Source: an uncultured Clostridia bacterium
GTDB lineage: Bacteria > Bacillota > Clostridia > Christensenellales > UBA1242
Length of the DNA stretch: 64,000 bases
Direction: 5' to 3'
Assembly: GCA_947584415.1 (NCBI GenBank)
Contig: CANPWN010000003.1
Location: forward strand, 34,391-98,390
Shown here: positions 1-64,000 of the stretch, piece after piece
Layout of the letters: every line of letters starts with the position of its first letter
Numbering within the stretch: the first letter of the stretch is position 1
Program-made: the position numbers and the translations under genes
Notes under the pieces: generated by a model
Databases searched by the model: none
What the model saw: the letters and a program-made list of their open reading frames with translations, nothing else
What the model was told of the DNA's origin: nothing

Positions 1-1
1 C

Positions 2-430
2 GCAGAACTTGATGACGAAATTGTCGGCTGCATAATTGGTGCAAAAGAGGACACTTCAACTTTGTTTTTGCCTGTTATTGCGGTTGACGGCAGACACAGA
101 AAACTTGGCATTGCTAGGCAACTTTTGGACACACTGATAAAACCACTTAAAAAATCAAAATATAAAACAATCAAAGTCATCTCTTCGGAAGAGTTTGCAG
201 GGTTCTTTTCCAAACTTAACTTCTCGCCATATTTGTATGTTGAACCACTTGAAGCAGTGACAACGGAGCAGATTAAAAGTCTTGGCGCAACTTTGCAGCA
301 AGTTGAAGAAGGCTCAAATTATGTCAAGTTCGCTTTGCCAGAATTTAAGGAAGATTATGCCAAACCTTTCAAAAAAAGGCTTAGGCTTGTGAACACTTAC
401 TTGACTTTTGAAAAAAATATAGTTGAATAA
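2..430 (+). CDS. GNAT-family N-acetyltransferase, C-terminal part (5' end outside window)
   Basis: Open frame from base 2: AELDDEIVGCIIGAKEDTSTLFLPVIAVDGRHRKLGIARQLLDTLI, resembling the GNAT acetyl-CoA binding motif region. Confidence 0.65.
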   Translation, partial: AELDDEIVGCIIGAKEDTSTLFLPVIAVDGRHRKLGIARQLLDTLIKPLKKSKYKTIKVISSEEFAGFFSKLNFSPYLYVEPLEAVTTEQIKSLGATLQQVEEGSNYVKFALPEFKEDYAKPFKKRLRLVNTYLTFEKNIVE

Positions 431-468
431 AAGTTTGCCTTAAGCACACTCTATGTGTGAGGCAAATT

Positions 469-1209
469 ATGGATATCAAAAAAACAATCAATTCAATGGA
501 TGAATATTCCATCCAAAAACAGACCAAAGGAAGATGGTTTGAACTTGTGCTTGCAAACACGCTTGCAATTGTTTTTGTTATGCTCGGCTTCAATTTTCCA
601 TTTTTGAGCTTGACTTTGGCGTTTATTGTCATGGCATATTTGCAAATTGGAGTGTATGGATTTGCTCTTAAAACATATCAGGCAAAAAACCCAAAATTTG
701 AGGAGATATTTTTTCCGTTCAAACACTTTTTGAAAGTCATCACTTTGAAAATTGTTGTCATGGCAGGCATGGCAATTTGGGCGCTTGCACTCATTGTGCC
801 GGGAATTATCTTTGGGCTAAACTACGCCTTTGCAGGCTTTGTGCTGTTTGAAAATCCTGAAATGGAGATAAAGCAAGTTTTAAGCATCTCAAAAAAACTG
901 ACTTATGGCAAAAGAATTGAAATTTTGCTTATGACCCTCTCGCTCATAACCCTCATCTGTGCTGCGGCATCACTTGGCGTGGGAATTCACTTTTTACTCA
1001 TGCTTGCGTTCAAAGTTCCAGTTTGGCTGACAATCATGCTCATCTTAATCCCTGCCGCCCTTGTTGGCCTTCTCATCTGTCTTCCGCTTTTCGAGTTTTT
1101 CCTTGCTGGCTCTTATGAAAATTCAAAAGAATTGAACGAAAAATCACCTATTCCTTCAAAAAAATCAACTTCTTCTGCACGCAAGCCCAAAAAAGTTTTA
1201 AAATCATAG
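469..1209 (+). CDS. DUF975-like integral membrane protein
   Basis: Several hydrophobic helices; FEEIFFPFKHFLKVITLKIV...VPGIIFGLNYAFAGFVLFENPEM resembles DUF975; ATG at 469. Confidence 0.6.
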   Translation: MDIKKTINSMDEYSIQKQTKGRWFELVLANTLAIVFVMLGFNFPFLSLTLAFIVMAYLQIGVYGFALKTYQAKNPKFEEIFFPFKHFLKVITLKIVVMAGMAIWALALIVPGIIFGLNYAFAGFVLFENPEMEIKQVLSISKKLTYGKRIEILLMTLSLITLICAAASLGVGIHFLLMLAFKVPVWLTIMLILIPAALVGLLICLPLFEFFLAGSYENSKELNEKSPIPSKKSTSSARKPKKVLKS

Positions 1210-1252
1210 CGTTTTGTGATATAATCTCCTTAAAGAACGGGAGTAAAAAAAT

Positions 1253-1813
1253 ATGGAAAGAGAAAATTTTGTCACAAAAAGTGATGCTTTCAAAGGTTTC
1301 ACGGAACTTAGAACTGTGATTAATGACTGCATAAATAATCCTGAGCAATATACAAAGTCATTTTTGGATATGTTCACCGAAGTTGGCACTCTGGCAATGT
1401 CTGGAAATTGCATAGCACAAGATGTGATGAGTTATTATTATAAAAATGGCGTTGAGGGACAACTGCCAGAAAACTATGACCATTACATGTGTTGGGCAAT
1501 TCTTGCGGGGGCAAACGGAAATGAATTTGCCATTGAAAAACTGCAATTTTTCTTAAACTTTGCATTTGAAGAGATTGTTGAAAATGAGCAGTTGCCAGAC
1601 ATTTTGGACAGAAACGACATTGATGAAGAAAACTATGTTTTTATCCTTGGAAATTTGCTTTGCGAAGGCATTGTGGATGAACTTGGCATAAACGCAAAAG
1701 ACCTTGTTGAAGCACAATTCAAAGAATCAAAATACACACCTGAAAAATTGAGAAAATATCGCAAAGCGCTGGACACTGCCCTTCCAAAAGTTGTAAATTA
1801 CTTGCTGGCATAA
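1253..1813 (+). CDS. hypothetical protein
   Basis: 186-aa ORF with upstream RBS (gggag), followed by a terminator hairpin. Confidence 0.6.
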   Translation: MERENFVTKSDAFKGFTELRTVINDCINNPEQYTKSFLDMFTEVGTLAMSGNCIAQDVMSYYYKNGVEGQLPENYDHYMCWAILAGANGNEFAIEKLQFFLNFAFEEIVENEQLPDILDRNDIDEENYVFILGNLLCEGIVDELGINAKDLVEAQFKESKYTPEKLRKYRKALDTALPKVVNYLLA

Positions 1814-1815
1814 CA

Positions 1816-1841
1816 AAAACGGCTTTAAAGCCGTTTTTTTA
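1816..1841. terminator. bidirectional intrinsic terminator between convergent genes
   Basis: aaaacggctttaaagccgttttttt hairpin with T/A tracts on both sides. Confidence 0.75.
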
Positions 1842-2309
1842 TTTTAGTGTCACGCTTATCACCTCGCCGACATCATAAAGGTCGCTGCTCATCCTCATCC
1901 TTTGAAAGCAAAGACTGACAAGTCTTTCATATTCTTCAGATTTTTGAGCGAGGAGAAACAATTTCATGACCAACCTATTTTCAAGGCTTATTGCATTGAT
2001 GAAGGCTTTGGTCTTATTTGGACTCAGCCTAAAACCGCGATTTTGCTTGTAGGAGAACATTTTGCGCATGGTTTCAATCTGCTCTTCATTGAGGGCATAA
2101 AACTTGTCTGAGCCCATAAATGTGCCAAGGCTGCGGTAAGTTGAACGCAACTTGAACATCAAATCAAAAGTCTCATCAACAAGATTGCTTACTCCTTCTT
2201 CGTCCAAACGCACAAAAATAAAACCCTTTTCCTTTAACGCGTTTGAATATGCTTTGGCAAGTTGCTCATATTCATTTGGCGAAAGAAAAGCAAAATCTTC
2301 ATATTCCAT
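1839..2309 (-). CDS. hypothetical protein
   Basis: ORF; likely start MEYEDFAFL preceded by agaggtg RBS. Confidence 0.55.
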   Translation of the reverse strand: MEYEDFAFLSPNEYEQLAKAYSNALKEKGFIFVRLDEEGVSNLVDETFDLMFKLRSTYRSLGTFMGSDKFYALNEEQIETMRKMFSYKQNRGFRLSPNKTKAFINAISLENRLVMKLFLLAQKSEEYERLVSLCFQRMRMSSDLYDVGEVISVTLK

Positions 2310-2354
2310 TTCACACCTCTGCCTTTGATATGATTCGGCACAAAAAAGTGTTAA

Positions 2355-2383
2355 AAAAAGCACCTTCAAAAAGGTGCTTAATT
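2355..2383 (-). terminator. intrinsic terminator downstream of T4CP gene
   Basis: agcaccttcaaaaaggtgct hairpin, U-run on minus-strand RNA. Confidence 0.6.
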
Positions 2384-4378
2384 TTAATATTGCCTGTTTG
2401 CTATAATTTGATTTCGCTTTTCAATATCATAGAACACCTGCTCTTCATTGAGCGACCTGATGGTTTTTGACGCAGTCAGTGGTGGATATAAAACAATTTG
2501 TGGAGTCTTGTAATATGGTGTAAGTTCGCATTTTATAGGCCTATAGCGGAAGATTTTTACAATTGCAGTTCCTGTTGGCAGAGTTGAAAGTTCAAACGGG
2601 TCGACAAGCGGACGAACAGAACGCTGAACATTTGTTGACCTGCTTGTTGAAGATGAATCCTTGCCTTCGTTTTTTGTGACCTGTTCTTCTTCAGTTGTAA
2701 GTTGAATATCTCCGCAACTCTTTGAAAAAGCCTCTCTTGTTGCGGCATCCTCGGAGCCGAGGAAGATTTGGATGTTAAAGTTACCTTTTAATGTTTCCGC
2801 AACCTCTTTGCCATATTTTGTGTCAAGTTGTGTGAAGGACTGCACAACAATGTTGAACAAAATGTTTCTTGAACGCGCAACCGTAATCATTGTGCCAAAG
2901 TCTTGGATAACCGGTAAGTTACCGAATTCATCCATGATGAAGTAAACATGCCTAGGAAGTTGCATGCGAGGATACTTGTTTGCAATATCAACCAAAGTTC
3001 TGTAAAGTTGAGCAACGCAAATTGTGGCAAGTGGATGACGCTCTTTCTTGTGGTCAGGCACTTTGATGAAGAAGGCTGTCGGTTTGTCAATAAAATTATT
3101 AAAATCTATTTCAGTTCCGCTGGTCGCATAGCAGATACCCATGTCTTCCATGAGTTGTGAAACTTTACTTGCAAGCACACTCAAATATGACTTTGTGGTT
3201 GTAGGTGCCGAGTTGATGATTGGAGAAGTCATAAGTGGCACATTTGAGGTCTTGGCTCTGCCTGAGCAATATCTTCTTATGGAATTAAACGGGTTGTCTG
3301 GGTCAGGGTCACGCTTGTTGGAAATCTTGTAAAGGTTATAAAAGTTGAATTGGTCCTTGCGAAGTTTGTTGTCGCCAAGCCTTGGGTCAATGGAGTCCTC
3401 AAGCATGGCAAGCATGATGCCATATAAAAAGTCTTGTGCACCCTGCTCCCACATTGTGTCATTTGTGCCGGCTGAAACTGGACAAATTGACGCTGCAACG
3501 CCACGCAAATCAAAGGACGCCTCGTTGATAAGTTGCTGCCTCTTTGATGCGAGTTGTTTGTTCAAACTCTCTTCATCTGGAAATGCTATGTCCTCAAATT
3601 CATACCAAACATCACCATAAACAACGCCTTCCAAAGGCTCTTTGCCTGCCTGTTGTGGAGTGCAGCCAGAATATTTTTTTGCCTCTTTGTAAATGTTTAT
3701 TGCCCTGTGATAGATGTTGAACGCCCTTTCCATAGGATTCCATCTTGAAGATGCATAAGGGTTGTTAAGGTCATAAACTTTAACATCATATCCCTCTTCC
3801 AAAAGCGCCCTTGCGTGCTTTTCATAAAGTTCGCCCTTAGGGTCAGTGATGACAAGCGACGGTTTTTCCTGTGTGTGCGCATAAACACGGATTGCTGGGT
3901 CAATAAGCATAGTTGTTTTACCTGTGCCAGTTGTTCCTATGATAAGCGAGTGCATTTCATCCTTCATTGTTGTTTCATAGCGCGGGCCGTTTTTAATTCC
4001 CATGATAAACGAGCCTGTCTTTTTAAGTGACGGCAGTGATGACCAAGTTTGATTTATCAAAAATTTGTCGTTCAAAACTTCATCTCTCGCCATAAAGCCT
4101 GAGTCATAGTGAAGTTCGAACTCCTTTCCTGCGGCTGTTTTGCCTTTGACAGTTTTTGGACCTTTGCCTTTTTTGAAAAATTTGATGTAAAGTGTTATTG
4201 CAAAACCAAGCGCAACTCCCGCAACAAGCATGCCAAGAGAAAGAGAAGATTTCATCATGTCAATGTTAAAATCCCCTTCGGTTTGCAAATATGTGATTCC
4301 CACGCCTATTCCAAAACATATTGCAGAACACACCACCACCCAAAAAACGAGCAGCAAGAAAAAATTCATTTTTTTCAT
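2384..4378 (-). CDS. type IV secretion coupling protein (VirD4/TraG/TraD family)
   Basis: N-terminal TM helices, Walker A GTTGTGKTTMLIDP, LVITDPKGELYEKHA, Walker B YFIMDEFGNLPVI, TVARSRNILFNIVVQSFTQL. Confidence 0.9.
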   Translation of the reverse strand: MKKMNFFLLLVFWVVVCSAICFGIGVGITYLQTEGDFNIDMMKSSLSLGMLVAGVALGFAITLYIKFFKKGKGPKTVKGKTAAGKEFELHYDSGFMARDEVLNDKFLINQTWSSLPSLKKTGSFIMGIKNGPRYETTMKDEMHSLIIGTTGTGKTTMLIDPAIRVYAHTQEKPSLVITDPKGELYEKHARALLEEGYDVKVYDLNNPYASSRWNPMERAFNIYHRAINIYKEAKKYSGCTPQQAGKEPLEGVVYGDVWYEFEDIAFPDEESLNKQLASKRQQLINEASFDLRGVAASICPVSAGTNDTMWEQGAQDFLYGIMLAMLEDSIDPRLGDNKLRKDQFNFYNLYKISNKRDPDPDNPFNSIRRYCSGRAKTSNVPLMTSPIINSAPTTTKSYLSVLASKVSQLMEDMGICYATSGTEIDFNNFIDKPTAFFIKVPDHKKERHPLATICVAQLYRTLVDIANKYPRMQLPRHVYFIMDEFGNLPVIQDFGTMITVARSRNILFNIVVQSFTQLDTKYGKEVAETLKGNFNIQIFLGSEDAATREAFSKSCGDIQLTTEEEQVTKNEGKDSSSTSRSTNVQRSVRPLVDPFELSTLPTGTAIVKIFRYRPIKCELTPYYKTPQIVLYPPLTASKTIRSLNEEQVFYDIEKRNQIIANRQY

Positions 4379-4533
4379 GTTTCCTCCAGTAAGTTCAATT
4401 TAGCATACCACATTTTTGGTGAAAATAAAAGCAACTTGCCTTTGTTTTCACATTTTTCTTTGACAAATTTTTGATTTGATATATAATGAGATAGTTTGAT
4501 GCACATTTAAACTTCTTCGTTCAGTTTTTATTT

Positions 4534-4608
4534 GCTCCCGTGGTGTAATGGAGAGCACAGCAGTCTTCGGAACTGCTTGTTCGGGTTCGAGTCCTGACGG
4601 GAGCACCA
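4534..4608 (+). tRNA. tRNA-Arg (anticodon TCG), CCA encoded
   Basis: Acceptor gctcccg/cgggagc, anticodon stem gcagt-cttcgga-actgc, T-arm gttcgagtc, terminal ACCA. Confidence 0.9.
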
Positions 4609-4611
4609 GAT

Positions 4612-4857
4612 TTATGTCTCTAAATTATCTAAACTAAACAATTCATCATTAAAGAAATCGTTTAATGAAATATCCAAAGCAATGCAAACTTTGACTATTG
4701 TCGAAAAATAAACATCTGTGTTAACTTCATTGAAAATATATCTCAGCGCTGAATGTGTCAATCCAGTTTCTTTTTCAAGTCTATATTTTGACATTCCTTT
4801 TTCATTCAACAATTTGCTAAGCCTCAATGCAAATGCTTTATTTAAATTCATTTTCAC
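4612..4857 (-). CDS. small XRE/Cro-CI family HTH regulator
   Basis: LRLSKLLNEKGMSKYRLEKETGLTHSALRYIFNEV: HTH_XRE pattern. Confidence 0.75.
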   Translation of the reverse strand: MKMNLNKAFALRLSKLLNEKGMSKYRLEKETGLTHSALRYIFNEVNTDVYFSTIVKVCIALDISLNDFFNDELFSLDNLET

Positions 4858-4940
4858 CTCTCAATATTATGTGCAATCAAAATAAGAGAAATACATTGCT
4901 CTTATATTTGACATTATAAAATTGAGATCTTATAATATAG

Positions 4941-4956
4941 GTGCAGTCGTCTGCAC
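4941..4956. promoter_or_regulatory. inverted repeat, candidate operator between divergent XRE and SLOG genes
   Basis: GTGCAG-tcgt-CTGCAC perfect 6-bp arms. Confidence 0.45.
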
Positions 4957-4971
4957 TTATATGAGGTCGTT

Positions 4972-5535
4972 TTGAAAACTTGTTGCTTTATCGGGCATAG
5001 AAAAATTGAAATAACTGATGGGCTTGTGTTAGCAATCAGGCACATTTTATTGTCACTCATTGAAGATGAAGGTGTGCGGATTTTTGCTTTTGGTAGCAGG
5101 AGTGAATTTAACTCGCTATGCCACAAAATTGTCACGGATTTGCAAAAAGAGTATAAGGGGATTGAAAGAGTTGCTCTTACCTGCCGAAGTGAAGTTTGTT
5201 GTTTGGAGAGCGAAAAAGAAAGGTGGGAAGAGATTTTTGCCAAAAATTCAAATCAAACAGTCCGCTTGCAGGGCTTTGAGAGAGAAATTGAATTCAAAAA
5301 TAAATACACCTCTGGAAGAGCGGCGTATGTCGAGCGAAATCAAGCACTGATTGATATGAGCGACTTCTGCATATTCTATTTTGACAAAGATTATCTTCCG
5401 CCATAGAGGAAGGAATCAAAAAGATCCACATTTTTTTATCAGCCAAAGAGCGGAACGGCACTTACTTACAAATATGCTGAGCAAAAGAAAAAACACATCA
5501 TCAATGTGTTTGGGATTGATAAAATTGCGTTTTAA
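4972..5535 (+). pseudogene. SLOG/DUF1273 (YpsA-like) family gene, copy 1, interrupted by an in-frame TAG at 5404-5406
   Basis: TTG start; CCFIGHRKIEITDGL...DFCIFYFDKDYLPP*RKESKRSTFFYQPKSGTALTYKYAEQKKKHIINVFGIDKIAF*; copy 2 has GAG at the TAG position. Confidence 0.75.
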
Positions 5536-5565
5536 AAAAACACGACTTTTAAGCCGTGTCTTTTA
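5535..5565 (+). terminator. intrinsic terminator after SLOG copy 1
   Basis: aaaaacacgacttttaagccgtgtctttt. Confidence 0.5.
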
Positions 5566-5599
5566 TAAACATTGTTTGAAATAATATCACTTTCTAAAT

Positions 5600-6493
5600 T
5601 CAATTATCAAGGTCAACAAGTTCGTATTCGTGGGTGCCAAGGCCGAGTTGTTCCGCCGCCTCTACTATATGGATGCCGTGACGGGAGTTCATTCTTTCAA
5701 CAAGCGACTTTTTACCCTTGTCTTTGGAATTTATCACGGCGTCATAGCACGCTTGGTCAAGTGCCACTGGATTGAGTGAGGCAAATATGCCAATATCCGC
5801 CATTTCAGGCTCTGGTGGATGTGCATCACAGTCGCAATTGACTGAAAGGCGATTTGCCACATTGATGTATGCCATATTTTTTGGCTTCAAATAATCAATC
5901 ACCGCTTTGCATGCGTCAGCCATGCTTTCAATGAAGGCGTCTTGGTCACGGTCAAAGAGATTTTGCATCATTACATCAGGGTCAGATGTTGCACCGACAG
6001 AGTGGATAAAGGCTTTGCCATTTCGTGATGCAAGTCCAATTGAAATATTTTTCAGCGCTCCGCCGAAGCCACCCATCATGTGTCCTTTAAAGTGCGACAA
6101 CACAAGCATGGAGTCATAGTTCTTTAAATGCTCGCCGACAGTGTCATAAGGCAAATGAAAACCGCCTTTGACTGGCAAATTAAACTCCCCTTCCTCATCC
6201 AAAATGTCGCATGGGGCAATGTCCAAAAAACCGTGCTGCTTGATTGCCTTCCAGTGGTCTTTGGAATCAAATCTCCTGCCGCGATATGCTGTGTTGCACT
6301 CAACAATTGTGCCACCGACACGCGAAACAAGTGGAGCAATCAGTTTTGGATTTAAAAAGTTGTGTCCGCCCGGCTCGCCTGTTGAAATCTTGACTGCGAC
6401 TTTGCCCTTTAACTGAGCTTTCAGTGCGTCATAAATTTTATTTAAGCCTTCGCTTGTCAATTCTTTTGTGAAAAAAACTTTTGATTTTGCCAT
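5600..6493 (-). CDS. DUF362-domain protein
   Basis: KVAVKISTGEPGGHNFLNPKLIAPLV...LSHFKGHMMGGFGGALKNISIGLASR, typical of DUF362. Confidence 0.8.
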   Translation of the reverse strand: MAKSKVFFTKELTSEGLNKIYDALKAQLKGKVAVKISTGEPGGHNFLNPKLIAPLVSRVGGTIVECNTAYRGRRFDSKDHWKAIKQHGFLDIAPCDILDEEGEFNLPVKGGFHLPYDTVGEHLKNYDSMLVLSHFKGHMMGGFGGALKNISIGLASRNGKAFIHSVGATSDPDVMMQNLFDRDQDAFIESMADACKAVIDYLKPKNMAYINVANRLSVNCDCDAHPPEPEMADIGIFASLNPVALDQACYDAVINSKDKGKKSLVERMNSRHGIHIVEAAEQLGLGTHEYELVDLDN

Positions 6494-6571
6494 TTCTTTC
6501 TCCTTTATTAAGATAACTATACCACAAAATGAAAAATTTTAAAAATATTTCAACATTTTATCAACTTTTGC

Positions 6572-6625
6572 TTGACAGTTGAATACATATTCAATTATAA
6601 TGAAACAGTTGAATGAATATTCAAC
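6572..6625 (+). promoter_or_regulatory. CadC/SmtB-type promoter-operator (two palindromes overlapping and following the promoter)
   Basis: TTGACA (6572-6577), TATAAT (6596-6601); TTGAATA-ca-TATTCAA (6579-6594) and GTTGAAT-gaat-ATTCAAC (6608-6625). Confidence 0.7.
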
Positions 6626-6640
6626 CATAAAGGAGATAGT

Positions 6641-7021
6641 ATGGGAAAATGCAAATGTGTTAATTGCGACTGCAATGTCATCAATGCGGAAAAAGTTTCC
6701 GCTGTAAAAAAACAGATGCAAGAAGAGGAAGTTTTACTTGCTATGGCGGATTTTTACAAAGCACTTTGCGACAGCACAAGAATTAAAATTATCAATGCGC
6801 TGGACTGCCAAGAACTGTGCGTCAGCGACATTTGTTCGCTTCTCAACATGTCAAAGTCAGCAGTTTCTCATCAACTGCAAAATTTAAAAGAGCAAGGGCT
6901 TGTCAAATGCCGCAAAAGTGGAAAAGAGGGCTATTATTCCCTCGCTGACGACCATGTTTGCCGCGTTTTTGAGATAAGTTTGGAGCATGTTTTGGAGGAA
7001 AACAATGAAAAAAAGCGTTAA
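6641..7021 (+). CDS. ArsR/SmtB-family metalloregulator (CadC-like)
   Basis: N-terminal Cys cluster CKCVNCDCN, LCVSDICSLLNMSKSAVSHQLQNLKEQGLVKCRKSGKEGYYSL winged HTH with ELCVSD motif. Confidence 0.85.
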   Translation: MGKCKCVNCDCNVINAEKVSAVKKQMQEEEVLLAMADFYKALCDSTRIKIINALDCQELCVSDICSLLNMSKSAVSHQLQNLKEQGLVKCRKSGKEGYYSLADDHVCRVFEISLEHVLEENNEKKR

Positions 7022-9062
7022 ACTTGTCGGCTTAGACTGTCCAAATTGCGCAAGGTCGCTTGAAAATGAAATCAGCAAACTTAACTCTGTCAAAAATGTG
7101 CATATAGACTTTGTCAAAAACAGGCTTTATTTTGAGAGCGACGACACTATGGCGGCACTTGATGAAATTATCAAATTGACAAAACGCCTTGAGCCGCAAG
7201 CACAAATTTCGGAGATAAACTCGGCAGAGCGCAAAAACAAGTTGAATTTGATTTTGGACATCACTTTCCTCGCCGTGGGAATTGCAATTGGCTTTGTCAT
7301 TTTCTTTGTTAGCATGCCAAAATGGTGTTACTGGACACTCTATGTTCTTAGTGCGTTGCTGCTTGGCTATAAGACTTATTTGAAAGCAATAAGACTACTC
7401 TTTAAAGGCATAATAAATGAAAATCTTCTTATCACAATTTCTGTTGTCGGAGCGTCAATCATAAGCCAGCATATGGAGGGACTTATGGTGATAGCGCTTT
7501 ACTCCATAGGCAAAATATTTGAGGGGTTGGCGGTCAACAGGTCAAGAAAAAGCATTGAGAAACTTGCTTCGTTGCAACCCGAATATGCAAACCTAATCTT
7601 AAACAACGGCGAAGTTGAAAAAGTCCAGCCATCAAGTGTTAAAATTGGCGACATGATTTTGGTCAAAGCCGGAGAAAAAGTGCCACTTGACGGCAAAGTT
7701 GTTGAGGGCGAAACCTTTCTTGACCTAAAAAGCCTTACGGGAGAAAGCCTGCCTGTCAAAGCCAAAGAGGGCGATGAGATTTTGTCTGGCTCAGTTGTTG
7801 TTGATGGTGTGATAACAATTGAGGTGACAAGCGTTTATGAAAACAGTGCCGTAAGCAAAATTATGAATCTTGTGGAAAACGCGGCGGAAAACAAATCTAA
7901 AACTGAAACCTTCGTTTCAAAAATCACAAAGTGGTATACCCTTGCAATTATTGTGCTGGCGCTTTCGGTTTGGGGAATTGTTTGGGCTGTGACGAAAGAT
8001 TTGAATTCCGCATTTTACAGAGGACTGATATTTTTGGTTGTGTCCTGCCCTTGCGCCTTTGCCATTTCTGTGCCACTTTCATACTTCTCTGGACTTGGCA
8101 ACGCATCAAAAAACGGAGTTTTAATCAAAGGTTCAAATTTCTTAGACGCCTGTGCTGGCTTAAAAACAATTGCGTTTGATAAAACTGGCACGCTGACAAC
8201 TGGTCAGTTTGAAATTGACAAAATCACATCTTTTGGTGATAAGAAAGAAGATGAACTTTTGTTTGTCGCCGCTTTGGGTGAACAATATTCCCTTCACCCG
8301 CTGGCACAAGCAATAACAAAATCTTGCATAGTTAAATTGCCAAAACTCAAATCAGTCAAAGAAATTGCTGGAGAGGGTGTTGAATTTGTTTATAAAAAGA
8401 AAAATTACTTTGTCGGAAGAAAAAATGATAATTTAACCGCAACATGCGTTGAAATATATGAAAATGATGAAAAAATTGGTGAAATTTCACTTTCTGACAA
8501 AATAAAACCTTCCGCAAAGGACACCTGCAAAGGCTTAAATGACCTTGGTGTGAAAACCGTTTTGCTCTCTGGCGACAACACCGAAATTGCCCAAGATGTT
8601 GCAAAACAAGTTGGCATAAATGAGGCACTTGGAAAACTTCTGCCGCAGGACAAATATGAATATTTGAAAAAATGCAAAGATGAAAAAATCAAAATTGGCT
8701 ATGTTGGAGATGGCATAAATGACGCCCCTGCCCTCACTCTTGCAGATGTTGGAATAAGCATGGGAATAAACGGCGCACCGGCAAGCATTGAAGCAAGTGA
8801 TGTTGTGCTGGTTGATGATGACCCGCAAAAGATAATTTCGCTTATCAAAATATCAAAATTCACAAAACTAAATGTCATTGAAAACATCTCGCTTGCCGCA
8901 ATCATCAAACTAACATTTTTATCCCTCGGAGCAGCCGGCGTGACAGGTATGCTTGCCGCTGTGTTTGCAGATGTCGGGGTAACACTTCTTGCAATCTTAA
9001 ATAGCATGCGGGTTTTAAAATACAAACCTAACAAAAAGCAAAATATAAAAAACAAAAAGTAA
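7005..9062 (+). CDS. cadA: heavy-metal translocating P1B-type ATPase (Cd/Zn/Pb type, CadA-like)
   Basis: N-terminal HMA LDCPNCAR, TGESLPV, SCPCAFAISVPL, DKTGTLT, VGDGINDAPAL; overlaps upstream regulator. Confidence 0.9.
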   Translation: MKKSVKLVGLDCPNCARSLENEISKLNSVKNVHIDFVKNRLYFESDDTMAALDEIIKLTKRLEPQAQISEINSAERKNKLNLILDITFLAVGIAIGFVIFFVSMPKWCYWTLYVLSALLLGYKTYLKAIRLLFKGIINENLLITISVVGASIISQHMEGLMVIALYSIGKIFEGLAVNRSRKSIEKLASLQPEYANLILNNGEVEKVQPSSVKIGDMILVKAGEKVPLDGKVVEGETFLDLKSLTGESLPVKAKEGDEILSGSVVVDGVITIEVTSVYENSAVSKIMNLVENAAENKSKTETFVSKITKWYTLAIIVLALSVWGIVWAVTKDLNSAFYRGLIFLVVSCPCAFAISVPLSYFSGLGNASKNGVLIKGSNFLDACAGLKTIAFDKTGTLTTGQFEIDKITSFGDKKEDELLFVAALGEQYSLHPLAQAITKSCIVKLPKLKSVKEIAGEGVEFVYKKKNYFVGRKNDNLTATCVEIYENDEKIGEISLSDKIKPSAKDTCKGLNDLGVKTVLLSGDNTEIAQDVAKQVGINEALGKLLPQDKYEYLKKCKDEKIKIGYVGDGINDAPALTLADVGISMGINGAPASIEASDVVLVDDDPQKIISLIKISKFTKLNVIENISLAAIIKLTFLSLGAAGVTGMLAAVFADVGVTLLAILNSMRVLKYKPNKKQNIKNKK

Positions 9063-9165
9063 AATTTGTTTCGGTCTATTAGAGTTTATAATATATGTAA
9101 ACTCGCACCTTCAACTTTTTGAGCATAAATTGAAAAGCACGGCTTTAAGCCGTGTTTTTTTGGAA

Positions 9166-9405
9166 TTAAAACACAATTCTATCAATCCCAAACACATTGA
9201 CAATATGTTTTTTCTTTTGCTCGGCATATTTGTAGGCAAGCGCCGTTCCGCTTTTTGGCTGATATGGAAATGATTTTTTAGTGGCTTTTCTCTCTGGCGG
9301 AAGATAATCTTTGTCAAATAGAAAATGCAGAAGTCACTCATGTCAAAGCCCATCAGTTATCTCAATTTTTCTACGCCCAATAAAACAACAAGTTTTTGTT
9401 TTCAT
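9166..9405 (-). pseudogene. SLOG/DUF1273-like gene, copy 2, with internal deletion and a 1-nt indel
   Basis: Reverse complement encodes MKTKTCCFIGRRKIEITDGL joined out of frame to DMSDFCIF..DKDYLPPERKATKKSFPYQPKSGTALAYKYAEQKKKHIVNVFGIDRIVF*; same end and hairpin as copy 1. Confidence 0.75.
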
Positions 9406-9528
9406 ATATATTCCTCATAGTCTACGGATTGTATAATAATAGACAACCTATTATAACATACTAAATCAAAAAAATAGTCAACTATTATAGACTATAATTA
9501 TACTTGTGATTAACTATGTGAGGATAAT

Positions 9529-9780
9529 ATGGATATTTTAAAAAGAATAACCGATATAAGAGAAACTCGCGGTATGACAATATATGAGCTCGCAAAAAGA
9601 AGTGGAATAAACAAAAATACAATTTATAGGTGGTATGACAATAATTACACTCCGACACTGGATTCTTTGCAGATAATTTGTGAGAAGGGTTTTGGAATAT
9701 CATTAGTAGAATTTTTTGCAGTTGATTGCGACCTTATACCTGCAACGCCCGAAATAAAAGAGATTGTAGAAATTTGGTAA
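9529..9780 (+). CDS. small XRE-family HTH regulator
   Basis: LKRITDIRETRGMTIYELAKRSGINKNTIYRWYDNNYTPTLDSLQIICEKGFGISLVEFF. Confidence 0.75.
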   Translation: MDILKRITDIRETRGMTIYELAKRSGINKNTIYRWYDNNYTPTLDSLQIICEKGFGISLVEFFAVDCDLIPATPEIKEIVEIW

Positions 9781-9917
9781 AGTTTAAATGATGTTCAAAA
9801 GGATGCTATAAACAAATCATAAAATCTTATAAAATTAAAAATGCATAACTTAGATAATTTGGAAATATAGGATAAAACACGGCTAGCTGCTGTGTTATTC
9901 AAATCTAAATAATTAAC

Positions 9918-9950
9918 AAAAAAATGCGCTTTTTGGCGCATTTTTTTAAT
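9918..9950. terminator. intrinsic terminator
   Basis: aaaaaaatgcgctttttggcgcattttttt. Confidence 0.65.
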
Positions 9951-11172
9951 TGTTTATATCAAATTTTGTTTCAAAAAATGTTTTGCAGCATTTCTTCATG
10001 TCTTCAATATCCTCGCACGCTGCCATCTCAATGGCTGAGTGCATTGCAAGTTGCGGCACTCCTATGTCACAAGCGTTTATATGCAAAAGTGAACTTGAAA
10101 TAAGTCCAACTGTGCTGCCACAACTAAGGTCAGAATTGCAATAAAAGTCCTGATATTTTAATTTTGCGTTTTTGAGCATTGTTTTGACAACCGATGCAGA
10201 ATAGCCATCTGTTGAATAGCGGCTGTGATGTTTGATGACAATCCCGCCGCCAAGCACGACATCATTTGCAGGGTCAGATTTTTCTGTATGGGCAGGATGA
10301 ATTGCATGTCCGTTGTCAATGGAAAGCATAAAGCCTTTTTCACAGGCGGAAATAAAATCTTGTTCATCATGTCCCAAAGAATATCCAATTTTTTTGAGCA
10401 AGTCGCTCAAAAGCGAACTGTCCGCCCCCTGTTTTGTGAGTGAGCCAATTTCCTCATTATCAAAAATGCACCCCACGGCAATATGTTTTGGCTTGCAATT
10501 TGAAAGCCCTTCTATCACTGAAAGCACGCTTGTTTTGTTATCTATGCCATAAGCGGACACAAATTGCTCGTCACTTCCGTTCAAAAATGGCTCGACCGCT
10601 GGGACAACAAACAAATCACCGTCCAGCACTTCGGCTTTTGGATATATAAGGCTGTAAACATCTTCGCCGCCGCCAACTAAAGGAAGCAAGTCCTTTTGAA
10701 CATCAATTTCAAGTTTTTCATTGACCCCTCGGTTTTGATGAATTGCCAAACTTGGAATCACAACATTAAATTTGCTTTCAACAAGTTCGGCTTTGATTTT
10801 ACCTTTTTCTTGAACAAAAACTCTTCCTGCAATTTTGAGAGGGATGTCCAGCATTGAATAATTGATAAGTCCCCCATACACTTCAACATTTATCCTTTTC
10901 CCTTCCTCGCTGTCCAAAAGTTTGTTGCCTTTGACTTTTAATGCGGGGCTATCCGAGTGCGCAACAGCAATATTGAAGGCAAAATTTTCGCCAAGCACAA
11001 AGCCGATAAGTGCGCTTTGGTTTTTTGTTACATAATACTTTCCGCCTTTTTTCAAACTCCATTTTTCTGAAAGGTCAAGTTTTTTAAAGCCGTTTTCCTT
11101 TAAAACTTCTTCGCACGCTTTTGTTGTGTGAAATGAAGTTGGTGTTTTTTTCAAAAATTCCAAAACTTTCAT
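9946..11172 (-). CDS. apeB: M18-family metalloaminopeptidase
   Basis: AVAHSDSPALKVKG, FDNEEIGSLTKQGADSSLL, MLSIDNGHAIHPAHTEKSDP, MHSAIEMAACEDI: M18 motifs. Confidence 0.88.
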   Translation of the reverse strand: MKVLEFLKKTPTSFHTTKACEEVLKENGFKKLDLSEKWSLKKGGKYYVTKNQSALIGFVLGENFAFNIAVAHSDSPALKVKGNKLLDSEEGKRINVEVYGGLINYSMLDIPLKIAGRVFVQEKGKIKAELVESKFNVVIPSLAIHQNRGVNEKLEIDVQKDLLPLVGGGEDVYSLIYPKAEVLDGDLFVVPAVEPFLNGSDEQFVSAYGIDNKTSVLSVIEGLSNCKPKHIAVGCIFDNEEIGSLTKQGADSSLLSDLLKKIGYSLGHDEQDFISACEKGFMLSIDNGHAIHPAHTEKSDPANDVVLGGGIVIKHHSRYSTDGYSASVVKTMLKNAKLKYQDFYCNSDLSCGSTVGLISSSLLHINACDIGVPQLAMHSAIEMAACEDIEDMKKCCKTFFETKFDINN

Positions 11173-13541
11173 TTTTTCTCCTTTTGTTTATTCCAATTCC
11201 AATCAAGAATTTCCGGCATATCTATGCCAAATTCTCGGATATATTTTTCATGTTTGTTGAGAAGTTTTTGCATATCCTTTTGGATAAGTTTTCTTTTATC
11301 CTCTGGGATGGAAAGATATTTGATTGCACTTAAAACCAAGTGATATCTGTCAACACAATTTCTCACTCGCATGTCAAACGCGGTTGTGATTGTTCCCTCT
11401 TCGCGGTAGCCAGAAACATGAAGATTTTGATGGTTTGGCCTGTTGTAAGAAAGGGTGTGAATAAGTTGCGGATAACCATGGAAATTGAATATGACTGGAA
11501 CATTTTGCGGGAACAATTTTTCATATTGCGCCGCTGTAAGCCCATGAGGGTGAGATGAATCGAGTTTCATAAGGTCAACAACATTGACAAACTTTATGTT
11601 AAGAGATGGGAGATATTCATTTAAAAGTTTGACTGTGGCAAGCGCCTCTAAAGTGACAGTGTCGCCGCAACTTGTAATAATAATGTCTGGGTTTGATGTG
11701 TCATTTTTCCCAGCCCATTTCCACTCGCTTGCCCCCTGCTTGCAATGGCGTTTTGCCTCATTAATGTTCAGCCACTGGAAAGACGGATGTTTTGATGCCA
11801 CAATGATATTGACATAATTTTTGCTTCTCGCGCAGTGGTCATAACATGACAAAAGTGTGTTTGTGTCTGGAGGAAGATAAATTCTAACAACATCAGCTTT
11901 TTTATTGACCAAATGGTCAAGCATGCCGGGGTCTTGATGTGTAAAGCCATTGTGGTCTTGCTGCCAAACATTGCTCGTCAAAACCAAATTAAGAGAGCTT
12001 ATGTCCTCTCTCCAAGGAATTTCGTTGCAAGCCTTAAGCCATTTTGCATGCTGACTTACCATGCTGTCAACCACCCTGATGAACGCTTCATAACTGTCAA
12101 ACATACCATGCCTGCCGGTCAGCAAATAGCCCTCCAACATGCCTTCGCAAAGATGCTCTGAAAGGTAACTGTCCATCACTCTGCCGTCTGACGCCAAACT
12201 TTCATCAGAGTCAAGAATTTTGGCATTAAAGGTTCTGTTTTCGCTTTCAAAAACTCTGTTCAAGCGGTTGCTCATGGCTTCGTCAGGGCTGAAAATGCGG
12301 TAATTTTTGTTCTTTTTGTTAAGTTTGAATATATCACGGACAAAACTGCCAAGTTCCATCATATCTTGAGATTTTACTCTGCCATGTCCCCTAAATTTGA
12401 TTGCATAATTTTCAAAAGGCGGCACAATCAATTCCTTTAAAAGTTTGCCACCATTGGCATAAGGGCTTGCGCACATCCTTTTATTTCCCTTTGGAATGAC
12501 CGCTTTTATTTCATCAACTGGTTGATATTTTTCGTCAAAAAGTTCATTAGGCTTGTAACTTAAAAGCCAATTTTTGAGCATATCCAAATGCTCTGGCTTT
12601 GTCATATTTAGCGGAATTTGATGGGCACGGAAACTTCCCTCCACTTTTTTGCCGTCAACTTCTTTTGGCCCAGTCCATCCTTTTGGAGTTCTTAAAATAA
12701 TCATTGGAGGGCGGATATTTGCCTCACTTGAAGTTTTGCGAAGATGGATGTCCTCAATGCATTTGTCCATTGCTTCTGCCATTGCCTTATGCATTTTCAT
12801 AGGGTCGTCACCCTCAACAAAATAAGGGTTATAACCATAGCCTTGCATGAGAGATTTCAGTTCGTTTTTGCTGATGCGCGACAATATGGTTGGATTGTTA
12901 ATTTTGTAACCGTTCAAATGTAAAATTGGCAAAACTGCCCCATCATTTTTATTTAAAAATTTATTTGCGTGCCATGATGTTGCAAGTGGCCCCGTTTCTG
13001 CCTCGCCATCACCGACAATGGCAACTGCAATGAGATTTGAATTGTCCAAAACACTGCCATAGGCGTGTGCAAGCACATAGCCAAGTTCACCGCCTTCATG
13101 GATAGAACCCGGGGTTTCTGGAACACAATGTGACCCTATTCCACCCGGAAAGGAAAACTGCTTGCAAAATTTTGACATGCCATCATGGCTGAAGGAAATT
13201 TCTGGATAATACTGTGAATAAGTGCCTTCAAGATAGCAGTTCGCCGTCAAAAAGTTGCCGCCATGCCCTGGGCCTGAAAGCAAAATCATGTCCTGACCAT
13301 ATTTTTGTATCACTCGGTTGCAATGGGCGTAAATAAAATTCTGCCCCGGCACAGTTCCCCAGTGTCCAACGAGTTTTTTCTTGACATCATCCATTTTAAG
13401 TTCGTGGTCTCGAAGTAGTGGATTTTGCTTGAGATAAAGTTGTGCAACAGAGAGATAGTTTGCTGCCATAAAATATTTGTTAAGTTTTTCAAAATACTCT
13501 TTTGAATTATAATAATCTTTGTCCATAGTTTTATTATACAT
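11169..13541 (-). CDS. xfp: xylulose-5-phosphate/fructose-6-phosphate phosphoketolase
   Basis: GPGHGGNFLTANCYLEGTYS, GGIGSHCVPETPGSIHEGGELGY, IVGDGEAETGPLATSWHANKF, WQQDHNGFTHQDPG. Confidence 0.95.
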   Translation of the reverse strand: MYNKTMDKDYYNSKEYFEKLNKYFMAANYLSVAQLYLKQNPLLRDHELKMDDVKKKLVGHWGTVPGQNFIYAHCNRVIQKYGQDMILLSGPGHGGNFLTANCYLEGTYSQYYPEISFSHDGMSKFCKQFSFPGGIGSHCVPETPGSIHEGGELGYVLAHAYGSVLDNSNLIAVAIVGDGEAETGPLATSWHANKFLNKNDGAVLPILHLNGYKINNPTILSRISKNELKSLMQGYGYNPYFVEGDDPMKMHKAMAEAMDKCIEDIHLRKTSSEANIRPPMIILRTPKGWTGPKEVDGKKVEGSFRAHQIPLNMTKPEHLDMLKNWLLSYKPNELFDEKYQPVDEIKAVIPKGNKRMCASPYANGGKLLKELIVPPFENYAIKFRGHGRVKSQDMMELGSFVRDIFKLNKKNKNYRIFSPDEAMSNRLNRVFESENRTFNAKILDSDESLASDGRVMDSYLSEHLCEGMLEGYLLTGRHGMFDSYEAFIRVVDSMVSQHAKWLKACNEIPWREDISSLNLVLTSNVWQQDHNGFTHQDPGMLDHLVNKKADVVRIYLPPDTNTLLSCYDHCARSKNYVNIIVASKHPSFQWLNINEAKRHCKQGASEWKWAGKNDTSNPDIIITSCGDTVTLEALATVKLLNEYLPSLNIKFVNVVDLMKLDSSHPHGLTAAQYEKLFPQNVPVIFNFHGYPQLIHTLSYNRPNHQNLHVSGYREEGTITTAFDMRVRNCVDRYHLVLSAIKYLSIPEDKRKLIQKDMQKLLNKHEKYIREFGIDMPEILDWNWNKQKEKK

Positions 13542-13555
13542 ATTTAATTAAAAAA

Positions 13556-14062
13556 TTAAAAATGATTTATTAACAAATCTGGTCTTGGCGGTTTTAACTG
13601 AACATCTGCGTCAATAATTTGCCTTTCTTCTGGCAAAGAGCCGTTCAAATTGTCAATCTCCTGTTGAATCAGTGCCGCAGTTTCGCCAGAATAATGTGCC
13701 ATCATGTTTTTTCCACTTTCGGCGACAAATTGAACACAAATTTCGTAACTTCTTAAGACTTTAAACATCTTCTCGGGCCTGAAAAGATTGTCCTCCCAAA
13801 ATTCCTGCTCGCCCTTAGACAAAATTATATTCGGGTTGAACATTACACTTATTTTTCCGCCAATTCTCTCCGCTAAGGCAATTGCACGGACATTTAACCC
13901 AATTTGATTTGAAGAAAGTGATTTGCAAATCCTTCCGTTTGACCAATGATATCTTAAAGTGTCCTTCATATCACTTGCAGCACAAACACTTTGAACATCA
14001 AAAGGCGTTTCAATAACCGGCTGTTTAAATTTTTCGTTGTCAAAAACAATATCTTTTACCAT
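13556..14062 (-). CDS. peptide-deformylase-like protein lacking catalytic motifs (predicted pseudoenzyme)
   Basis: SLSSNQIGLNVRAIAL...VMFNPNIILSKGEQEFWEDNLF...GETAALIQQEIDNLNGSL aligns to PDF GLAAPQIG / EGCLS / QHEIDHLNG with key residues replaced. Confidence 0.7.
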   Translation of the reverse strand: MVKDIVFDNEKFKQPVIETPFDVQSVCAASDMKDTLRYHWSNGRICKSLSSNQIGLNVRAIALAERIGGKISVMFNPNIILSKGEQEFWEDNLFRPEKMFKVLRSYEICVQFVAESGKNMMAHYSGETAALIQQEIDNLNGSLPEERQIIDADVQLKPPRPDLLINHF

Positions 14063-14127
14063 ATCTTTTAAGATATGATTTAACTTGAAAAAGATGATAA
14101 CAAAATTGAGGAAAATTTCCTCGACTT

Positions 14128-15549
14128 TTAGCCTAAAATGTCACTTCTGTCGGCATAGGTCGTGTGGAGTAATTCACTTCCTGTTTTGTTAAGATAGGTT
14201 TCATAAAGTTGGACAATTTCAGGGTTTTCGTGGGCAAATTTGATTTTTGCACTCTCATCAAGCGAGTAGATTGCCTGCTTTCTCATTTTTCTGACATCTT
14301 CAAAGGTGTTGAACAGATTTTTTGGCTGTCCTCCGCCTGCCATACATCCGCCAAGACACGCCATAACCTCCACAAAATCATACTTTTTGCCTTTTTTCAT
14401 TTGTTCAAACAACTTGTGAGCATTAACAAGTCCGCTGACAACTGCAACTGACAAAGTTTTGTTGCCAACACGCACTTTTGCTTCGGTAAAGCCATCATTT
14501 TTTCTTAAGTTTTCAAATTTGCAATTTTTTAAATTTTTCCCAGTAAGCATGAAATTCGCTGTGCGAAGAGCCGACTCCATAACACCACCCGAAACACCGA
14601 AAATTATTCCTCCTCCGCTGCCAGTTTGCATCATGCTGTCATACTCGCTCTCTTCCAAAAGGTCAAACCTAATTTCCCTCTCTTTCATCCAGCGGGCAAG
14701 TTCACGAATTGGGATGACAAAATCAACATTTTTTGTCCTTTTTATTTCCGCTTTTTTTGCCGTGCATGGAGTGATTGCCACGCTGACAATGTTTTCTTTT
14801 TTTATGCCCATCTTCTTTGCCCAAAATGTTTTTATCATTGCCCCCTGCATTGATATTGGACTTTTGCAACTTGACAAAAGGTTTATTTTTTCAGGATAAA
14901 AGATTTCTGCAAACTTAACCCACGCAGGACAACAACTTGTGATTAAAGGAAGATTTTGTTTGTTTTTAAGCCTTTCAACAAGTTCCTTTGCCTCCTCCAT
15001 AATTGTTAAGTCTGCTCCAAAAGTTGTGTCAAAAACATAGTTCGCACCAAGTTTTCTTAAAGCTGAAACAAGTTTTCCTGTGCAAATTGTGCCTTCTTTC
15101 TGTCCAAACTCTTCTGCCAAGGCAACCCTGGAAGATGGCGAAGTTTGAAAAACAAAAACTTTTGTCTTGTCCTGCATAAGTTTTTCAAGTTCCATATAGT
15201 CCATTTTTATGTCAAGCGCCCCTGTCGGACACGCCAAGCAGCATTGCCCACAATCAACACACACGGACTTACACTTGCATTTTTGTATGTCATAATGCCC
15301 ATAAACACTTTGTTTAAATCTGCAAACAGACTTGCAATTCCCACATTTGACGCAAAGATTTTCATTTCGGCAAATTGACGGGTTGTCCTTGTCAACTTCA
15401 ATGAAAACCGTCTCTTCTCGTGCCACCTCTTTGACCGGCTCAAACAAATCTTTGCTCACATGGCACATGGGGCAAGTCCAAGAATCTGGCAGAGCTAAAA
15501 AATCACCATCATAAATATAACCGCAAACTTTGCAAATATATTTGGACAT
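14128..15549 (-). CDS. [FeFe]-hydrogenase catalytic-domain protein with N-terminal rubredoxin and 4Fe-4S ferredoxin domains
   Basis: [10 protein letters not shown]...CPMC (rubredoxin), [11 protein letters not shown] / [51 protein letters not shown]. Confidence 0.9.
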
Positions 15550-15578
15550 AATAACTCCTTATTCAACAAAATCTTACA

Positions 15579-16658
15579 CTAAATTTTGTTTTTTTCAAAG
15601 TATTTGTCAAAAAATTTTTGATTCTGTTGAACACGCTCGTCATTTGGTTTGCAAGAGAGGCTAAGTTTATGAAATTCATAAGATTTTTTAATATCACCTT
15701 TGACAAAATGAGCATAACAAAGTTGCAGCGAAGGAAGAAAGCAATAATTGTCCTCGTTCACAAACGCACCGCTATTTAGGTCAATTTTGCTTTGAAGGGC
15801 CAGTTCAAGCCAAAAAATAGCCTCATCAATACGGCTAAGCCGCAACAAAAGGTCACCAAGTTTGCAAAAGACCTCTGCCTTTGGCAAAGAGGTTGTAAGA
15901 GCAGAGGAAAGACTTTGAAGTGCCATATCTTGTCTTCCCAAAATGTCATAACAATCAGCCATATCAAGATAAGCCTGAGCGCGGTTGACAACCCAGCCAC
16001 CAGGCATATTTAAATACTTCTTTAACTCTTTTATCGCCTTATTATATCGGCCAGAAAAATAATATTCACGCGCATAAAAAAATTGTTCGCGAGGTGAAAA
16101 TGCCACTTTCTTGCGTTTTTGGGCCAAAAAAATGCGTAAATTCCTATTTTTTTCGTTAATTTTCATTTTTTTATGATAAATTTTGATGTCCGCAATTCTA
16201 ACATCTCCGTTCACTTCAACATACTCATGAACAAATCCATGCCACAAAAAGTTTTTGTCCCTTTTGAAAAGCCTCTCCCTTTTAAAAATGGAAATGGGCG
16301 TGAAATTTTCGTCATAGGCAAGCACATAATAAAACATGTAAGCGTCTGCTGGCGCTTTTGATTGTTTTAATTCGTTTATCTTTTTGATGTCTTCATCCAA
16401 AACAATATCATCTGCGTCCAGCCACATCACATAATCAAGAGTTGCTTTGGAAAATGAAAAATTCCGTGCTTTTGAAAAATCATCATCCCACTCAAAATCA
16501 AACACCTTGTCTGTGAACTTTTTTGCCAGTTCTTTTGTCCTGTCTTTTGACCCAGTGTCAACAACAATAATCTCATCTGCAAATTTTTGAACGCAACAAA
16601 GACATCTTTCAATAACAAGTTCTTCGTCCTTCACAATCAAGCAAACTGATATTTTCAT
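15579..16658 (-). CDS. family 2 glycosyltransferase with C-terminal TPR-like region
   Basis: ISVCLIVKDEELVIERCLCCVQKFADEIIVVDTGSKDRTKELA...WLDADD. Confidence 0.88.
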   Translation of the reverse strand: MKISVCLIVKDEELVIERCLCCVQKFADEIIVVDTGSKDRTKELAKKFTDKVFDFEWDDDFSKARNFSFSKATLDYVMWLDADDIVLDEDIKKINELKQSKAPADAYMFYYVLAYDENFTPISIFKRERLFKRDKNFLWHGFVHEYVEVNGDVRIADIKIYHKKMKINEKNRNLRIFLAQKRKKVAFSPREQFFYAREYYFSGRYNKAIKELKKYLNMPGGWVVNRAQAYLDMADCYDILGRQDMALQSLSSALTTSLPKAEVFCKLGDLLLRLSRIDEAIFWLELALQSKIDLNSGAFVNEDNYCFLPSLQLCYAHFVKGDIKKSYEFHKLSLSCKPNDERVQQNQKFFDKYFEKNKI

Positions 16659-16915
16659 ATCCTTAATTATTCAAAAATAATGAAAAAATTGCAGAAAAAT
16701 AATATATTTTTATAAAAAAATCATTAAAATTATTAAATTATGCTTTTTATCCCTTATTTTTAAAGGCAAAAAAATTGTTTGAGGCGAAGACCTTCTTTTA
16801 ATGTTATATTAAAATAAATATAATTATATATAATATTTACACATAATTTATTTTGATTTTGCAAAGAATTATGCTAGAATTATTTTGTCAAAAAATGACA
16901 GAAGAGGTAAGGTTT

Positions 16916-19900
16916 ATGAACAAGTTGAAATCAGTTTTGAGTTTTACTTTTCTAGCAGCGGCAGTCATAGGTGTTGGCTGCGGAGGTATGTTGTGTTCTG
17001 CCCCACCAAGAGCAAACATGACCGTTTTTGCAGACTATGTTGATGACACGGTCAATGAAACCGTGCTTGATGACTATTTTGTTGTTGACGGGCTAACCCA
17101 AGGCACATTTTTTCATAAAACTGCAAGTGACACTGGCTTCAGCGTCAGATTAAACACAGAGAAAGCCGAAGTCGCAAATGATGATAACGAAACGAGTCCT
17201 AATTTCAAATATTATTACTCAGTCCCTGGTGCAAGTCCAACGACATATTATTACTTCCTCGTCAACGCCGTAACCTTTTCAATTGATGGAGTGACCATCC
17301 CAGACAAAAAGGCAAGCGGAAATGACATTGGCTTTGACACTTCCAACCTTATCCTTAACTCCACCGGCAGTACTGACTTTCTTGATGCCGGCGACAATGT
17401 TACATCTCAAACAATCAATTTTAAAGTTGTTTATGAAAAAGGTGGAAAAACAAGAATATCTCAACCAGTTGCAGGTGAGAACGACTATTTGACGACCGAA
17501 AATAAATTATCACCAACACCTCAGCGAACAGTTTATCTTGGCGACACCTTCACAGACAGTGAAGGGCGCGAGCGCTCAACTGAAGGAAAACTTGAAATCA
17601 GAATAAGTTACTCTTTCGTAATTTCGGAACAAATTGCAGTGGGGAGAAACTCCGAAAAATTTGTTGGCACAGAAACTCCACTCACCCCTGCCATTATCCG
17701 AACACTTTACTTAAACGAAGACAACTATGTCACACAATTAAATGAGCCAAAACTTGAGTATGACACAAACACTTTGACAAGAACAAATGTGACAACAAGC
17801 GAGGCGGCAACACATAAATTTAATTATTTTTACAACTATCAATCAAATCAAATCCCTTGGATAAGTTATAACCCAAATTACATAAGGCTCAGCGTAACAA
17901 AAACACAAAACAACGCAACCATTTCCGACACCATTGTCTATGACCCAGATGACAAAAAGATTAACAAAGATGCAAACGGCAACGAGCATATCCCTTCTTT
18001 CTTGTATGACATTAAGGAAGAGGAAAATGGCAATTTGAAAGTTTACTTTAATGATGTTGGACAATATGGTCTTGCCATTGACTTTGTGCATATTAACACA
18101 AACGACAAAACAACCTATGTTGTTGACAGGGCAATCAAAGGGCAGTTATATCAAAATGTTTATATCTTTGGTGCTCAAGCCTTTTTCACTAACCGTGCAG
18201 AAAACAAGCAAAGTGAGTTTAAAGATGTTGAAAATTTCGCTGCAACCATATCGGCTGATATAACTTCCTATTTGAAGGACAATAAATACGCCTCACTTCT
18301 GCCAAGCGGCGCAGAAACAAACGAACATGATGCTGAAGGCTCATGCACTTGTGCAGACTGCACAATGAAAAAACTTGTTGCACAAATAAACACAGACAAA
18401 ATTAACATTGTATCAACAAATCAAACTCCGGTCAAATTCGCCTTCAACCTTAACTCTCAAAACATTTCCGTTTACTCAAAACTGGAAAATGATGATAAAG
18501 GTTGGCAGCGTTCCGCTGAAAGCGTGACAAAAACATTTAGCAACCCTGGAGAATACTTTGTTAGATTAAGTTACAGTTTTGCCCCTCACACAACTTTAGA
18601 CGGAGCGGCAAGTGATGCAACTTTTACACAATATTTTTACTTCAAAATCAACAAGCCTGTTCCAGTTATCAAAATTTATGCTGTTGACAAAAACAACACT
18701 GAAAAAGAGTTGATGTCAAAAGATTACACCAACGCCGAAAGAGTTAAAATCATCTATGAAAACTATGGCGGCAAGTTTGACAGCGAAGCAACTTTTGAAA
18801 TTTCAAAAAAGGATTTCAAAAACCCAAGTCAAAGTTTTGAAAACAGACCTTTTACTTTTAGAGTTACAACTCGCCAAGATGCAAGCGGAAACGAATATCA
18901 ATGTGGCGAATATGTGGAAGAAGGAGAAGGAACTTACACAGTTTCCACCTACTACTCTTTTGAAGGCGTTAAACAAAAAGTTCCTGTTACAAAAAGTTTT
19001 ACAATTGACAGAGAAGCAATTGACGCAATTGAACCTATAAACGCTTACACTGTGCAAACTTATGGCTTGAATAAGGAATATCAAAGCGACCCAACACCAA
19101 TTTCAGATGCCACAAACCAACCTTTCATTTTAACTTGGCAACAAACAAAACGCAGCGGCGCAACAACAAATGCCTATGTTAAATATTATCCACTTCAAAA
19201 GAACAATATCTATTCCTCTAACGGCAATCTTAGCGGGATGATACAAAGTTTCTTGGGAACATTTCAATCTCTTGCAACAGACAAATCTTTAAACTTTAGG
19301 CAAAATGCAAGTTGGGACAAATATGACAACGCCACTGCAGTGAGAAATGGGGTTATCCCAAATTACTATGTCAAATCTGACGCCGGACTTTACATCTTCC
19401 AAATTGTTGACCAAGCAGGAAACACCGCTGTCAAGATTGTTTTATTTGATGACAGCACTCCTTACTTTGCAATGTATAAAGCGGGCAGCAGCAGTGGTGA
19501 AGCCGGCGGCTACTCCATTGTAAGCACTTATTACACAACCTCAACAGACGCAACAGTTTACTGGGGTGAAAAGAAAGCAATTTTCATTGATTATGACCCA
19601 AATAGCAATGATGTTGCGGCCGACAGAAATGGTGACGAAAGCGAAAACTCCCCTGTATACCAAGCACTTATGAACTTCTTTAATGGCAAAACTCACAACT
19701 ATTCCCTGCCACAAATTGCAGATGCATACAAGGGTGATTACTACGAAGTTGAACTTGAAGATTATGCTTCATACAAAGGGCTAAGCGGAAAATATGAACC
19801 TATCAACGCATCTTCAATGGAAATTCAATCTTCCTTCAAGGTTTATTACACGGGAGATGAAAGCGTAATAAATTATTACTATTCAACCAGCGACAATGTG

Positions 19901-22900
19901 AACAACTATGTTTTGAAAGTTAAAGAGGACGGCTCAACGGAAAGAGTTGTTTCAATCAATGGCACAACCATTGAAAATGAAGGAACACTTAAGGAAGCAA
20001 AGGTTTACAAACGCTCAGTCAATGGTGAAAACACCGCTTATTACTATAGCGCTCCAATTTCCTCTGACACAAATCTTCACAAAGTTTACAGCACTGAAGT
20101 TGTGACAAAGCCTGCAAATTTTGAAAACTCCGAATTTAAGGAAGTTAACTTTGTGGATATGGAAGGCACTTATGTCTTCCTGCTCAGAGATAAGTCCAAC
20201 ACACTTGGAAGAGATTACCCTAAGGACTCAAACGGTTACAGCGAAGAGGCCTTCTTGAATCATGCGTCTGCATATCAATATGTCAAAGTGACGGGAGATG
20301 TTTCAGGGACAAAAATTTACTTCACAGACGGAGATGACACCATTGAATTGACATACGCGGCATTTTCAAATTCCGGTGTGACTGAAAATGACGAAGCAAA
20401 AAATCTGTCCTTTAGGGAAAGTTACTATGAGCCAACCTGCATACAAAAAGTGTTGTCAGTTTCATTTACGCCAACCACAACAACCTCTGCAGGAAAAACA
20501 CAAATTGACAAGGTTACACTGCAATACTTCCCTTATGAAACACAAAAGTATGCACATTTGAATGCTTGGGGAAATCCTGTTGTCGAATTCTATCAAACGC
20601 TTTCCACAGTTGAAACAGAACCTATTGTGCTTTATGATTATAAAAATGGAAGTGGTGATGCAGAATCCTCAGAAGAACTTACTTTCAGCATCAATGTTTC
20701 TTCACAAATGACCAAGGCTGGAAAATACATCCTCAAGAGAACTTATGTCACAGGCGAAGGCTATATCACCGGCAGTTTTGACTATGACCAAAGAACACTG
20801 ACCGCCCTTGTTGACAGATACAATGTTCTTTCTGAACAAGCGTCTGTTGAATATGTGGAAAACATCCGAACATATCAAAATGTTAATGGATTAACACTTC
20901 AAACCCGCGTTATTGAAAACATTTTGGAAGTTACTGTTGTGGGCGAAACGAATTTCCCAGACAACCCAACCTTTAAATTTTATGCAAAAAACGGCGAAGA
21001 AGAAACCGAACTTAAATTAAGCCAAATCAATGCAAACATTGGATACTACAATCTTGTCAGCGAAGAAGACAGCAAAAAGCCTGACATTATCCTTGACACA
21101 AGCGCAATTGTTGACTATGTTTTGAAAGTTGGCGAAGATAAAATCCAAGATTACAGCGTAACACCAAGCAAATCTTACAGGTCTTTGGAAAGCGTTGTTG
21201 GCAGTGACATCTTCGTCAATATGTATGATGGCATGTCTGAGAACGGCGGGAGCCAAGTTTCCATTACCTTCCCTAATTACAGCGGAATTTTGCCTTCTGG
21301 AGACTCTTTCTACACAGACAACAAATCAGATTGGGACCCAATTCATGATGAAACAGCAAGCAAGTTCACAACAAACAAACTTCCTGTTTCACTTTACATT
21401 CCAAGCGTTAAATACACTCTTTACAACTTAGGACAATGGGATGACGCAATTGAATATTCTTCAGTTTTAAATGAAACCCTAAATTACTATGACAAAACCT
21501 ACACAAATTCAGTAATCAATTCCTATGAACTGCGTGCTGAAATCACCGTGTTTGACAACGAAGGAAACATAATCAAATATTATTCAAATGGCTCAACTTA
21601 CAGTGGTTTCTTAAAATTCGTCGACGATAAAGGTCAAGATGTTTCTAACTTTACAACCGCCGGAGTTTACATTGTCAACATCTCGCAGGGCAACTATTCT
21701 GAGGGTGTCTCTGCAAATAGTTTCAAGAAAAACTATCAGTTCTCTTTCACCGTGCTTTCCTCCTCGCCTGAATTTAGCATCTCTGCAAATGGTGCTCAAC
21801 TCAACTCACTTCAAGACCGTTCCCAAAATGAAGTTAAGGAAATTTATTACACAAACGCAAGTGACATAAGAGTTTCTTGGAACGACACGGACAGCCCTTA
21901 CATTGCGAACATTGACAAAACTCAAATAAGACTTATCATTATGCAAGCAACATACAAAATCAGCATTGTTGATAATAAAGTTTCCGTTTTCAATGATACA
22001 AATGATGAACTTCCGGATTTTGAAGTCGGGATGTCCTATTCAAAAACGGGCAACCAAAACAGGCTGATTATCAACCTGTCCGCGCTAGACGCTTACTACA
22101 ACGGCAGCGAAGTTGACATCACCATGCAATTTGAAAATCACAACTCTGACTATTACTCGACAAAAACAAAGGCCATTTACATTGACCTTGCCGCTGACGC
22201 AACTTCCCTCAACCCACTCATTGACAAACTTCCTTCATCTTCAGCCTTAACACTTGACCGCAGCACTTTGAGAAGATACAAGGATGCAAGCGGCGGCGAC
22301 ATCACAACGGGCAACCCGAATAACGACAACTTTGTTGCTTCTTACAACATCTCTCAAGATGCAACCAGCCCACTTTATAGATACAGTTACATGGTTGATT
22401 CAAATTTCTTCATTACTTTGCGCGACAAGGTTATGGCAAATGCAAACATCACTTCGCCACAGGACTATGTTCAAGCAGGCTGCGGCGCTTGGGAAGCATA
22501 TTACAGAATTGTTGACAACCCTTACAACACCACCTCTGAAACAAGTGACGAAGAAACATCCTATGAAAACTTTATTCCATCAACCTTTAACAACATCACA
22601 GATTCAATTCCTTCAACTGCGGGCGACTATGTTGAAGTGGTTGAACGTGACCGTGCTGGAAACATGACAATTTACTTGGTTTACCTTTATGACCAAGACC
22701 AAACTGACGAAGGGCAAGAAGGCTCTTATCAGGGCATTGAAATCAAAGATGAAAGCACCTTTAAACTTGCAAGTGATGCCCAAATTGCCACAGACAAACT
22801 CAGCCTTTACGCATCAACCAGCACAACCATTTCTCGTTTCAACTTCTTGGGTGATGAGTGGATAAGATTTGCTGTTAATGATGAAGAATACTTGCTCTCA

Positions 22901-25882
22901 CCAATTATTCCTCAAGGCAATGTTTTCCATCTGCCAAACACAACAACTTCAATAAGTTTGAATTCTGTTCTTTCTTCCTTTAGTTCATCAACAGTGCCAA
23001 TTTCCATCAGAGTTCTTAACAGAGCCACCGGCGTTTGGCACAATTTCACCATCACGCTTTTAAATGAAGTTGCGCTTGTGACAACGCTTTCAAACTCTGA
23101 CTCCGAATACATTTCAATCTCATATTCCAATGCGGTGTATCCAGTCAATGTTTCAATCTTCCAGCAAACAATACAAAATGAACAAGCCGTTCTCACTGCA
23201 AACCTATCAAACAACCCTAACAAACTTGAAAACCTGACAAATGCAGATTACACATATCTGTCAGGCTGGGCAAATAAAGACGGCATAACCGTTTCTGTGG
23301 ACGCAGCGACAAACCGCATAGTGTTCAGATTTAACCGCAACCCTTCAGTTGGTGTTAAAGTTAGATATGAAATTGAAGATAACTTTGGCAATATCTTAAA
23401 GCCAGCGCACATCTTTGGTATTGTGCAGCCAAACGAAATCACGAGCAGCGGAAATATTTATCAAACTGTTGTCAATGACTTCACAACTGGCAACCAAAAC
23501 GAAATTTATTATATTGCAACCAAAAATTTGGTTTACAGTTTCAACAACCTCATACACAATGTTACTGTTGAAAAATGGGATAACATCCGCGGAAGATGGT
23601 CATCAGACGCTTCAGTTTTACTTCCTAATGATTACATTTCACGAACAACCGACAATATCACAACTTACACCTTTGCCCCTCAAAATGACACTTTTAATCA
23701 AAAGTTTAGGTTGATTGTCAATGAATTGGACGGAACAGAACAAACAAATGTTAAAACCGTTTACTTGCAACTATATCAAGTTCTGCCACATCTTTTGGAT
23801 AAACTTGAAAACGCAAATGACTATCTTTCAACTTTCACCATGACGGACTCCTCAGGCATCAACATAACCAAAGAAGTTTTGGTGGACAGAAACTCCGAAA
23901 ATGTTTTCATCAATGGCAAAACTTACTCCGTTTCTTTGGCCGGAATAACCTTTGCAAAGAGCATTAGATTGACTTTCACTGACCCAGCGCAATTTGCCTT
24001 CCCTTACAGCATTTACATATATAAAGAAGATGGCTCGCTTGGTGAAGACTTTGTGCCAATCAACTCTGGAAGTAGATTTGCAGAAAGCGGCGTTTACTAC
24101 ATCTTGTTCAAATATGACGAACTGTTGTTGTATGAGGACAGAGTTTACAAAGTTGAAATTCTTGACTCCAATAATGAATACTACCGCGTTACAAACAATG
24201 GACATGTTGTAAACCGCGCCGGAGCATATTACAATGATGGCTCAGTTGATAACCCTGAATATTACATTGTCAATGTTAAATATCCAGACGAAAGCCGTGC
24301 AATTGAAATTGTTCCAAACACCTATCAAAAAATTGTTTCTTACTTCATCTCAGAAAAACCAGAAGAACAAAGTCGTGAAGTGGTAACTTTGCAGTATGTT
24401 GTTTCAAATGTGGGAAGAAATGGTGACCAGCCTCTTGAACAGGGACTTCATAAATTCTTCAAAAAAGTCTTTATCACCTTTGTTCCTCCAACACAATCTC
24501 CTGTTGGCACAATGTATTTGACCTACAACTTCTCTGACATGCCTATCCCTGATTCAATAAATGATAAAAGTTCTTACACAGCAGTGCCACCAGACCCAGG
24601 AATTGAATCAATCAAACTTGTTTACTCCAAAAACAGAGGAATTGACAGCAATTTGATTAATCTTTCCGTGCTTAAAGATGGCGTGCCTTACACCCCAACA
24701 ATCAAGCAAATGGCAACCGGTGACGGCGAAGAAGAACTTATGTATGCTGAATTTTCAATCTCCGGCACTTACACAATTTCATTTACAGATGTTGCGGGCA
24801 ACAGGCAAATGTTTGCAACTGGCTTAACTCAACAATCTTACGAATTTAATCTTGTGCTGTTAAAAGATGTTTCGTTCTTCATGACCTACACAGATGTTGA
24901 CGGAAATGAACAAAACACTGACCCAATTCAAAAAGGCGTGTTCAATAGCGAAGTGACACTTTCAGTTATCAAAAAGTTTAATTCGGTTTATTACACTCAA
25001 GCATCTGTCGGAGAAAAAGACTCCCTCATCCATGTTACCAGAAACGGCGTGCCTTACACTAATTATGAATACTCCTCAAACGAAACACTTTCTTCCTTCA
25101 AGTTCTCAAAACCGGGATATTACTCCGTTTACTTCTCCGCAACCAGCCTGGCAACCGGACTTGAACTGAGAGAAACCGTTTACACCTTCGCAATTGTCGA
25201 GCCTGAAGAGTCAAGATATGCGTTTGAATTCTCACCTTATCAGAGTTATTATGTTCTCTCAATCATAAAAGGCAACAGCGGTGACATCACAAGAGATAAT
25301 GACGGCAATTTGGTTGCAGACCTTCAAAATACCTTCCAAACCGCAGTTGGCAGTGATAACAAGCGCTATTTGAAAAACTTTGTGACTTCAGTTTCAGATG
25401 AAGGTTTGCTTGGCAGCGGAAGATATATTGTGACAATTTCAACAAACAAAAACTTAAACCGTGACGATTACTCCAAAGTCACAACCTTCTCCTTTGCATA
25501 TTGGATAAATTCAGAGTCAGTGCCAATCAGCGTTTCAATCAACGAAGGCACTTCAACCAACAAAAACATCTCTGTTTCCTTTAATGCAGAAAGAGTGTTC
25601 ACTTCGGTCGGCGAGTGCGACATCTATGTTGGAACAAAAATATATCACATAAACAGTGAAACCATTGCCGAACTTGGCACTATCACCGAAACACTTTCAA
25701 CAACAGGTGTTCACTACATCACCGTTATGTCAATGAGCGGCAGCGTTCTTTACAGATACAAAGTTGAAAAAACTGAACCTCTCAATGGCTGGGCAATTGC
25801 AGCAATTGTCATAGGCGGCATAGTGCTGATTGCAGTGATAATCATCATTGTTAAACTGAGAAAACGAATCAAGGTTAAATAA
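16916..25882 (+). CDS. giant membrane-anchored secreted repeat protein (about 2988 aa)
   Basis: Signal peptide MNKLKSVLSFTFLAAAVIGVGCGGMLCSA; many Ig-like strand motifs (GLYIFQIVDQAGNTAVKI, GTYTISFTDVAGNRQMF, GDYVEVVERDRAGNMTIYLV); C-terminal TM GWAIAAIVIGGIVLIAVIIIIV then KLRKRIKVK. Confidence 0.85.
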   Translation: MNKLKSVLSFTFLAAAVIGVGCGGMLCSAPPRANMTVFADYVDDTVNETVLDDYFVVDGLTQGTFFHKTASDTGFSVRLNTEKAEVANDDNETSPNFKYYYSVPGASPTTYYYFLVNAVTFSIDGVTIPDKKASGNDIGFDTSNLILNSTGSTDFLDAGDNVTSQTINFKVVYEKGGKTRISQPVAGENDYLTTENKLSPTPQRTVYLGDTFTDSEGRERSTEGKLEIRISYSFVISEQIAVGRNSEKFVGTETPLTPAIIRTLYLNEDNYVTQLNEPKLEYDTNTLTRTNVTTSEAATHKFNYFYNYQSNQIPWISYNPNYIRLSVTKTQNNATISDTIVYDPDDKKINKDANGNEHIPSFLYDIKEEENGNLKVYFNDVGQYGLAIDFVHINTNDKTTYVVDRAIKGQLYQNVYIFGAQAFFTNRAENKQSEFKDVENFAATISADITSYLKDNKYASLLPSGAETNEHDAEGSCTCADCTMKKLVAQINTDKINIVSTNQTPVKFAFNLNSQNISVYSKLENDDKGWQRSAESVTKTFSNPGEYFVRLSYSFAPHTTLDGAASDATFTQYFYFKINKPVPVIKIYAVDKNNTEKELMSKDYTNAERVKIIYENYGGKFDSEATFEISKKDFKNPSQSFENRPFTFRVTTRQDASGNEYQCGEYVEEGEGTYTVSTYYSFEGVKQKVPVTKSFTIDREAIDAIEPINAYTVQTYGLNKEYQSDPTPISDATNQPFILTWQQTKRSGATTNAYVKYYPLQKNNIYSSNGNLSGMIQSFLGTFQSLATDKSLNFRQNASWDKYDNATAVRNGVIPNYYVKSDAGLYIFQIVDQAGNTAVKIVLFDDSTPYFAMYKAGSSSGEAGGYSIVSTYYTTSTDATVYWGEKKAIFIDYDPNSNDVAADRNGDESENSPVYQALMNFFNGKTHNYSLPQIADAYKGDYYEVELEDYASYKGLSGKYEPINASSMEIQSSFKVYYTGDESVINYYYSTSDNVNNYVLKVKEDGSTERVVSINGTTIENEGTLKEAKVYKRSVNGENTAYYYSAPISSDTNLHKVYSTEVVTKPANFENSEFKEVNFVDMEGTYVFLLRDKSNTLGRDYPKDSNGYSEEAFLNHASAYQYVKVTGDVSGTKIYFTDGDDTIELTYAAFSNSGVTENDEAKNLSFRESYYEPTCIQKVLSVSFTPTTTTSAGKTQIDKVTLQYFPYETQKYAHLNAWGNPVVEFYQTLSTVETEPIVLYDYKNGSGDAESSEELTFSINVSSQMTKAGKYILKRTYVTGEGYITGSFDYDQRTLTALVDRYNVLSEQASVEYVENIRTYQNVNGLTLQTRVIENILEVTVVGETNFPDNPTFKFYAKNGEEETELKLSQINANIGYYNLVSEEDSKKPDIILDTSAIVDYVLKVGEDKIQDYSVTPSKSYRSLESVVGSDIFVNMYDGMSENGGSQVSITFPNYSGILPSGDSFYTDNKSDWDPIHDETASKFTTNKLPVSLYIPSVKYTLYNLGQWDDAIEYSSVLNETLNYYDKTYTNSVINSYELRAEITVFDNEGNIIKYYSNGSTYSGFLKFVDDKGQDVSNFTTAGVYIVNISQGNYSEGVSANSFKKNYQFSFTVLSSSPEFSISANGAQLNSLQDRSQNEVKEIYYTNASDIRVSWNDTDSPYIANIDKTQIRLIIMQATYKISIVDNKVSVFNDTNDELPDFEVGMSYSKTGNQNRLIINLSALDAYYNGSEVDITMQFENHNSDYYSTKTKAIYIDLAADATSLNPLIDKLPSSSALTLDRSTLRRYKDASGGDITTGNPNNDNFVASYNISQDATSPLYRYSYMVDSNFFITLRDKVMANANITSPQDYVQAGCGAWEAYYRIVDNPYNTTSETSDEETSYENFIPSTFNNITDSIPSTAGDYVEVVERDRAGNMTIYLVYLYDQDQTDEGQEGSYQGIEIKDESTFKLASDAQIATDKLSLYASTSTTISRFNFLGDEWIRFAVNDEEYLLSPIIPQGNVFHLPNTTTSISLNSVLSSFSSSTVPISIRVLNRATGVWHNFTITLLNEVALVTTLSNSDSEYISISYSNAVYPVNVSIFQQTIQNEQAVLTANLSNNPNKLENLTNADYTYLSGWANKDGITVSVDAATNRIVFRFNRNPSVGVKVRYEIEDNFGNILKPAHIFGIVQPNEITSSGNIYQTVVNDFTTGNQNEIYYIATKNLVYSFNNLIHNVTVEKWDNIRGRWSSDASVLLPNDYISRTTDNITTYTFAPQNDTFNQKFRLIVNELDGTEQTNVKTVYLQLYQVLPHLLDKLENANDYLSTFTMTDSSGINITKEVLVDRNSENVFINGKTYSVSLAGITFAKSIRLTFTDPAQFAFPYSIYIYKEDGSLGEDFVPINSGSRFAESGVYYILFKYDELLLYEDRVYKVEILDSNNEYYRVTNNGHVVNRAGAYYNDGSVDNPEYYIVNVKYPDESRAIEIVPNTYQKIVSYFISEKPEEQSREVVTLQYVVSNVGRNGDQPLEQGLHKFFKKVFITFVPPTQSPVGTMYLTYNFSDMPIPDSINDKSSYTAVPPDPGIESIKLVYSKNRGIDSNLINLSVLKDGVPYTPTIKQMATGDGEEELMYAEFSISGTYTISFTDVAGNRQMFATGLTQQSYEFNLVLLKDVSFFMTYTDVDGNEQNTDPIQKGVFNSEVTLSVIKKFNSVYYTQASVGEKDSLIHVTRNGVPYTNYEYSSNETLSSFKFSKPGYYSVYFSATSLATGLELRETVYTFAIVEPEESRYAFEFSPYQSYYVLSIIKGNSGDITRDNDGNLVADLQNTFQTAVGSDNKRYLKNFVTSVSDEGLLGSGRYIVTISTNKNLNRDDYSKVTTFSFAYWINSESVPISVSINEGTSTNKNISVSFNAERVFTSVGECDIYVGTKIYHINSETIAELGTITETLSTTGVHYITVMSMSGSVLYRYKVEKTEPLNGWAIAAIVIGGIVLIAVIIIIVKLRKRIKVK

Positions 25883-25912
25883 AAAATGCGAACTTTCGTT
25901 CGCATTTTTTTA
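25881..25912 (+). terminator. intrinsic terminator after giant surface protein
   Basis: aaaaaatgcgaactttcgttcgcattttttt. Confidence 0.8.
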
Positions 25913-25960
25913 AAGGTTAAATACGGACTTGCATTTTCATTTTCAAAGATTAAATGTTGC

Positions 25961-25996
25961 CATGGGTTGTTTTTGTCCCATGCTGTATGTTATAAT
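25961..25996 (+). promoter_or_regulatory. promoter with palindromic candidate operator for FtsZ-like operon
   Basis: CATGGG(25961-25966)...CCCATG(25977-25982); extended -10 TGtTATAAT ending 25996. Confidence 0.55.
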
Positions 25997-26008
25997 ATAA
26001 GTAGAGAG

Positions 26009-26305
26009 ATGAAAATGAACAAACACAAAAAACTTATCATTTTGTACGTGTATGATGTTTTAAAGCATGGCAGTGCGGAAGATTGCCTTTTTCACCAAAC
26101 AAGCATTGCCAAGCAAATAAGTGAGTATTTTGGCATACCTTGTGACAGAAAGACAGTCGCGCGCAATATTGGTTATTTGCGGGAATATGGCTGCGACATT
26201 GTCACAATCAAAGGTAAAGGTTGTTACATGAGGTCCTATCCCTATCTTGGAAAGACCATTTACACAAAGAAAAAGTTTGAGGAGGAAAATAATGCGACCA
26301 ATTGA
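26009..26305 (+). CDS. HTH regulator resembling the N-terminal part of WYL-family regulators
   Basis: MKMNKHKKLIILYVYDVLKHGS...HQTSIAKQISEYFGIPCDRKTVARNIGYLREYGCDIVTIKGKGCYM. Confidence 0.65.
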   Translation: MKMNKHKKLIILYVYDVLKHGSAEDCLFHQTSIAKQISEYFGIPCDRKTVARNIGYLREYGCDIVTIKGKGCYMRSYPYLGKTIYTKKKFEEENNATN

Positions 26306-26585
26306 ACCATTTGTTATGCCAAAATACAAATGCAAGAACTGCGGAAAAATTATTTCCGAGCCGCAACTGAAATCTTTTAAAGTTTCGTTTGGCGACTTTC
26401 AATGTTTTGGGCAATGGTGTTTGTGCGATGAGTGCTTGGAAGGTGGAATAACAAAGCCCAAATGCGTCCGCACACATAAATGGGTTTTGGGAAAAGATGA
26501 CGCAACATTTTTAAGGGAACTTGCGGACCTGATAACAAAATATAAAGTCCGCGCAATAGATGTATTTTTTGAGGAGGAAGACTGA
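26292..26585 (+). CDS. small Cys-rich zinc-ribbon protein
   Basis: YKCKNCGKIISEPQ...FGQWCLCDECLEGG; overlaps upstream gene; gaggagg RBS. Confidence 0.65.
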   Translation: MRPIEPFVMPKYKCKNCGKIISEPQLKSFKVSFGDFQCFGQWCLCDECLEGGITKPKCVRTHKWVLGKDDATFLRELADLITKYKVRAIDVFFEEED

Positions 26586-27043
26586 TGGAAAAAGAGTTTT
26601 TAAACAGAGTTTTTGAGTTTGGTGGCACATTAGGAAATTTGCAAGCGGAAAAAGGAAATTACAACGGCGTTTACATCTTTGTCCGCCCTGATGATTTCGG
26701 AAAGGTTATTTTTGGCGAAAGTAAGTTGAAGTTTTGGCGTGGCTACGAAGTTTCGTTGACCACTGAAGAACTTCAAAATAAATGGGTCGAAAACGCAAAT
26801 GTTTTGTATATAGGAAAATGCTCATCAAAAACAAAGTCACTTCAAAAACTTGTGCGAAAACACATAGAATTTTGGAATGGCAAAGAGGTTTCCGCGTATG
26901 GTGGAAAAGCCATTGGCCAAATCCAAAACTGGAAGGATTTGCAAGTATGGTATTTGGAGTGTGCCGACCCGCAACAAGCAAAAACTGATTTATTGAAAGA
27001 TTTTTTTGAAAAATATGGAAAATTGCCGTTTGCAAATTTGTAG
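26585..27043 (+). CDS. divergent GIY-YIG-fold-like protein
   Basis: YNGVYIFVRP...NVLYIGKCSSKTKSLQKLVRKHIEFW...FFEKYGKLPFANL: GIY, YIG, Arg and terminal P-x-x-N-like positions. Confidence 0.55.
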   Translation: MEKEFLNRVFEFGGTLGNLQAEKGNYNGVYIFVRPDDFGKVIFGESKLKFWRGYEVSLTTEELQNKWVENANVLYIGKCSSKTKSLQKLVRKHIEFWNGKEVSAYGGKAIGQIQNWKDLQVWYLECADPQQAKTDLLKDFFEKYGKLPFANL

Positions 27044-27057
27044 TTAAAAGGGTGAGC

Positions 27058-27726
27058 ATGAAAAATCATAATTTTAGCATCAAAATTCTCGGCAGCGGCA
27101 TGGGAGGGATAAACATCATAAAGCCCTTTGCCAAAGTGCCTTTGAAAAATGTTGAGTGTTTGGATATGCACGCGGACTGGGCCTCTAAAATCACCAACAA
27201 ATTTATTAAAATAGGAACAAAAACAACGAGGGGTTTAGGCACGGGCGCACTCCCACTTTTCGGCGAAAAGGCGGCAAGAGAAGATAAAGACGCGATCGTT
27301 AATGCAATATCTGGCTGCGACCTTTTAATTCTTGTTTCGGGGCTTGGAGGAGGAACAGGCTCTGGCGCATCGCCTGTGGTGGCTGAAATTGCAAAAGAGC
27401 TCGACATTCCGACAGCCGCGTTTGTGACAACTCCACTTGGCTTTGAATCAAAAATGCGGCATCAAAATACGCAAGTAAGCCTTGAAAAATTAAAAAGTTT
27501 TGCCGGCGTTTTAATTGTCTTTTCGTGTGAAGAATACATGTCGCACGTTCCGAAAAAAACTCCTATTGGCGAAATTTTTAAGCGAATTGATGAGATTTTG
27601 CAAAAAAACATCATAAAAATGATAGATTTTTGCAATTTGCAAGCTTCAAATGGCAAATCAGCTAAAGAGATTTTGAAACTTATCAAATTTGATGATCCTT
27701 GCATAAATGTGTTTAAAACGATATAA
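27058..27726 (+). CDS. FtsZ-family GTPase-domain protein, short form without C-terminal domain
   Basis: IKILGSGMGGINI, KIGTKTTRGLGTGALPLFGEKAA, DLLILVSGLGGGTGSGASPVVAEIAKELDIPTAAFVTTPLGFE; stop about 220 aa, followed by terminator. Confidence 0.85.
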   Translation: MKNHNFSIKILGSGMGGINIIKPFAKVPLKNVECLDMHADWASKITNKFIKIGTKTTRGLGTGALPLFGEKAAREDKDAIVNAISGCDLLILVSGLGGGTGSGASPVVAEIAKELDIPTAAFVTTPLGFESKMRHQNTQVSLEKLKSFAGVLIVFSCEEYMSHVPKKTPIGEIFKRIDEILQKNIIKMIDFCNLQASNGKSAKEILKLIKFDDPCINVFKTI

Positions 27727-27755
27727 AAAATGCGGCGATAATTGCCGCATTTTTA
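27724..27755. terminator. bidirectional intrinsic terminator
   Basis: aaaaaatgcggcgataattgccgcattttt. Confidence 0.75.
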
Positions 27756-28415
27756 AATTGCAATTTCGTCATCTTTAGATTCAAGCGATTTGTCAACAGA
27801 ATTATCCACATATTCCTCGCCATAGATGTCGCTGATGTCTTGCGTCATCTCAATGTCCTTAATTTTTTCCTGTATAACTTTAACGTCCCCTAAATCATGT
27901 GCAAAATCAACTTGGCTGTGCATGAGCATAAGTTCAAATTGTGAAAATTCGCCAATGTTGCCTATTTTGAAAGCATGCCCTTGCGTCAAGATTTCTGAAA
28001 ATGTCAAATTTTTAAAGTCAGTGATTGCATCCTTATATTCCTGCTGTGACACTGCATCTAACCCTTGGCTCAAAGCCATTTTTTGATATATCTTGTATCC
28101 TTTTTTAAACAAGTTTTTGTTGTTGATCTTGCGAATGCGTTTTGTAATCAAATTGCCAACAAACATCACGCCTGCTCCACCCAAAAAAAGTGAACTTGCC
28201 GCTGCAAATTCGCCATCATGCAAACCTTTGATAAACATGCCAATTCCACCGCCTATCAAGCCAAGACTCAAAATGGAAAAAAAGAGATTGCCAGTAAAGT
28301 TTGCCAGCTTCATAGAGTGGTCAAAACTTTTTAATATTGGATAAAGCCTGTCAATTTTGTCTTCCTCAATCGAAATGTCACCCATCATCTTTTGAACGAT
28401 TTCATCATTGTCCAT
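27753..28415 (-). CDS. hypothetical membrane protein
   Basis: MDNDEIVQKMM start with aggagag RBS; two hydrophobic segments. Confidence 0.6.
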   Translation of the reverse strand: MDNDEIVQKMMGDISIEEDKIDRLYPILKSFDHSMKLANFTGNLFFSILSLGLIGGGIGMFIKGLHDGEFAAASSLFLGGAGVMFVGNLITKRIRKINNKNLFKKGYKIYQKMALSQGLDAVSQQEYKDAITDFKNLTFSEILTQGHAFKIGNIGEFSQFELMLMHSQVDFAHDLGDVKVIQEKIKDIEMTQDISDIYGEEYVDNSVDKSLESKDDEIAI

Positions 28416-28472
28416 ATTTTCTCTCCTTGGCTTTATTATACGCTCTGAGCGTCTGAGTGTCAATATGGAAAT

Positions 28473-28504
28473 TAAAAAAACAGGCCTTTCGGTCTGCTTT
28501 TTTG
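28473..28504 (-). terminator. intrinsic terminator directly after rplA
   Basis: Minus-strand CAGACC-gaaa-GGCCTG hairpin then U-run. Confidence 0.6.
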
Positions 28505-29188
28505 TTACATTGTTGTCACAATCTTAATTCCAGGGCCCATTGTTGAGCAAACGGAAATGTTTTTGAAATATTGTCCTTTTGCTGCCGCAGGTTTTGCCTT
28601 TTGAAGGGCTTCAATGACTGTGCGATAGTTTTCTATAAGTTTTTCTTTGCCAAAGCTAACTTTGCCCAAAATTACGTGAACATTGTTTGTTTTGTCCAAA
28701 CGATATTCAACTTTTCCGGCTTTAACTTCGCTGATAGCCTTTTTAACGTCCATTGTAACTGTTCCGCTCTTTGGGTTTGGCATGAGGCCCTTAGGTCCAA
28801 GCACTCTTGCCACACGTCCAACAACGCCCATCATGTCAGGAGTTGTGATGCAGACGTCAAAGTCAAGCCATCCTCCTTGAATTTTGGCAACAATTTCTTC
28901 TGCGCCAACAAAGTCCGCTCCGGCCTTTGTTGCTTCGTCCGCTTTGTCACCCTTTGCAATAACCAAAACTTTCACGCTTTTGCCTGTTCCGTGAGGAAGC
29001 ACAACAACGCCTCTAACCTGTTGGTCAGCGTTTCTTCCATCAACGCCAAGTTTAACATGAAGTTCAACTGTTTCATCAAATTTTGCTTTTGCTGTTTCAA
29101 CCACATGAGCAAACGCCTCTTCTGGAGAATAACTGGTTGCTTTGTCATAGGTGGAAAGAGCAAGTTTCATTCTTTTGCCTTTATTCAT
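28505..29188 (-). CDS. rplA: 50S ribosomal protein L1
   Basis: [46 protein letters not shown]. Confidence 0.95.
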
Positions 29189-29198
29189 ATCCTTCCTC

Positions 29199-29627
29199 CT
29201 ACTCTGTGATTGTAACGCCCATGCTGCGTGCTGCACCTTCAATCATGCTCATAGCGGCCTCAATGCTTGCTGCGTTAAGGTCAGGCATTTTTGTGGTTGC
29301 AATTTCACGAACTTGCGCTTTTGTGAGTGAACCGACTTTTTGCTTGTTTGGTTTTGGCGAACCCTTTTCAAGTCCAAGCGCCTTTTTGATAAGAACGGCT
29401 GCTGGTGGGGTTTTCAGCACAAAACTGAATGACCTGTCTTGATAAATTGTTATCACAACAGGGATGATGAGACCTGCTTGAGATGCAGTTTTCTCATTAA
29501 ATTCTTTGGTAAATGCCGCAATGTTTATCCCATGAGGTCCAAGTGAAGAACCCACAGGAGGTCCAGGTGTGGCTTTACCGGCTGGGAGTTGCAATTTTAC
29601 AACTGCGCCAATCTTTTTTACTGCCAT
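29199..29627 (-). CDS. rplK: 50S ribosomal protein L11
   Basis: [37 protein letters not shown]. Confidence 0.97.
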
Positions 29628-29643
29628 TTTTTCCTCCTTATGT

Positions 29644-29680
29644 GTGGTTATTTAGAGCGATTGCAGTCCCGCTCTCCCAC
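29644..29680 (-). promoter_or_regulatory. structured 5' leader upstream of rplK (candidate r-protein autoregulatory site)
   Basis: RNA: GUGG-G-AGAGCG-GGACUGCAAU-CGCUCU-AAAUAA-CCAC, two nested perfect helices just before the rplK RBS. Confidence 0.5.
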
Positions 29681-29734
29681 GTTTTTGGGCTTCAAGCCCT
29701 TTATATTAAGCAGAATTTCTGCATAATACCATTT

Positions 29735-30343
29735 TTAAGCGTCAATTTTTCGCATTTGAGTGTAATCAAGTTCAACCGGTGCTTCACGGCCAAACATCTC
29801 AACAATGACTGTTGCGATGCCATTTTCAGGTGAAACAGACTGAACTGTTCCAATTGTGCCTTCAAGCGGCCCGTCAATAACCTCAATTTTGTCACCAATT
29901 TGAAGGTCAACTTCAACTTTGATTTTTTCTAGCTTGTTTTTGCGCACTTCGTCATCAGTAAGTGCAAGAGGTCTGCCGTTTGGTCCAACAAAACCTGTGA
30001 TACCACGCGTTCTTGTCACATTGTGCCAAAGGTCATCACCATATATCATCTTAACGAAGATATAACAAGGCATGCTTTTTCTTTCCACCAATTTCTTCTT
30101 GCCGTTTTTTTCTTCAACAACGCTTTCCATTGGAATAATGATGTCAAAAATGCGGTTTTGAAGTCCAAATTTGGTCACAACAGTTTCAAGATTTTCTTTG
30201 GCAACATTTTCATATCCAGAAAATGTGTGAAGAGCATACCACTTTGCTTCTTTTGATTGGTCAGGAACTTGCTCTCCGCCCACAGAGTGAACTCCAATTG
30301 TGCCTTGAACCTTAGGCTGATTTTCTTCTTTAATTTCGTCCAT
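29735..30343 (-). CDS. nusG: transcription termination/antitermination protein NusG
   Basis: WYALHTFSGYENVAKENLE, MPCYIFVKM, GITGFVG, KOW domain at C-terminus. Confidence 0.95.
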   Translation of the reverse strand: MDEIKEENQPKVQGTIGVHSVGGEQVPDQSKEAKWYALHTFSGYENVAKENLETVVTKFGLQNRIFDIIIPMESVVEEKNGKKKLVERKSMPCYIFVKMIYGDDLWHNVTRTRGITGFVGPNGRPLALTDDEVRKNKLEKIKVEVDLQIGDKIEVIDGPLEGTIGTVQSVSPENGIATVIVEMFGREAPVELDYTQMRKIDA

Positions 30344-30352
30344 ATTCTCTCC

Positions 30353-30727
30353 TTATGTCAAAAGTCCAAACAAAAAACCAAACAAGGCGTCAAGTCCAAA
30401 AAGGATAAGACCGAAAAGAACAACCACCGACAAAACAACGCCTGTTTTTTTGCAAACATCACTAAAACTTGGCCATGTCACTTTTTTGAGTTCGCTGACA
30501 GTTTCCTTGCCCTTACGTTTGATTTTCTTGCCAAAGCCCTCTTTGTTTTTGTCTTTGGCTTTCTTGTTTGCCTTTTTGTCGCCTTTGTCAGCCTTCTTGT
30601 CCTCTTTTTTTGCCTTAGGCTGTTTTGCAGGCTTAGAAACGCTCTCGTCAGTCACGACAACAGCGTCCAAATTTTCTTTAGTTTCAGAAACCTCAACCTC
30701 TTTGGTCAAGTTTTTCTTTTTGGCCAT
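30353..30727 (-). CDS. secE: preprotein translocase subunit SecE with Lys-rich N-terminal extension
   Basis: KETVSELKKVTWPSFSDVCKKTGVVLSVVVLFGLILFGLDALFGFLF; position between rpmG and nusG. Confidence 0.9.
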   Translation of the reverse strand: MAKKKNLTKEVEVSETKENLDAVVVTDESVSKPAKQPKAKKEDKKADKGDKKANKKAKDKNKEGFGKKIKRKGKETVSELKKVTWPSFSDVCKKTGVVLSVVVLFGLILFGLDALFGFLFGLLT

Positions 30728-30742
30728 TTCTCCTCCTGCAAC

Positions 30743-30904
30743 TTATTTGGTTTCTTTGTGAAGTGTTCTCTTTCCACATCTTGGGCAGAATTTTTTGATT
30801 TCAATTCGCTCTGGGTTTGCGGAACTGTTTTTGCTTGTTGCATAATTTCTCTCTTGGCACTCGGTGCAAGCAAGAGTGATATCTTTGCGTTTTGGTGCTG
30901 CCAT
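30743..30904 (-). CDS. rpmG: 50S ribosomal protein L33 (not in ORF track; 53 aa)
   Basis: [53 protein letters not shown]. Confidence 0.95.
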
Positions 30905-30992
30905 AACTTTTTCTCCTAACAAAAAACTAACACCCCGATTTGGAAGTGTTAGTGTATTTTAACATAATGTTTGCTTTGTTGTCAAGAGAAAA

Positions 30993-31292
30993 CTAGTCTA
31001 TTTTTTTAGATTTTTTAAAGTCTTTGAAATCTTTTGTCGTGAGAATTGTGTCAACCAAGAAGGCAAGTTGATGCTCACCACACTTCTTGCTCACATCCTC
31101 AAGGTCTGATGGGAAATTGAAATCAAAGTCGTTTGACAAGGCATAAAGAAAATAAACCCTCAAAAGTTCCTTTGCAAACAAAAAGGCTTGGTCGTAGTTT
31201 GGTCCTGAGGTTGAAATGTCAAGGTCTGGGAAATAAACCCTTGTTTCGCCTTCGTCAATGTAAAATATTGCTGGATAGATGAATTGTTGCAT
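30993..31292 (-). CDS. HicB-like protein without adjacent HicA
   Basis: FIYPAIFYIDEGETRVYFPDLDISTSGPNYDQAFLFAKELLRVYFL. Confidence 0.55.
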   Translation of the reverse strand: MQQFIYPAIFYIDEGETRVYFPDLDISTSGPNYDQAFLFAKELLRVYFLYALSNDFDFNFPSDLEDVSKKCGEHQLAFLVDTILTTKDFKDFKKSKKID

Positions 31293-31391
31293 TTTTTGGT
31301 CTCCGTTAATAATATTCTATCACATCTTTTCAAGTTTTAGCAAATATTTTAACATAAAAAAACAGACCAAGTCTGTTTTTAAACAAAATTT

Positions 31392-31535
31392 TTAAAATGT
31401 GATGCCTTCGTTTCCTTTCTCTGGGAAATTCATTTTAAAAGTTGTTTCTTTATTCATGTCAATAGGGTTTCTTGACACAACTGTCAAATCTGGATATCTT
31501 TTCGCTAAACTGAAAACTTCAAATTGCTTTGTCAT
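31392..31535 (-). CDS. small hypothetical protein (47 aa)
   Basis: MTKQFEVFSLAKRYPDLTVVSRNPIDMNKETTFKMNFPEKGNEGITF with aaaggaggacaagca RBS; hairpin downstream. Confidence 0.5.
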   Translation of the reverse strand: MTKQFEVFSLAKRYPDLTVVSRNPIDMNKETTFKMNFPEKGNEGITF

Positions 31536-31640
31536 TGCTTGTCCTCCTTTGATAGCCCTATCATATCACAAACTTTAAAATTTGTAAATACTTTTTTCAA
31601 AAATTTTTTAAATATTTTTTTACCTTTATTTTAAAGGGCT

Positions 31641-33377
31641 TTACATCTTTTCAGGAATTTCAATTCCCAAAACATCACAAGCCTCTTCAAGGTTTGAAAG
31701 CACAATTGTTAAAAGCGTCAAGTGCGCGTTAAAAACTTTTTTGTCAGGCTCTGAAAGAATGTGGCAGGAGTTGTAGAATGAAGAGAACTCGCTTGCAACA
31801 TCATATAAAGCCGTGGTCAGAGAGTTTAAACTCTTTTCCTGATAGCATTGAATATAACTTGACCTGAGTTTATTCAGACTGAGAATGAGCGAGCGGTGGA
31901 TTGGAAGAAATTTATAACTTGTTTCAAATTCCTTAGCCTTTGCAAGAATTGACTTTATTCTGCACGCTGTGTATTGAATGTAAGGGCCGGTCTTCCCTTC
32001 AAACGAAAGCACCCTGTCCATATCAAAGTTGATATCTTTTTCAACAACGCTGCTTAAATCAGCAAACTTGAGTGCCGCATTTCCAATCTTGCGTTTTAAA
32101 TCCTTATCGTGCTTTGTCCCGTTTGCAACGAGTTTTTGCTCGGCTTTGTCATACAGGGTGTTTAAAAGGTCAACAAGTTGCATATTGCCGCCGTCACGCG
32201 TCTTTAAGGCTTTCCCGTCCTTGCCGTTGATTGTGCCAAAACCGGTGTGAAGCAAAATTTGATTTTTGTTTGAAATTCCAGCCTTTTTGCAAGCGCGGAA
32301 GACCTGAGTGAAGTGCTGTTTTTGTCTGGCATCAGAAAAATAATGGATGATGTTAGGATGATATTTTTCATTTCTTAGATAAATTGTGGCAATGTCAGAA
32401 GTTGAATACATATCCCCGCCATTTGATTTTTGAAGTATGACTGGCGGCATAGGATTTTCATATCTCTGCACTTCGTCTGGGTTCTTTTTTGGAATTGGAA
32501 TTTGCTCGCCTTCCTCAGCAACATCGACCACAAGTGCACCTTCACTGACATGTGCAAGCCCCTTCTTTTTGAAGATGTCAACAACTCTGTCCACATATTC
32601 ACTTGCTGTGCTTTCGCCGTTCCAAAGGTCAAAATGCACATTTAACATTATGCAAAGGGCTTTGATTTCCTTGACGGAAACTTCTCTCAGTCTCTTCCAA
32701 AAGCCAAAATATGGCTCTTCATGATTTTGAAATTTGAGTGTTATCTCTTCGGCGCGCGCCTTGAAGGTTTCATCTTCGCTCTTCAATTTGCTGCCCTTTG
32801 GATACGCCTCATTCATGACCGTGATGTCAAGTTTTTTCTTGCCAGTCAAATAGTCGTTAAACGACCCCTCTCTTTCAAGCATTGCCATGATAAGACCAAG
32901 GGGCATACCCCAATCACCAAGAAAGATGTCACTCGTCACATTGAAGCCAAGTTTTTTATATAGCCGCTTAAACGCCTCGCCAATATTAAAAGACCTCATG
33001 TGACCAATATGTAACGCTTTGCCAATGTTTGGGCCGCCATAGTCAATTAGTAAATTTTTGCCTTTGCCGACTTGTGGCACTTGAGAATTTGATAACGACT
33101 TTGCAAGCGCATTTATGCCCTTTTGCGTCAGTTTTATGTTTATAAACGCCGGTTTTGCAACTGAAAAGACAAAATTTTGATTGTTTTGAAGATTGTTCAC
33201 AATTTTTGTTGCAATTTCAAAAGGGTTTGAGTGAAGATTTTTGGCTATTGCAAAAGAGGAGTTGCTTTGAAAGTCCGCCATGTCTGGAAGTGCGGAAAAA
33301 GAAACCACAAACTCTTGTGGAAAACCCTCTTTTTTGGCTGAATCATTTAAAAGTTTTTCAAGTTTTTTTCTAATCAA
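31641..33377 (-). CDS. argS: arginyl-tRNA synthetase
   Basis: IDYGGPNIGKALHIGHMRSFNIGEAFKRLYKKLGFNVTSDIFLGDWG. Confidence 0.95.
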   Translation of the reverse strand: MIRKKLEKLLNDSAKKEGFPQEFVVSFSALPDMADFQSNSSFAIAKNLHSNPFEIATKIVNNLQNNQNFVFSVAKPAFINIKLTQKGINALAKSLSNSQVPQVGKGKNLLIDYGGPNIGKALHIGHMRSFNIGEAFKRLYKKLGFNVTSDIFLGDWGMPLGLIMAMLEREGSFNDYLTGKKKLDITVMNEAYPKGSKLKSEDETFKARAEEITLKFQNHEEPYFGFWKRLREVSVKEIKALCIMLNVHFDLWNGESTASEYVDRVVDIFKKKGLAHVSEGALVVDVAEEGEQIPIPKKNPDEVQRYENPMPPVILQKSNGGDMYSTSDIATIYLRNEKYHPNIIHYFSDARQKQHFTQVFRACKKAGISNKNQILLHTGFGTINGKDGKALKTRDGGNMQLVDLLNTLYDKAEQKLVANGTKHDKDLKRKIGNAALKFADLSSVVEKDINFDMDRVLSFEGKTGPYIQYTACRIKSILAKAKEFETSYKFLPIHRSLILSLNKLRSSYIQCYQEKSLNSLTTALYDVASEFSSFYNSCHILSEPDKKVFNAHLTLLTIVLSNLEEACDVLGIEIPEKM

Positions 33378-33966
33378 TTTCCCTTCTCCCTTCCATTGCT
33401 TTTGAAAGCGTCACCTCGTCTGCATATTCAAGGTCACTGCCCATTGCTATGCCCTGTGCAAGTCTTGTGACTTTTATGCCCATAGGCTTTAATAATTTTG
33501 CAATATACATAGCTGTCGCGTCACCCTCAACATCAGGGTCGGTTGCCATGATGACTTCCTCAGTTTTAAGTTCTTGGATACGCTTGAGAAGTCCTTTTAT
33601 GTTGATATCATTTGGGCCTTTGCCGTCAAGAGGACTTAAAAGTCCAAACAACACATGATAAACACCATCATAGTTTTTAACTTTTTCCATTGAGATGATG
33701 TCCTTTGGCTCTTTGACAACACAAATCACTTTTCCAGAGCGTTTTTCACAGATGTCGCACACAGGCTTGTCCGTGTAATTTCCACACTTTGTGCAAAGTC
33801 CAATTTTTGATTTGACTTCTTTGATTGCCTCGGCGAAATTCTCCGCCCGCTCTTTTGAGCCTTCAATGATAGAATAGGCATATCTCTGTGCCGTCTTATA
33901 GCCAACGCCTGGCAAGGACCTAAAATACTCTATCAGCCTTTCAATAGGCTCATCAAACTTTGCCAT
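33370..33966 (-). CDS. recR: recombination protein RecR
   Basis: LIEYFRSLPGVGYKTAQRYAYSI, CxxC zinc finger, Toprim region. Confidence 0.95.
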   Translation of the reverse strand: MAKFDEPIERLIEYFRSLPGVGYKTAQRYAYSIIEGSKERAENFAEAIKEVKSKIGLCTKCGNYTDKPVCDICEKRSGKVICVVKEPKDIISMEKVKNYDGVYHVLFGLLSPLDGKGPNDINIKGLLKRIQELKTEEVIMATDPDVEGDATAMYIAKLLKPMGIKVTRLAQGIAMGSDLEYADEVTLSKAMEGRREID

Positions 33967-33967
33967 A

Positions 33968-34288
33968 TCACATCCCTGGAATTTGAGGTATTGTTTCTTT
34001 TTCTGCTATGTCAATCTTTGCAATAACATCATTAAACGCACTTGTGATGAGGTCTTCAAGCATTTCAACATCATCAGGGTCAACAACTTCCTTTTTAATG
34101 TTTATTGACTTTAAGGTTTTGTTGCCAAACATTGTGATTGTCACTGCGCCGCCACCAACTGTGCTTGAAAATTCACGCGCATCAAGTTCTTCTCTTGCTC
34201 TTTGCATATCCTGTTGCATTTTTTGTGCTTGGCGCATGAGTTGTTGCATATTTCCTCCGCCAAAGCCACCAAAACCGCCATATCCCAT
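33968..34288 (-). CDS. YbaB/EbfC nucleoid-associated protein
   Basis: MQQLMRQAQKMQQDMQRAREELDAREFSSTVGGGAVTITMFGNKTLKSINI. Confidence 0.92.
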   Translation of the reverse strand: MGYGGFGGFGGGNMQQLMRQAQKMQQDMQRAREELDAREFSSTVGGGAVTITMFGNKTLKSINIKKEVVDPDDVEMLEDLITSAFNDVIAKIDIAEKETIPQIPGM

Positions 34289-34295
34289 AGTTTTT

Positions 34296-35737
34296 TTACT
34301 CCTTTACTTTAAATTTTTCGCCAAACTCTTTTCTGAGCATAACTTCATCTTCGTCAACCTTAGAAGGCTTTATAATTTTTTCTTCCATCACAACTTTCAT
34401 CTCTCTTCCCTGCCAACTGAGTGCCCGTTCAAGTTCTCTCTTACCGTCTTCTAAAAGAGAGAGAACTGTTTTATCTGGCGTTCTTATAATAAGGTTTCCA
34501 TTTTCAATTGAAACATCTGTGATGTCGCCACACGCAACATGCAGTGCGACATGCCTGTTTTCTTTTAAATACAAAACGACCTTACCCCAAACATCTCTGA
34601 CACTGAGTGGCCCAACCTGATTAGTCAGTTTTTTTTTACTTCTTCACCTGTTATGCAAGCAATTGCCAAACTTTCAAGCAGAAGTCTTGTTGAGAGGGTG
34701 TATCTCAGTTCTGCCTCGCTTGACGCAAAAGTTTGCATGTATGAAATAAGCCGCTTGTCGTCAACGCGCTCCGCCTGAGCCACATATTTTTTAAGCACAT
34801 CATCAGGCAAATTTAATATTTCGCTCGGCCTAAGACAAGTTTTGCACACAAGAAGGTCACGCGCGTGCTTTGCCGCATCCTTTGCAAACACTGAAAGGTT
34901 TTTGCCAGAGGCATCAATATTGTTTATTAGCGTCAAAACGCCGCCCAAATCCTTGTCAATGATTTTATCAAAGAATTCAAGCAAAAGTTCATGGTCAGTT
35001 GTGCCAAGCACCTTCATGACCGCCTCTTTTGTGATGTGGCCGCCGGAATAAGCATTTATGCTGTCGGCAATGGACAAGGTGTCACGCACACTGCCTTCAC
35101 CTGCCGCGGCAATAAGTTTGATAGCGTCCATCTCTGCCTCAATGCCTTCCTGTTTAAAAATGCCCTCAAGCACTTTTGAAAGGCTGTCTATTGAAAGCAG
35201 TCTGAAATCAAATCTTGAACATCTTGAAATGATTGTTGCCGGAAGCTTATGCACTTCCGTGGTTGCCAAGATAAATATTATATATTCAGGGGGCTCTTCC
35301 AAAGTTTTCAATAACGCGTTAAAAGCACTGTCGGAGAGCATGTGCACTTCGTCTATGATATAAACTTTGTATTTTGCGCCAATTGGTGCAAACTTAACTT
35401 TTTCCCTAAGTTCCCTTATGTCATCAACCCTGTTGTTTGACGCAGCGTCAATTTCCACAACATTGACATCATTTGCTTGTTTGAGTTTTTTGCAAACTTC
35501 ACATTCTCCACATGGTGAGCCAGTTGTGTTGTTTTCACAATTGACTGCACGGGCAAAAATTTTTGCAACACTCGTTTTTCCAACTCCGCGTGAGCCGGTG
35601 AAAAGATAGGCATGAGAAATCTTGCCTGACAAAATTTGATTTGCCAGCGTCTTTGTGATATGCTCCTGACCAACAACCTCTTCAAAAGTCTGCGGCCTAT
35701 ATTTTCTGTAAAGTGCAAGATGTGAACTCATAGCCAT
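34296..35737 (-). CDS. dnaX: DNA polymerase III subunit gamma/tau; 0-frame short form 35737-34625, long form requires a shift at the A9 run (34629-34637) and ends at 34296
   Basis: 0 frame GSRGVGKTSVAKIFARAVNC...ITGEEVKKN*; shifted frame continues LTNQVGPLSVRDVWGKVVLYLKENRHVALHVACGDI... Confidence 0.85.
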
Positions 35738-35767
35738 ATTATATCCATTTCCCTTTTACAAATCAAC

Positions 35768-36517
35768 TTATTTGACGGAGTTTGCAATATTCAAAAAGGC
35801 GTCAACTTTGAGCGACACTCCGCCAAAAAGACCGCCGTCAATTCCTGTGGCAGAAAGAAGGGCTTGATAATTTTTCTCGTTCAAACTTCCGCCATACAAA
35901 AGTTGAATATCACGGCTGGCTTTCTCAGAAAAGTTTTCCAAGATGACCTTTCTTATTATCTTTGCAACAAATTCAACATCTTTGACTGTCGCATTGTTGC
36001 CTGTGCCTATTGCCCAAATTGGCTCATAGGCAATGATAACGCTTTCAAGTTCGTTTTCATAAAGACCTTTAAGGTCTTCTTCAAGTTGTTTTCTTATCAC
36101 TTCGCCGGTTTTCCCTGCGTTTTTGTCAAGTCCGCTTTCACCGACACAAAGGATACATTTTAGTCCATTTTTGAGTGAAGTTTTGATTTTTTTATTTATG
36201 AGTTTGTCGCTTTCCTTAAATTTGTTTCTTCTTTCACTGTGGCCAATTATGACATACTCGCCACCCACCGCCTTAATCATGTCGGCACTGATTTCACCAG
36301 TGAAAGCACCCTGCTCCTCATCACTGACATTTTGCGCGCCAAGTTTGATTTTGCTGCCACGAGTGAAGAAACTTGCAAGCGGCAAAGAGATGTATGGTGG
36401 GCAAATTATCACATCTGCTCTTTCGCCATTAAACAGCGAAACAAATTTTGTGAAATATGCCTTTGCCTCTTCAATGTTTTGGTTCATTTTAAAATTTGCA
36501 ACTATCAATTTTTTCAT
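35768..36517 (-). CDS. tpiA: triosephosphate isomerase
   Basis: VANFKMNQ, VIIGHSERR, IAYEPIWAIGTG, LLYGGSLN. Confidence 0.96.
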   Translation of the reverse strand: MKKLIVANFKMNQNIEEAKAYFTKFVSLFNGERADVIICPPYISLPLASFFTRGSKIKLGAQNVSDEEQGAFTGEISADMIKAVGGEYVIIGHSERRNKFKESDKLINKKIKTSLKNGLKCILCVGESGLDKNAGKTGEVIRKQLEEDLKGLYENELESVIIAYEPIWAIGTGNNATVKDVEFVAKIIRKVILENFSEKASRDIQLLYGGSLNEKNYQALLSATGIDGGLFGGVSLKVDAFLNIANSVK

Positions 36518-37695
36518 ACCACTTTCTCCTGTATAACATCAATTCCAACCAGCGGTGCGCCTTCAAGAAGTTTCAATGTTGCTCCTCCGCCTGTTGAAAT
36601 GTGGTTTATCATTTTCACACAATGCGCTTGTTTAACCGCACTTATGCTGTCACCACCGCCCACAATTGAGTAAGCGGCACTTTTGCCAATCTTTTTGGCA
36701 ATTTTGAAAGTTCCTTTTTGGAATTTAGGGTCCTCATATTTGCCAAGAGGCCCGTTCCAGATGATTTGATTTGCTTTGCTGATTTCTCGTTCAAACAAGT
36801 TGATGGTTTTTGGGCCAATGTCAGAGCCAACCATTTCGCCGCTAAGTTCATCTGTCACAAAAGTCTTTTCTTTCTTGTCGCCAAACATGTAAGCAACATG
36901 GTCAACCGGCAGAACAATGCGTTTGTTTAGCGTTTTGGCCTGTGCCAAAACCTCTTCAGCCACTTTAACGCTGTCAACATCAACCAGGCTATGTCCAACA
37001 CTGTGACCCTCCGCCACAAGGAAGGCATAAGCCATAGCACCGCCAATCAAAATGACATCAGCAACTTTCATGATGTTCAACAGTGCGCCAATTTTATCAT
37101 CCACTTTGCCGCCACCAAAGATTGCAACAAAAGGCTTTTTTGGGGTTTTTATTGCATTTTCAATTATGTTCAATTCATTTTCAATCAAAAAGCCAACGGC
37201 ATTTGGCAAAAGTCTTGGAACGCCATAAGTTGATGCATGCTTTCTGTGTGATGTTCCAAACGCATCATTGACATAAATGTCCGCAAGCGAAGCGAGTTGC
37301 TTTGCAAACTCTGGGTCATTTTGCGTTTCTTCCTTATAAAATCTTACATTCTCCAGCACTAAAATGCTGCCTTCCGACATGCTTGCCACCTGCTCTTGAA
37401 CATCAGGGCCAATGGTCTTGTGTGCAAACTGCACCTTGCCTGGAAAATACTTCATAAGCAAAAGGGTTATAGGCCAAAGAGAAAGCCTGAAATCAAACCC
37501 ATTTGGTCTGCCAAGATGTGAGCAAATTATCACCTTCGCCCCTTTATCAACCAAATATCTTATTGTTGGCAATTCATTGACAAGTCTTGTGTTGTCAGAT
37601 ATTCTTCCTGCCTTGTTCATTGGCAAATTGAAGTCCGTTCTAAGGAAAACTCTTTTGCCTTTCAAATTGACAAGGTCGCGTATGCTTCTTTTCAT
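36514..37695 (-). CDS. pgk: phosphoglycerate kinase
   Basis: RVFLRTDFNLPMN, SHLGRPNG, FGGGKVDDKIG, IWNGPLGKYE. Confidence 0.96.
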   Translation of the reverse strand: MKRSIRDLVNLKGKRVFLRTDFNLPMNKAGRISDNTRLVNELPTIRYLVDKGAKVIICSHLGRPNGFDFRLSLWPITLLLMKYFPGKVQFAHKTIGPDVQEQVASMSEGSILVLENVRFYKEETQNDPEFAKQLASLADIYVNDAFGTSHRKHASTYGVPRLLPNAVGFLIENELNIIENAIKTPKKPFVAIFGGGKVDDKIGALLNIMKVADVILIGGAMAYAFLVAEGHSVGHSLVDVDSVKVAEEVLAQAKTLNKRIVLPVDHVAYMFGDKKEKTFVTDELSGEMVGSDIGPKTINLFEREISKANQIIWNGPLGKYEDPKFQKGTFKIAKKIGKSAAYSIVGGGDSISAVKQAHCVKMINHISTGGGATLKLLEGAPLVGIDVIQEKVV

Positions 37696-37708
37696 AATTC
37701 CTCCATAA

Positions 37709-38656
37709 TCATTTTACACTTTTTGTTCTAGTTTTCAAAATGTTTGCGCTCTCTTGCAAGAGTTTTAGGCTTTCATTTATGTCAGTTTGAAGTGCCAATT
37801 GCCGCTTTATGTCGCTGCCGGCTTTAAATGCTGCCGCATAAGCAAGAAAATGTTTGCGAAGATATTTGTTAAGCCACGCCTCAGGATAATGCTCTCTTAA
37901 AATTTCAACATGGCGGAAAATCATATCCATTTCGTCAACCTTTTTCCCTTTGATTAAAGAAAATATCCATGGCGAGCCGACCGCTCCTCTTCCAATCATA
38001 ACACCATCAACTTGGGTCTGTTTCATTTTTTGATAACTTTCTTCATCAACAACATCTCCGTTTCCAATGATTGGGATGTGACTGACCGCCTTTGCAAGCG
38101 CAATTGCATCATAGTCGACGCTGCCAGAAAACCCTTGTGCAAAAGTTCTGCCATGCACTGACACAAAACTTGCACCTGCCTCTTCGCACACGCGAATAAT
38201 TTGGGCTATGTCAACCTTGTCATATCCAAGTCGCACTTTAACGCTGACTGGTCTGTCCTTTGCCGCTTTGACGCACTCTGAAATAATGCACCCCATGGTA
38301 TTAAGGTCTTTCAAAAGCGCCGACCCCTCACCATTCTTGATTATTTTTGGTGCCGGGCAGCCCATGTTGATATCTATGCCTTCAAAGTGGCTTAAAATGT
38401 TGTTTTTGACGGCTTCTGCCATGACAAAGGGGTCTTTGCCAAAAATTTGAGCAAAAACAAGCCTTTCTTCTTTTTCTCTAATTGTCATGTCCTCAGTCTT
38501 TTTGCTGTTATGACGCATAGCCTCGGCAGAGAGCATTTCTGTAAACATTGCGTCCGCTCCGCATCTTTGACAAACGCACCTGAATCCAACATCGCTGTAA
38601 CCTGCAAGCGGTGCTAACAAGACTGCATCTTTAAAATCTAAGCCTTTAATTTCCAT
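37709..38656 (-). CDS. dusB: tRNA-dihydrouridine synthase
   Basis: LAPLAGYSDVGFR, DINMGCPAPKIIKNGEGSALL, VSVKVRLGYD, VHGRTFAQGF. Confidence 0.9.
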   Translation of the reverse strand: MEIKGLDFKDAVLLAPLAGYSDVGFRCVCQRCGADAMFTEMLSAEAMRHNSKKTEDMTIREKEERLVFAQIFGKDPFVMAEAVKNNILSHFEGIDINMGCPAPKIIKNGEGSALLKDLNTMGCIISECVKAAKDRPVSVKVRLGYDKVDIAQIIRVCEEAGASFVSVHGRTFAQGFSGSVDYDAIALAKAVSHIPIIGNGDVVDEESYQKMKQTQVDGVMIGRGAVGSPWIFSLIKGKKVDEMDMIFRHVEILREHYPEAWLNKYLRKHFLAYAAAFKAGSDIKRQLALQTDINESLKLLQESANILKTRTKSVK

Positions 38657-38703
38657 GCTTTTATTTTAGCAAATTATTTCTCTTGTGCAAAATGATTTAT
38701 GCT

Positions 38704-40230
38704 TTAAGAAGATTCGTCACTCACAACTTTCTTTTTAAATATGTTTTTAAAAATTTCGGTGGTGATTGGCAGCGTGCATAAAACATAAATTGTTGCGCCC
38801 AAAATCACACTGAGCAAGACTTCAACCAGCGGAGGAAGGTCAAAATAAAAAAGCAGTGCATTAATTGAAAGGGTCATAAGCAAAGACGAAATAAGTGGAA
38901 GAGTGAGGTCAAAAAAGCCAACAGAAACCTTCCTTTTGTTTTTGATAAGCACCATAATGCAAACTACACTTGCAAAAGCAATGTTGCCAATCACCACACC
39001 AAAAATATTTATTTGTGGCAATGCAGTCAAAAAAATAACTGCAGTAACTTTGATTACTCCACCAACTATGTAAGCCGACATGCAATAATAAAAATGCCCC
39101 TTAGACTGCAAAATTGCAACAAAAAATTGCATAAGCGCTGTGATTAATGTTGAAATTATGCCAAAATATGTCAATTTCACCGCATAATCAATAAGTTCAC
39201 TTTCAAGCGAAGGATAAACGAAAATATAAAGAGGTCTGCTTATTGCGGCAATTCCAAATGTCAAAGGCAGAAGCACCAACCACATAATTTTTAAAGAATT
39301 TGCAATTGTGTTGTCCTGGTCTAAATTAAGTTTTGCTTCATCATACGCAACTGCCGGCAAGATTGCAGTTGAAATTGCAGAGGAAAGAATAAGTGGAAAA
39401 TTTAATATTGCTCCAACCACACCCGTCTCTAACCCAAAAAGCGAAGTCGCAAACCCTCTTTCAAACCCAGCGCGCATAAGGCACGAAACAACCACAAAAC
39501 TGTCAACAACCGAAACAAGTGGCAAAACCGAACTTCCAAGTGAAAGTGGAACAACCGCTTTTAAAAATGCCGCCGCCACATTTTTGTCCTTAACACTCAC
39601 AAATTTTGTTTTAAAGTGCATATATAAGCAGAGGAATATTATGCACGCAATCTCCCCCATTGTCACGCCTAAAAATGCGCCAAACACACCCGACTCAACT
39701 CCTTTTTTGCCAAATATAAAAGCAAACAAAAGCCCCAAGACAAATTTGACCGCCTGCTCCAAAATTTGACTTATTGCGGTTGGTGTCATGTTTTCATAAC
39801 CCTGAAAAACTCCGCGCATTGAAGCAATAACTCCGCCAAAAGGAATGAGAAAAAGCATAAGTTTGTAACTGCTGCTGCCTGCCGCCGCACCTTGCAAAAA
39901 GGCTATCTGGCTTGAAAGCAGACTTAAAGCAAGACCTCCCGCAAAACCAAATAAAATTGAATACAAAAGCGAAGTTTTGAGGAGTGATTTAATCTTGCCA
40001 AAATCACCTATTGCCCGCGCTTGCGAAACAAATTTGGACAGCGCTGTGCTCACCCCTGCGGTTGTCAAAATTAAAGCGAAAGAATAAACGCTCATGACAA
40101 GTTGAAAAACACCAATGCCCTCAATTCCAAGTATCGAAGTGAGCGGAAGGCGAAAAAAAGCGCCTAGCACTTTGCAAATGACACCACTCAAAACCAATAT
40201 CAAAGTCCCTTTTCCAATGCTTTTTGTCAT
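38704..40230 (-). CDS. polysaccharide flippase, SpoVB/MurJ-like (MOP superfamily)
   Basis: GTLILVLSGVICKVLGAFFRLPLTSILGIEGIGVFQLVMSVY...GVFQGYENMTPTAISQILEQ. Confidence 0.88.
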   Translation of the reverse strand: MTKSIGKGTLILVLSGVICKVLGAFFRLPLTSILGIEGIGVFQLVMSVYSFALILTTAGVSTALSKFVSQARAIGDFGKIKSLLKTSLLYSILFGFAGGLALSLLSSQIAFLQGAAAGSSSYKLMLFLIPFGGVIASMRGVFQGYENMTPTAISQILEQAVKFVLGLLFAFIFGKKGVESGVFGAFLGVTMGEIACIIFLCLYMHFKTKFVSVKDKNVAAAFLKAVVPLSLGSSVLPLVSVVDSFVVVSCLMRAGFERGFATSLFGLETGVVGAILNFPLILSSAISTAILPAVAYDEAKLNLDQDNTIANSLKIMWLVLLPLTFGIAAISRPLYIFVYPSLESELIDYAVKLTYFGIISTLITALMQFFVAILQSKGHFYYCMSAYIVGGVIKVTAVIFLTALPQINIFGVVIGNIAFASVVCIMVLIKNKRKVSVGFFDLTLPLISSLLMTLSINALLFYFDLPPLVEVLLSVILGATIYVLCTLPITTEIFKNIFKKKVVSDESS

Positions 40231-40272
40231 AAAAATAGTTTTATCTTATTAAAAAAACTTATGCAAAGGGTA

Positions 40273-40301
40273 TTTACAAACCAAAAAATTTATGTTATAC
40301 T
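40273..40301 (+). promoter_or_regulatory. sigma70-type promoter with extended -10
   Basis: TTTACA-17 nt-TATACT with upstream TGt. Confidence 0.55.
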
Positions 40302-40324
40302 AAGGGCAAACAAAGGAGATTAAT

Positions 40325-40918
40325 ATGGCTGATACCGGAATTAATAGAGTAAAAGACCCTGAAATCAATAAAGCCCTCTGGGAAAGCAAAAATGCAGGAC
40401 TGATAACGGTTTTGGACCGCGTTCAAGGACAAGAGATTGATCCTGCGACCTTAAAAGGCGAAAAATGTTTGACCATCATGTTTTTCAGAGTTATATCTTA
40501 TTTTTACACAAAGTATGACAACCCCGACTACATTGACCAAGATGCCGAAGATTGGCTTCAAGGAAAAATTGCTTTGGAAAACTCCGCTATCACAAGCGCA
40601 CTTCAATGCAGAACCTTTTTAAAGCGTCTTCGTGAAAACTTTTCTGATTACGCTTCTTGCCAATATTTTGAAAGCATCTTCAATTTTAACCCTGATTACA
40701 ACCGACAAGTAGCTTACATGAAAGACTCAAACAATAAAATTGTTTTTTCACTTGAATCATACATGAACGGAGCAATGAACGGCAACAAACTTAAATCTCC
40801 AGCATCTCTCAAATTTGCACCTGACATATCAAAGGCTGTAAACGCACTTGACGAAAGTATTGATAAAGATGTTTATGCAAATGTTTCTCCATACAGTGCA
40901 GAAAAAAATATTAGATAA
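40325..40918 (+). CDS. hypothetical protein
   Basis: 197-aa ORF with aaaggag RBS, followed by terminator. Confidence 0.65.
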   Translation: MADTGINRVKDPEINKALWESKNAGLITVLDRVQGQEIDPATLKGEKCLTIMFFRVISYFYTKYDNPDYIDQDAEDWLQGKIALENSAITSALQCRTFLKRLRENFSDYASCQYFESIFNFNPDYNRQVAYMKDSNNKIVFSLESYMNGAMNGNKLKSPASLKFAPDISKAVNALDESIDKDVYANVSPYSAEKNIR

Positions 40919-40956
40919 ACAAAAAACAAGGCATTTTGATTGCCTTGTTTTTTTAT
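40918..40956. terminator. bidirectional intrinsic terminator
   Basis: aaaaaacaaggcattttgattgccttgttttttt. Confidence 0.75.
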
Positions 40957-42392
40957 TTTGTTAAATCAATGTTGTTAGGTTTAAATGGGCTAAGTTTGTC
41001 TGGGCTAATACTACCAGTTGGCTTTACAGGAGGGGGATTAGGCTTACCCGCTCCAGTTTGGTTTGGGTGAATACTAACAGTTGGTTTCCCTGGGTCCACA
41101 ATACTGCCATGGCCACCAAGCCTTGGTGGTGGCTTGAGGGCTATATCTTCAGCCGTTAAAACATTTTCTTTTGGGGGCTGACTGACGCTCACTGGCTTTG
41201 TTGTTTCCGCTGGCGCATCCGTTGCCTTTGGCTGCAAAGAAATGTTTTCGCCAGCCTTTTCTGTTTGCACTGGCGTGTTAAGTATGTCCCGAACCTCATC
41301 AATTGGTGCAGGTGAAACAATCTGCTCTTCTGGTGCACTTGAAATTGGTGTGACAGGAACAATTGGCGTTTTTAAAATTTCTTTGTTGATTTTTGCACCA
41401 ATCATGATGTCTTTTTTCTTTTCAGTTTTTTCTTTTTTACCAGGTTTTGCTGATTTATATTTGTAAAGAGGTCCCGGTTTTGGACGCTTTGCAGAAGATG
41501 ACTTACCACCTTTTTTCTTTGCGCCGCTGCCCGCCACTTCTGTTTTTTTAATTTTTGGTGCTGACAAAGTTTCCAGTTTGTTTGAAACTTGGTCATATTC
41601 AATAACAGGCTTTGTGAAAATTTTGATGGTCTTTGGAAAGTCCTGAGGAAGTTCCTTTTTAATCTCTTTAAAACCGCCCTCTTTCAAAATCATTATGTCA
41701 AGTTTGCGCCTTAACTTTGTGTAAGTTGTGCTTTGATTTGGAAGGGCTTTGCTTTTTTCATGCTCTTCTTTGAGTTTTTCCAAAATGCGCTTGCACTTTT
41801 CTCCGCCCTTCTCAAGTACTTCCATCATCTCTAAGATGTAATATTCAGATTGAAGTTCAACAACAAATTCCCTTTCAATTCTTTTAAGGTCCTGCTGTTC
41901 AATAAACTCTTTTATCTTTTCGGAATTTTCATCTGCGTAGTCATCAATATCGTCCAAAATGTTGAACGCAGTTTTAAGTTTTTGAGTGAAAACTTCGTTA
42001 TAGTCTGCATAATATTGCGCCACAAAACTGATAATCTGGTCATCTTCAACGCTTTCAATAAGATAAAGATTGGCATAGCCTTTGTTATCTTCATGCCAAA
42101 ATTTAACCTTAAAATGAAGAGTAATGCAGCCAAGTTCACTTTCTGCAACAAGTTCGCCAAAATCTGTTGCAGTAAGTAATTTTTTAACCCCAACCAAAGT
42201 TGGTTTTATCTCAGGCAAAAGGGCGTATTTCCCATCCTCAGTGAAATTACCCAGAAGTTTATATTCCAAAATCTCGTCCAATTTATGCAAGCGATAGTAG
42301 TCAATAAAATCTGGGTCCTCTAACTTTTCACCTGTCCCATACACTATCCAAGTCGGTTTTGACTCAAGCGTGTCAACCTTGTCTTTCTTCAT
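40953..42392 (-). CDS. hypothetical protein with Lys/Pro-rich low-complexity C-terminus
   Basis: 479-aa ORF; basic KKKGGKSSSAKRPKPG region then Pro/Thr-rich tail. Confidence 0.6.
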   Translation of the reverse strand: MKKDKVDTLESKPTWIVYGTGEKLEDPDFIDYYRLHKLDEILEYKLLGNFTEDGKYALLPEIKPTLVGVKKLLTATDFGELVAESELGCITLHFKVKFWHEDNKGYANLYLIESVEDDQIISFVAQYYADYNEVFTQKLKTAFNILDDIDDYADENSEKIKEFIEQQDLKRIEREFVVELQSEYYILEMMEVLEKGGEKCKRILEKLKEEHEKSKALPNQSTTYTKLRRKLDIMILKEGGFKEIKKELPQDFPKTIKIFTKPVIEYDQVSNKLETLSAPKIKKTEVAGSGAKKKGGKSSSAKRPKPGPLYKYKSAKPGKKEKTEKKKDIMIGAKINKEILKTPIVPVTPISSAPEEQIVSPAPIDEVRDILNTPVQTEKAGENISLQPKATDAPAETTKPVSVSQPPKENVLTAEDIALKPPPRLGGHGSIVDPGKPTVSIHPNQTGAGKPNPPPVKPTGSISPDKLSPFKPNNIDLTK

Positions 42393-42442
42393 AATTTAAG
42401 TATACTACAAAATAATATTATTTGCAACAATTTTTTCAATTT

Positions 42443-42754
42443 CTATTTTCTTATAAAAGTCAAGCAATAAGGCTTTGCTCTGTAATCATTGACAGTTATG
42501 CCATTTGCAACGCAATGCCCGTCATGATTGAGCAAACACTCGGCGGAACATTTGATTTCAATTGTTTTTGAGTCCCTTTGCGGGCTATATTTTGGAATTC
42601 GCTCAAACAAATGTTTGGATGTGTCAATTTGCTGCTTTTCTTCGTCTGGCTCATAGTGAGAGCATAACATTCCCTTTGTGACCGCAATGCCTCTGGCTTT
42701 GCAAGTGAAGTGGTCATTATATTTGCACTTTAATTTTCTGCACCTAATATCCAT
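42443..42754 (-). CDS. Cys-rich protein with two DUF1540-like motifs
   Basis: CRKLKCKYNDHFTCKARGIAV and CSAECLLNHDGHCVANGITV; aggagaaaac RBS. Confidence 0.65.
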   Translation of the reverse strand: MDIRCRKLKCKYNDHFTCKARGIAVTKGMLCSHYEPDEEKQQIDTSKHLFERIPKYSPQRDSKTIEIKCSAECLLNHDGHCVANGITVNDYRAKPYCLTFIRK

Positions 42755-42835
42755 GTTTTCTCCTCTAGTCAAGTGTTGCCAATTTGTTTGACTTTTACTC
42801 ATATTTTGAGTTAAAATTTATTTAAGAGGTGAAAG

Positions 42836-43276
42836 ATGAAAGTCGTTTTGTTAAGTGATGTTCGTGGCTGCGGAAAGAAAGGCGAAATCAAAGAGGTCAG
42901 CGGCGGATACGCACAAAATTATTTGATAAAAAACGGACTTGCACGAATTGCAGACAACTCTGCCTTGTCAGCGCAAGCGCAAAAAAATTCTTCCGAAGCG
43001 TTCCATAAGGCAGAAGCACTCAAAGATGCCAAGTTGTTAAAAGAAAAACTTGCAAATGTGTCCCTATCTCTTCAAATAAAATGCGGCGAAAACGGAAAGA
43101 GTTATGGTGCAATCACAAGCAAAGAAATTGCAGACGCGCTGTCGCAAAAGGGATATGAAATAGACAAGAAAAAAATTGCAAGCGGCACAATCAAAAATGC
43201 AGGAATTTACAAAGTTGAAATCAAACTTCATCCAGAAGTTGTCGCCACAATAAAGGTTGTGGTTGAAGCCGTTTAA
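42836..43276 (+). CDS. rplI: 50S ribosomal protein L9
   Basis: [36 protein letters not shown]. Confidence 0.96.
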
Positions 43277-43287
43277 AAGGAGTTAGC

Positions 43288-43422
43288 ATGAGCAATATCA
43301 AGCAATATTTGGAAAAAGTTGCGCTATATGACCGCGACCAAATAAGAAATGACGAAGAGGACAGACGCGTTTTGGAAAGAATAACAAAACACGCGCAAGA
43401 GGCCAAAGCCGAAAACATTTAA
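43288..43422 (+). CDS. small hypothetical protein (44 aa)
   Basis: MSNIKQYLEKVALYDRDQIRNDEEDRRVLERITKHAQEAKAENI, aaaggag RBS, terminator after. Confidence 0.5.
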   Translation: MSNIKQYLEKVALYDRDQIRNDEEDRRVLERITKHAQEAKAENI

Positions 43423-43452
43423 AAACGAGTGCGTTTGCACTCGTTTTTTTTA
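43421..43452 (+). terminator. intrinsic terminator
   Basis: aaaaacgagtgcgtttgcactcgttttttt. Confidence 0.75.
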
Positions 43453-43507
43453 TTTTTATTCTTTTTACATTTTTGCTTTATTATGTTGCTTGCTTATATC
43501 TGCTTAT

Positions 43508-44596
43508 TTAATTTGCTCCGTTTTCAAGTTTTTCTGTTCTGTCTTTTAAAATTAGGGCGTCAATGAAAACATCAATTCCACCATTTAACACCCCTTCCAA
43601 ATCATAAGAGGAAACATTGACGCGGTGGTCGGTCACACGCCCTTGCGGATAATTGTAAGTTCGCACTCTCTCACTTCTATCCCCCGTGCCAACCTGTGAG
43701 CGGCGATTATCTTTCATTTCTTTTTCTTTTTCGCCTTGATAGAGTTCATACAGTTTACTTTGCAAAATTCTCATTGCTTTTTCGCGGTTTTTAATTTGGC
43801 TGCGCTCATCTTGACAGGTGACAACAATACCTGTTGGGATATGCGTCAAACGGATGGCGCTGTCCGTTTTGTTGATGTGTTGCCCGCCAGCACCTGAAGC
43901 TCTGTATGTATCCACCCTCAGGTCGCTGTCCAAAATTTCAAAGTCAACATCCTCAACTTCTGGAAGCACCGCAACTGTGGCTGTTGAAGTGTGAATTCTG
44001 CCCTGCGACTCTGTTTCTGGCACACGCTGAACCCTGTGCACACCCGCTTCAAATTTGAGTCTTGCATACGCGCCTTTGCCTTTGACAAAAAATGTCGCCT
44101 CTTTAACTCCGCCAAGTTCTGTTTCATTTAAATCCGAAATTTCAATCTTCCAACGGTGCGCGTCTGCATAATGCTGATACATGCGCAAAAGTTCTGCTCC
44201 AAAAAGCGCCGACTCCTCTCCGCCAGCCGCTGCACGAATTTCCATAATGATGTTTGCGTCATCATTTTCATCCTTTGGCAAGAGCAAAATTTTTATCTCT
44301 TCGCACAAACTTTCAATCTGCTTGCCAAGTGAAAGGCACTCTTCTTCAAACATGGCTTTAAGTTCAGTGTCCTTTTCGTTGTCGCGCTCTTTTTGGCAAC
44401 TCTCTTTGTCTTTCATTGCCTTTTCAAGTTTTTTTGACGCCTCAACAATGTCCTGCAAGGATGCATGCTCCTTTGCAAGCGCCCTCCAAGTTTTGTTGTC
44501 TGCAATAACAGAAGGAGAAGCAATTTGCTCAGACAATTCGTCGCTCCTATGCCTAATTTTTAAAGTTTTTTCAAGTAAATCTTCTGCGCTTGTCAT
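43508..44596 (-). CDS. prfA: peptide chain release factor 1
   Basis: RASGAGGQHINKTDSAIRLTHIPTGIVV. Confidence 0.96.
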   Translation of the reverse strand: MTSAEDLLEKTLKIRHRSDELSEQIASPSVIADNKTWRALAKEHASLQDIVEASKKLEKAMKDKESCQKERDNEKDTELKAMFEEECLSLGKQIESLCEEIKILLLPKDENDDANIIMEIRAAAGGEESALFGAELLRMYQHYADAHRWKIEISDLNETELGGVKEATFFVKGKGAYARLKFEAGVHRVQRVPETESQGRIHTSTATVAVLPEVEDVDFEILDSDLRVDTYRASGAGGQHINKTDSAIRLTHIPTGIVVTCQDERSQIKNREKAMRILQSKLYELYQGEKEKEMKDNRRSQVGTGDRSERVRTYNYPQGRVTDHRVNVSSYDLEGVLNGGIDVFIDALILKDRTEKLENGAN

Positions 44597-46287
44597 ATTT
44601 CCGCCTTTACAACCCTTATTATTTTGGAATAATCTTTTTTAAATTTGATGTTTTTAAACCCGTTATCTTTCAAAATCTGCTCAACATCTTTGAACTGCCC
44701 CTGCCCTATCTCCAAAAATAATTTTCCGTTTTTTTTGAGATATTTTGGACTTTCAAAAGCAATTTTTCTGTAAAAATCAAGCCCGTCCTCGCCGCCATCC
44801 AAACTCAGTCTTGGATCAAAATTTTTGACCTCGCCGTCCAGTCCTTCAAGGTCAAGCGAACGAATATATGGTGGATTTGAGACAATTATATCAAACTTTT
44901 TGTGATTTTTCAACTTATTGAAAAGGTCGCTTTCAACAAACTCCACTTTGGCATCATTTTTTTCAGCATTTGTTTTCGCAACTTGCAATGCCGCTTTTGA
45001 CACATCTAACGCCGTCACCTTCGCTGATGAAAATTTTGCAAGACTGACCGCTATTGCACCACTTCCCGTGCCAACATCCAAAACTTCCGGCTTGCCATTT
45101 CCAATTTCGCCAAGCACTTCTTCGACCAAAATTTCTGTTTCCATGCGCGGCGACAAAACTTTTTTGTTGACATCAAATCTAAGCCCATAAAATTCAACAA
45201 AGCCAAAGATTGCACTTAGTGGTTTGCCAGCCGCTCGCTGCTCGGTCGCTTTGATGATTTCGCGGTATTTCTTCTGGTCAAAACTGCGGACAAGTTTTGC
45301 CTCCGCCCTGTTCATGTTAAGAACGGTTGCAATTATCCACTCCACATCTGATTTTTCATATTTCCCCGCCTTTTCAAGTGTTGTCTGCATTTCGGCAAGC
45401 ACGCTTGAAAGCGGAATTTCTTTTTCTTTCACTTCTTCTCCATTTCCAAGTTCTGCCTCATGAAGTGCAACTCGTGCAATCTCATCATGGGTGATGCTTG
45501 GTTTTACGCTCACAAAAAAATCTGTTGCAAGGCTCATAAGCCTGAGCCAATTTTGCTTTTCAAACAAAAAACAAATTTCATAAGCCACCCCGCAACAAAC
45601 AAGAAATATGCCAAGATTGACAAAAAAGTTGACAAAAGGGTTAATTCTTATCCCAACACATGTTATCACAAAAATTGCCAAAATAAAAGTAAAAACAATA
45701 ATATTTAAGATATTAAGAGGTGTGTGATGGTCAAATTTGCCTTTTTGAACACTGCTGCCCTTTCGCACTCTCACCTGATTACAAGCCCCATTGAAACGAA
45801 ACAAATCCTGCATAATGGGGATGAAACGCAAGATAAGAATAGAAAAAAGAAAGAGCGCGACCTTTGTTAGAGCAATCAAAAAGTTCCTTAGCGCGAAATT
45901 CATGCTAAGGCCAATCATCACAAAAGAAAGTTTTGACGGAAGATATCCAAACAAAAAAAGTGACAATAAAAAGCCTAAAATCAAAATTATTGAAATGACA
46001 AGGCTTTCGCGTTTGACATTAAGGCTTTTTGACGCTTTGTCCACCGCGCCGCCTTTGATTGGCTCTGAAATTTTGCACGACTCCCAAAACGCAACAATTA
46101 AAGCAACAATTCCCTGAAAAAAATAGCAAATTCCACGAATAAATGGAATTTTTTGGCACGCTATTTTATTTTTTACTTTTCCAAAGCGAACTCGTTTTGC
46201 GCCGCGCTCATCAATGACAGCCAAAGCACACCTCTTGTTTGTCTGACATCTGACACCTATTGAACACGGAAAGAAAAAAATTTTCAT
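44593..46287 (-). CDS. prmC: fusion: N-terminal DUF1385 (YqhQ-like) membrane domain plus C-terminal PrmC release-factor glutamine methyltransferase
   Basis: IPFIRGICYFFQG...LRFIPIMQDLFRFNGACN; LDVGTGSGAIAVSLAKF, IVSNPPYIRS. Confidence 0.85.
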   Translation of the reverse strand: MKIFFFPCSIGVRCQTNKRCALAVIDERGAKRVRFGKVKNKIACQKIPFIRGICYFFQGIVALIVAFWESCKISEPIKGGAVDKASKSLNVKRESLVISIILILGFLLSLFLFGYLPSKLSFVMIGLSMNFALRNFLIALTKVALFLFSILILRFIPIMQDLFRFNGACNQVRVRKGSSVQKGKFDHHTPLNILNIIVFTFILAIFVITCVGIRINPFVNFFVNLGIFLVCCGVAYEICFLFEKQNWLRLMSLATDFFVSVKPSITHDEIARVALHEAELGNGEEVKEKEIPLSSVLAEMQTTLEKAGKYEKSDVEWIIATVLNMNRAEAKLVRSFDQKKYREIIKATEQRAAGKPLSAIFGFVEFYGLRFDVNKKVLSPRMETEILVEEVLGEIGNGKPEVLDVGTGSGAIAVSLAKFSSAKVTALDVSKAALQVAKTNAEKNDAKVEFVESDLFNKLKNHKKFDIIVSNPPYIRSLDLEGLDGEVKNFDPRLSLDGGEDGLDFYRKIAFESPKYLKKNGKLFLEIGQGQFKDVEQILKDNGFKNIKFKKDYSKIIRVVKAEI

Positions 46288-46326
46288 ATCTTGTTTTTTG
46301 ACAAAATATGAAAATCTTAATCAATT

Positions 46327-47658
46327 TTAAGGGTTGATGTCATCTGGCTTAATCTTGCTGTCGGCTGGCTCTTCTTCGCTTGTGTCAAAATCATCCATTA
46401 AAAGATATTCATCTTCTTCCATGGCGTCTTCTGGCAACATCTCAACTGTGGCGGACTTAGTTATCCCAACACTTGCAAGCAATTCCTCTTGCTCGGAAGA
46501 AAGTTCACCAGCATTTAATCTTCGTTTCACCGCTGCCACCCAAGGTTTGTAGTCCCAACCATTTACCTCTCTTCTCTTGCCGGCAACACTGAACTCTGGG
46601 TCTTCATCCATTTTTGCTTTCAACCTTTCAACACCCTCTTCAAGTGGCACTTTGACTGTAAACGAAAATCCGCGCTTTGCAAGTTCCTCATACTGCTCTG
46701 GCGGAAGTGTGCCTTTTCGGTATTGCGCCCTCTTAACAAGAAGATAGTAGCAAAGGTCAAAGCCATTAACCACCAAATTCTTGTTTCCGCTTGAACTTTT
46801 CTGTTTTGCAATTTCGTCAATAGTAAGTTCTGGGTTTGCGGCAAGTTGCTCGTCAATTAACTTTAAAGCATGCTTAAAATTGAGATTAACCCTGAAAGTC
46901 AAGCCTAAACTTGTCAATTTTTCAACTTCTGTTGGTGAAAGTTTGTGCCGCTTAAATTTTTCTCTTTGATTGCTCAGCCACACACCAGCATTCCAGTTCT
47001 TTATCATGTGATATTTGGCCTTAAGTTTTCCATCAACCCACACTCTCTTTGCAACGGCAATTTCATCACAACTGAGTCCTGTCGCCTGCATTTCTTCTTT
47101 CAAAAGGTCAATTGCTTTGTCAAAATCAATGATTGGTCTGCCCTGACGAACCGGGTTTTCAACATCAAAACCCAAACTCTTCAATTCAGCAGCCTGCTTA
47201 GATGATATTTTGCCCTTTTTGAAATCTTTGCGCGCCTGGTGATACCAATCAGGTATGTCGACCGTGCCAATATGATAGTGGAAATTTTTTGTTTCACCGC
47301 CCTGCGTTAATTCTTTGTTGTAAAAAAGCATCTGCCTGCTTGTAAGCCCTGGATGAAGTTGAAATTCAACTCTTAACAAGTCTATGATGTCATCTGTTTT
47401 TGGATTTTTTCTTCTGACAACACCAATTTGATTGAGCATTTCTTTCTTTTTTGGGTCAAAATCTCTTTCGCCGAGTTTAAGATAATAGAAAGCAAGAAAT
47501 TCCGTGGCATCAAAACTTGAAAACATGTAATGTTCGTCACTCATGACCTTTTCAGGCGTGAAAATTTCTTCAAGCGGAATCTTGTCCAATTTCATGGTGT
47601 AGTATATTAAATAGTAGTTTTTGTAAAACTCAAAATCTTGTTCACTCATTTCTTCCAT
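46327..47658 (-). CDS. protein of about four helicase-associated (HA)-like repeats, paralog of next gene
   Basis: KNWNAGVWLSNQREKFKRHKLSPTEVEKLTSLGL and related units. Confidence 0.6.
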   Translation of the reverse strand: MEEMSEQDFEFYKNYYLIYYTMKLDKIPLEEIFTPEKVMSDEHYMFSSFDATEFLAFYYLKLGERDFDPKKKEMLNQIGVVRRKNPKTDDIIDLLRVEFQLHPGLTSRQMLFYNKELTQGGETKNFHYHIGTVDIPDWYHQARKDFKKGKISSKQAAELKSLGFDVENPVRQGRPIIDFDKAIDLLKEEMQATGLSCDEIAVAKRVWVDGKLKAKYHMIKNWNAGVWLSNQREKFKRHKLSPTEVEKLTSLGLTFRVNLNFKHALKLIDEQLAANPELTIDEIAKQKSSSGNKNLVVNGFDLCYYLLVKRAQYRKGTLPPEQYEELAKRGFSFTVKVPLEEGVERLKAKMDEDPEFSVAGKRREVNGWDYKPWVAAVKRRLNAGELSSEQEELLASVGITKSATVEMLPEDAMEEDEYLLMDDFDTSEEEPADSKIKPDDINP

Positions 47659-47665
47659 ATTTCCC

Positions 47666-49261
47666 TCACTTATCTATTTTTATATCAGATTTATAAAAAG
47701 GTTTTGCTGTTTCTGGCACAGCAGGACCTTCCCATGTCTCTCGTTTGTATGGCGACTTTTGACTCTCTTCAATCTTTGGTGGTGGCTCTTCTTTTTTAGG
47801 GTTTTTATGAGGTTTTATTGCAAAAATGCCAATGCTGTTTAAAAGGACCTCTTCGCTGATTGAACATCCACCTTGCGTCAGATATGCTTGCATTGTGCCA
47901 ATCCAATTTGAAACATTCCAATCACCAATCATGTAATCAATTCTCTCACCATTTGCATCATATCTTGCCCGCATATCGTCAATTGTAAGTTCAGGATGGG
48001 CAAAAAATTCTTCATGAATTTGTTTGACTCTCAGCTCCGTAGTTATGTTAACGCCCGCATATCTGTTTATGTTCAGGGTTTTAAAAATGTCAGATATTTC
48101 TTCCTGCGACATCCTTCTGTGTGCCGGTTTTTTGCTGCGCCTCTTTGAACTTTGGAAAAATCCAATAGTTTTTAAAAGTTCAACATCCTTTTCGGTGAGT
48201 TTGCCTTCTCTGTATCTGACCTGAACATTTCTTATCCAACTTGACGCGTTCCAATCTTTAATAAAATAAGGTGGTTTTTTCACTTGATAAGTGCAAAAAT
48301 CTTTGAAAACAACACCCTTTTCTTGCATTTCCTGTCTTATCCTTTGCACGCCCTCTTCAATCGGAACGCCCTTTCTGCCCGACTTTCTATACAGCGCTTT
48401 TTCTTCCTCTGTTGACTTTTTTCGCGGCATATTAAGGGTTATACCCACTGACGCCAAAAGTTCGATTTCCTCTTGCGAATATGCGCCTTGTTTAAGAAGT
48501 GTTTTTGCATATACAATCCAATTTGACACATTCCAGCCATCAATATATTTGCATAGCGGCACTCTTTTGTCATATTTGTAAACGGATGCTTTTAGCAAGG
48601 AATAAATTGTTTTGTCCGGATGCTCGCTTAAATATTTCTTTATCTTCTGAACAGCCATCTCCACAGTGTGATATTCCATAACTTTGAAATCAAAACCCAT
48701 CTCTTCAAGTTGCGTTTTAATTTCTGGCTCTAACTGTCCTTCCTCAAATCGCTTTTTCATGTAAATAAGAAAATTCGTCGCGTTCCAACCGTCAATTTTG
48801 TAATAGTGATATTCCCCGTTGACACGATGCTTTATTTGAATGTCTTGAATTGTCAGGCCTGGGTGAGTTTCAAGTTCATGTCTTATCATATCCACACATT
48901 GTTGTGAGCGCAATATTCTTCCGCTGTTCGCCTGTGATTGTCGCTGCTCTGGATTTGAAATTGTTTCAACGCTTTTTCTTTCAACTTCCTCTTTGTTTGC
49001 CATTTTGACAACACTTTTCACCTTGTCAAGTCCAATTTCACAAAACGCCTTTGCTTGCGAAGACGAAAGTTCGCCTTTAATTAACCTTTTGAGTGCCACT
49101 TTTTGCCAAGCAGCGACATCAAAACTTGCTATGCTCCCTCTTTTAATAATATCTTCCACTTTCAACTCTGGGTGCAACAAAAGTTCAATCTTAACAAGTT
49201 CAATGGCAGCAAAAAAACTCGTTTCAAATTCCTCTAAGTTGCTTTTTTGCCTTTTTGCCAC
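47666..49261 (-). CDS. protein of about five helicase-associated (HA)-like repeats
   Basis: IDGWNVSNWIVYAKTLLKQGAYSQEEIELLASVGI, IKDWNASSWIRNVQVRYREGKLTEKDVELLKTIGF and related units. Confidence 0.6.
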   Translation of the reverse strand: MAKRQKSNLEEFETSFFAAIELVKIELLLHPELKVEDIIKRGSIASFDVAAWQKVALKRLIKGELSSSQAKAFCEIGLDKVKSVVKMANKEEVERKSVETISNPEQRQSQANSGRILRSQQCVDMIRHELETHPGLTIQDIQIKHRVNGEYHYYKIDGWNATNFLIYMKKRFEEGQLEPEIKTQLEEMGFDFKVMEYHTVEMAVQKIKKYLSEHPDKTIYSLLKASVYKYDKRVPLCKYIDGWNVSNWIVYAKTLLKQGAYSQEEIELLASVGITLNMPRKKSTEEEKALYRKSGRKGVPIEEGVQRIRQEMQEKGVVFKDFCTYQVKKPPYFIKDWNASSWIRNVQVRYREGKLTEKDVELLKTIGFFQSSKRRSKKPAHRRMSQEEISDIFKTLNINRYAGVNITTELRVKQIHEEFFAHPELTIDDMRARYDANGERIDYMIGDWNVSNWIGTMQAYLTQGGCSISEEVLLNSIGIFAIKPHKNPKKEEPPPKIEESQKSPYKRETWEGPAVPETAKPFYKSDIKIDK

Positions 49262-49339
49262 GAACTCACCTCTTTTAAAGCAATTTTACACCCAAAAAGG
49301 CCTTTTGTCAACAACAAAAAAAGCCACAACTGGGCTTTT

Positions 49340-49546
49340 TTATTCAAGATTGTATTTTTTCTTAAACTTGTCAACAGTTCCGCTGGCGTCAACAATTTTC
49401 TTCTTTCCTGTGAAGAACGGATGACACTTGTTGCAAATGTCAACATTGAGTGTGTCACCTTTGATTGTTGAACGAGTTTTAAATGTGTTGCCGCAAGCAC
49501 AAACAACTGTAACTTCGTGATAATCTGGATGAATTTTCTCTTTCAT
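49340..49546 (-). CDS. rpmE: 50S ribosomal protein L31 (zinc-binding type)
   Basis: [28 protein letters not shown]...[15 protein letters not shown]. Confidence 0.95.
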
Positions 49547-49555
49547 AATTCCTCC

Positions 49556-49816
49556 TTAGTCCCCAACAAATGGAAGAAGTGCCACATTTCTAGCACGCTT
49601 GATTGCAAGTGCAAGTTTGCGTTGGTGATGAGAGCAAACCCCTGTTTGTCTCCTTGGCAAAATCTTTCCTTTTTCGGTGATAAATTTTCTAAGTTTTGCA
49701 ACATCTTTGTAATCAATTTCCTTTTCACCAGCAACACAGAAAGCACAAACTTTCTTCTTTGATGGCTTGCGGAATTTTTTTACAGTTTTTGTTTCTTCTG
49801 CTTTAACTTCGCTCAT
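49556..49816 (-). CDS. rpsR: 30S ribosomal protein S18
   Basis: [50 protein letters not shown]. Confidence 0.95.
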
Positions 49817-49828
49817 TGTTTTCTCCTT

Positions 49829-50245
49829 TTAAAATGGAAGAGAGTCGTCATCAATAGGCTCAAGCTCTGCAACAGGCTTGCCGTTTGGCTTTTCTTCTCT
49901 TGTTGCAGCAGGAGCATCTCCATCGTCTCTTCTTGCTCCAATAAATTCAACATTGTCTGCAACCACTTCGGTCACATATCTTCTTGAGCCGTCCTGCGCA
50001 TCATATGAGGAAGTTTGAATTCTGCCCTCAACAGCACATTTTGACCCCTTTTTCAAATATTTGTGGCAGTTTTCTGCCTGAGCACGCCAAACAACAATAT
50101 TGATGAAGTCAGCGTCTCTTTCACCTTCGGCATTTTGAAATCTTCTCTGCACTGCAATTGTAAATCTGCAAACTGACACACCGCCATTTGTGGTGCTAAG
50201 TTCTGGGTCGCGAGAAAGGTTTCCTATAAGAACAACTTTATTCAT
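49829..50245 (-). CDS. ssb: single-stranded DNA-binding protein
   Basis: MNKVVLIGNLSRDPELSTTNGGVSVCRFTIAVQRRF; acidic tail PIDDDSLPF. Confidence 0.95.
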   Translation of the reverse strand: MNKVVLIGNLSRDPELSTTNGGVSVCRFTIAVQRRFQNAEGERDADFINIVVWRAQAENCHKYLKKGSKCAVEGRIQTSSYDAQDGSRRYVTEVVADNVEFIGARRDDGDAPAATREEKPNGKPVAELEPIDDDSLPF

Positions 50246-50268
50246 ATTTTTCTCCTTGTGTTTTTCAA

Positions 50269-50550
50269 TTAAATTCTGACAAATTGATGACGCATAATGC
50301 CTTCAGTGATGTTCATAAGTTTGCTCATTGCATCAACTTCTTGTGCAGGCAGTTCCAACTTCATAAGCACATAGTAGCCTTCGTTTTTGAAGTTGATTTG
50401 ATAAGCGAGTTTTTTGATTCCCCACTTGTCAACGCCTTCCACTTTTCCACCTTTTGCCTCAACATAGCCACGGAACTTTTCAATGAGTTCTTCTTTCTTC
50501 TCGTCACTAAGTTCTGGCGTGATGATATACAAAACTTCGTATTTTGGCAT
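50269..50550 (-). CDS. rpsF: 30S ribosomal protein S6
   Basis: MPKYEVLYIITPELSDEKKEELIEKF...GIKKLAYQI. Confidence 0.93.
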   Translation of the reverse strand: MPKYEVLYIITPELSDEKKEELIEKFRGYVEAKGGKVEGVDKWGIKKLAYQINFKNEGYYVLMKLELPAQEVDAMSKLMNITEGIMRHQFVRI

Positions 50551-50729
50551 AATTTTTCCTCCTTTTGGACAATTTTGGCTCAAATTTTTGAAATTTGAGC
50601 AAGGATTTTTTATCGACTTAGTGAGTATAGCATAAATTTTCAAAAGGTGCAAGTAGAATTTTCAGGATTTTAAAAATTTTTAACTTAAAAGAAGGCCCAT
50701 GATTTTTCACAGTCCTTCTTTCTTAAAAT

Positions 50730-52673
50730 TTAGATTGTTATGTCGTCGGGATGAGTTAACATGTCTTGAATATATTCAGGACAATTTTCTAATTTTGGGG
50801 CATTCAAACTTGTCAAGGACAAATTGATGCATAAAAAATCGTCTCCCACACGCTCTAAATTAGGCAAATCCGCTATCTCTAAAACTGAATTAAATTCTAA
50901 AAAATAATTTCCTGCGTCCTTCAATTTTTGTAATGAAAGTGATTTTAATGACTTATTCCAATATAAGAAATCGTTCCTCACTTGCTCCAAACTCGGCAAG
51001 TCAACTGTTTCCAAAACTTCATTGTTTCTTAGAAAATAACTTCCTACATATTTCAATTTTGGCAACGAAAGCGTTTTTAAACCTTTATTTCTTAATAAAA
51101 AGCCATTTCCAACTTCTATTAAACTCGGCATGTCAACTGTTTCCAATGTTTCATTATGATACAGAAACATATTGCTCGCAACTATTAATTTTGGCAATGA
51201 AAGTGTTCTTAAACCTTTATTATACTGTAAAAAGGCATCTTCCACTTGTTCCAAACTCGGCAAGTCGACCGTTTCCAAAACTTCATTAGTCCATAAAAAA
51301 CCATCTCCTGTTTTCCTTAATTTTGGCAATGAAAGCGTTCTCAATTTTTTATTTAGGGCCAAGAAGTTGCCCCCTTCAAGTTCTAAATTAGGTAGGTCAA
51401 CTATTTTTAAATCTTCGTTTTGATGCAAAAAGAAATGCCCAACTTTCTTAATTTTTGGCAATGAAAGTGTTTTTAAGCCCTTATTGCACCTCAAGAAATA
51501 ATTTCCTGTTTCTTCCAATATTGGCAAGTCGACCGTTTCCAATTCTATGTTATCATACATAAAATCACCTTTTACCTTCTTTAATTTTGCCATTGAAAGC
51601 GTTTTTAGGCTTTCATTAAAGTATAAGAAATCATCTCCTATTTCTTCCACATTTGGATTGTTAAGCCCTATCATTTGGTTTTTCTCGTTCAAAGTCAGCT
51701 CAATTTTTTCGCCTTCTTTTGGAACGATGACAACAACTTTATTGCCATTTTCATCTTTTTTTGTTGAAATTTTGTCAATTTCACCCAAACTTTGAATAAA
51801 ACTGTCGTCTTCTTCATTTTTTTCACCATATAGAGTGACAGTCCCATTTTTCTGGTCAATGATATAATTTTCTGCAACAATGTATCTCAATTTGTCAAAC
51901 TCGACAACTTTTCCGTGGTCCAAAACAACATTGTTTTCACAATAACAAATGTCATCAAATTCAAGATTTACACGATAAAATCTTCCATCATCCCCAAGGC
52001 GATAGCCGTCCAATTCAAATCCGTTTTTCCCACCTGAAAGAGAAATATCATAAGTTTCTGTAAAAGCCTCTGTAAGTCCTGGGATTATATTGTCAAGATT
52101 GTTGCCAAATGTGGCATCAGGATTGTTGACGGTGTGATTGTATCTGTTTTTTATGGACAGTGTGCTATTTCTTCCTCTTGAAAATTGTATACTTATGACA
52201 CTTGTCCCATATTCATCTTGTCTTGTCGGTTTTGGAAAATCTTCCCTTCTTATTTCATCAACATTTTTCTTCACTGCAAACCAGACTCGGCAATAATCCA
52301 ATCGTCCTCCACGAAAAGTGCAAAGCACTTCTCTAGGTTTATAGTATTTTTTAAATGCTTGAACTTCCTCTTCTGTTTGGCATTCTGGAAAAAGAATGTA
52401 TCCTGCTTCATCCATCAATTCTTCCGGTGTTTTTTTGACAACTTCTTGCAGCGCGTCTTGTTCAACATCAACCAAACTAAAGATATAATCCTTAAATTCA
52501 TCTCGACATTTTATAACATCATTATATAACGACCTTGAAGGTCCAAAATGTTTTGAAATTATGGTTGAAAGCAAACCTTCTTGCTCCAAGATGGTCGGAA
52601 AAAGTTCTCTGCAAAAATGTGCAAAATTTTCACCATAATGTTTTTTCAAAAATTTTAAGTCTTTGTTTTCCAT
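50730..52673 (-). CDS. leucine-rich-repeat protein (13 units of 22 aa at C-terminus)
   Basis: Repeating NKGLKTLSLPKLKKV / NEVLETVDLPSLEQV. Confidence 0.8.
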   Translation of the reverse strand: MENKDLKFLKKHYGENFAHFCRELFPTILEQEGLLSTIISKHFGPSRSLYNDVIKCRDEFKDYIFSLVDVEQDALQEVVKKTPEELMDEAGYILFPECQTEEEVQAFKKYYKPREVLCTFRGGRLDYCRVWFAVKKNVDEIRREDFPKPTRQDEYGTSVISIQFSRGRNSTLSIKNRYNHTVNNPDATFGNNLDNIIPGLTEAFTETYDISLSGGKNGFELDGYRLGDDGRFYRVNLEFDDICYCENNVVLDHGKVVEFDKLRYIVAENYIIDQKNGTVTLYGEKNEEDDSFIQSLGEIDKISTKKDENGNKVVVIVPKEGEKIELTLNEKNQMIGLNNPNVEEIGDDFLYFNESLKTLSMAKLKKVKGDFMYDNIELETVDLPILEETGNYFLRCNKGLKTLSLPKIKKVGHFFLHQNEDLKIVDLPNLELEGGNFLALNKKLRTLSLPKLRKTGDGFLWTNEVLETVDLPSLEQVEDAFLQYNKGLRTLSLPKLIVASNMFLYHNETLETVDMPSLIEVGNGFLLRNKGLKTLSLPKLKYVGSYFLRNNEVLETVDLPSLEQVRNDFLYWNKSLKSLSLQKLKDAGNYFLEFNSVLEIADLPNLERVGDDFLCINLSLTSLNAPKLENCPEYIQDMLTHPDDITI

Positions 52674-52960
52674 TAGCCATAAATCCTTTTCAAAATGTAT
52701 TTTTTGTTTTTCGTTTGCAAACCGATCATATCTTCTTCAGCCATTTTGTCTATATTTTTTTCATCAAATGGTTCAAAAAAACAATGCGCAACATAGTCAA
52801 GCGATTTCGTGTTTAATAATGCGTCAGGCACAAACAACACATCACCCACTTCCGGTTTTGGCATGTCATAAAATTCAAGCAACAGGCGATGTTTGTTTTT
52901 GCCATTTTGAAGTTCATATTCGTTGTATGGACCTATTTTTATGATTTTTAATTTTATCAT
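52673..52960 (-). CDS. hypothetical protein
   Basis: MIKLKIIKIGPYNEYELQNGKNKHRLLLEFYDMPKPEVGDVLFV; overlaps LRR gene start. Confidence 0.55.
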   Translation of the reverse strand: MIKLKIIKIGPYNEYELQNGKNKHRLLLEFYDMPKPEVGDVLFVPDALLNTKSLDYVAHCFFEPFDEKNIDKMAEEDMIGLQTKNKKYILKRIYG

Positions 52961-53080
52961 ATCCGCTCCCTTTTTATTATAGCACATAAATAAACGCTTC
53001 TCAAGCCCTTTTATCATTTTTTTTCGCTTTGGAATAGAAACAAAATTGATGCACAAAATAGTTTAAAAGTGAGGTTCAAT

Positions 53081-53509
53081 ATGTCAGATACAATAAGTTT
53101 ATTGAAAGAATGTGATGCGGGAATTAAAATGGGCATTGAGGCCATAAACGAAGTGATTGAACACGTTAAAGACAAAGAGTTTAAACAAAAACTTGTCAAT
53201 TACAAAAAAGATTACAATTTTTTGCAAGATGAAATTCAAAAAATGCTGGATCGTTTTGACAAAGATGGCAAAAATCCAAATCCTATTGCCAAAGGGATGT
53301 CAAAAATGAAAACAGCAATAAAACTTTCGTTTAATGATACTGATGTAACAATTGCTGACCTCATGACAGAAGGCTGCAACATGGGCGTCAAATCTTTGAA
53401 CAAATATTTGAACGAATATAAAAAAGCGGATGACAAGGCAAAGGAACTTGCCAAAAAACTCATCCGCCTGATGGATAATCAAGAATTTGATATGAGAAAA
53501 TATTTGTGA
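53081..53509 (+). CDS. DUF2383/ferritin-like helical protein
   Basis: SLLKECDAGIKMGIEAINEVIEHVKDKEFKQKLVNYKKDYNFLQDEI...CNMGVKSLNKYLNEY. Confidence 0.55.
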   Translation: MSDTISLLKECDAGIKMGIEAINEVIEHVKDKEFKQKLVNYKKDYNFLQDEIQKMLDRFDKDGKNPNPIAKGMSKMKTAIKLSFNDTDVTIADLMTEGCNMGVKSLNKYLNEYKKADDKAKELAKKLIRLMDNQEFDMRKYL

Positions 53510-53519
53510 TTTTAACTAA

Positions 53520-56240
53520 TCAATCATTTTTGCCGCAGCATTGTTTGTATTTCTTTCCGCTGCCGCATGGACAAAGTTCATTTCTGCCGATCTTTCTTTC
53601 AGTGTTGACAACCGTTTTTTGAATTGTTGGCTTCTTGGCTTCTTCTTTCTTTTCTTCCGGCGTTGGCTCTTTGCGAGCAATAGGAGTGAAGGTTGGCCTG
53701 TTCATCTTTGGCTTTGGCTCTTCCATTTCAAAGTGGCTGACAAGCAGCAGTTGGCAGGTCGTCTGCCTGATTTTTGCAATCATTTTTTCAAAGAGTTCAT
53801 AGCCGTCTTTCTTGTAAGCCAACACTGGGTCTTGGTTGCCAAACCCACGCGAGAAAATTTCGTTTTTCATGATTTGCATGTCGTCAATATGGTTCATCCA
53901 ATTTGCATCAACAACTCTCAAAAGCACATATCTTTCAACATCCTCAAAGTTGACGCCAAAACTTTGTGCCTCTTCCATGCGCTCGTTATAACGCTTTTCA
54001 ATAACCTTCAAAAGTTTTTCAGCCACATCATTGACATCACAGTCCTCAACAAACTTTTCGTTAACTGTGTTTGAGCCTTTTTCAGTCCAGCCCTTTTCCA
54101 AATCAGCGTTAATTTCGCTCAAATCCCACTCAAAATAAGGCTTGTCCTCATCAAGATGATTTCTGACAATTTCGTTAATAATCTCAGGGAACATGCCCAT
54201 GATTTGGTCGTGGATAGGCTCGCCATCCAAAACTTTATTCCTTTGCTCATAAATGATTGTGCGCTGTGCGTTCATGACATCGTCAAACTGCAGCACAGTT
54301 TTTCTGGTTGAAAAGTTTTGAATTTCAATCTTCTTTTGAGCGGTTGAAATTTGTTTTGACAGAATTTTAAGTTGAATTGGCGTTGACTCGTCAATTCTAA
54401 ATGCCATGGCAATGCGTTTCATCTTGTCGCCGCCAAAACGCTTTAAAAGGTCGTCCTCCAAACTTAAGAAAAAGACACTTGAGCCTGGGTCGCCTTGACG
54501 AGCGGCACGACCACGGAGCTGATTGTCAATTCGTCTTGACTCATGGCGCTCTGTTCCAACAATATGCAAGCCGCCAAGAGCAACCACCTCTTCCTTTTCG
54601 GCGTCTGTTTGAGTCTTAAATTCTTTGTAAAGAGCGTTATATCTCTCCCTCGCCGCATTGAGTTTTTCATCATCAACAACATTGAACGCAGTGGCGTAAG
54701 AAATTTCCTCATCTGTGAATTTTTCGTCCTGCATTTTCTTTTTTGCAAGAAATTCTGGGTTTCCCCCCAACAAAATATCCGTTCCACGCCCCGCCATGTT
54801 TGTGGCAATTGTGACAGCACCCTTTCTGCCCGCTTGAGCGACAATGGCACTTTCTTGCTCATGGTTTTTGGCGTTCAAAACAACATGCTTAACTTTTTCG
54901 CGTTTGAGGGCTTTGGACAAATCTTCAGATTTTTCAATTGTCACTGTGCCGACCAAAACAGGCTGTCCAATTTCATTGCAACGCTTGATTTCTTCAACAA
55001 TGGCTTTGATTTTGCCAGCATAGGTCGTGTAAACAATGTCCGCTTCATCACGGCGGCGGTTTGGAAGATTTGGTGGAATTGTGACAACATCCAAACTGTA
55101 AATTGTCCTAAATTCGCCCTCCTCCGTTTTGGCAGTTCCCGTCATGCCTGAAAGTTTGTTGTAAAGGCGGAAATAGTTTTGAAAAGTGATGGTTGCAAGA
55201 GTCTTGTTTTCGTCCTTAATCTCAACATTTTCTTTGGCTTCAATTGCTTGATGAAGGCCATCATTAAATCTTCTGCCCGGCATAAGACGACCAGTGAATT
55301 CGTCAACAATGACAACTTCGCCGTCTTTAACAATATAGTTTTCATCACGGAACATGATAAAGTTTGCCTTCAAAGCGTTGTTAATATAGTGGTTAAGTTC
55401 CAGATTTTCAATGTCTGACAGGCTTTCAACACCAAAAAATCTTTCAGCTTTGGTGATTCCGCTTTCGGTGAGGTTGATTGCCTTGGTCTTTGGGTCAATT
55501 TCAATGTCCTTATCCTTCTTGATAGTCTTTGCAAATCTCTGAGCCTGAATATAGTCATCACTCGACTTGCCGCCCTTTCCAGAGATGATAAGTGGGGTTC
55601 TTGCTTCGTCAATCAAAATTGAGTCAACTTCGTCGACTATGGCAAAGTTCTGCCCACGCTGAACGCGTTGCTTTGGTGAAACCGCCATGTTGTCACGAAG
55701 ATAGTCAAAGCCAAGTTCGTTATTTGTGCAGTAAGTGATGTCAGCATTATACGCCTGGCGTTTTAAGTCTTCTTTCATATTTGAAACAATAACACCAACG
55801 CTCAGCCCCAAAAATTTGTAAACTTTGCCCATCCACTCGGCGTCACGCTTTGCCAAATATTCATTGACAGTGACAACATGCACGCCCTTTCCTGCAAGCG
55901 CATTTAAGTAAGCCGGCAGTGTCGCCACCAAAGTTTTACCTTCACCGGTTGCCATTTCAGCAATTCTGCCCTGATGAAGAGCAATGCCCCCCAAAATTTG
56001 AACATAAAAATGCTTCATGTTAAGCACACGAAATGCTCCTTCACGCACAACAGCATAAGCGTCAGGCAAAATGTCGTTCAAAGTTTCACCATCCGCGAGT
56101 CTCTTTTTTAACACCTCGGTCTGCGACTGAAGTTCACTGTCGGACATTGCTGCATACTTGTCCTCAAGGGCAATGACTTTGTTTGCAATCTTCTTTAATT
56201 TTCTCACTTGTGAGTTGTTTTCACTTCCAAAAAGTCCCAT
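53520..56240 (-). CDS. secA: preprotein translocase ATPase SecA
   Basis: EMATGEGKTLVATLPAYLNAL, DEVDSILIDEARTPLIIS, C-terminal CPCGSGKKYKQCCG. Confidence 0.97.
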   Translation of the reverse strand: MGLFGSENNSQVRKLKKIANKVIALEDKYAAMSDSELQSQTEVLKKRLADGETLNDILPDAYAVVREGAFRVLNMKHFYVQILGGIALHQGRIAEMATGEGKTLVATLPAYLNALAGKGVHVVTVNEYLAKRDAEWMGKVYKFLGLSVGVIVSNMKEDLKRQAYNADITYCTNNELGFDYLRDNMAVSPKQRVQRGQNFAIVDEVDSILIDEARTPLIISGKGGKSSDDYIQAQRFAKTIKKDKDIEIDPKTKAINLTESGITKAERFFGVESLSDIENLELNHYINNALKANFIMFRDENYIVKDGEVVIVDEFTGRLMPGRRFNDGLHQAIEAKENVEIKDENKTLATITFQNYFRLYNKLSGMTGTAKTEEGEFRTIYSLDVVTIPPNLPNRRRDEADIVYTTYAGKIKAIVEEIKRCNEIGQPVLVGTVTIEKSEDLSKALKREKVKHVVLNAKNHEQESAIVAQAGRKGAVTIATNMAGRGTDILLGGNPEFLAKKKMQDEKFTDEEISYATAFNVVDDEKLNAARERYNALYKEFKTQTDAEKEEVVALGGLHIVGTERHESRRIDNQLRGRAARQGDPGSSVFFLSLEDDLLKRFGGDKMKRIAMAFRIDESTPIQLKILSKQISTAQKKIEIQNFSTRKTVLQFDDVMNAQRTIIYEQRNKVLDGEPIHDQIMGMFPEIINEIVRNHLDEDKPYFEWDLSEINADLEKGWTEKGSNTVNEKFVEDCDVNDVAEKLLKVIEKRYNERMEEAQSFGVNFEDVERYVLLRVVDANWMNHIDDMQIMKNEIFSRGFGNQDPVLAYKKDGYELFEKMIAKIRQTTCQLLLVSHFEMEEPKPKMNRPTFTPIARKEPTPEEKKEEAKKPTIQKTVVNTERKIGRNELCPCGSGKKYKQCCGKND

Positions 56241-56342
56241 ATTTTCTCCTAACACCTATTTAGTTTACTAAATTTGCAAATTTAGTCAAGCAGATTAAGG
56301 CGCGGAAAGTGTCTAAACTTCAATAATTCCACTTAAATGGGT

Positions 56343-56371
56343 TTGACTTTGATATAAAAATATGTTATTAT
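56343..56371 (+). promoter_or_regulatory. sigma70-type promoter with extended -10
   Basis: TTGACT-17 nt-TATTAT with upstream TGt. Confidence 0.5.
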
Positions 56372-56422
56372 GTGAATAAAGTATGGGCACTTAACGCCCT
56401 TTTAAACAAAAGGAGAAATTTA

Positions 56423-59400
56423 ATGCCAACTAAGAAAAGTGTTAAGAATAATGATAACCGAGTTTTCCAAGCCCCTTATATGATATATCAAGCAACTGCC
56501 AACCAACAAGATGGCGGTAGAATAACTCAAAATATAATCATGGAGCCGACCCCAACAAAAGACAGTGCAAATGCTCCTTATTTTTCTGTTGATTTACCTC
56601 CTGTGAAAGGTGAAGAAAAGCCTAAATCTGTTATGACAGTGCATAAGGACAAGAAAGGCAAACTCACTGCAACTTTGGTATTTGACCGGCACGGCAATCC
56701 ACCATCAATAACAGAGGAGATGGCTGAGGTCTTAAGAAAGGCCAGTGAAAGGATTGTTACAAACCAAAACACAGGAAGAACGGAATTTGAGATTACTGCA
56801 GATGAATGCTCTTTTAATTGTTCTGACGCCAATGGTAATGATTTTGCATTTTCTTGCACAATAGGCGGACAAAAAGTTAAGATTGAAGCGCGTGCAGGCT
56901 CTTTAACCATTAAAGCTGATGGAGAAGATGCCGCAACAATGGAACTAAATTCTCCTGAAGGAACAGCGTCAAAAGTAGGGTTCGGCTTTACTTTATCACA
57001 AGAGTTGTTGAAAGATTTGCTTCAAAGCAATCCTTCGACAAAGCTAACATATAATTCCGGCAAAAGTAAGCCTACTCCGATAAATAAATTACCTGCCCCA
57101 ATTTTTCGAGCACTAGGCGCTTTTAATGCAATTGATTGCACTGACGCTAGACAGACTGCACCAAGCAGCGCAACCATTGGGGATTATGAATTTTTTGGAC
57201 TTGATGCCGTTGATGGCATGGATTCAAGTGGCAGCAACGAAAACAACTCTGTTCTGTTTGTAAAAACAGGCGGACAAACTTATGTGTATGATGGGTCAGG
57301 ATATCATGAAATTAACCCTGGTGGAGCTGACTTCTTCATAGGCAGAACTCCATCTACTCCCCCTAACGATCTTAACTTTTTCATATCATATAAAATTGGT
57401 ACGAGGAGAGTTGACTTGCCAATAAGGCTCAAAACAAAAGATGGTAAAGCTGATTTGTATGACCCAAACACTGAATGTTTTATCGCGCTTCTCAAATTCT
57501 TAAGACCAACAGAAGAGGATGCGTTTGATGATTGGGATGGAAATCCTAAAAAAATTGGTGGCATATCAATTAAAAATGATGCAAATAGGCCAAACACAAC
57601 ATCAAATTCGGAAAAAATATCACACCGCCCTAACCCAGGGTCAAGCAAAAATTTAAAAACCGTTGGCGTTGCTCTCGCTGTTGAATCGCCTATTATAGAA
57701 GAACAAGAAGAGCCGGAAGAACAATATATCGGTCCAAGTTCAGAATCGTTTGCTGGCGAGAGGCTGGAAAATAACATAAACATCAATGTTCACTTATTAA
57801 ATCCAAATGGAACACCAGTTCAAAAAGAGGGCAGAAATGAAGTTTATAACACCACATTTTCTTTTGTTCCCGAAGAAAATGATGCAGACGCAGGATTGTT
57901 TACCATTTTAACTGCTGATAAACAACCTCTTGCAGAGGCTAGCGCTAAGGTTAAAAAATCCAATTCTGGCAATGTAACAACCACTGTAACGCTCTATGAA
58001 GACCAACTTCCTGCTGACATTATCAGCATTTTAAACAAGGCAGGTTATGTTGCTGAAAATGGCAAATTTACTCTCTCTCAAGCACAAGTAAGGCTCACAA
58101 CAACTGGCACGCAAATTGAAAGTAACACAGGTGACAATAAAGTTCAACTTAATATAGGAACAAAAGGCATAAATGCAGCATATGGTGGCATTCCTGCAAC
58201 CGAAACTGAATTTACGCCAACAGAAACAGCGTCCAGCCAATTGCCAGAAGATAAATGTTATGCAACACAAGTTAAACTTGCCGCTTTAAGTCACCCTACA
58301 ACTCAATTTGTATTTAACAAAGGCAAACTATTAACAACATTTTCTGCAGACACAAAGGCTTCTGTCCTTCCCGTGGAAGTTTTGCATGCCATTGCAACTG
58401 CAGGATGTGACGGCGAACCCCCTAAACCTATTGTGAAACAAGTTGGGGAAAATTTAACATTTTTTGCTGGTAAAGCGCCGGGTTATACAAATGCGAATGG
58501 CGACAAAGTCGCTTCCAACGTTGTTATGGTTTATGACAAATCTGAGAAAGCTTTTAGGCAGATAATAATCAATGGCAAGCTTGTAAAATTCAAAGCAGAA
58601 AATGTGAAAGTGTCCTATGAGGGCGACGGTAAAACCACAGCAAACTTAAATCATTCCATCATCACCATTGTGGATGAGAAAGGCAAATCACACACCATTC
58701 CTGTTGAAACCCCTGTTAAGGTTGACCCAAATACGGGCAAAATAACTTATGAGAACAGTGAAGGTTTTCAATTCTTAGAAAAATTTTACGTATATGTTAA
58801 CAATCCTTCTACACTGCAAGAAGGAATTGACGGGCTCGTTTCCGAAAATAACCTATCCGTTGGAAACCCTTTGAAGATGGAAAGAGGTGATGCCGGAAAA
58901 GAAGGAAAAGTTAAAAATCCAAACGCAACACTTTATGTTGATGGAGTTTTCTTTGCTGGGCCTGCAACATGCAAAAAAGCCACAGTGATTGACACAAAAG
59001 ACCCTGCGATTGATGACACCGTTACACGAGAGATTAAACCTGTTTATTCTGTTGAAAATTTTGAAGATTCAATTAAGATGTCTGTTACAACACAAACTCC
59101 AAAAGGTGATGCTGTTGTTGATAAAGATGGCAACCCTATGGAATTTCAAACTGAAACAAAAATTTTGTCAAACTCAAGCGACCCTGATTTGCTTTTTAGC
59201 GTTGCAGCAAATGGCCGTGGCAATCCAATCATAAAAGTTACGCAACAGAATGGTGTTAACGGCGGTGGGCCTGTTAATGTAGTTTTAAATGTTTCAGAGC
59301 TTCCTAAAGCAACTCAAAACCAACTCAAAACTTATTTTGATGCTTATCTTAAAACAGGCGATGATAAATTAACTATTTCTAATTCTCAAATTGCCTTTAC

Positions 59401-62128
59401 TGAAAGCGGCATGTCAATTGTTGCTGAAGACCCGAACGGCAACGGAAAAATTACACTTGAAGTCAACCCTCGGGGCGTCATTGTTACAACCCACAAAAGA
59501 AATGCTGAAGACCAGCCTTTTAAAACTGTTCAAACTGTTGCACTTCCTGGCGGTCCTGAAACACCTGTTGGCGCTGGAAAAAGCACAGAAAGTTTTAACA
59601 TATCCATTTACGAGCAGGCTTTCAATAACTCTAACTGCACATTTCAATATGTAAACCCTGAAACAAACAAACTTGAAGAGTTCAAAGGTCCTACGTATTC
59701 TGAAAAAACTAAAAAACTTTTAAAGAACGGAACCGCTTTCACACACTTGCCTCCAGTTGTTGCTTATGGTTTGGCTGCTCAAGCCGTCAATGAAAGAGGT
59801 CAAGCAGCAAGCCCTTACAGATGGCGCGGCATTGAGTTTATGGCTGCAAGATTGCCTGGTTATGCAACTTCTGATGGGCATGGTGTGGCAAGCAATGTTA
59901 TGCTTGTTCGAGACGGAAATGACAACAACAAACGCTATCTTTTAAATGATGGCAAGTTTGTTGAACTCGATGGTGATGCGGAATATTTTTATGATTCTGA
60001 AGATACAACACGCATGTATGCTCAGGTAAGAGATAAGGAAGGGCACACCTATCAAATTCTGTTACAACAAAAACCAGCTGCTGAAAACGGCAAATTGGAC
60101 ACAGGATTTGTTGGAGCTAAAAATTTTGACACAATTGCAAGCATGCTCCATAACGCTTCACCTAAAGCCCCAACTCCTCCAACACTTCAATCTGGCATAA
60201 TTGAAAAAAAAGATGACGCTCTAAAAATTGGCACTGCCGAATTTAAACCTGGCACTTTTGACCCTGCACTCGTTCCTAAAAATAAACAACCTGCCCCTCC
60301 TAAAGTTGAAAATGTTGTCGACTATGGTGCAGCACCTGTTACTGGCAAAAAGCGACATGAGGCTGAAATAGAAGAAGAAAAAGATAAAAGAGATGCCGCT
60401 TCAATCAAGCCGTTAATGAAAACAAATCCGGATGCTGTGAAAGCGGCTCAACTTGCTGGCGGTGCAGCGGCAGCCATTGGAGCAGTTCTGTTCTTATTAA
60501 GTTTATTTGTCCCTGGTGCAGGCCTTGTATTGTCAACATTGGGCTTGAGCTTGGTGACTGCTGGTGGGCTAGTTGGTTTTGGCACTCCTATGGTGGCAGG
60601 CCTTCTTGATTCCGTTGATGTCGGAGGACCTTTTGGAAAGATTGCAAAAGCACGACGCGCTGTTTCAAAGCGTGAAAAAGCGGCTCAAAAATATCTGGCG
60701 GCAGAAAATTCAATTGCACATTACAAAGAACTTGCTGATGAATTCTACGCAAAAGGAAGAAGCAAAGCAGCTGAAAAGTGCTTGAAAAAAGCAAGAAAAC
60801 TTGAAAGAAACCAAAACGAGGCTTTAGCACTAGGCGGTGGAAAATTATTAACCACAATCACAAACCAAGAGCGTAAAGCCGCTGGTCAAAAAGCTCGAGA
60901 AGAATATAAAAAAGACCATCCAGAAGCAACAGAGGCTGAACTTACCCAAGCAGAAGAAAACGGTAAGAAAGGTTTTATGCTTGAGTTTACTGATAAAGAC
61001 GCAAACGGCAGGTGGAATATTAGCCCAGAGACCTATACTCTTGCCCGTGGAATAATCGCATCACTTGATGACAAAAACACAATAAAGTTCCTCATGTCTC
61101 TCACCCCTACTGAACGCGAAATAATTGGTCAAGCCATTGGCGACATTCGTGACGCGGCCTGCGCACTTATGATGACTGAAGACGGTAAACTTAAAGACTT
61201 TGATTTTGAACAAGATGGATATAAATTAAGCAGTAAGCAGATAAGGGAAAGATTGGGAGATGTGGCGACCGACACTATCCTTGAGCGCCGTTACAAACAC
61301 AGAGGCCATGATAATAAAACTGGTCATTATGAAGATGGCCCAGACAGCGTTGAACTCTTAATGGATAATATTTTTGGAGCGAGAAAGGGTTACAGCAGAA
61401 AACAGAAGTTTGGCGGAGATAAGGAAAAAGACAGGGGCAAACCATTTGACTGGGCTAAAGATGCATGGCAAACCAGCGACACTGACGAAAAAAATGACGA
61501 AAAAGTGAAAAGCCTTACCAAAAATATTGAGGCTCTCATTGGCAATCCTGAAGATGGTGAATCTAATTTCTTTGAACAAATGGATCATTTGTATTATGCG
61601 AAAGAGGACGTTGAAGAGCTTATGGCTCAACTAGACAGCTCTGGTGTAGTCACAATATTGAAAGAAAACGGTGAAGTTGTCACAATGACAAAAGAAAAGC
61701 TTGAGGCAGCATTAGCACAAATCGGTTTTGAACAAGCAGATATTATAAAACTTTTGACAACCGATAATGAAGCTGTAAGAAAAGCACAATGGAACGAGAT
61801 GCGAGACAAACATGACCAACGTGTGATTGACGCCCTCAACAATCCTAATTCTTTAAGAGGTCGAATTGCAAGACATTTTGACATGCAACCTAGAGATTCT
61901 GCTACGGCAGATAGGTATCGCGCTGAAAAGCAAGCGGCTTCATTCGGAAAAGGAGAAGAAAATCCAGATAAAACAATGTCGCAGGAAGCATTTGAAGAAA
62001 TAGCGGAAATTCATAATGACAAAAAGGGGAAACCTCCTATTAAGAATAGAGGAAACGCCGCCGATGCAAACATTGCAGACCCAAATCCACAGTCATCAGC
62101 GACTCCTCCCGATCTAAGCGTGCGTTAA
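56423..62128 (+). CDS. giant repeat protein (about 1901 aa) with one central hydrophobic hairpin and no signal peptide
   Basis: Three divergent about 430-aa repeats; AAAIGAVLFLLSLFVPGAGLVLSTLGLSLVTAGGLVGFG; agg-agaa RBS. Confidence 0.75.
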   Translation: MPTKKSVKNNDNRVFQAPYMIYQATANQQDGGRITQNIIMEPTPTKDSANAPYFSVDLPPVKGEEKPKSVMTVHKDKKGKLTATLVFDRHGNPPSITEEMAEVLRKASERIVTNQNTGRTEFEITADECSFNCSDANGNDFAFSCTIGGQKVKIEARAGSLTIKADGEDAATMELNSPEGTASKVGFGFTLSQELLKDLLQSNPSTKLTYNSGKSKPTPINKLPAPIFRALGAFNAIDCTDARQTAPSSATIGDYEFFGLDAVDGMDSSGSNENNSVLFVKTGGQTYVYDGSGYHEINPGGADFFIGRTPSTPPNDLNFFISYKIGTRRVDLPIRLKTKDGKADLYDPNTECFIALLKFLRPTEEDAFDDWDGNPKKIGGISIKNDANRPNTTSNSEKISHRPNPGSSKNLKTVGVALAVESPIIEEQEEPEEQYIGPSSESFAGERLENNININVHLLNPNGTPVQKEGRNEVYNTTFSFVPEENDADAGLFTILTADKQPLAEASAKVKKSNSGNVTTTVTLYEDQLPADIISILNKAGYVAENGKFTLSQAQVRLTTTGTQIESNTGDNKVQLNIGTKGINAAYGGIPATETEFTPTETASSQLPEDKCYATQVKLAALSHPTTQFVFNKGKLLTTFSADTKASVLPVEVLHAIATAGCDGEPPKPIVKQVGENLTFFAGKAPGYTNANGDKVASNVVMVYDKSEKAFRQIIINGKLVKFKAENVKVSYEGDGKTTANLNHSIITIVDEKGKSHTIPVETPVKVDPNTGKITYENSEGFQFLEKFYVYVNNPSTLQEGIDGLVSENNLSVGNPLKMERGDAGKEGKVKNPNATLYVDGVFFAGPATCKKATVIDTKDPAIDDTVTREIKPVYSVENFEDSIKMSVTTQTPKGDAVVDKDGNPMEFQTETKILSNSSDPDLLFSVAANGRGNPIIKVTQQNGVNGGGPVNVVLNVSELPKATQNQLKTYFDAYLKTGDDKLTISNSQIAFTESGMSIVAEDPNGNGKITLEVNPRGVIVTTHKRNAEDQPFKTVQTVALPGGPETPVGAGKSTESFNISIYEQAFNNSNCTFQYVNPETNKLEEFKGPTYSEKTKKLLKNGTAFTHLPPVVAYGLAAQAVNERGQAASPYRWRGIEFMAARLPGYATSDGHGVASNVMLVRDGNDNNKRYLLNDGKFVELDGDAEYFYDSEDTTRMYAQVRDKEGHTYQILLQQKPAAENGKLDTGFVGAKNFDTIASMLHNASPKAPTPPTLQSGIIEKKDDALKIGTAEFKPGTFDPALVPKNKQPAPPKVENVVDYGAAPVTGKKRHEAEIEEEKDKRDAASIKPLMKTNPDAVKAAQLAGGAAAAIGAVLFLLSLFVPGAGLVLSTLGLSLVTAGGLVGFGTPMVAGLLDSVDVGGPFGKIAKARRAVSKREKAAQKYLAAENSIAHYKELADEFYAKGRSKAAEKCLKKARKLERNQNEALALGGGKLLTTITNQERKAAGQKAREEYKKDHPEATEAELTQAEENGKKGFMLEFTDKDANGRWNISPETYTLARGIIASLDDKNTIKFLMSLTPTEREIIGQAIGDIRDAACALMMTEDGKLKDFDFEQDGYKLSSKQIRERLGDVATDTILERRYKHRGHDNKTGHYEDGPDSVELLMDNIFGARKGYSRKQKFGGDKEKDRGKPFDWAKDAWQTSDTDEKNDEKVKSLTKNIEALIGNPEDGESNFFEQMDHLYYAKEDVEELMAQLDSSGVVTILKENGEVVTMTKEKLEAALAQIGFEQADIIKLLTTDNEAVRKAQWNEMRDKHDQRVIDALNNPNSLRGRIARHFDMQPRDSATADRYRAEKQAASFGKGEENPDKTMSQEAFEEIAEIHNDKKGKPPIKNRGNAADANIADPNPQSSATPPDLSVR

Positions 62129-62143
62129 AAGGAAAAAAGAAAA

Positions 62144-63229
62144 ATGAAAATTGGAGTAGTTGGCCTTCCAAATGTCGGAAAAAGCACACTTTTTAATGCA
62201 ATCACGGAGGCTGGTGCTGAAAGTGCCAACTACCCTTTTTGCACTATAGAACCAAACATTGGCGTGGTGGATGTTCCTGACTCAAGACTTGATGTGCTTG
62301 GGCAAATGTATCACACCCAAAAAATCACTCCGGCAAGCATTGAGTTTATGGACATTGCCGGTCTTGTTGCAGGTGCAAGCCACGGCGAAGGACTTGGCAA
62401 CAAGTTTTTAAGTCATATCCGTGAAGTTGACGCCATTGTGCATGTTGTCAGATGTTTTGAAAATGAAAAAATTATCCATGTGAGCGGCAGTGTTGACCCA
62501 ATACGCGACATTGAAATCATCAATCTTGAACTTGTGCTTGCCGACCTTGAACAAGTGACAAAAAAATATGAAAAAGACGCTAAACTTATGCGTGTTGGTG
62601 AAAAAAGCCTGCTCGACAGTGTTGCCCTTCTCGAACGCGTTAAAAAATGTTTGGAGGACGAAAAACCTGTTCGCACTCTAAAATTGACTGAGGATGAAAA
62701 GGAAATTCTTAAAAGTTTTTCACTTTTGACAGCAAAACCTGTCATTTATGTTGCAAATGTTGGCGAAAATGAACTTGCCGGCAATGAAATGTCCAAGAAA
62801 GTTGAAGAGTTTGCACACAAAGAAGGCTCCGGCGTAATCACGCTTTGCGCGAGGCTGGAAGAAGAAATTGTCGGGCTTGAAAAAGACGAAAGACAAATGT
62901 TCAAAGAGGAACTTGGAATTACTGAAAGCGGACTTGAAAAACTTGTTAAAGAAAGTTATGACCTGCTCGGTCTTATGAGTTATCTCACCGCTGGCGAAAA
63001 AGAAGTGCGCGCTTGGACAATCAAAAAAGGCACAAAAGCACCACAAGCAGCCGGAAAAATTCACACGGATTTTGAAAAGGGCTTTATCAAAGCCGAAGTC
63101 GTATCTTATGCCGACCTCGTTGATGCAGGTAACTTTTTAAAAGCAAAAGAAAAAGGCAAAGTGCGAATTGAGGGCAAAGACTATGTCATGCAAGATGGTG
63201 ATGTTGTCCTATTCCGCTTTAATGTGTGA
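62144..63229 (+). CDS. ychF: redox-regulated GTPase/ATPase YchF
   Basis: MKIGVVGLPNVGKSTLFNAITEAGAESANYPFCTIEPNIGVV. Confidence 0.97.
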   Translation: MKIGVVGLPNVGKSTLFNAITEAGAESANYPFCTIEPNIGVVDVPDSRLDVLGQMYHTQKITPASIEFMDIAGLVAGASHGEGLGNKFLSHIREVDAIVHVVRCFENEKIIHVSGSVDPIRDIEIINLELVLADLEQVTKKYEKDAKLMRVGEKSLLDSVALLERVKKCLEDEKPVRTLKLTEDEKEILKSFSLLTAKPVIYVANVGENELAGNEMSKKVEEFAHKEGSGVITLCARLEEEIVGLEKDERQMFKEELGITESGLEKLVKESYDLLGLMSYLTAGEKEVRAWTIKKGTKAPQAAGKIHTDFEKGFIKAEVVSYADLVDAGNFLKAKEKGKVRIEGKDYVMQDGDVVLFRFNV

Positions 63230-63237
63230 GGTGAAAA

Positions 63238-63591
63238 ATGAAAGAACTCTCTTCGCTTGAACTTGCTTTTTTGGGTGATGCCATACACACACTTTTTGTA
63301 AGGTCCTATGCCTTGCAAACCATGAACTCCCCCATCAATGTAATAAACAAATTTTGCGCCGAAAAATGCAGCGCCGTTCATCAAAGTGAAGTGTTGCAAG
63401 CGTTGACTCTGACAGACGAAGAAAAAGAGGTTGTCAGACGCGCGCGAAATGTTAAAGCCAAGCACACGGCAAAAAATGCTGATGTTAAAGATTACAAATA
63501 TGCGACCGCTTTTGAGGCACTTGTTGCCTATCTGCAACGGACACAACAAAGTGACAGATTGGAAGAAATTTTGCTTTTTTCAATAAAATAA
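63238..63591 (+). CDS. mrnC: Mini-ribonuclease III
   Basis: LAFLGDAIHTLFVR...RRARNVKAKHTAKNADVKDYKYATAFEALVAYL. Confidence 0.9.
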   Translation: MKELSSLELAFLGDAIHTLFVRSYALQTMNSPINVINKFCAEKCSAVHQSEVLQALTLTDEEKEVVRRARNVKAKHTAKNADVKDYKYATAFEALVAYLQRTQQSDRLEEILLFSIK

Positions 63592-63602
63592 AGGAAAAAT
63601 CA

Positions 63603-64000
63603 TGCAAATTGAAGGAAAAAATCAAGTTTTTCAAGCACTTGAAGCAAATTTGACAATAAACAAAATTTTGATTGACACGAATTATGCGAGCCGCAAAGAT
63701 GACATCATCTCTCTTGCAAGAAAGAATAAGGTTCGCATAAAGTTTGTGCCGCGCGCGGCTCTTGACCGCAAGTCAACCACCGCTCATCACCAAGGCTACA
63801 TAGCGCTTGCAACTGATTTTAGTTACACGCCACTAGACGAACTGATTTCTTCCGCTGGCGACAATTCATTTTTTGTGCTTTTGGATGGTATTGAAGACCC
63901 GCACAATTTTGGTGCTATCATCCGCTCATGCGAGTGCGCCGGCGTTGACGGAATTATCATCCCACGCAACCGCTCTGTTGCGGTCAATGACACGGTGGTT
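63603..64000 (+). CDS. rlmB: TrmH-family 23S rRNA (guanosine-2'-O) methyltransferase, truncated by window end
   Basis: MQIEGKNQVFQALEANLTINKILID...HHQGYIALATDF...LLDGIEDPHNFGAIIRSCECAGVDGIIIP. Confidence 0.9.

Follow-up and report, generated by a model that had tools for sequence, protein, structure and literature searches.

The window analysed here, a 64,000-nucleotide stretch of genomic DNA, encodes between secA and ychF a 1901-aa protein that, on comparative sequence evidence, belongs to a genus-core family of membrane-hairpin proteins with exchanging modules. This family is new by every search run, and its locus, judged from the same comparisons, is one at which both allele replacement and intragenic recombination occur. 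The placement of the gene between secA and ychF, proposed in a first-pass annotation of the window, was recovered in full, with secA divergent (Table 1). Codon adaptation of the hairpin-protein gene (0.616, rank 14 of the 44 window ORFs) is level with that of secA and ychF, and there is thus no sign of exceptional abundance. The window also holds a 3009-aa ORF (16853-25879, +), apparently a second giant protein and exported, with a signal-peptide-like stretch in its start region (MNKLKSVLSFTFLA) and the sixth highest codon adaptation index (0.648) among the 44 tested ORFs.

Table 1. Coordinates of the hairpin-protein gene, its parts and its neighbours in the window
Feature	Position	Strand	Basis
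secA, divergent neighbour	53520..56255	-	conserved synteny
Shine-Dalgarno AAGGAG, for ATG 56423	56410..56415	+	sequence
Hairpin protein, 1901 aa (coding 56423-62125, stop 62126-62128)	56423..62128, stop included	+	ORF; syntenic relatives in 99 loci including the window
Repeat unit 1, ~aa 1-440	56423..57742	+	profile match aa 114-360
Repeat unit 2, ~aa 441-865, approximate boundaries	57743..59017	+	profile match aa 615-826
Repeat unit 3 and linker, ~aa 866-1330	59018..60412	+	profile match aa 1127-1578
Membrane hairpin, aa 1341-1395, Pro-Gly (FVPGAG) near middle	60443..60607	+	uncharged hydrophobic stretch
Charged helical tail, aa 1396-1901, unstructured C-terminal end (...PDLSVR)	60608..62125	+	
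ychF, downstream neighbour	62144..63229	+	conserved synteny

Similarity searches miss this core family almost entirely: BLAST over 60 related genomes returned a single relative, 822 aa long and also preceding ychF, and a protein search of genome contigs with the window protein returned nothing. We relied on synteny, locating ychF in 107 of the 112 genomes of the UBA1242-type genus (genome sizes of about 0.7-1.5 Mb) and reading the sequence upstream of it. This yielded 99 usable loci, the window among them; a contig end interrupts nine, which leaves 90 complete proteins. A long ORF lies directly upstream of ychF in 99/99 of these loci, although in one of them a short opposite-strand ORF was called in between, and wherever the contig of a further locus extends as far as secA (85 loci), secA is divergent. 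The complete proteins span a threefold length range (741-2461 aa, median 1544). No such gene was found upstream of ychF in 20 other genera of the same family, nor beside secA in the 18 of these genera whose secA region was examined, three of whose sequences end just upstream of secA, so that the protein is lineage-specific, as first proposed, in the sense that the locus is occupied throughout the genus and empty at this place in other genera. The family itself was identified as UBA1242 because Ca. Caccopulliclostridium, placed there by its authors (PMC8035907), is among the compared genera.

Several other ORFs were noted in the course of this survey. In some other genera a hairpin profile gave weak matches elsewhere in the genome (best E 8e-6), and long single-hairpin ORFs occur there in unrelated places (L237 1-2109, L239 91-2328 and L240 706-2328), one of which ends in DDGRGI, as do several family members; judging from sequence, these are possible distant, family-wide relatives. 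Another genus carries a 1978-aa ORF with an N-terminal hydrophobic segment (L230 1757-7690, -), which is divergent to secA and separated from it by one 775-aa gene. Within the UBA1242-type genus, 17 genomes of one clade have a second ORF of 570-850 aa between secA and the hairpin protein (e.g., L016 8901-10937). This second ORF matches no family, has no transmembrane segment in the eight copies checked, often begins with MGxF, a possibly amphipathic N-terminus, and is hypervariable (26-67% identity in pairs with flanks at 82-98%).

The hairpin protein diverges far more than its surroundings. Across species, the flanking genes are 70-99% identical and the hairpin protein typically 20-45%; for the window protein, mean identity to its relatives is 22.5%, as against 72% for SecA and 77% for YchF. 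In the close pairs tested, most other nearby genes are >90% identical, with some exceptions. The most extreme pair, L146 and L150, encodes SecA and YchF proteins that are 98.5% and 98.9% identical, next to hairpin proteins that are 36% identical and 1350 and 2034 aa long. Synonymous divergence in this pair is higher in the hairpin-protein gene (dS 1.51) than in either secA (0.59) or ychF (0.21), and therefore the allele itself is foreign or ancient. One clear case of intragenic recombination was also found: L152 and L157 share long blocks with pS 0.00-0.06, though their flanks have dS 0.27-0.61, while their first 75 codons look unrelated (pS 0.76), and the first 342 bases of L152 match L168 at 91%, better than the flanks do (84-85%), which shows exchange of an intragenic cassette. 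Both marks of a hypervariable locus, divergence far above the flanks and intragenic recombination (the latter in one case), are thus present. Pairwise dN/dS is 0.23-0.61 in the hairpin-protein gene versus 0.02-0.06 in the flanking genes, values compatible with relaxed constraint and also with diversifying selection at some sites. In most close pairs the segment covering the hairpin is among the better conserved ones.

The modular organization of the N-terminal part was first described as three divergent repeats. These are too divergent for pairwise BLAST, and self-BLAST accordingly detected internal repeats neither in the window protein nor in any family member; pairwise identity between the three units of the window protein is just 15-25%. 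However, a profile built from seven single-unit relatives, with the window protein left out, matches all three units at 35.2, 16.9 (unit 2, the weakest) and 70.3 bits, whereas the maximum is 8.2 bits among 500 locally shuffled copies of the window protein and 5.7 bits among 884 unrelated ORFs. Since all three scores exceed the control maxima, the units are related, and on this profile evidence we take the repeats to be real but old. The third match extends across the linker, the hairpin and the proximal tail, which indicates that a single-unit relative is the counterpart of unit 3 together with the C-terminal half. Copy number varies within the family: the window protein has three units and most near relatives have a single one, and other modules occur elsewhere.

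The hydrophobic hairpin originally placed near residue 1360 is the sole uncharged stretch of the window protein, with a mean hydropathy of 1.7. Exactly one such stretch is present in each of the 90 complete members (32-55 aa, median 40.5), with a proline in its central half in 81 of them, most commonly in the contexts IP, VP, PG and PF; the remaining nine mostly have TG or GG at the centre. A two-span helical hairpin requires such a length and a central turn-former. The 15-aa flanks carry mean charges of +1.3 and +1.2 across the 90 complete members, and only 61/90 are non-negative on both sides, a distribution consistent with both sides being cytosolic on average but not member by member. Two AlphaFold models built from a five-row input (mean pLDDT 48.8 and 39.6) were used for secondary structure only; at this low confidence they give a beta-rich unit, an unstructured linker and then helices after the hairpin, in agreement with the charged helical tail described initially.

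The first-pass annotation had further considered the protein to be either a large intracellular or a non-classically exported structural protein. The first option fits several observations. As described there, no signal peptide is apparent, the N-terminus of the window protein having no hydrophobic segment; among relatives, an N-terminal hydrophobic segment was seen in two only, and that of L021 probably stems from an over-long mechanical start call. LPXTG-type anchors are absent from the inspected C-termini. The two-span hairpin and one informative relative, L158 (1150-6240, -), also point inside the cell: residues 23-313 of the latter, in its N-terminal part, form an aldo/keto reductase-like domain (Pfam E 3e-38 in an alignment scan, PHROG E 7e-49) that looks intact, with the catalytic tetrad D, Y, K and H seen in the sequence. 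Aldo/keto reductases need cytosolic NADPH, which suggests that the N-terminal part is cytosolic. On the other side stands the low cysteine content of the family (0.47% in the N part and 0.29% in the C part, compared to 1.24% in ORFs lacking transmembrane segments and 0.69% in a signal-peptide-like ORF set that is small and impure), which resembles exported or low-complexity proteins and argues somewhat against a cytosolic location, although it is confounded by composition. The second option, non-classical export, found no backing, as no T7SS EssC-type ATPase and no T2SS/T4P ATPase passed the cut-off in the 13 genomes searched within the genus, leaving no visible export route; sub-cut-off EssC matches in these genomes span only 190 residues of the profile and are probably the FtsK/SpoIIIE ATPase part. 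Separately, a GR-containing motif occurs in the last 10 residues of 24 of the 99 family proteins (1.1 expected; maximum of 5 in 500 controls), and is possibly a short binding or processing signal.

Annotation tools likewise left the protein without a recognisable family, as had been anticipated: the window protein has no significant match in Pfam, NCBIfam, PHROGs (best 0.17) or PDB sequences, and searches of Pfam, NCBIfam, PHROGs and PADLOC with members of the family yielded no shared family, weak one-member matches being discarded. Foldseek with the low-confidence model of one relative returned nothing below E 0.001. No Pfam match to the SPFH domain was found in the window protein or 29 relatives, and no toxin Pfam domain in 29 members.

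Our leading, if tentative, explanation is that these proteins are membrane-tethered recognition platforms on the cytosolic face, hairpin-anchored, modular, and diversified by a changing partner. One two-span hairpin would anchor the protein with both large parts facing the cytosol, the C-terminal charged helices would oligomerise, and the N-terminal modules would provide an interaction surface that diversifies through meeting a changing partner, which may be a phage component, a competitor’s product or a partner-cell factor. Published work on UBA1242 bacteria proposes that they rely on partner cells and that their genomes are rich in genes for hypothetical membrane proteins (PMC12306168); recognition of a partner, of kin or of a phage is therefore plausible, albeit unproven. 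We regard as doubtful the more far-reaching idea that modules are swapped between species and set compatibility with a partner cell, kin cell or phage, in a recognition system undescribed so far. The platform explanation is weakened by pairwise dN/dS values below 1, as relaxed constraint can explain the rate. These same values also suit a membrane-tethered brush or scaffold, in which only the hairpin, length, charge and helicity would matter and a weakly constrained sequence would drift fast and tolerate recombinants under no partner-driven selection. Such a protein could have a highly charged, helical tail, a hairpin segment among the better conserved ones in most close pairs, and a length that differs threefold between members, all of which are seen here. 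However, the whole-allele replacement between species indicated by the L146/L150 dS and the cassette swapping among L152, L157 and L168 both exceed drift, and retention in 90/90 suggests an important function; we thus consider a brush or scaffold possible but rather improbable.

The diversification pattern of the gene, together with the low cysteine content and the proposed partner dependence and many hypothetical membrane proteins of UBA1242 (PMC12306168), could alternatively reflect a protein that faces a partner or competitor, exits the producing cell through some unrecognised pathway and inserts its hairpin into a target membrane, like delivered recognition or effector proteins. This seems unlikely to us given the missing signal peptide, the lack of a T7SS or T2SS/T4P ATPase over cut-off in the 13 genomes, and the absence of any toxin, defence or phage profile common to members; moreover, there is no separate small immunity-like gene, as ychF follows directly, and the gene occupies one chromosomal site in every examined species. 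That the gene is phage-derived, tape-measure-like or a known defence gene is highly improbable and already for the most part refuted by its retention across the genus between secA and ychF, which are housekeeping rather than phage neighbours. The hydrophobic segment and long helices do resemble those of tape-measure proteins, and one member matches Pfam TMP_3 at E 0.001, but this match is weak and isolated among 29 members, and no PHROG or PADLOC family is shared.

Bacteria of the family UBA1242 have reduced genomes, occur commonly in animal guts, have not been cultured and are proposed to rely on partner cells (PMC12306168). The locus of a large gene that every examined species retains at one site, yet that is exchanged and rearranged from species to species, marks the place where selection may be strongest in this genus, and near-identical neighbours carrying almost unrelated versions of it suggest a previously unrecognised site of biological conflict or of partner recognition. 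The locus, retrieved by synteny at every usable position where BLAST saw one relative, offers a defined starting point for finding out what these bacteria meet or protect themselves from.

Among known systems, stomatin, caveolin and bacterial SPFH proteins are proline-kinked membrane-hairpin proteins which, like the family described here, have one hydrophobic hairpin with a central proline and both large parts expected in the cytosol. What sets the family apart is that its members share no SPFH or other Pfam domain, that the hairpin has sufficient length for two full spans, and that the sequence is extremely variable. Mycoplasma terminal-organelle proteins are fast-evolving cytoskeletal scaffolds, similarly large, helical, poorly conserved, cytosolic, membrane-associated and encoded in small genomes; the hairpin family differs in having no detected sequence relation to them and in its mosaic recombination at one locus. 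A wall-less, mycoplasma-like cell was itself ruled out, as the genome of the window encodes three Mur ligases, and a cell wall is therefore probable in this lineage. TraA, a cell-surface receptor, and the T6SS-exported IdsD of Proteus, a kin or partner recognition protein with a variable region, offer a further parallel. TraA of Myxococcus likewise is a recognition protein with a variable region (PMC5562445). Both resemble the hairpin family in a polymorphic region diversified between strains next to conserved neighbours, but the window protein lacks a signal peptide, and no export machinery to match was found for it. Although there is no sign that the hairpin protein is surface-exposed, its locus resembles hypervariable mosaic antigen loci in that alleles are replaced and cassettes swapped at one fixed position.
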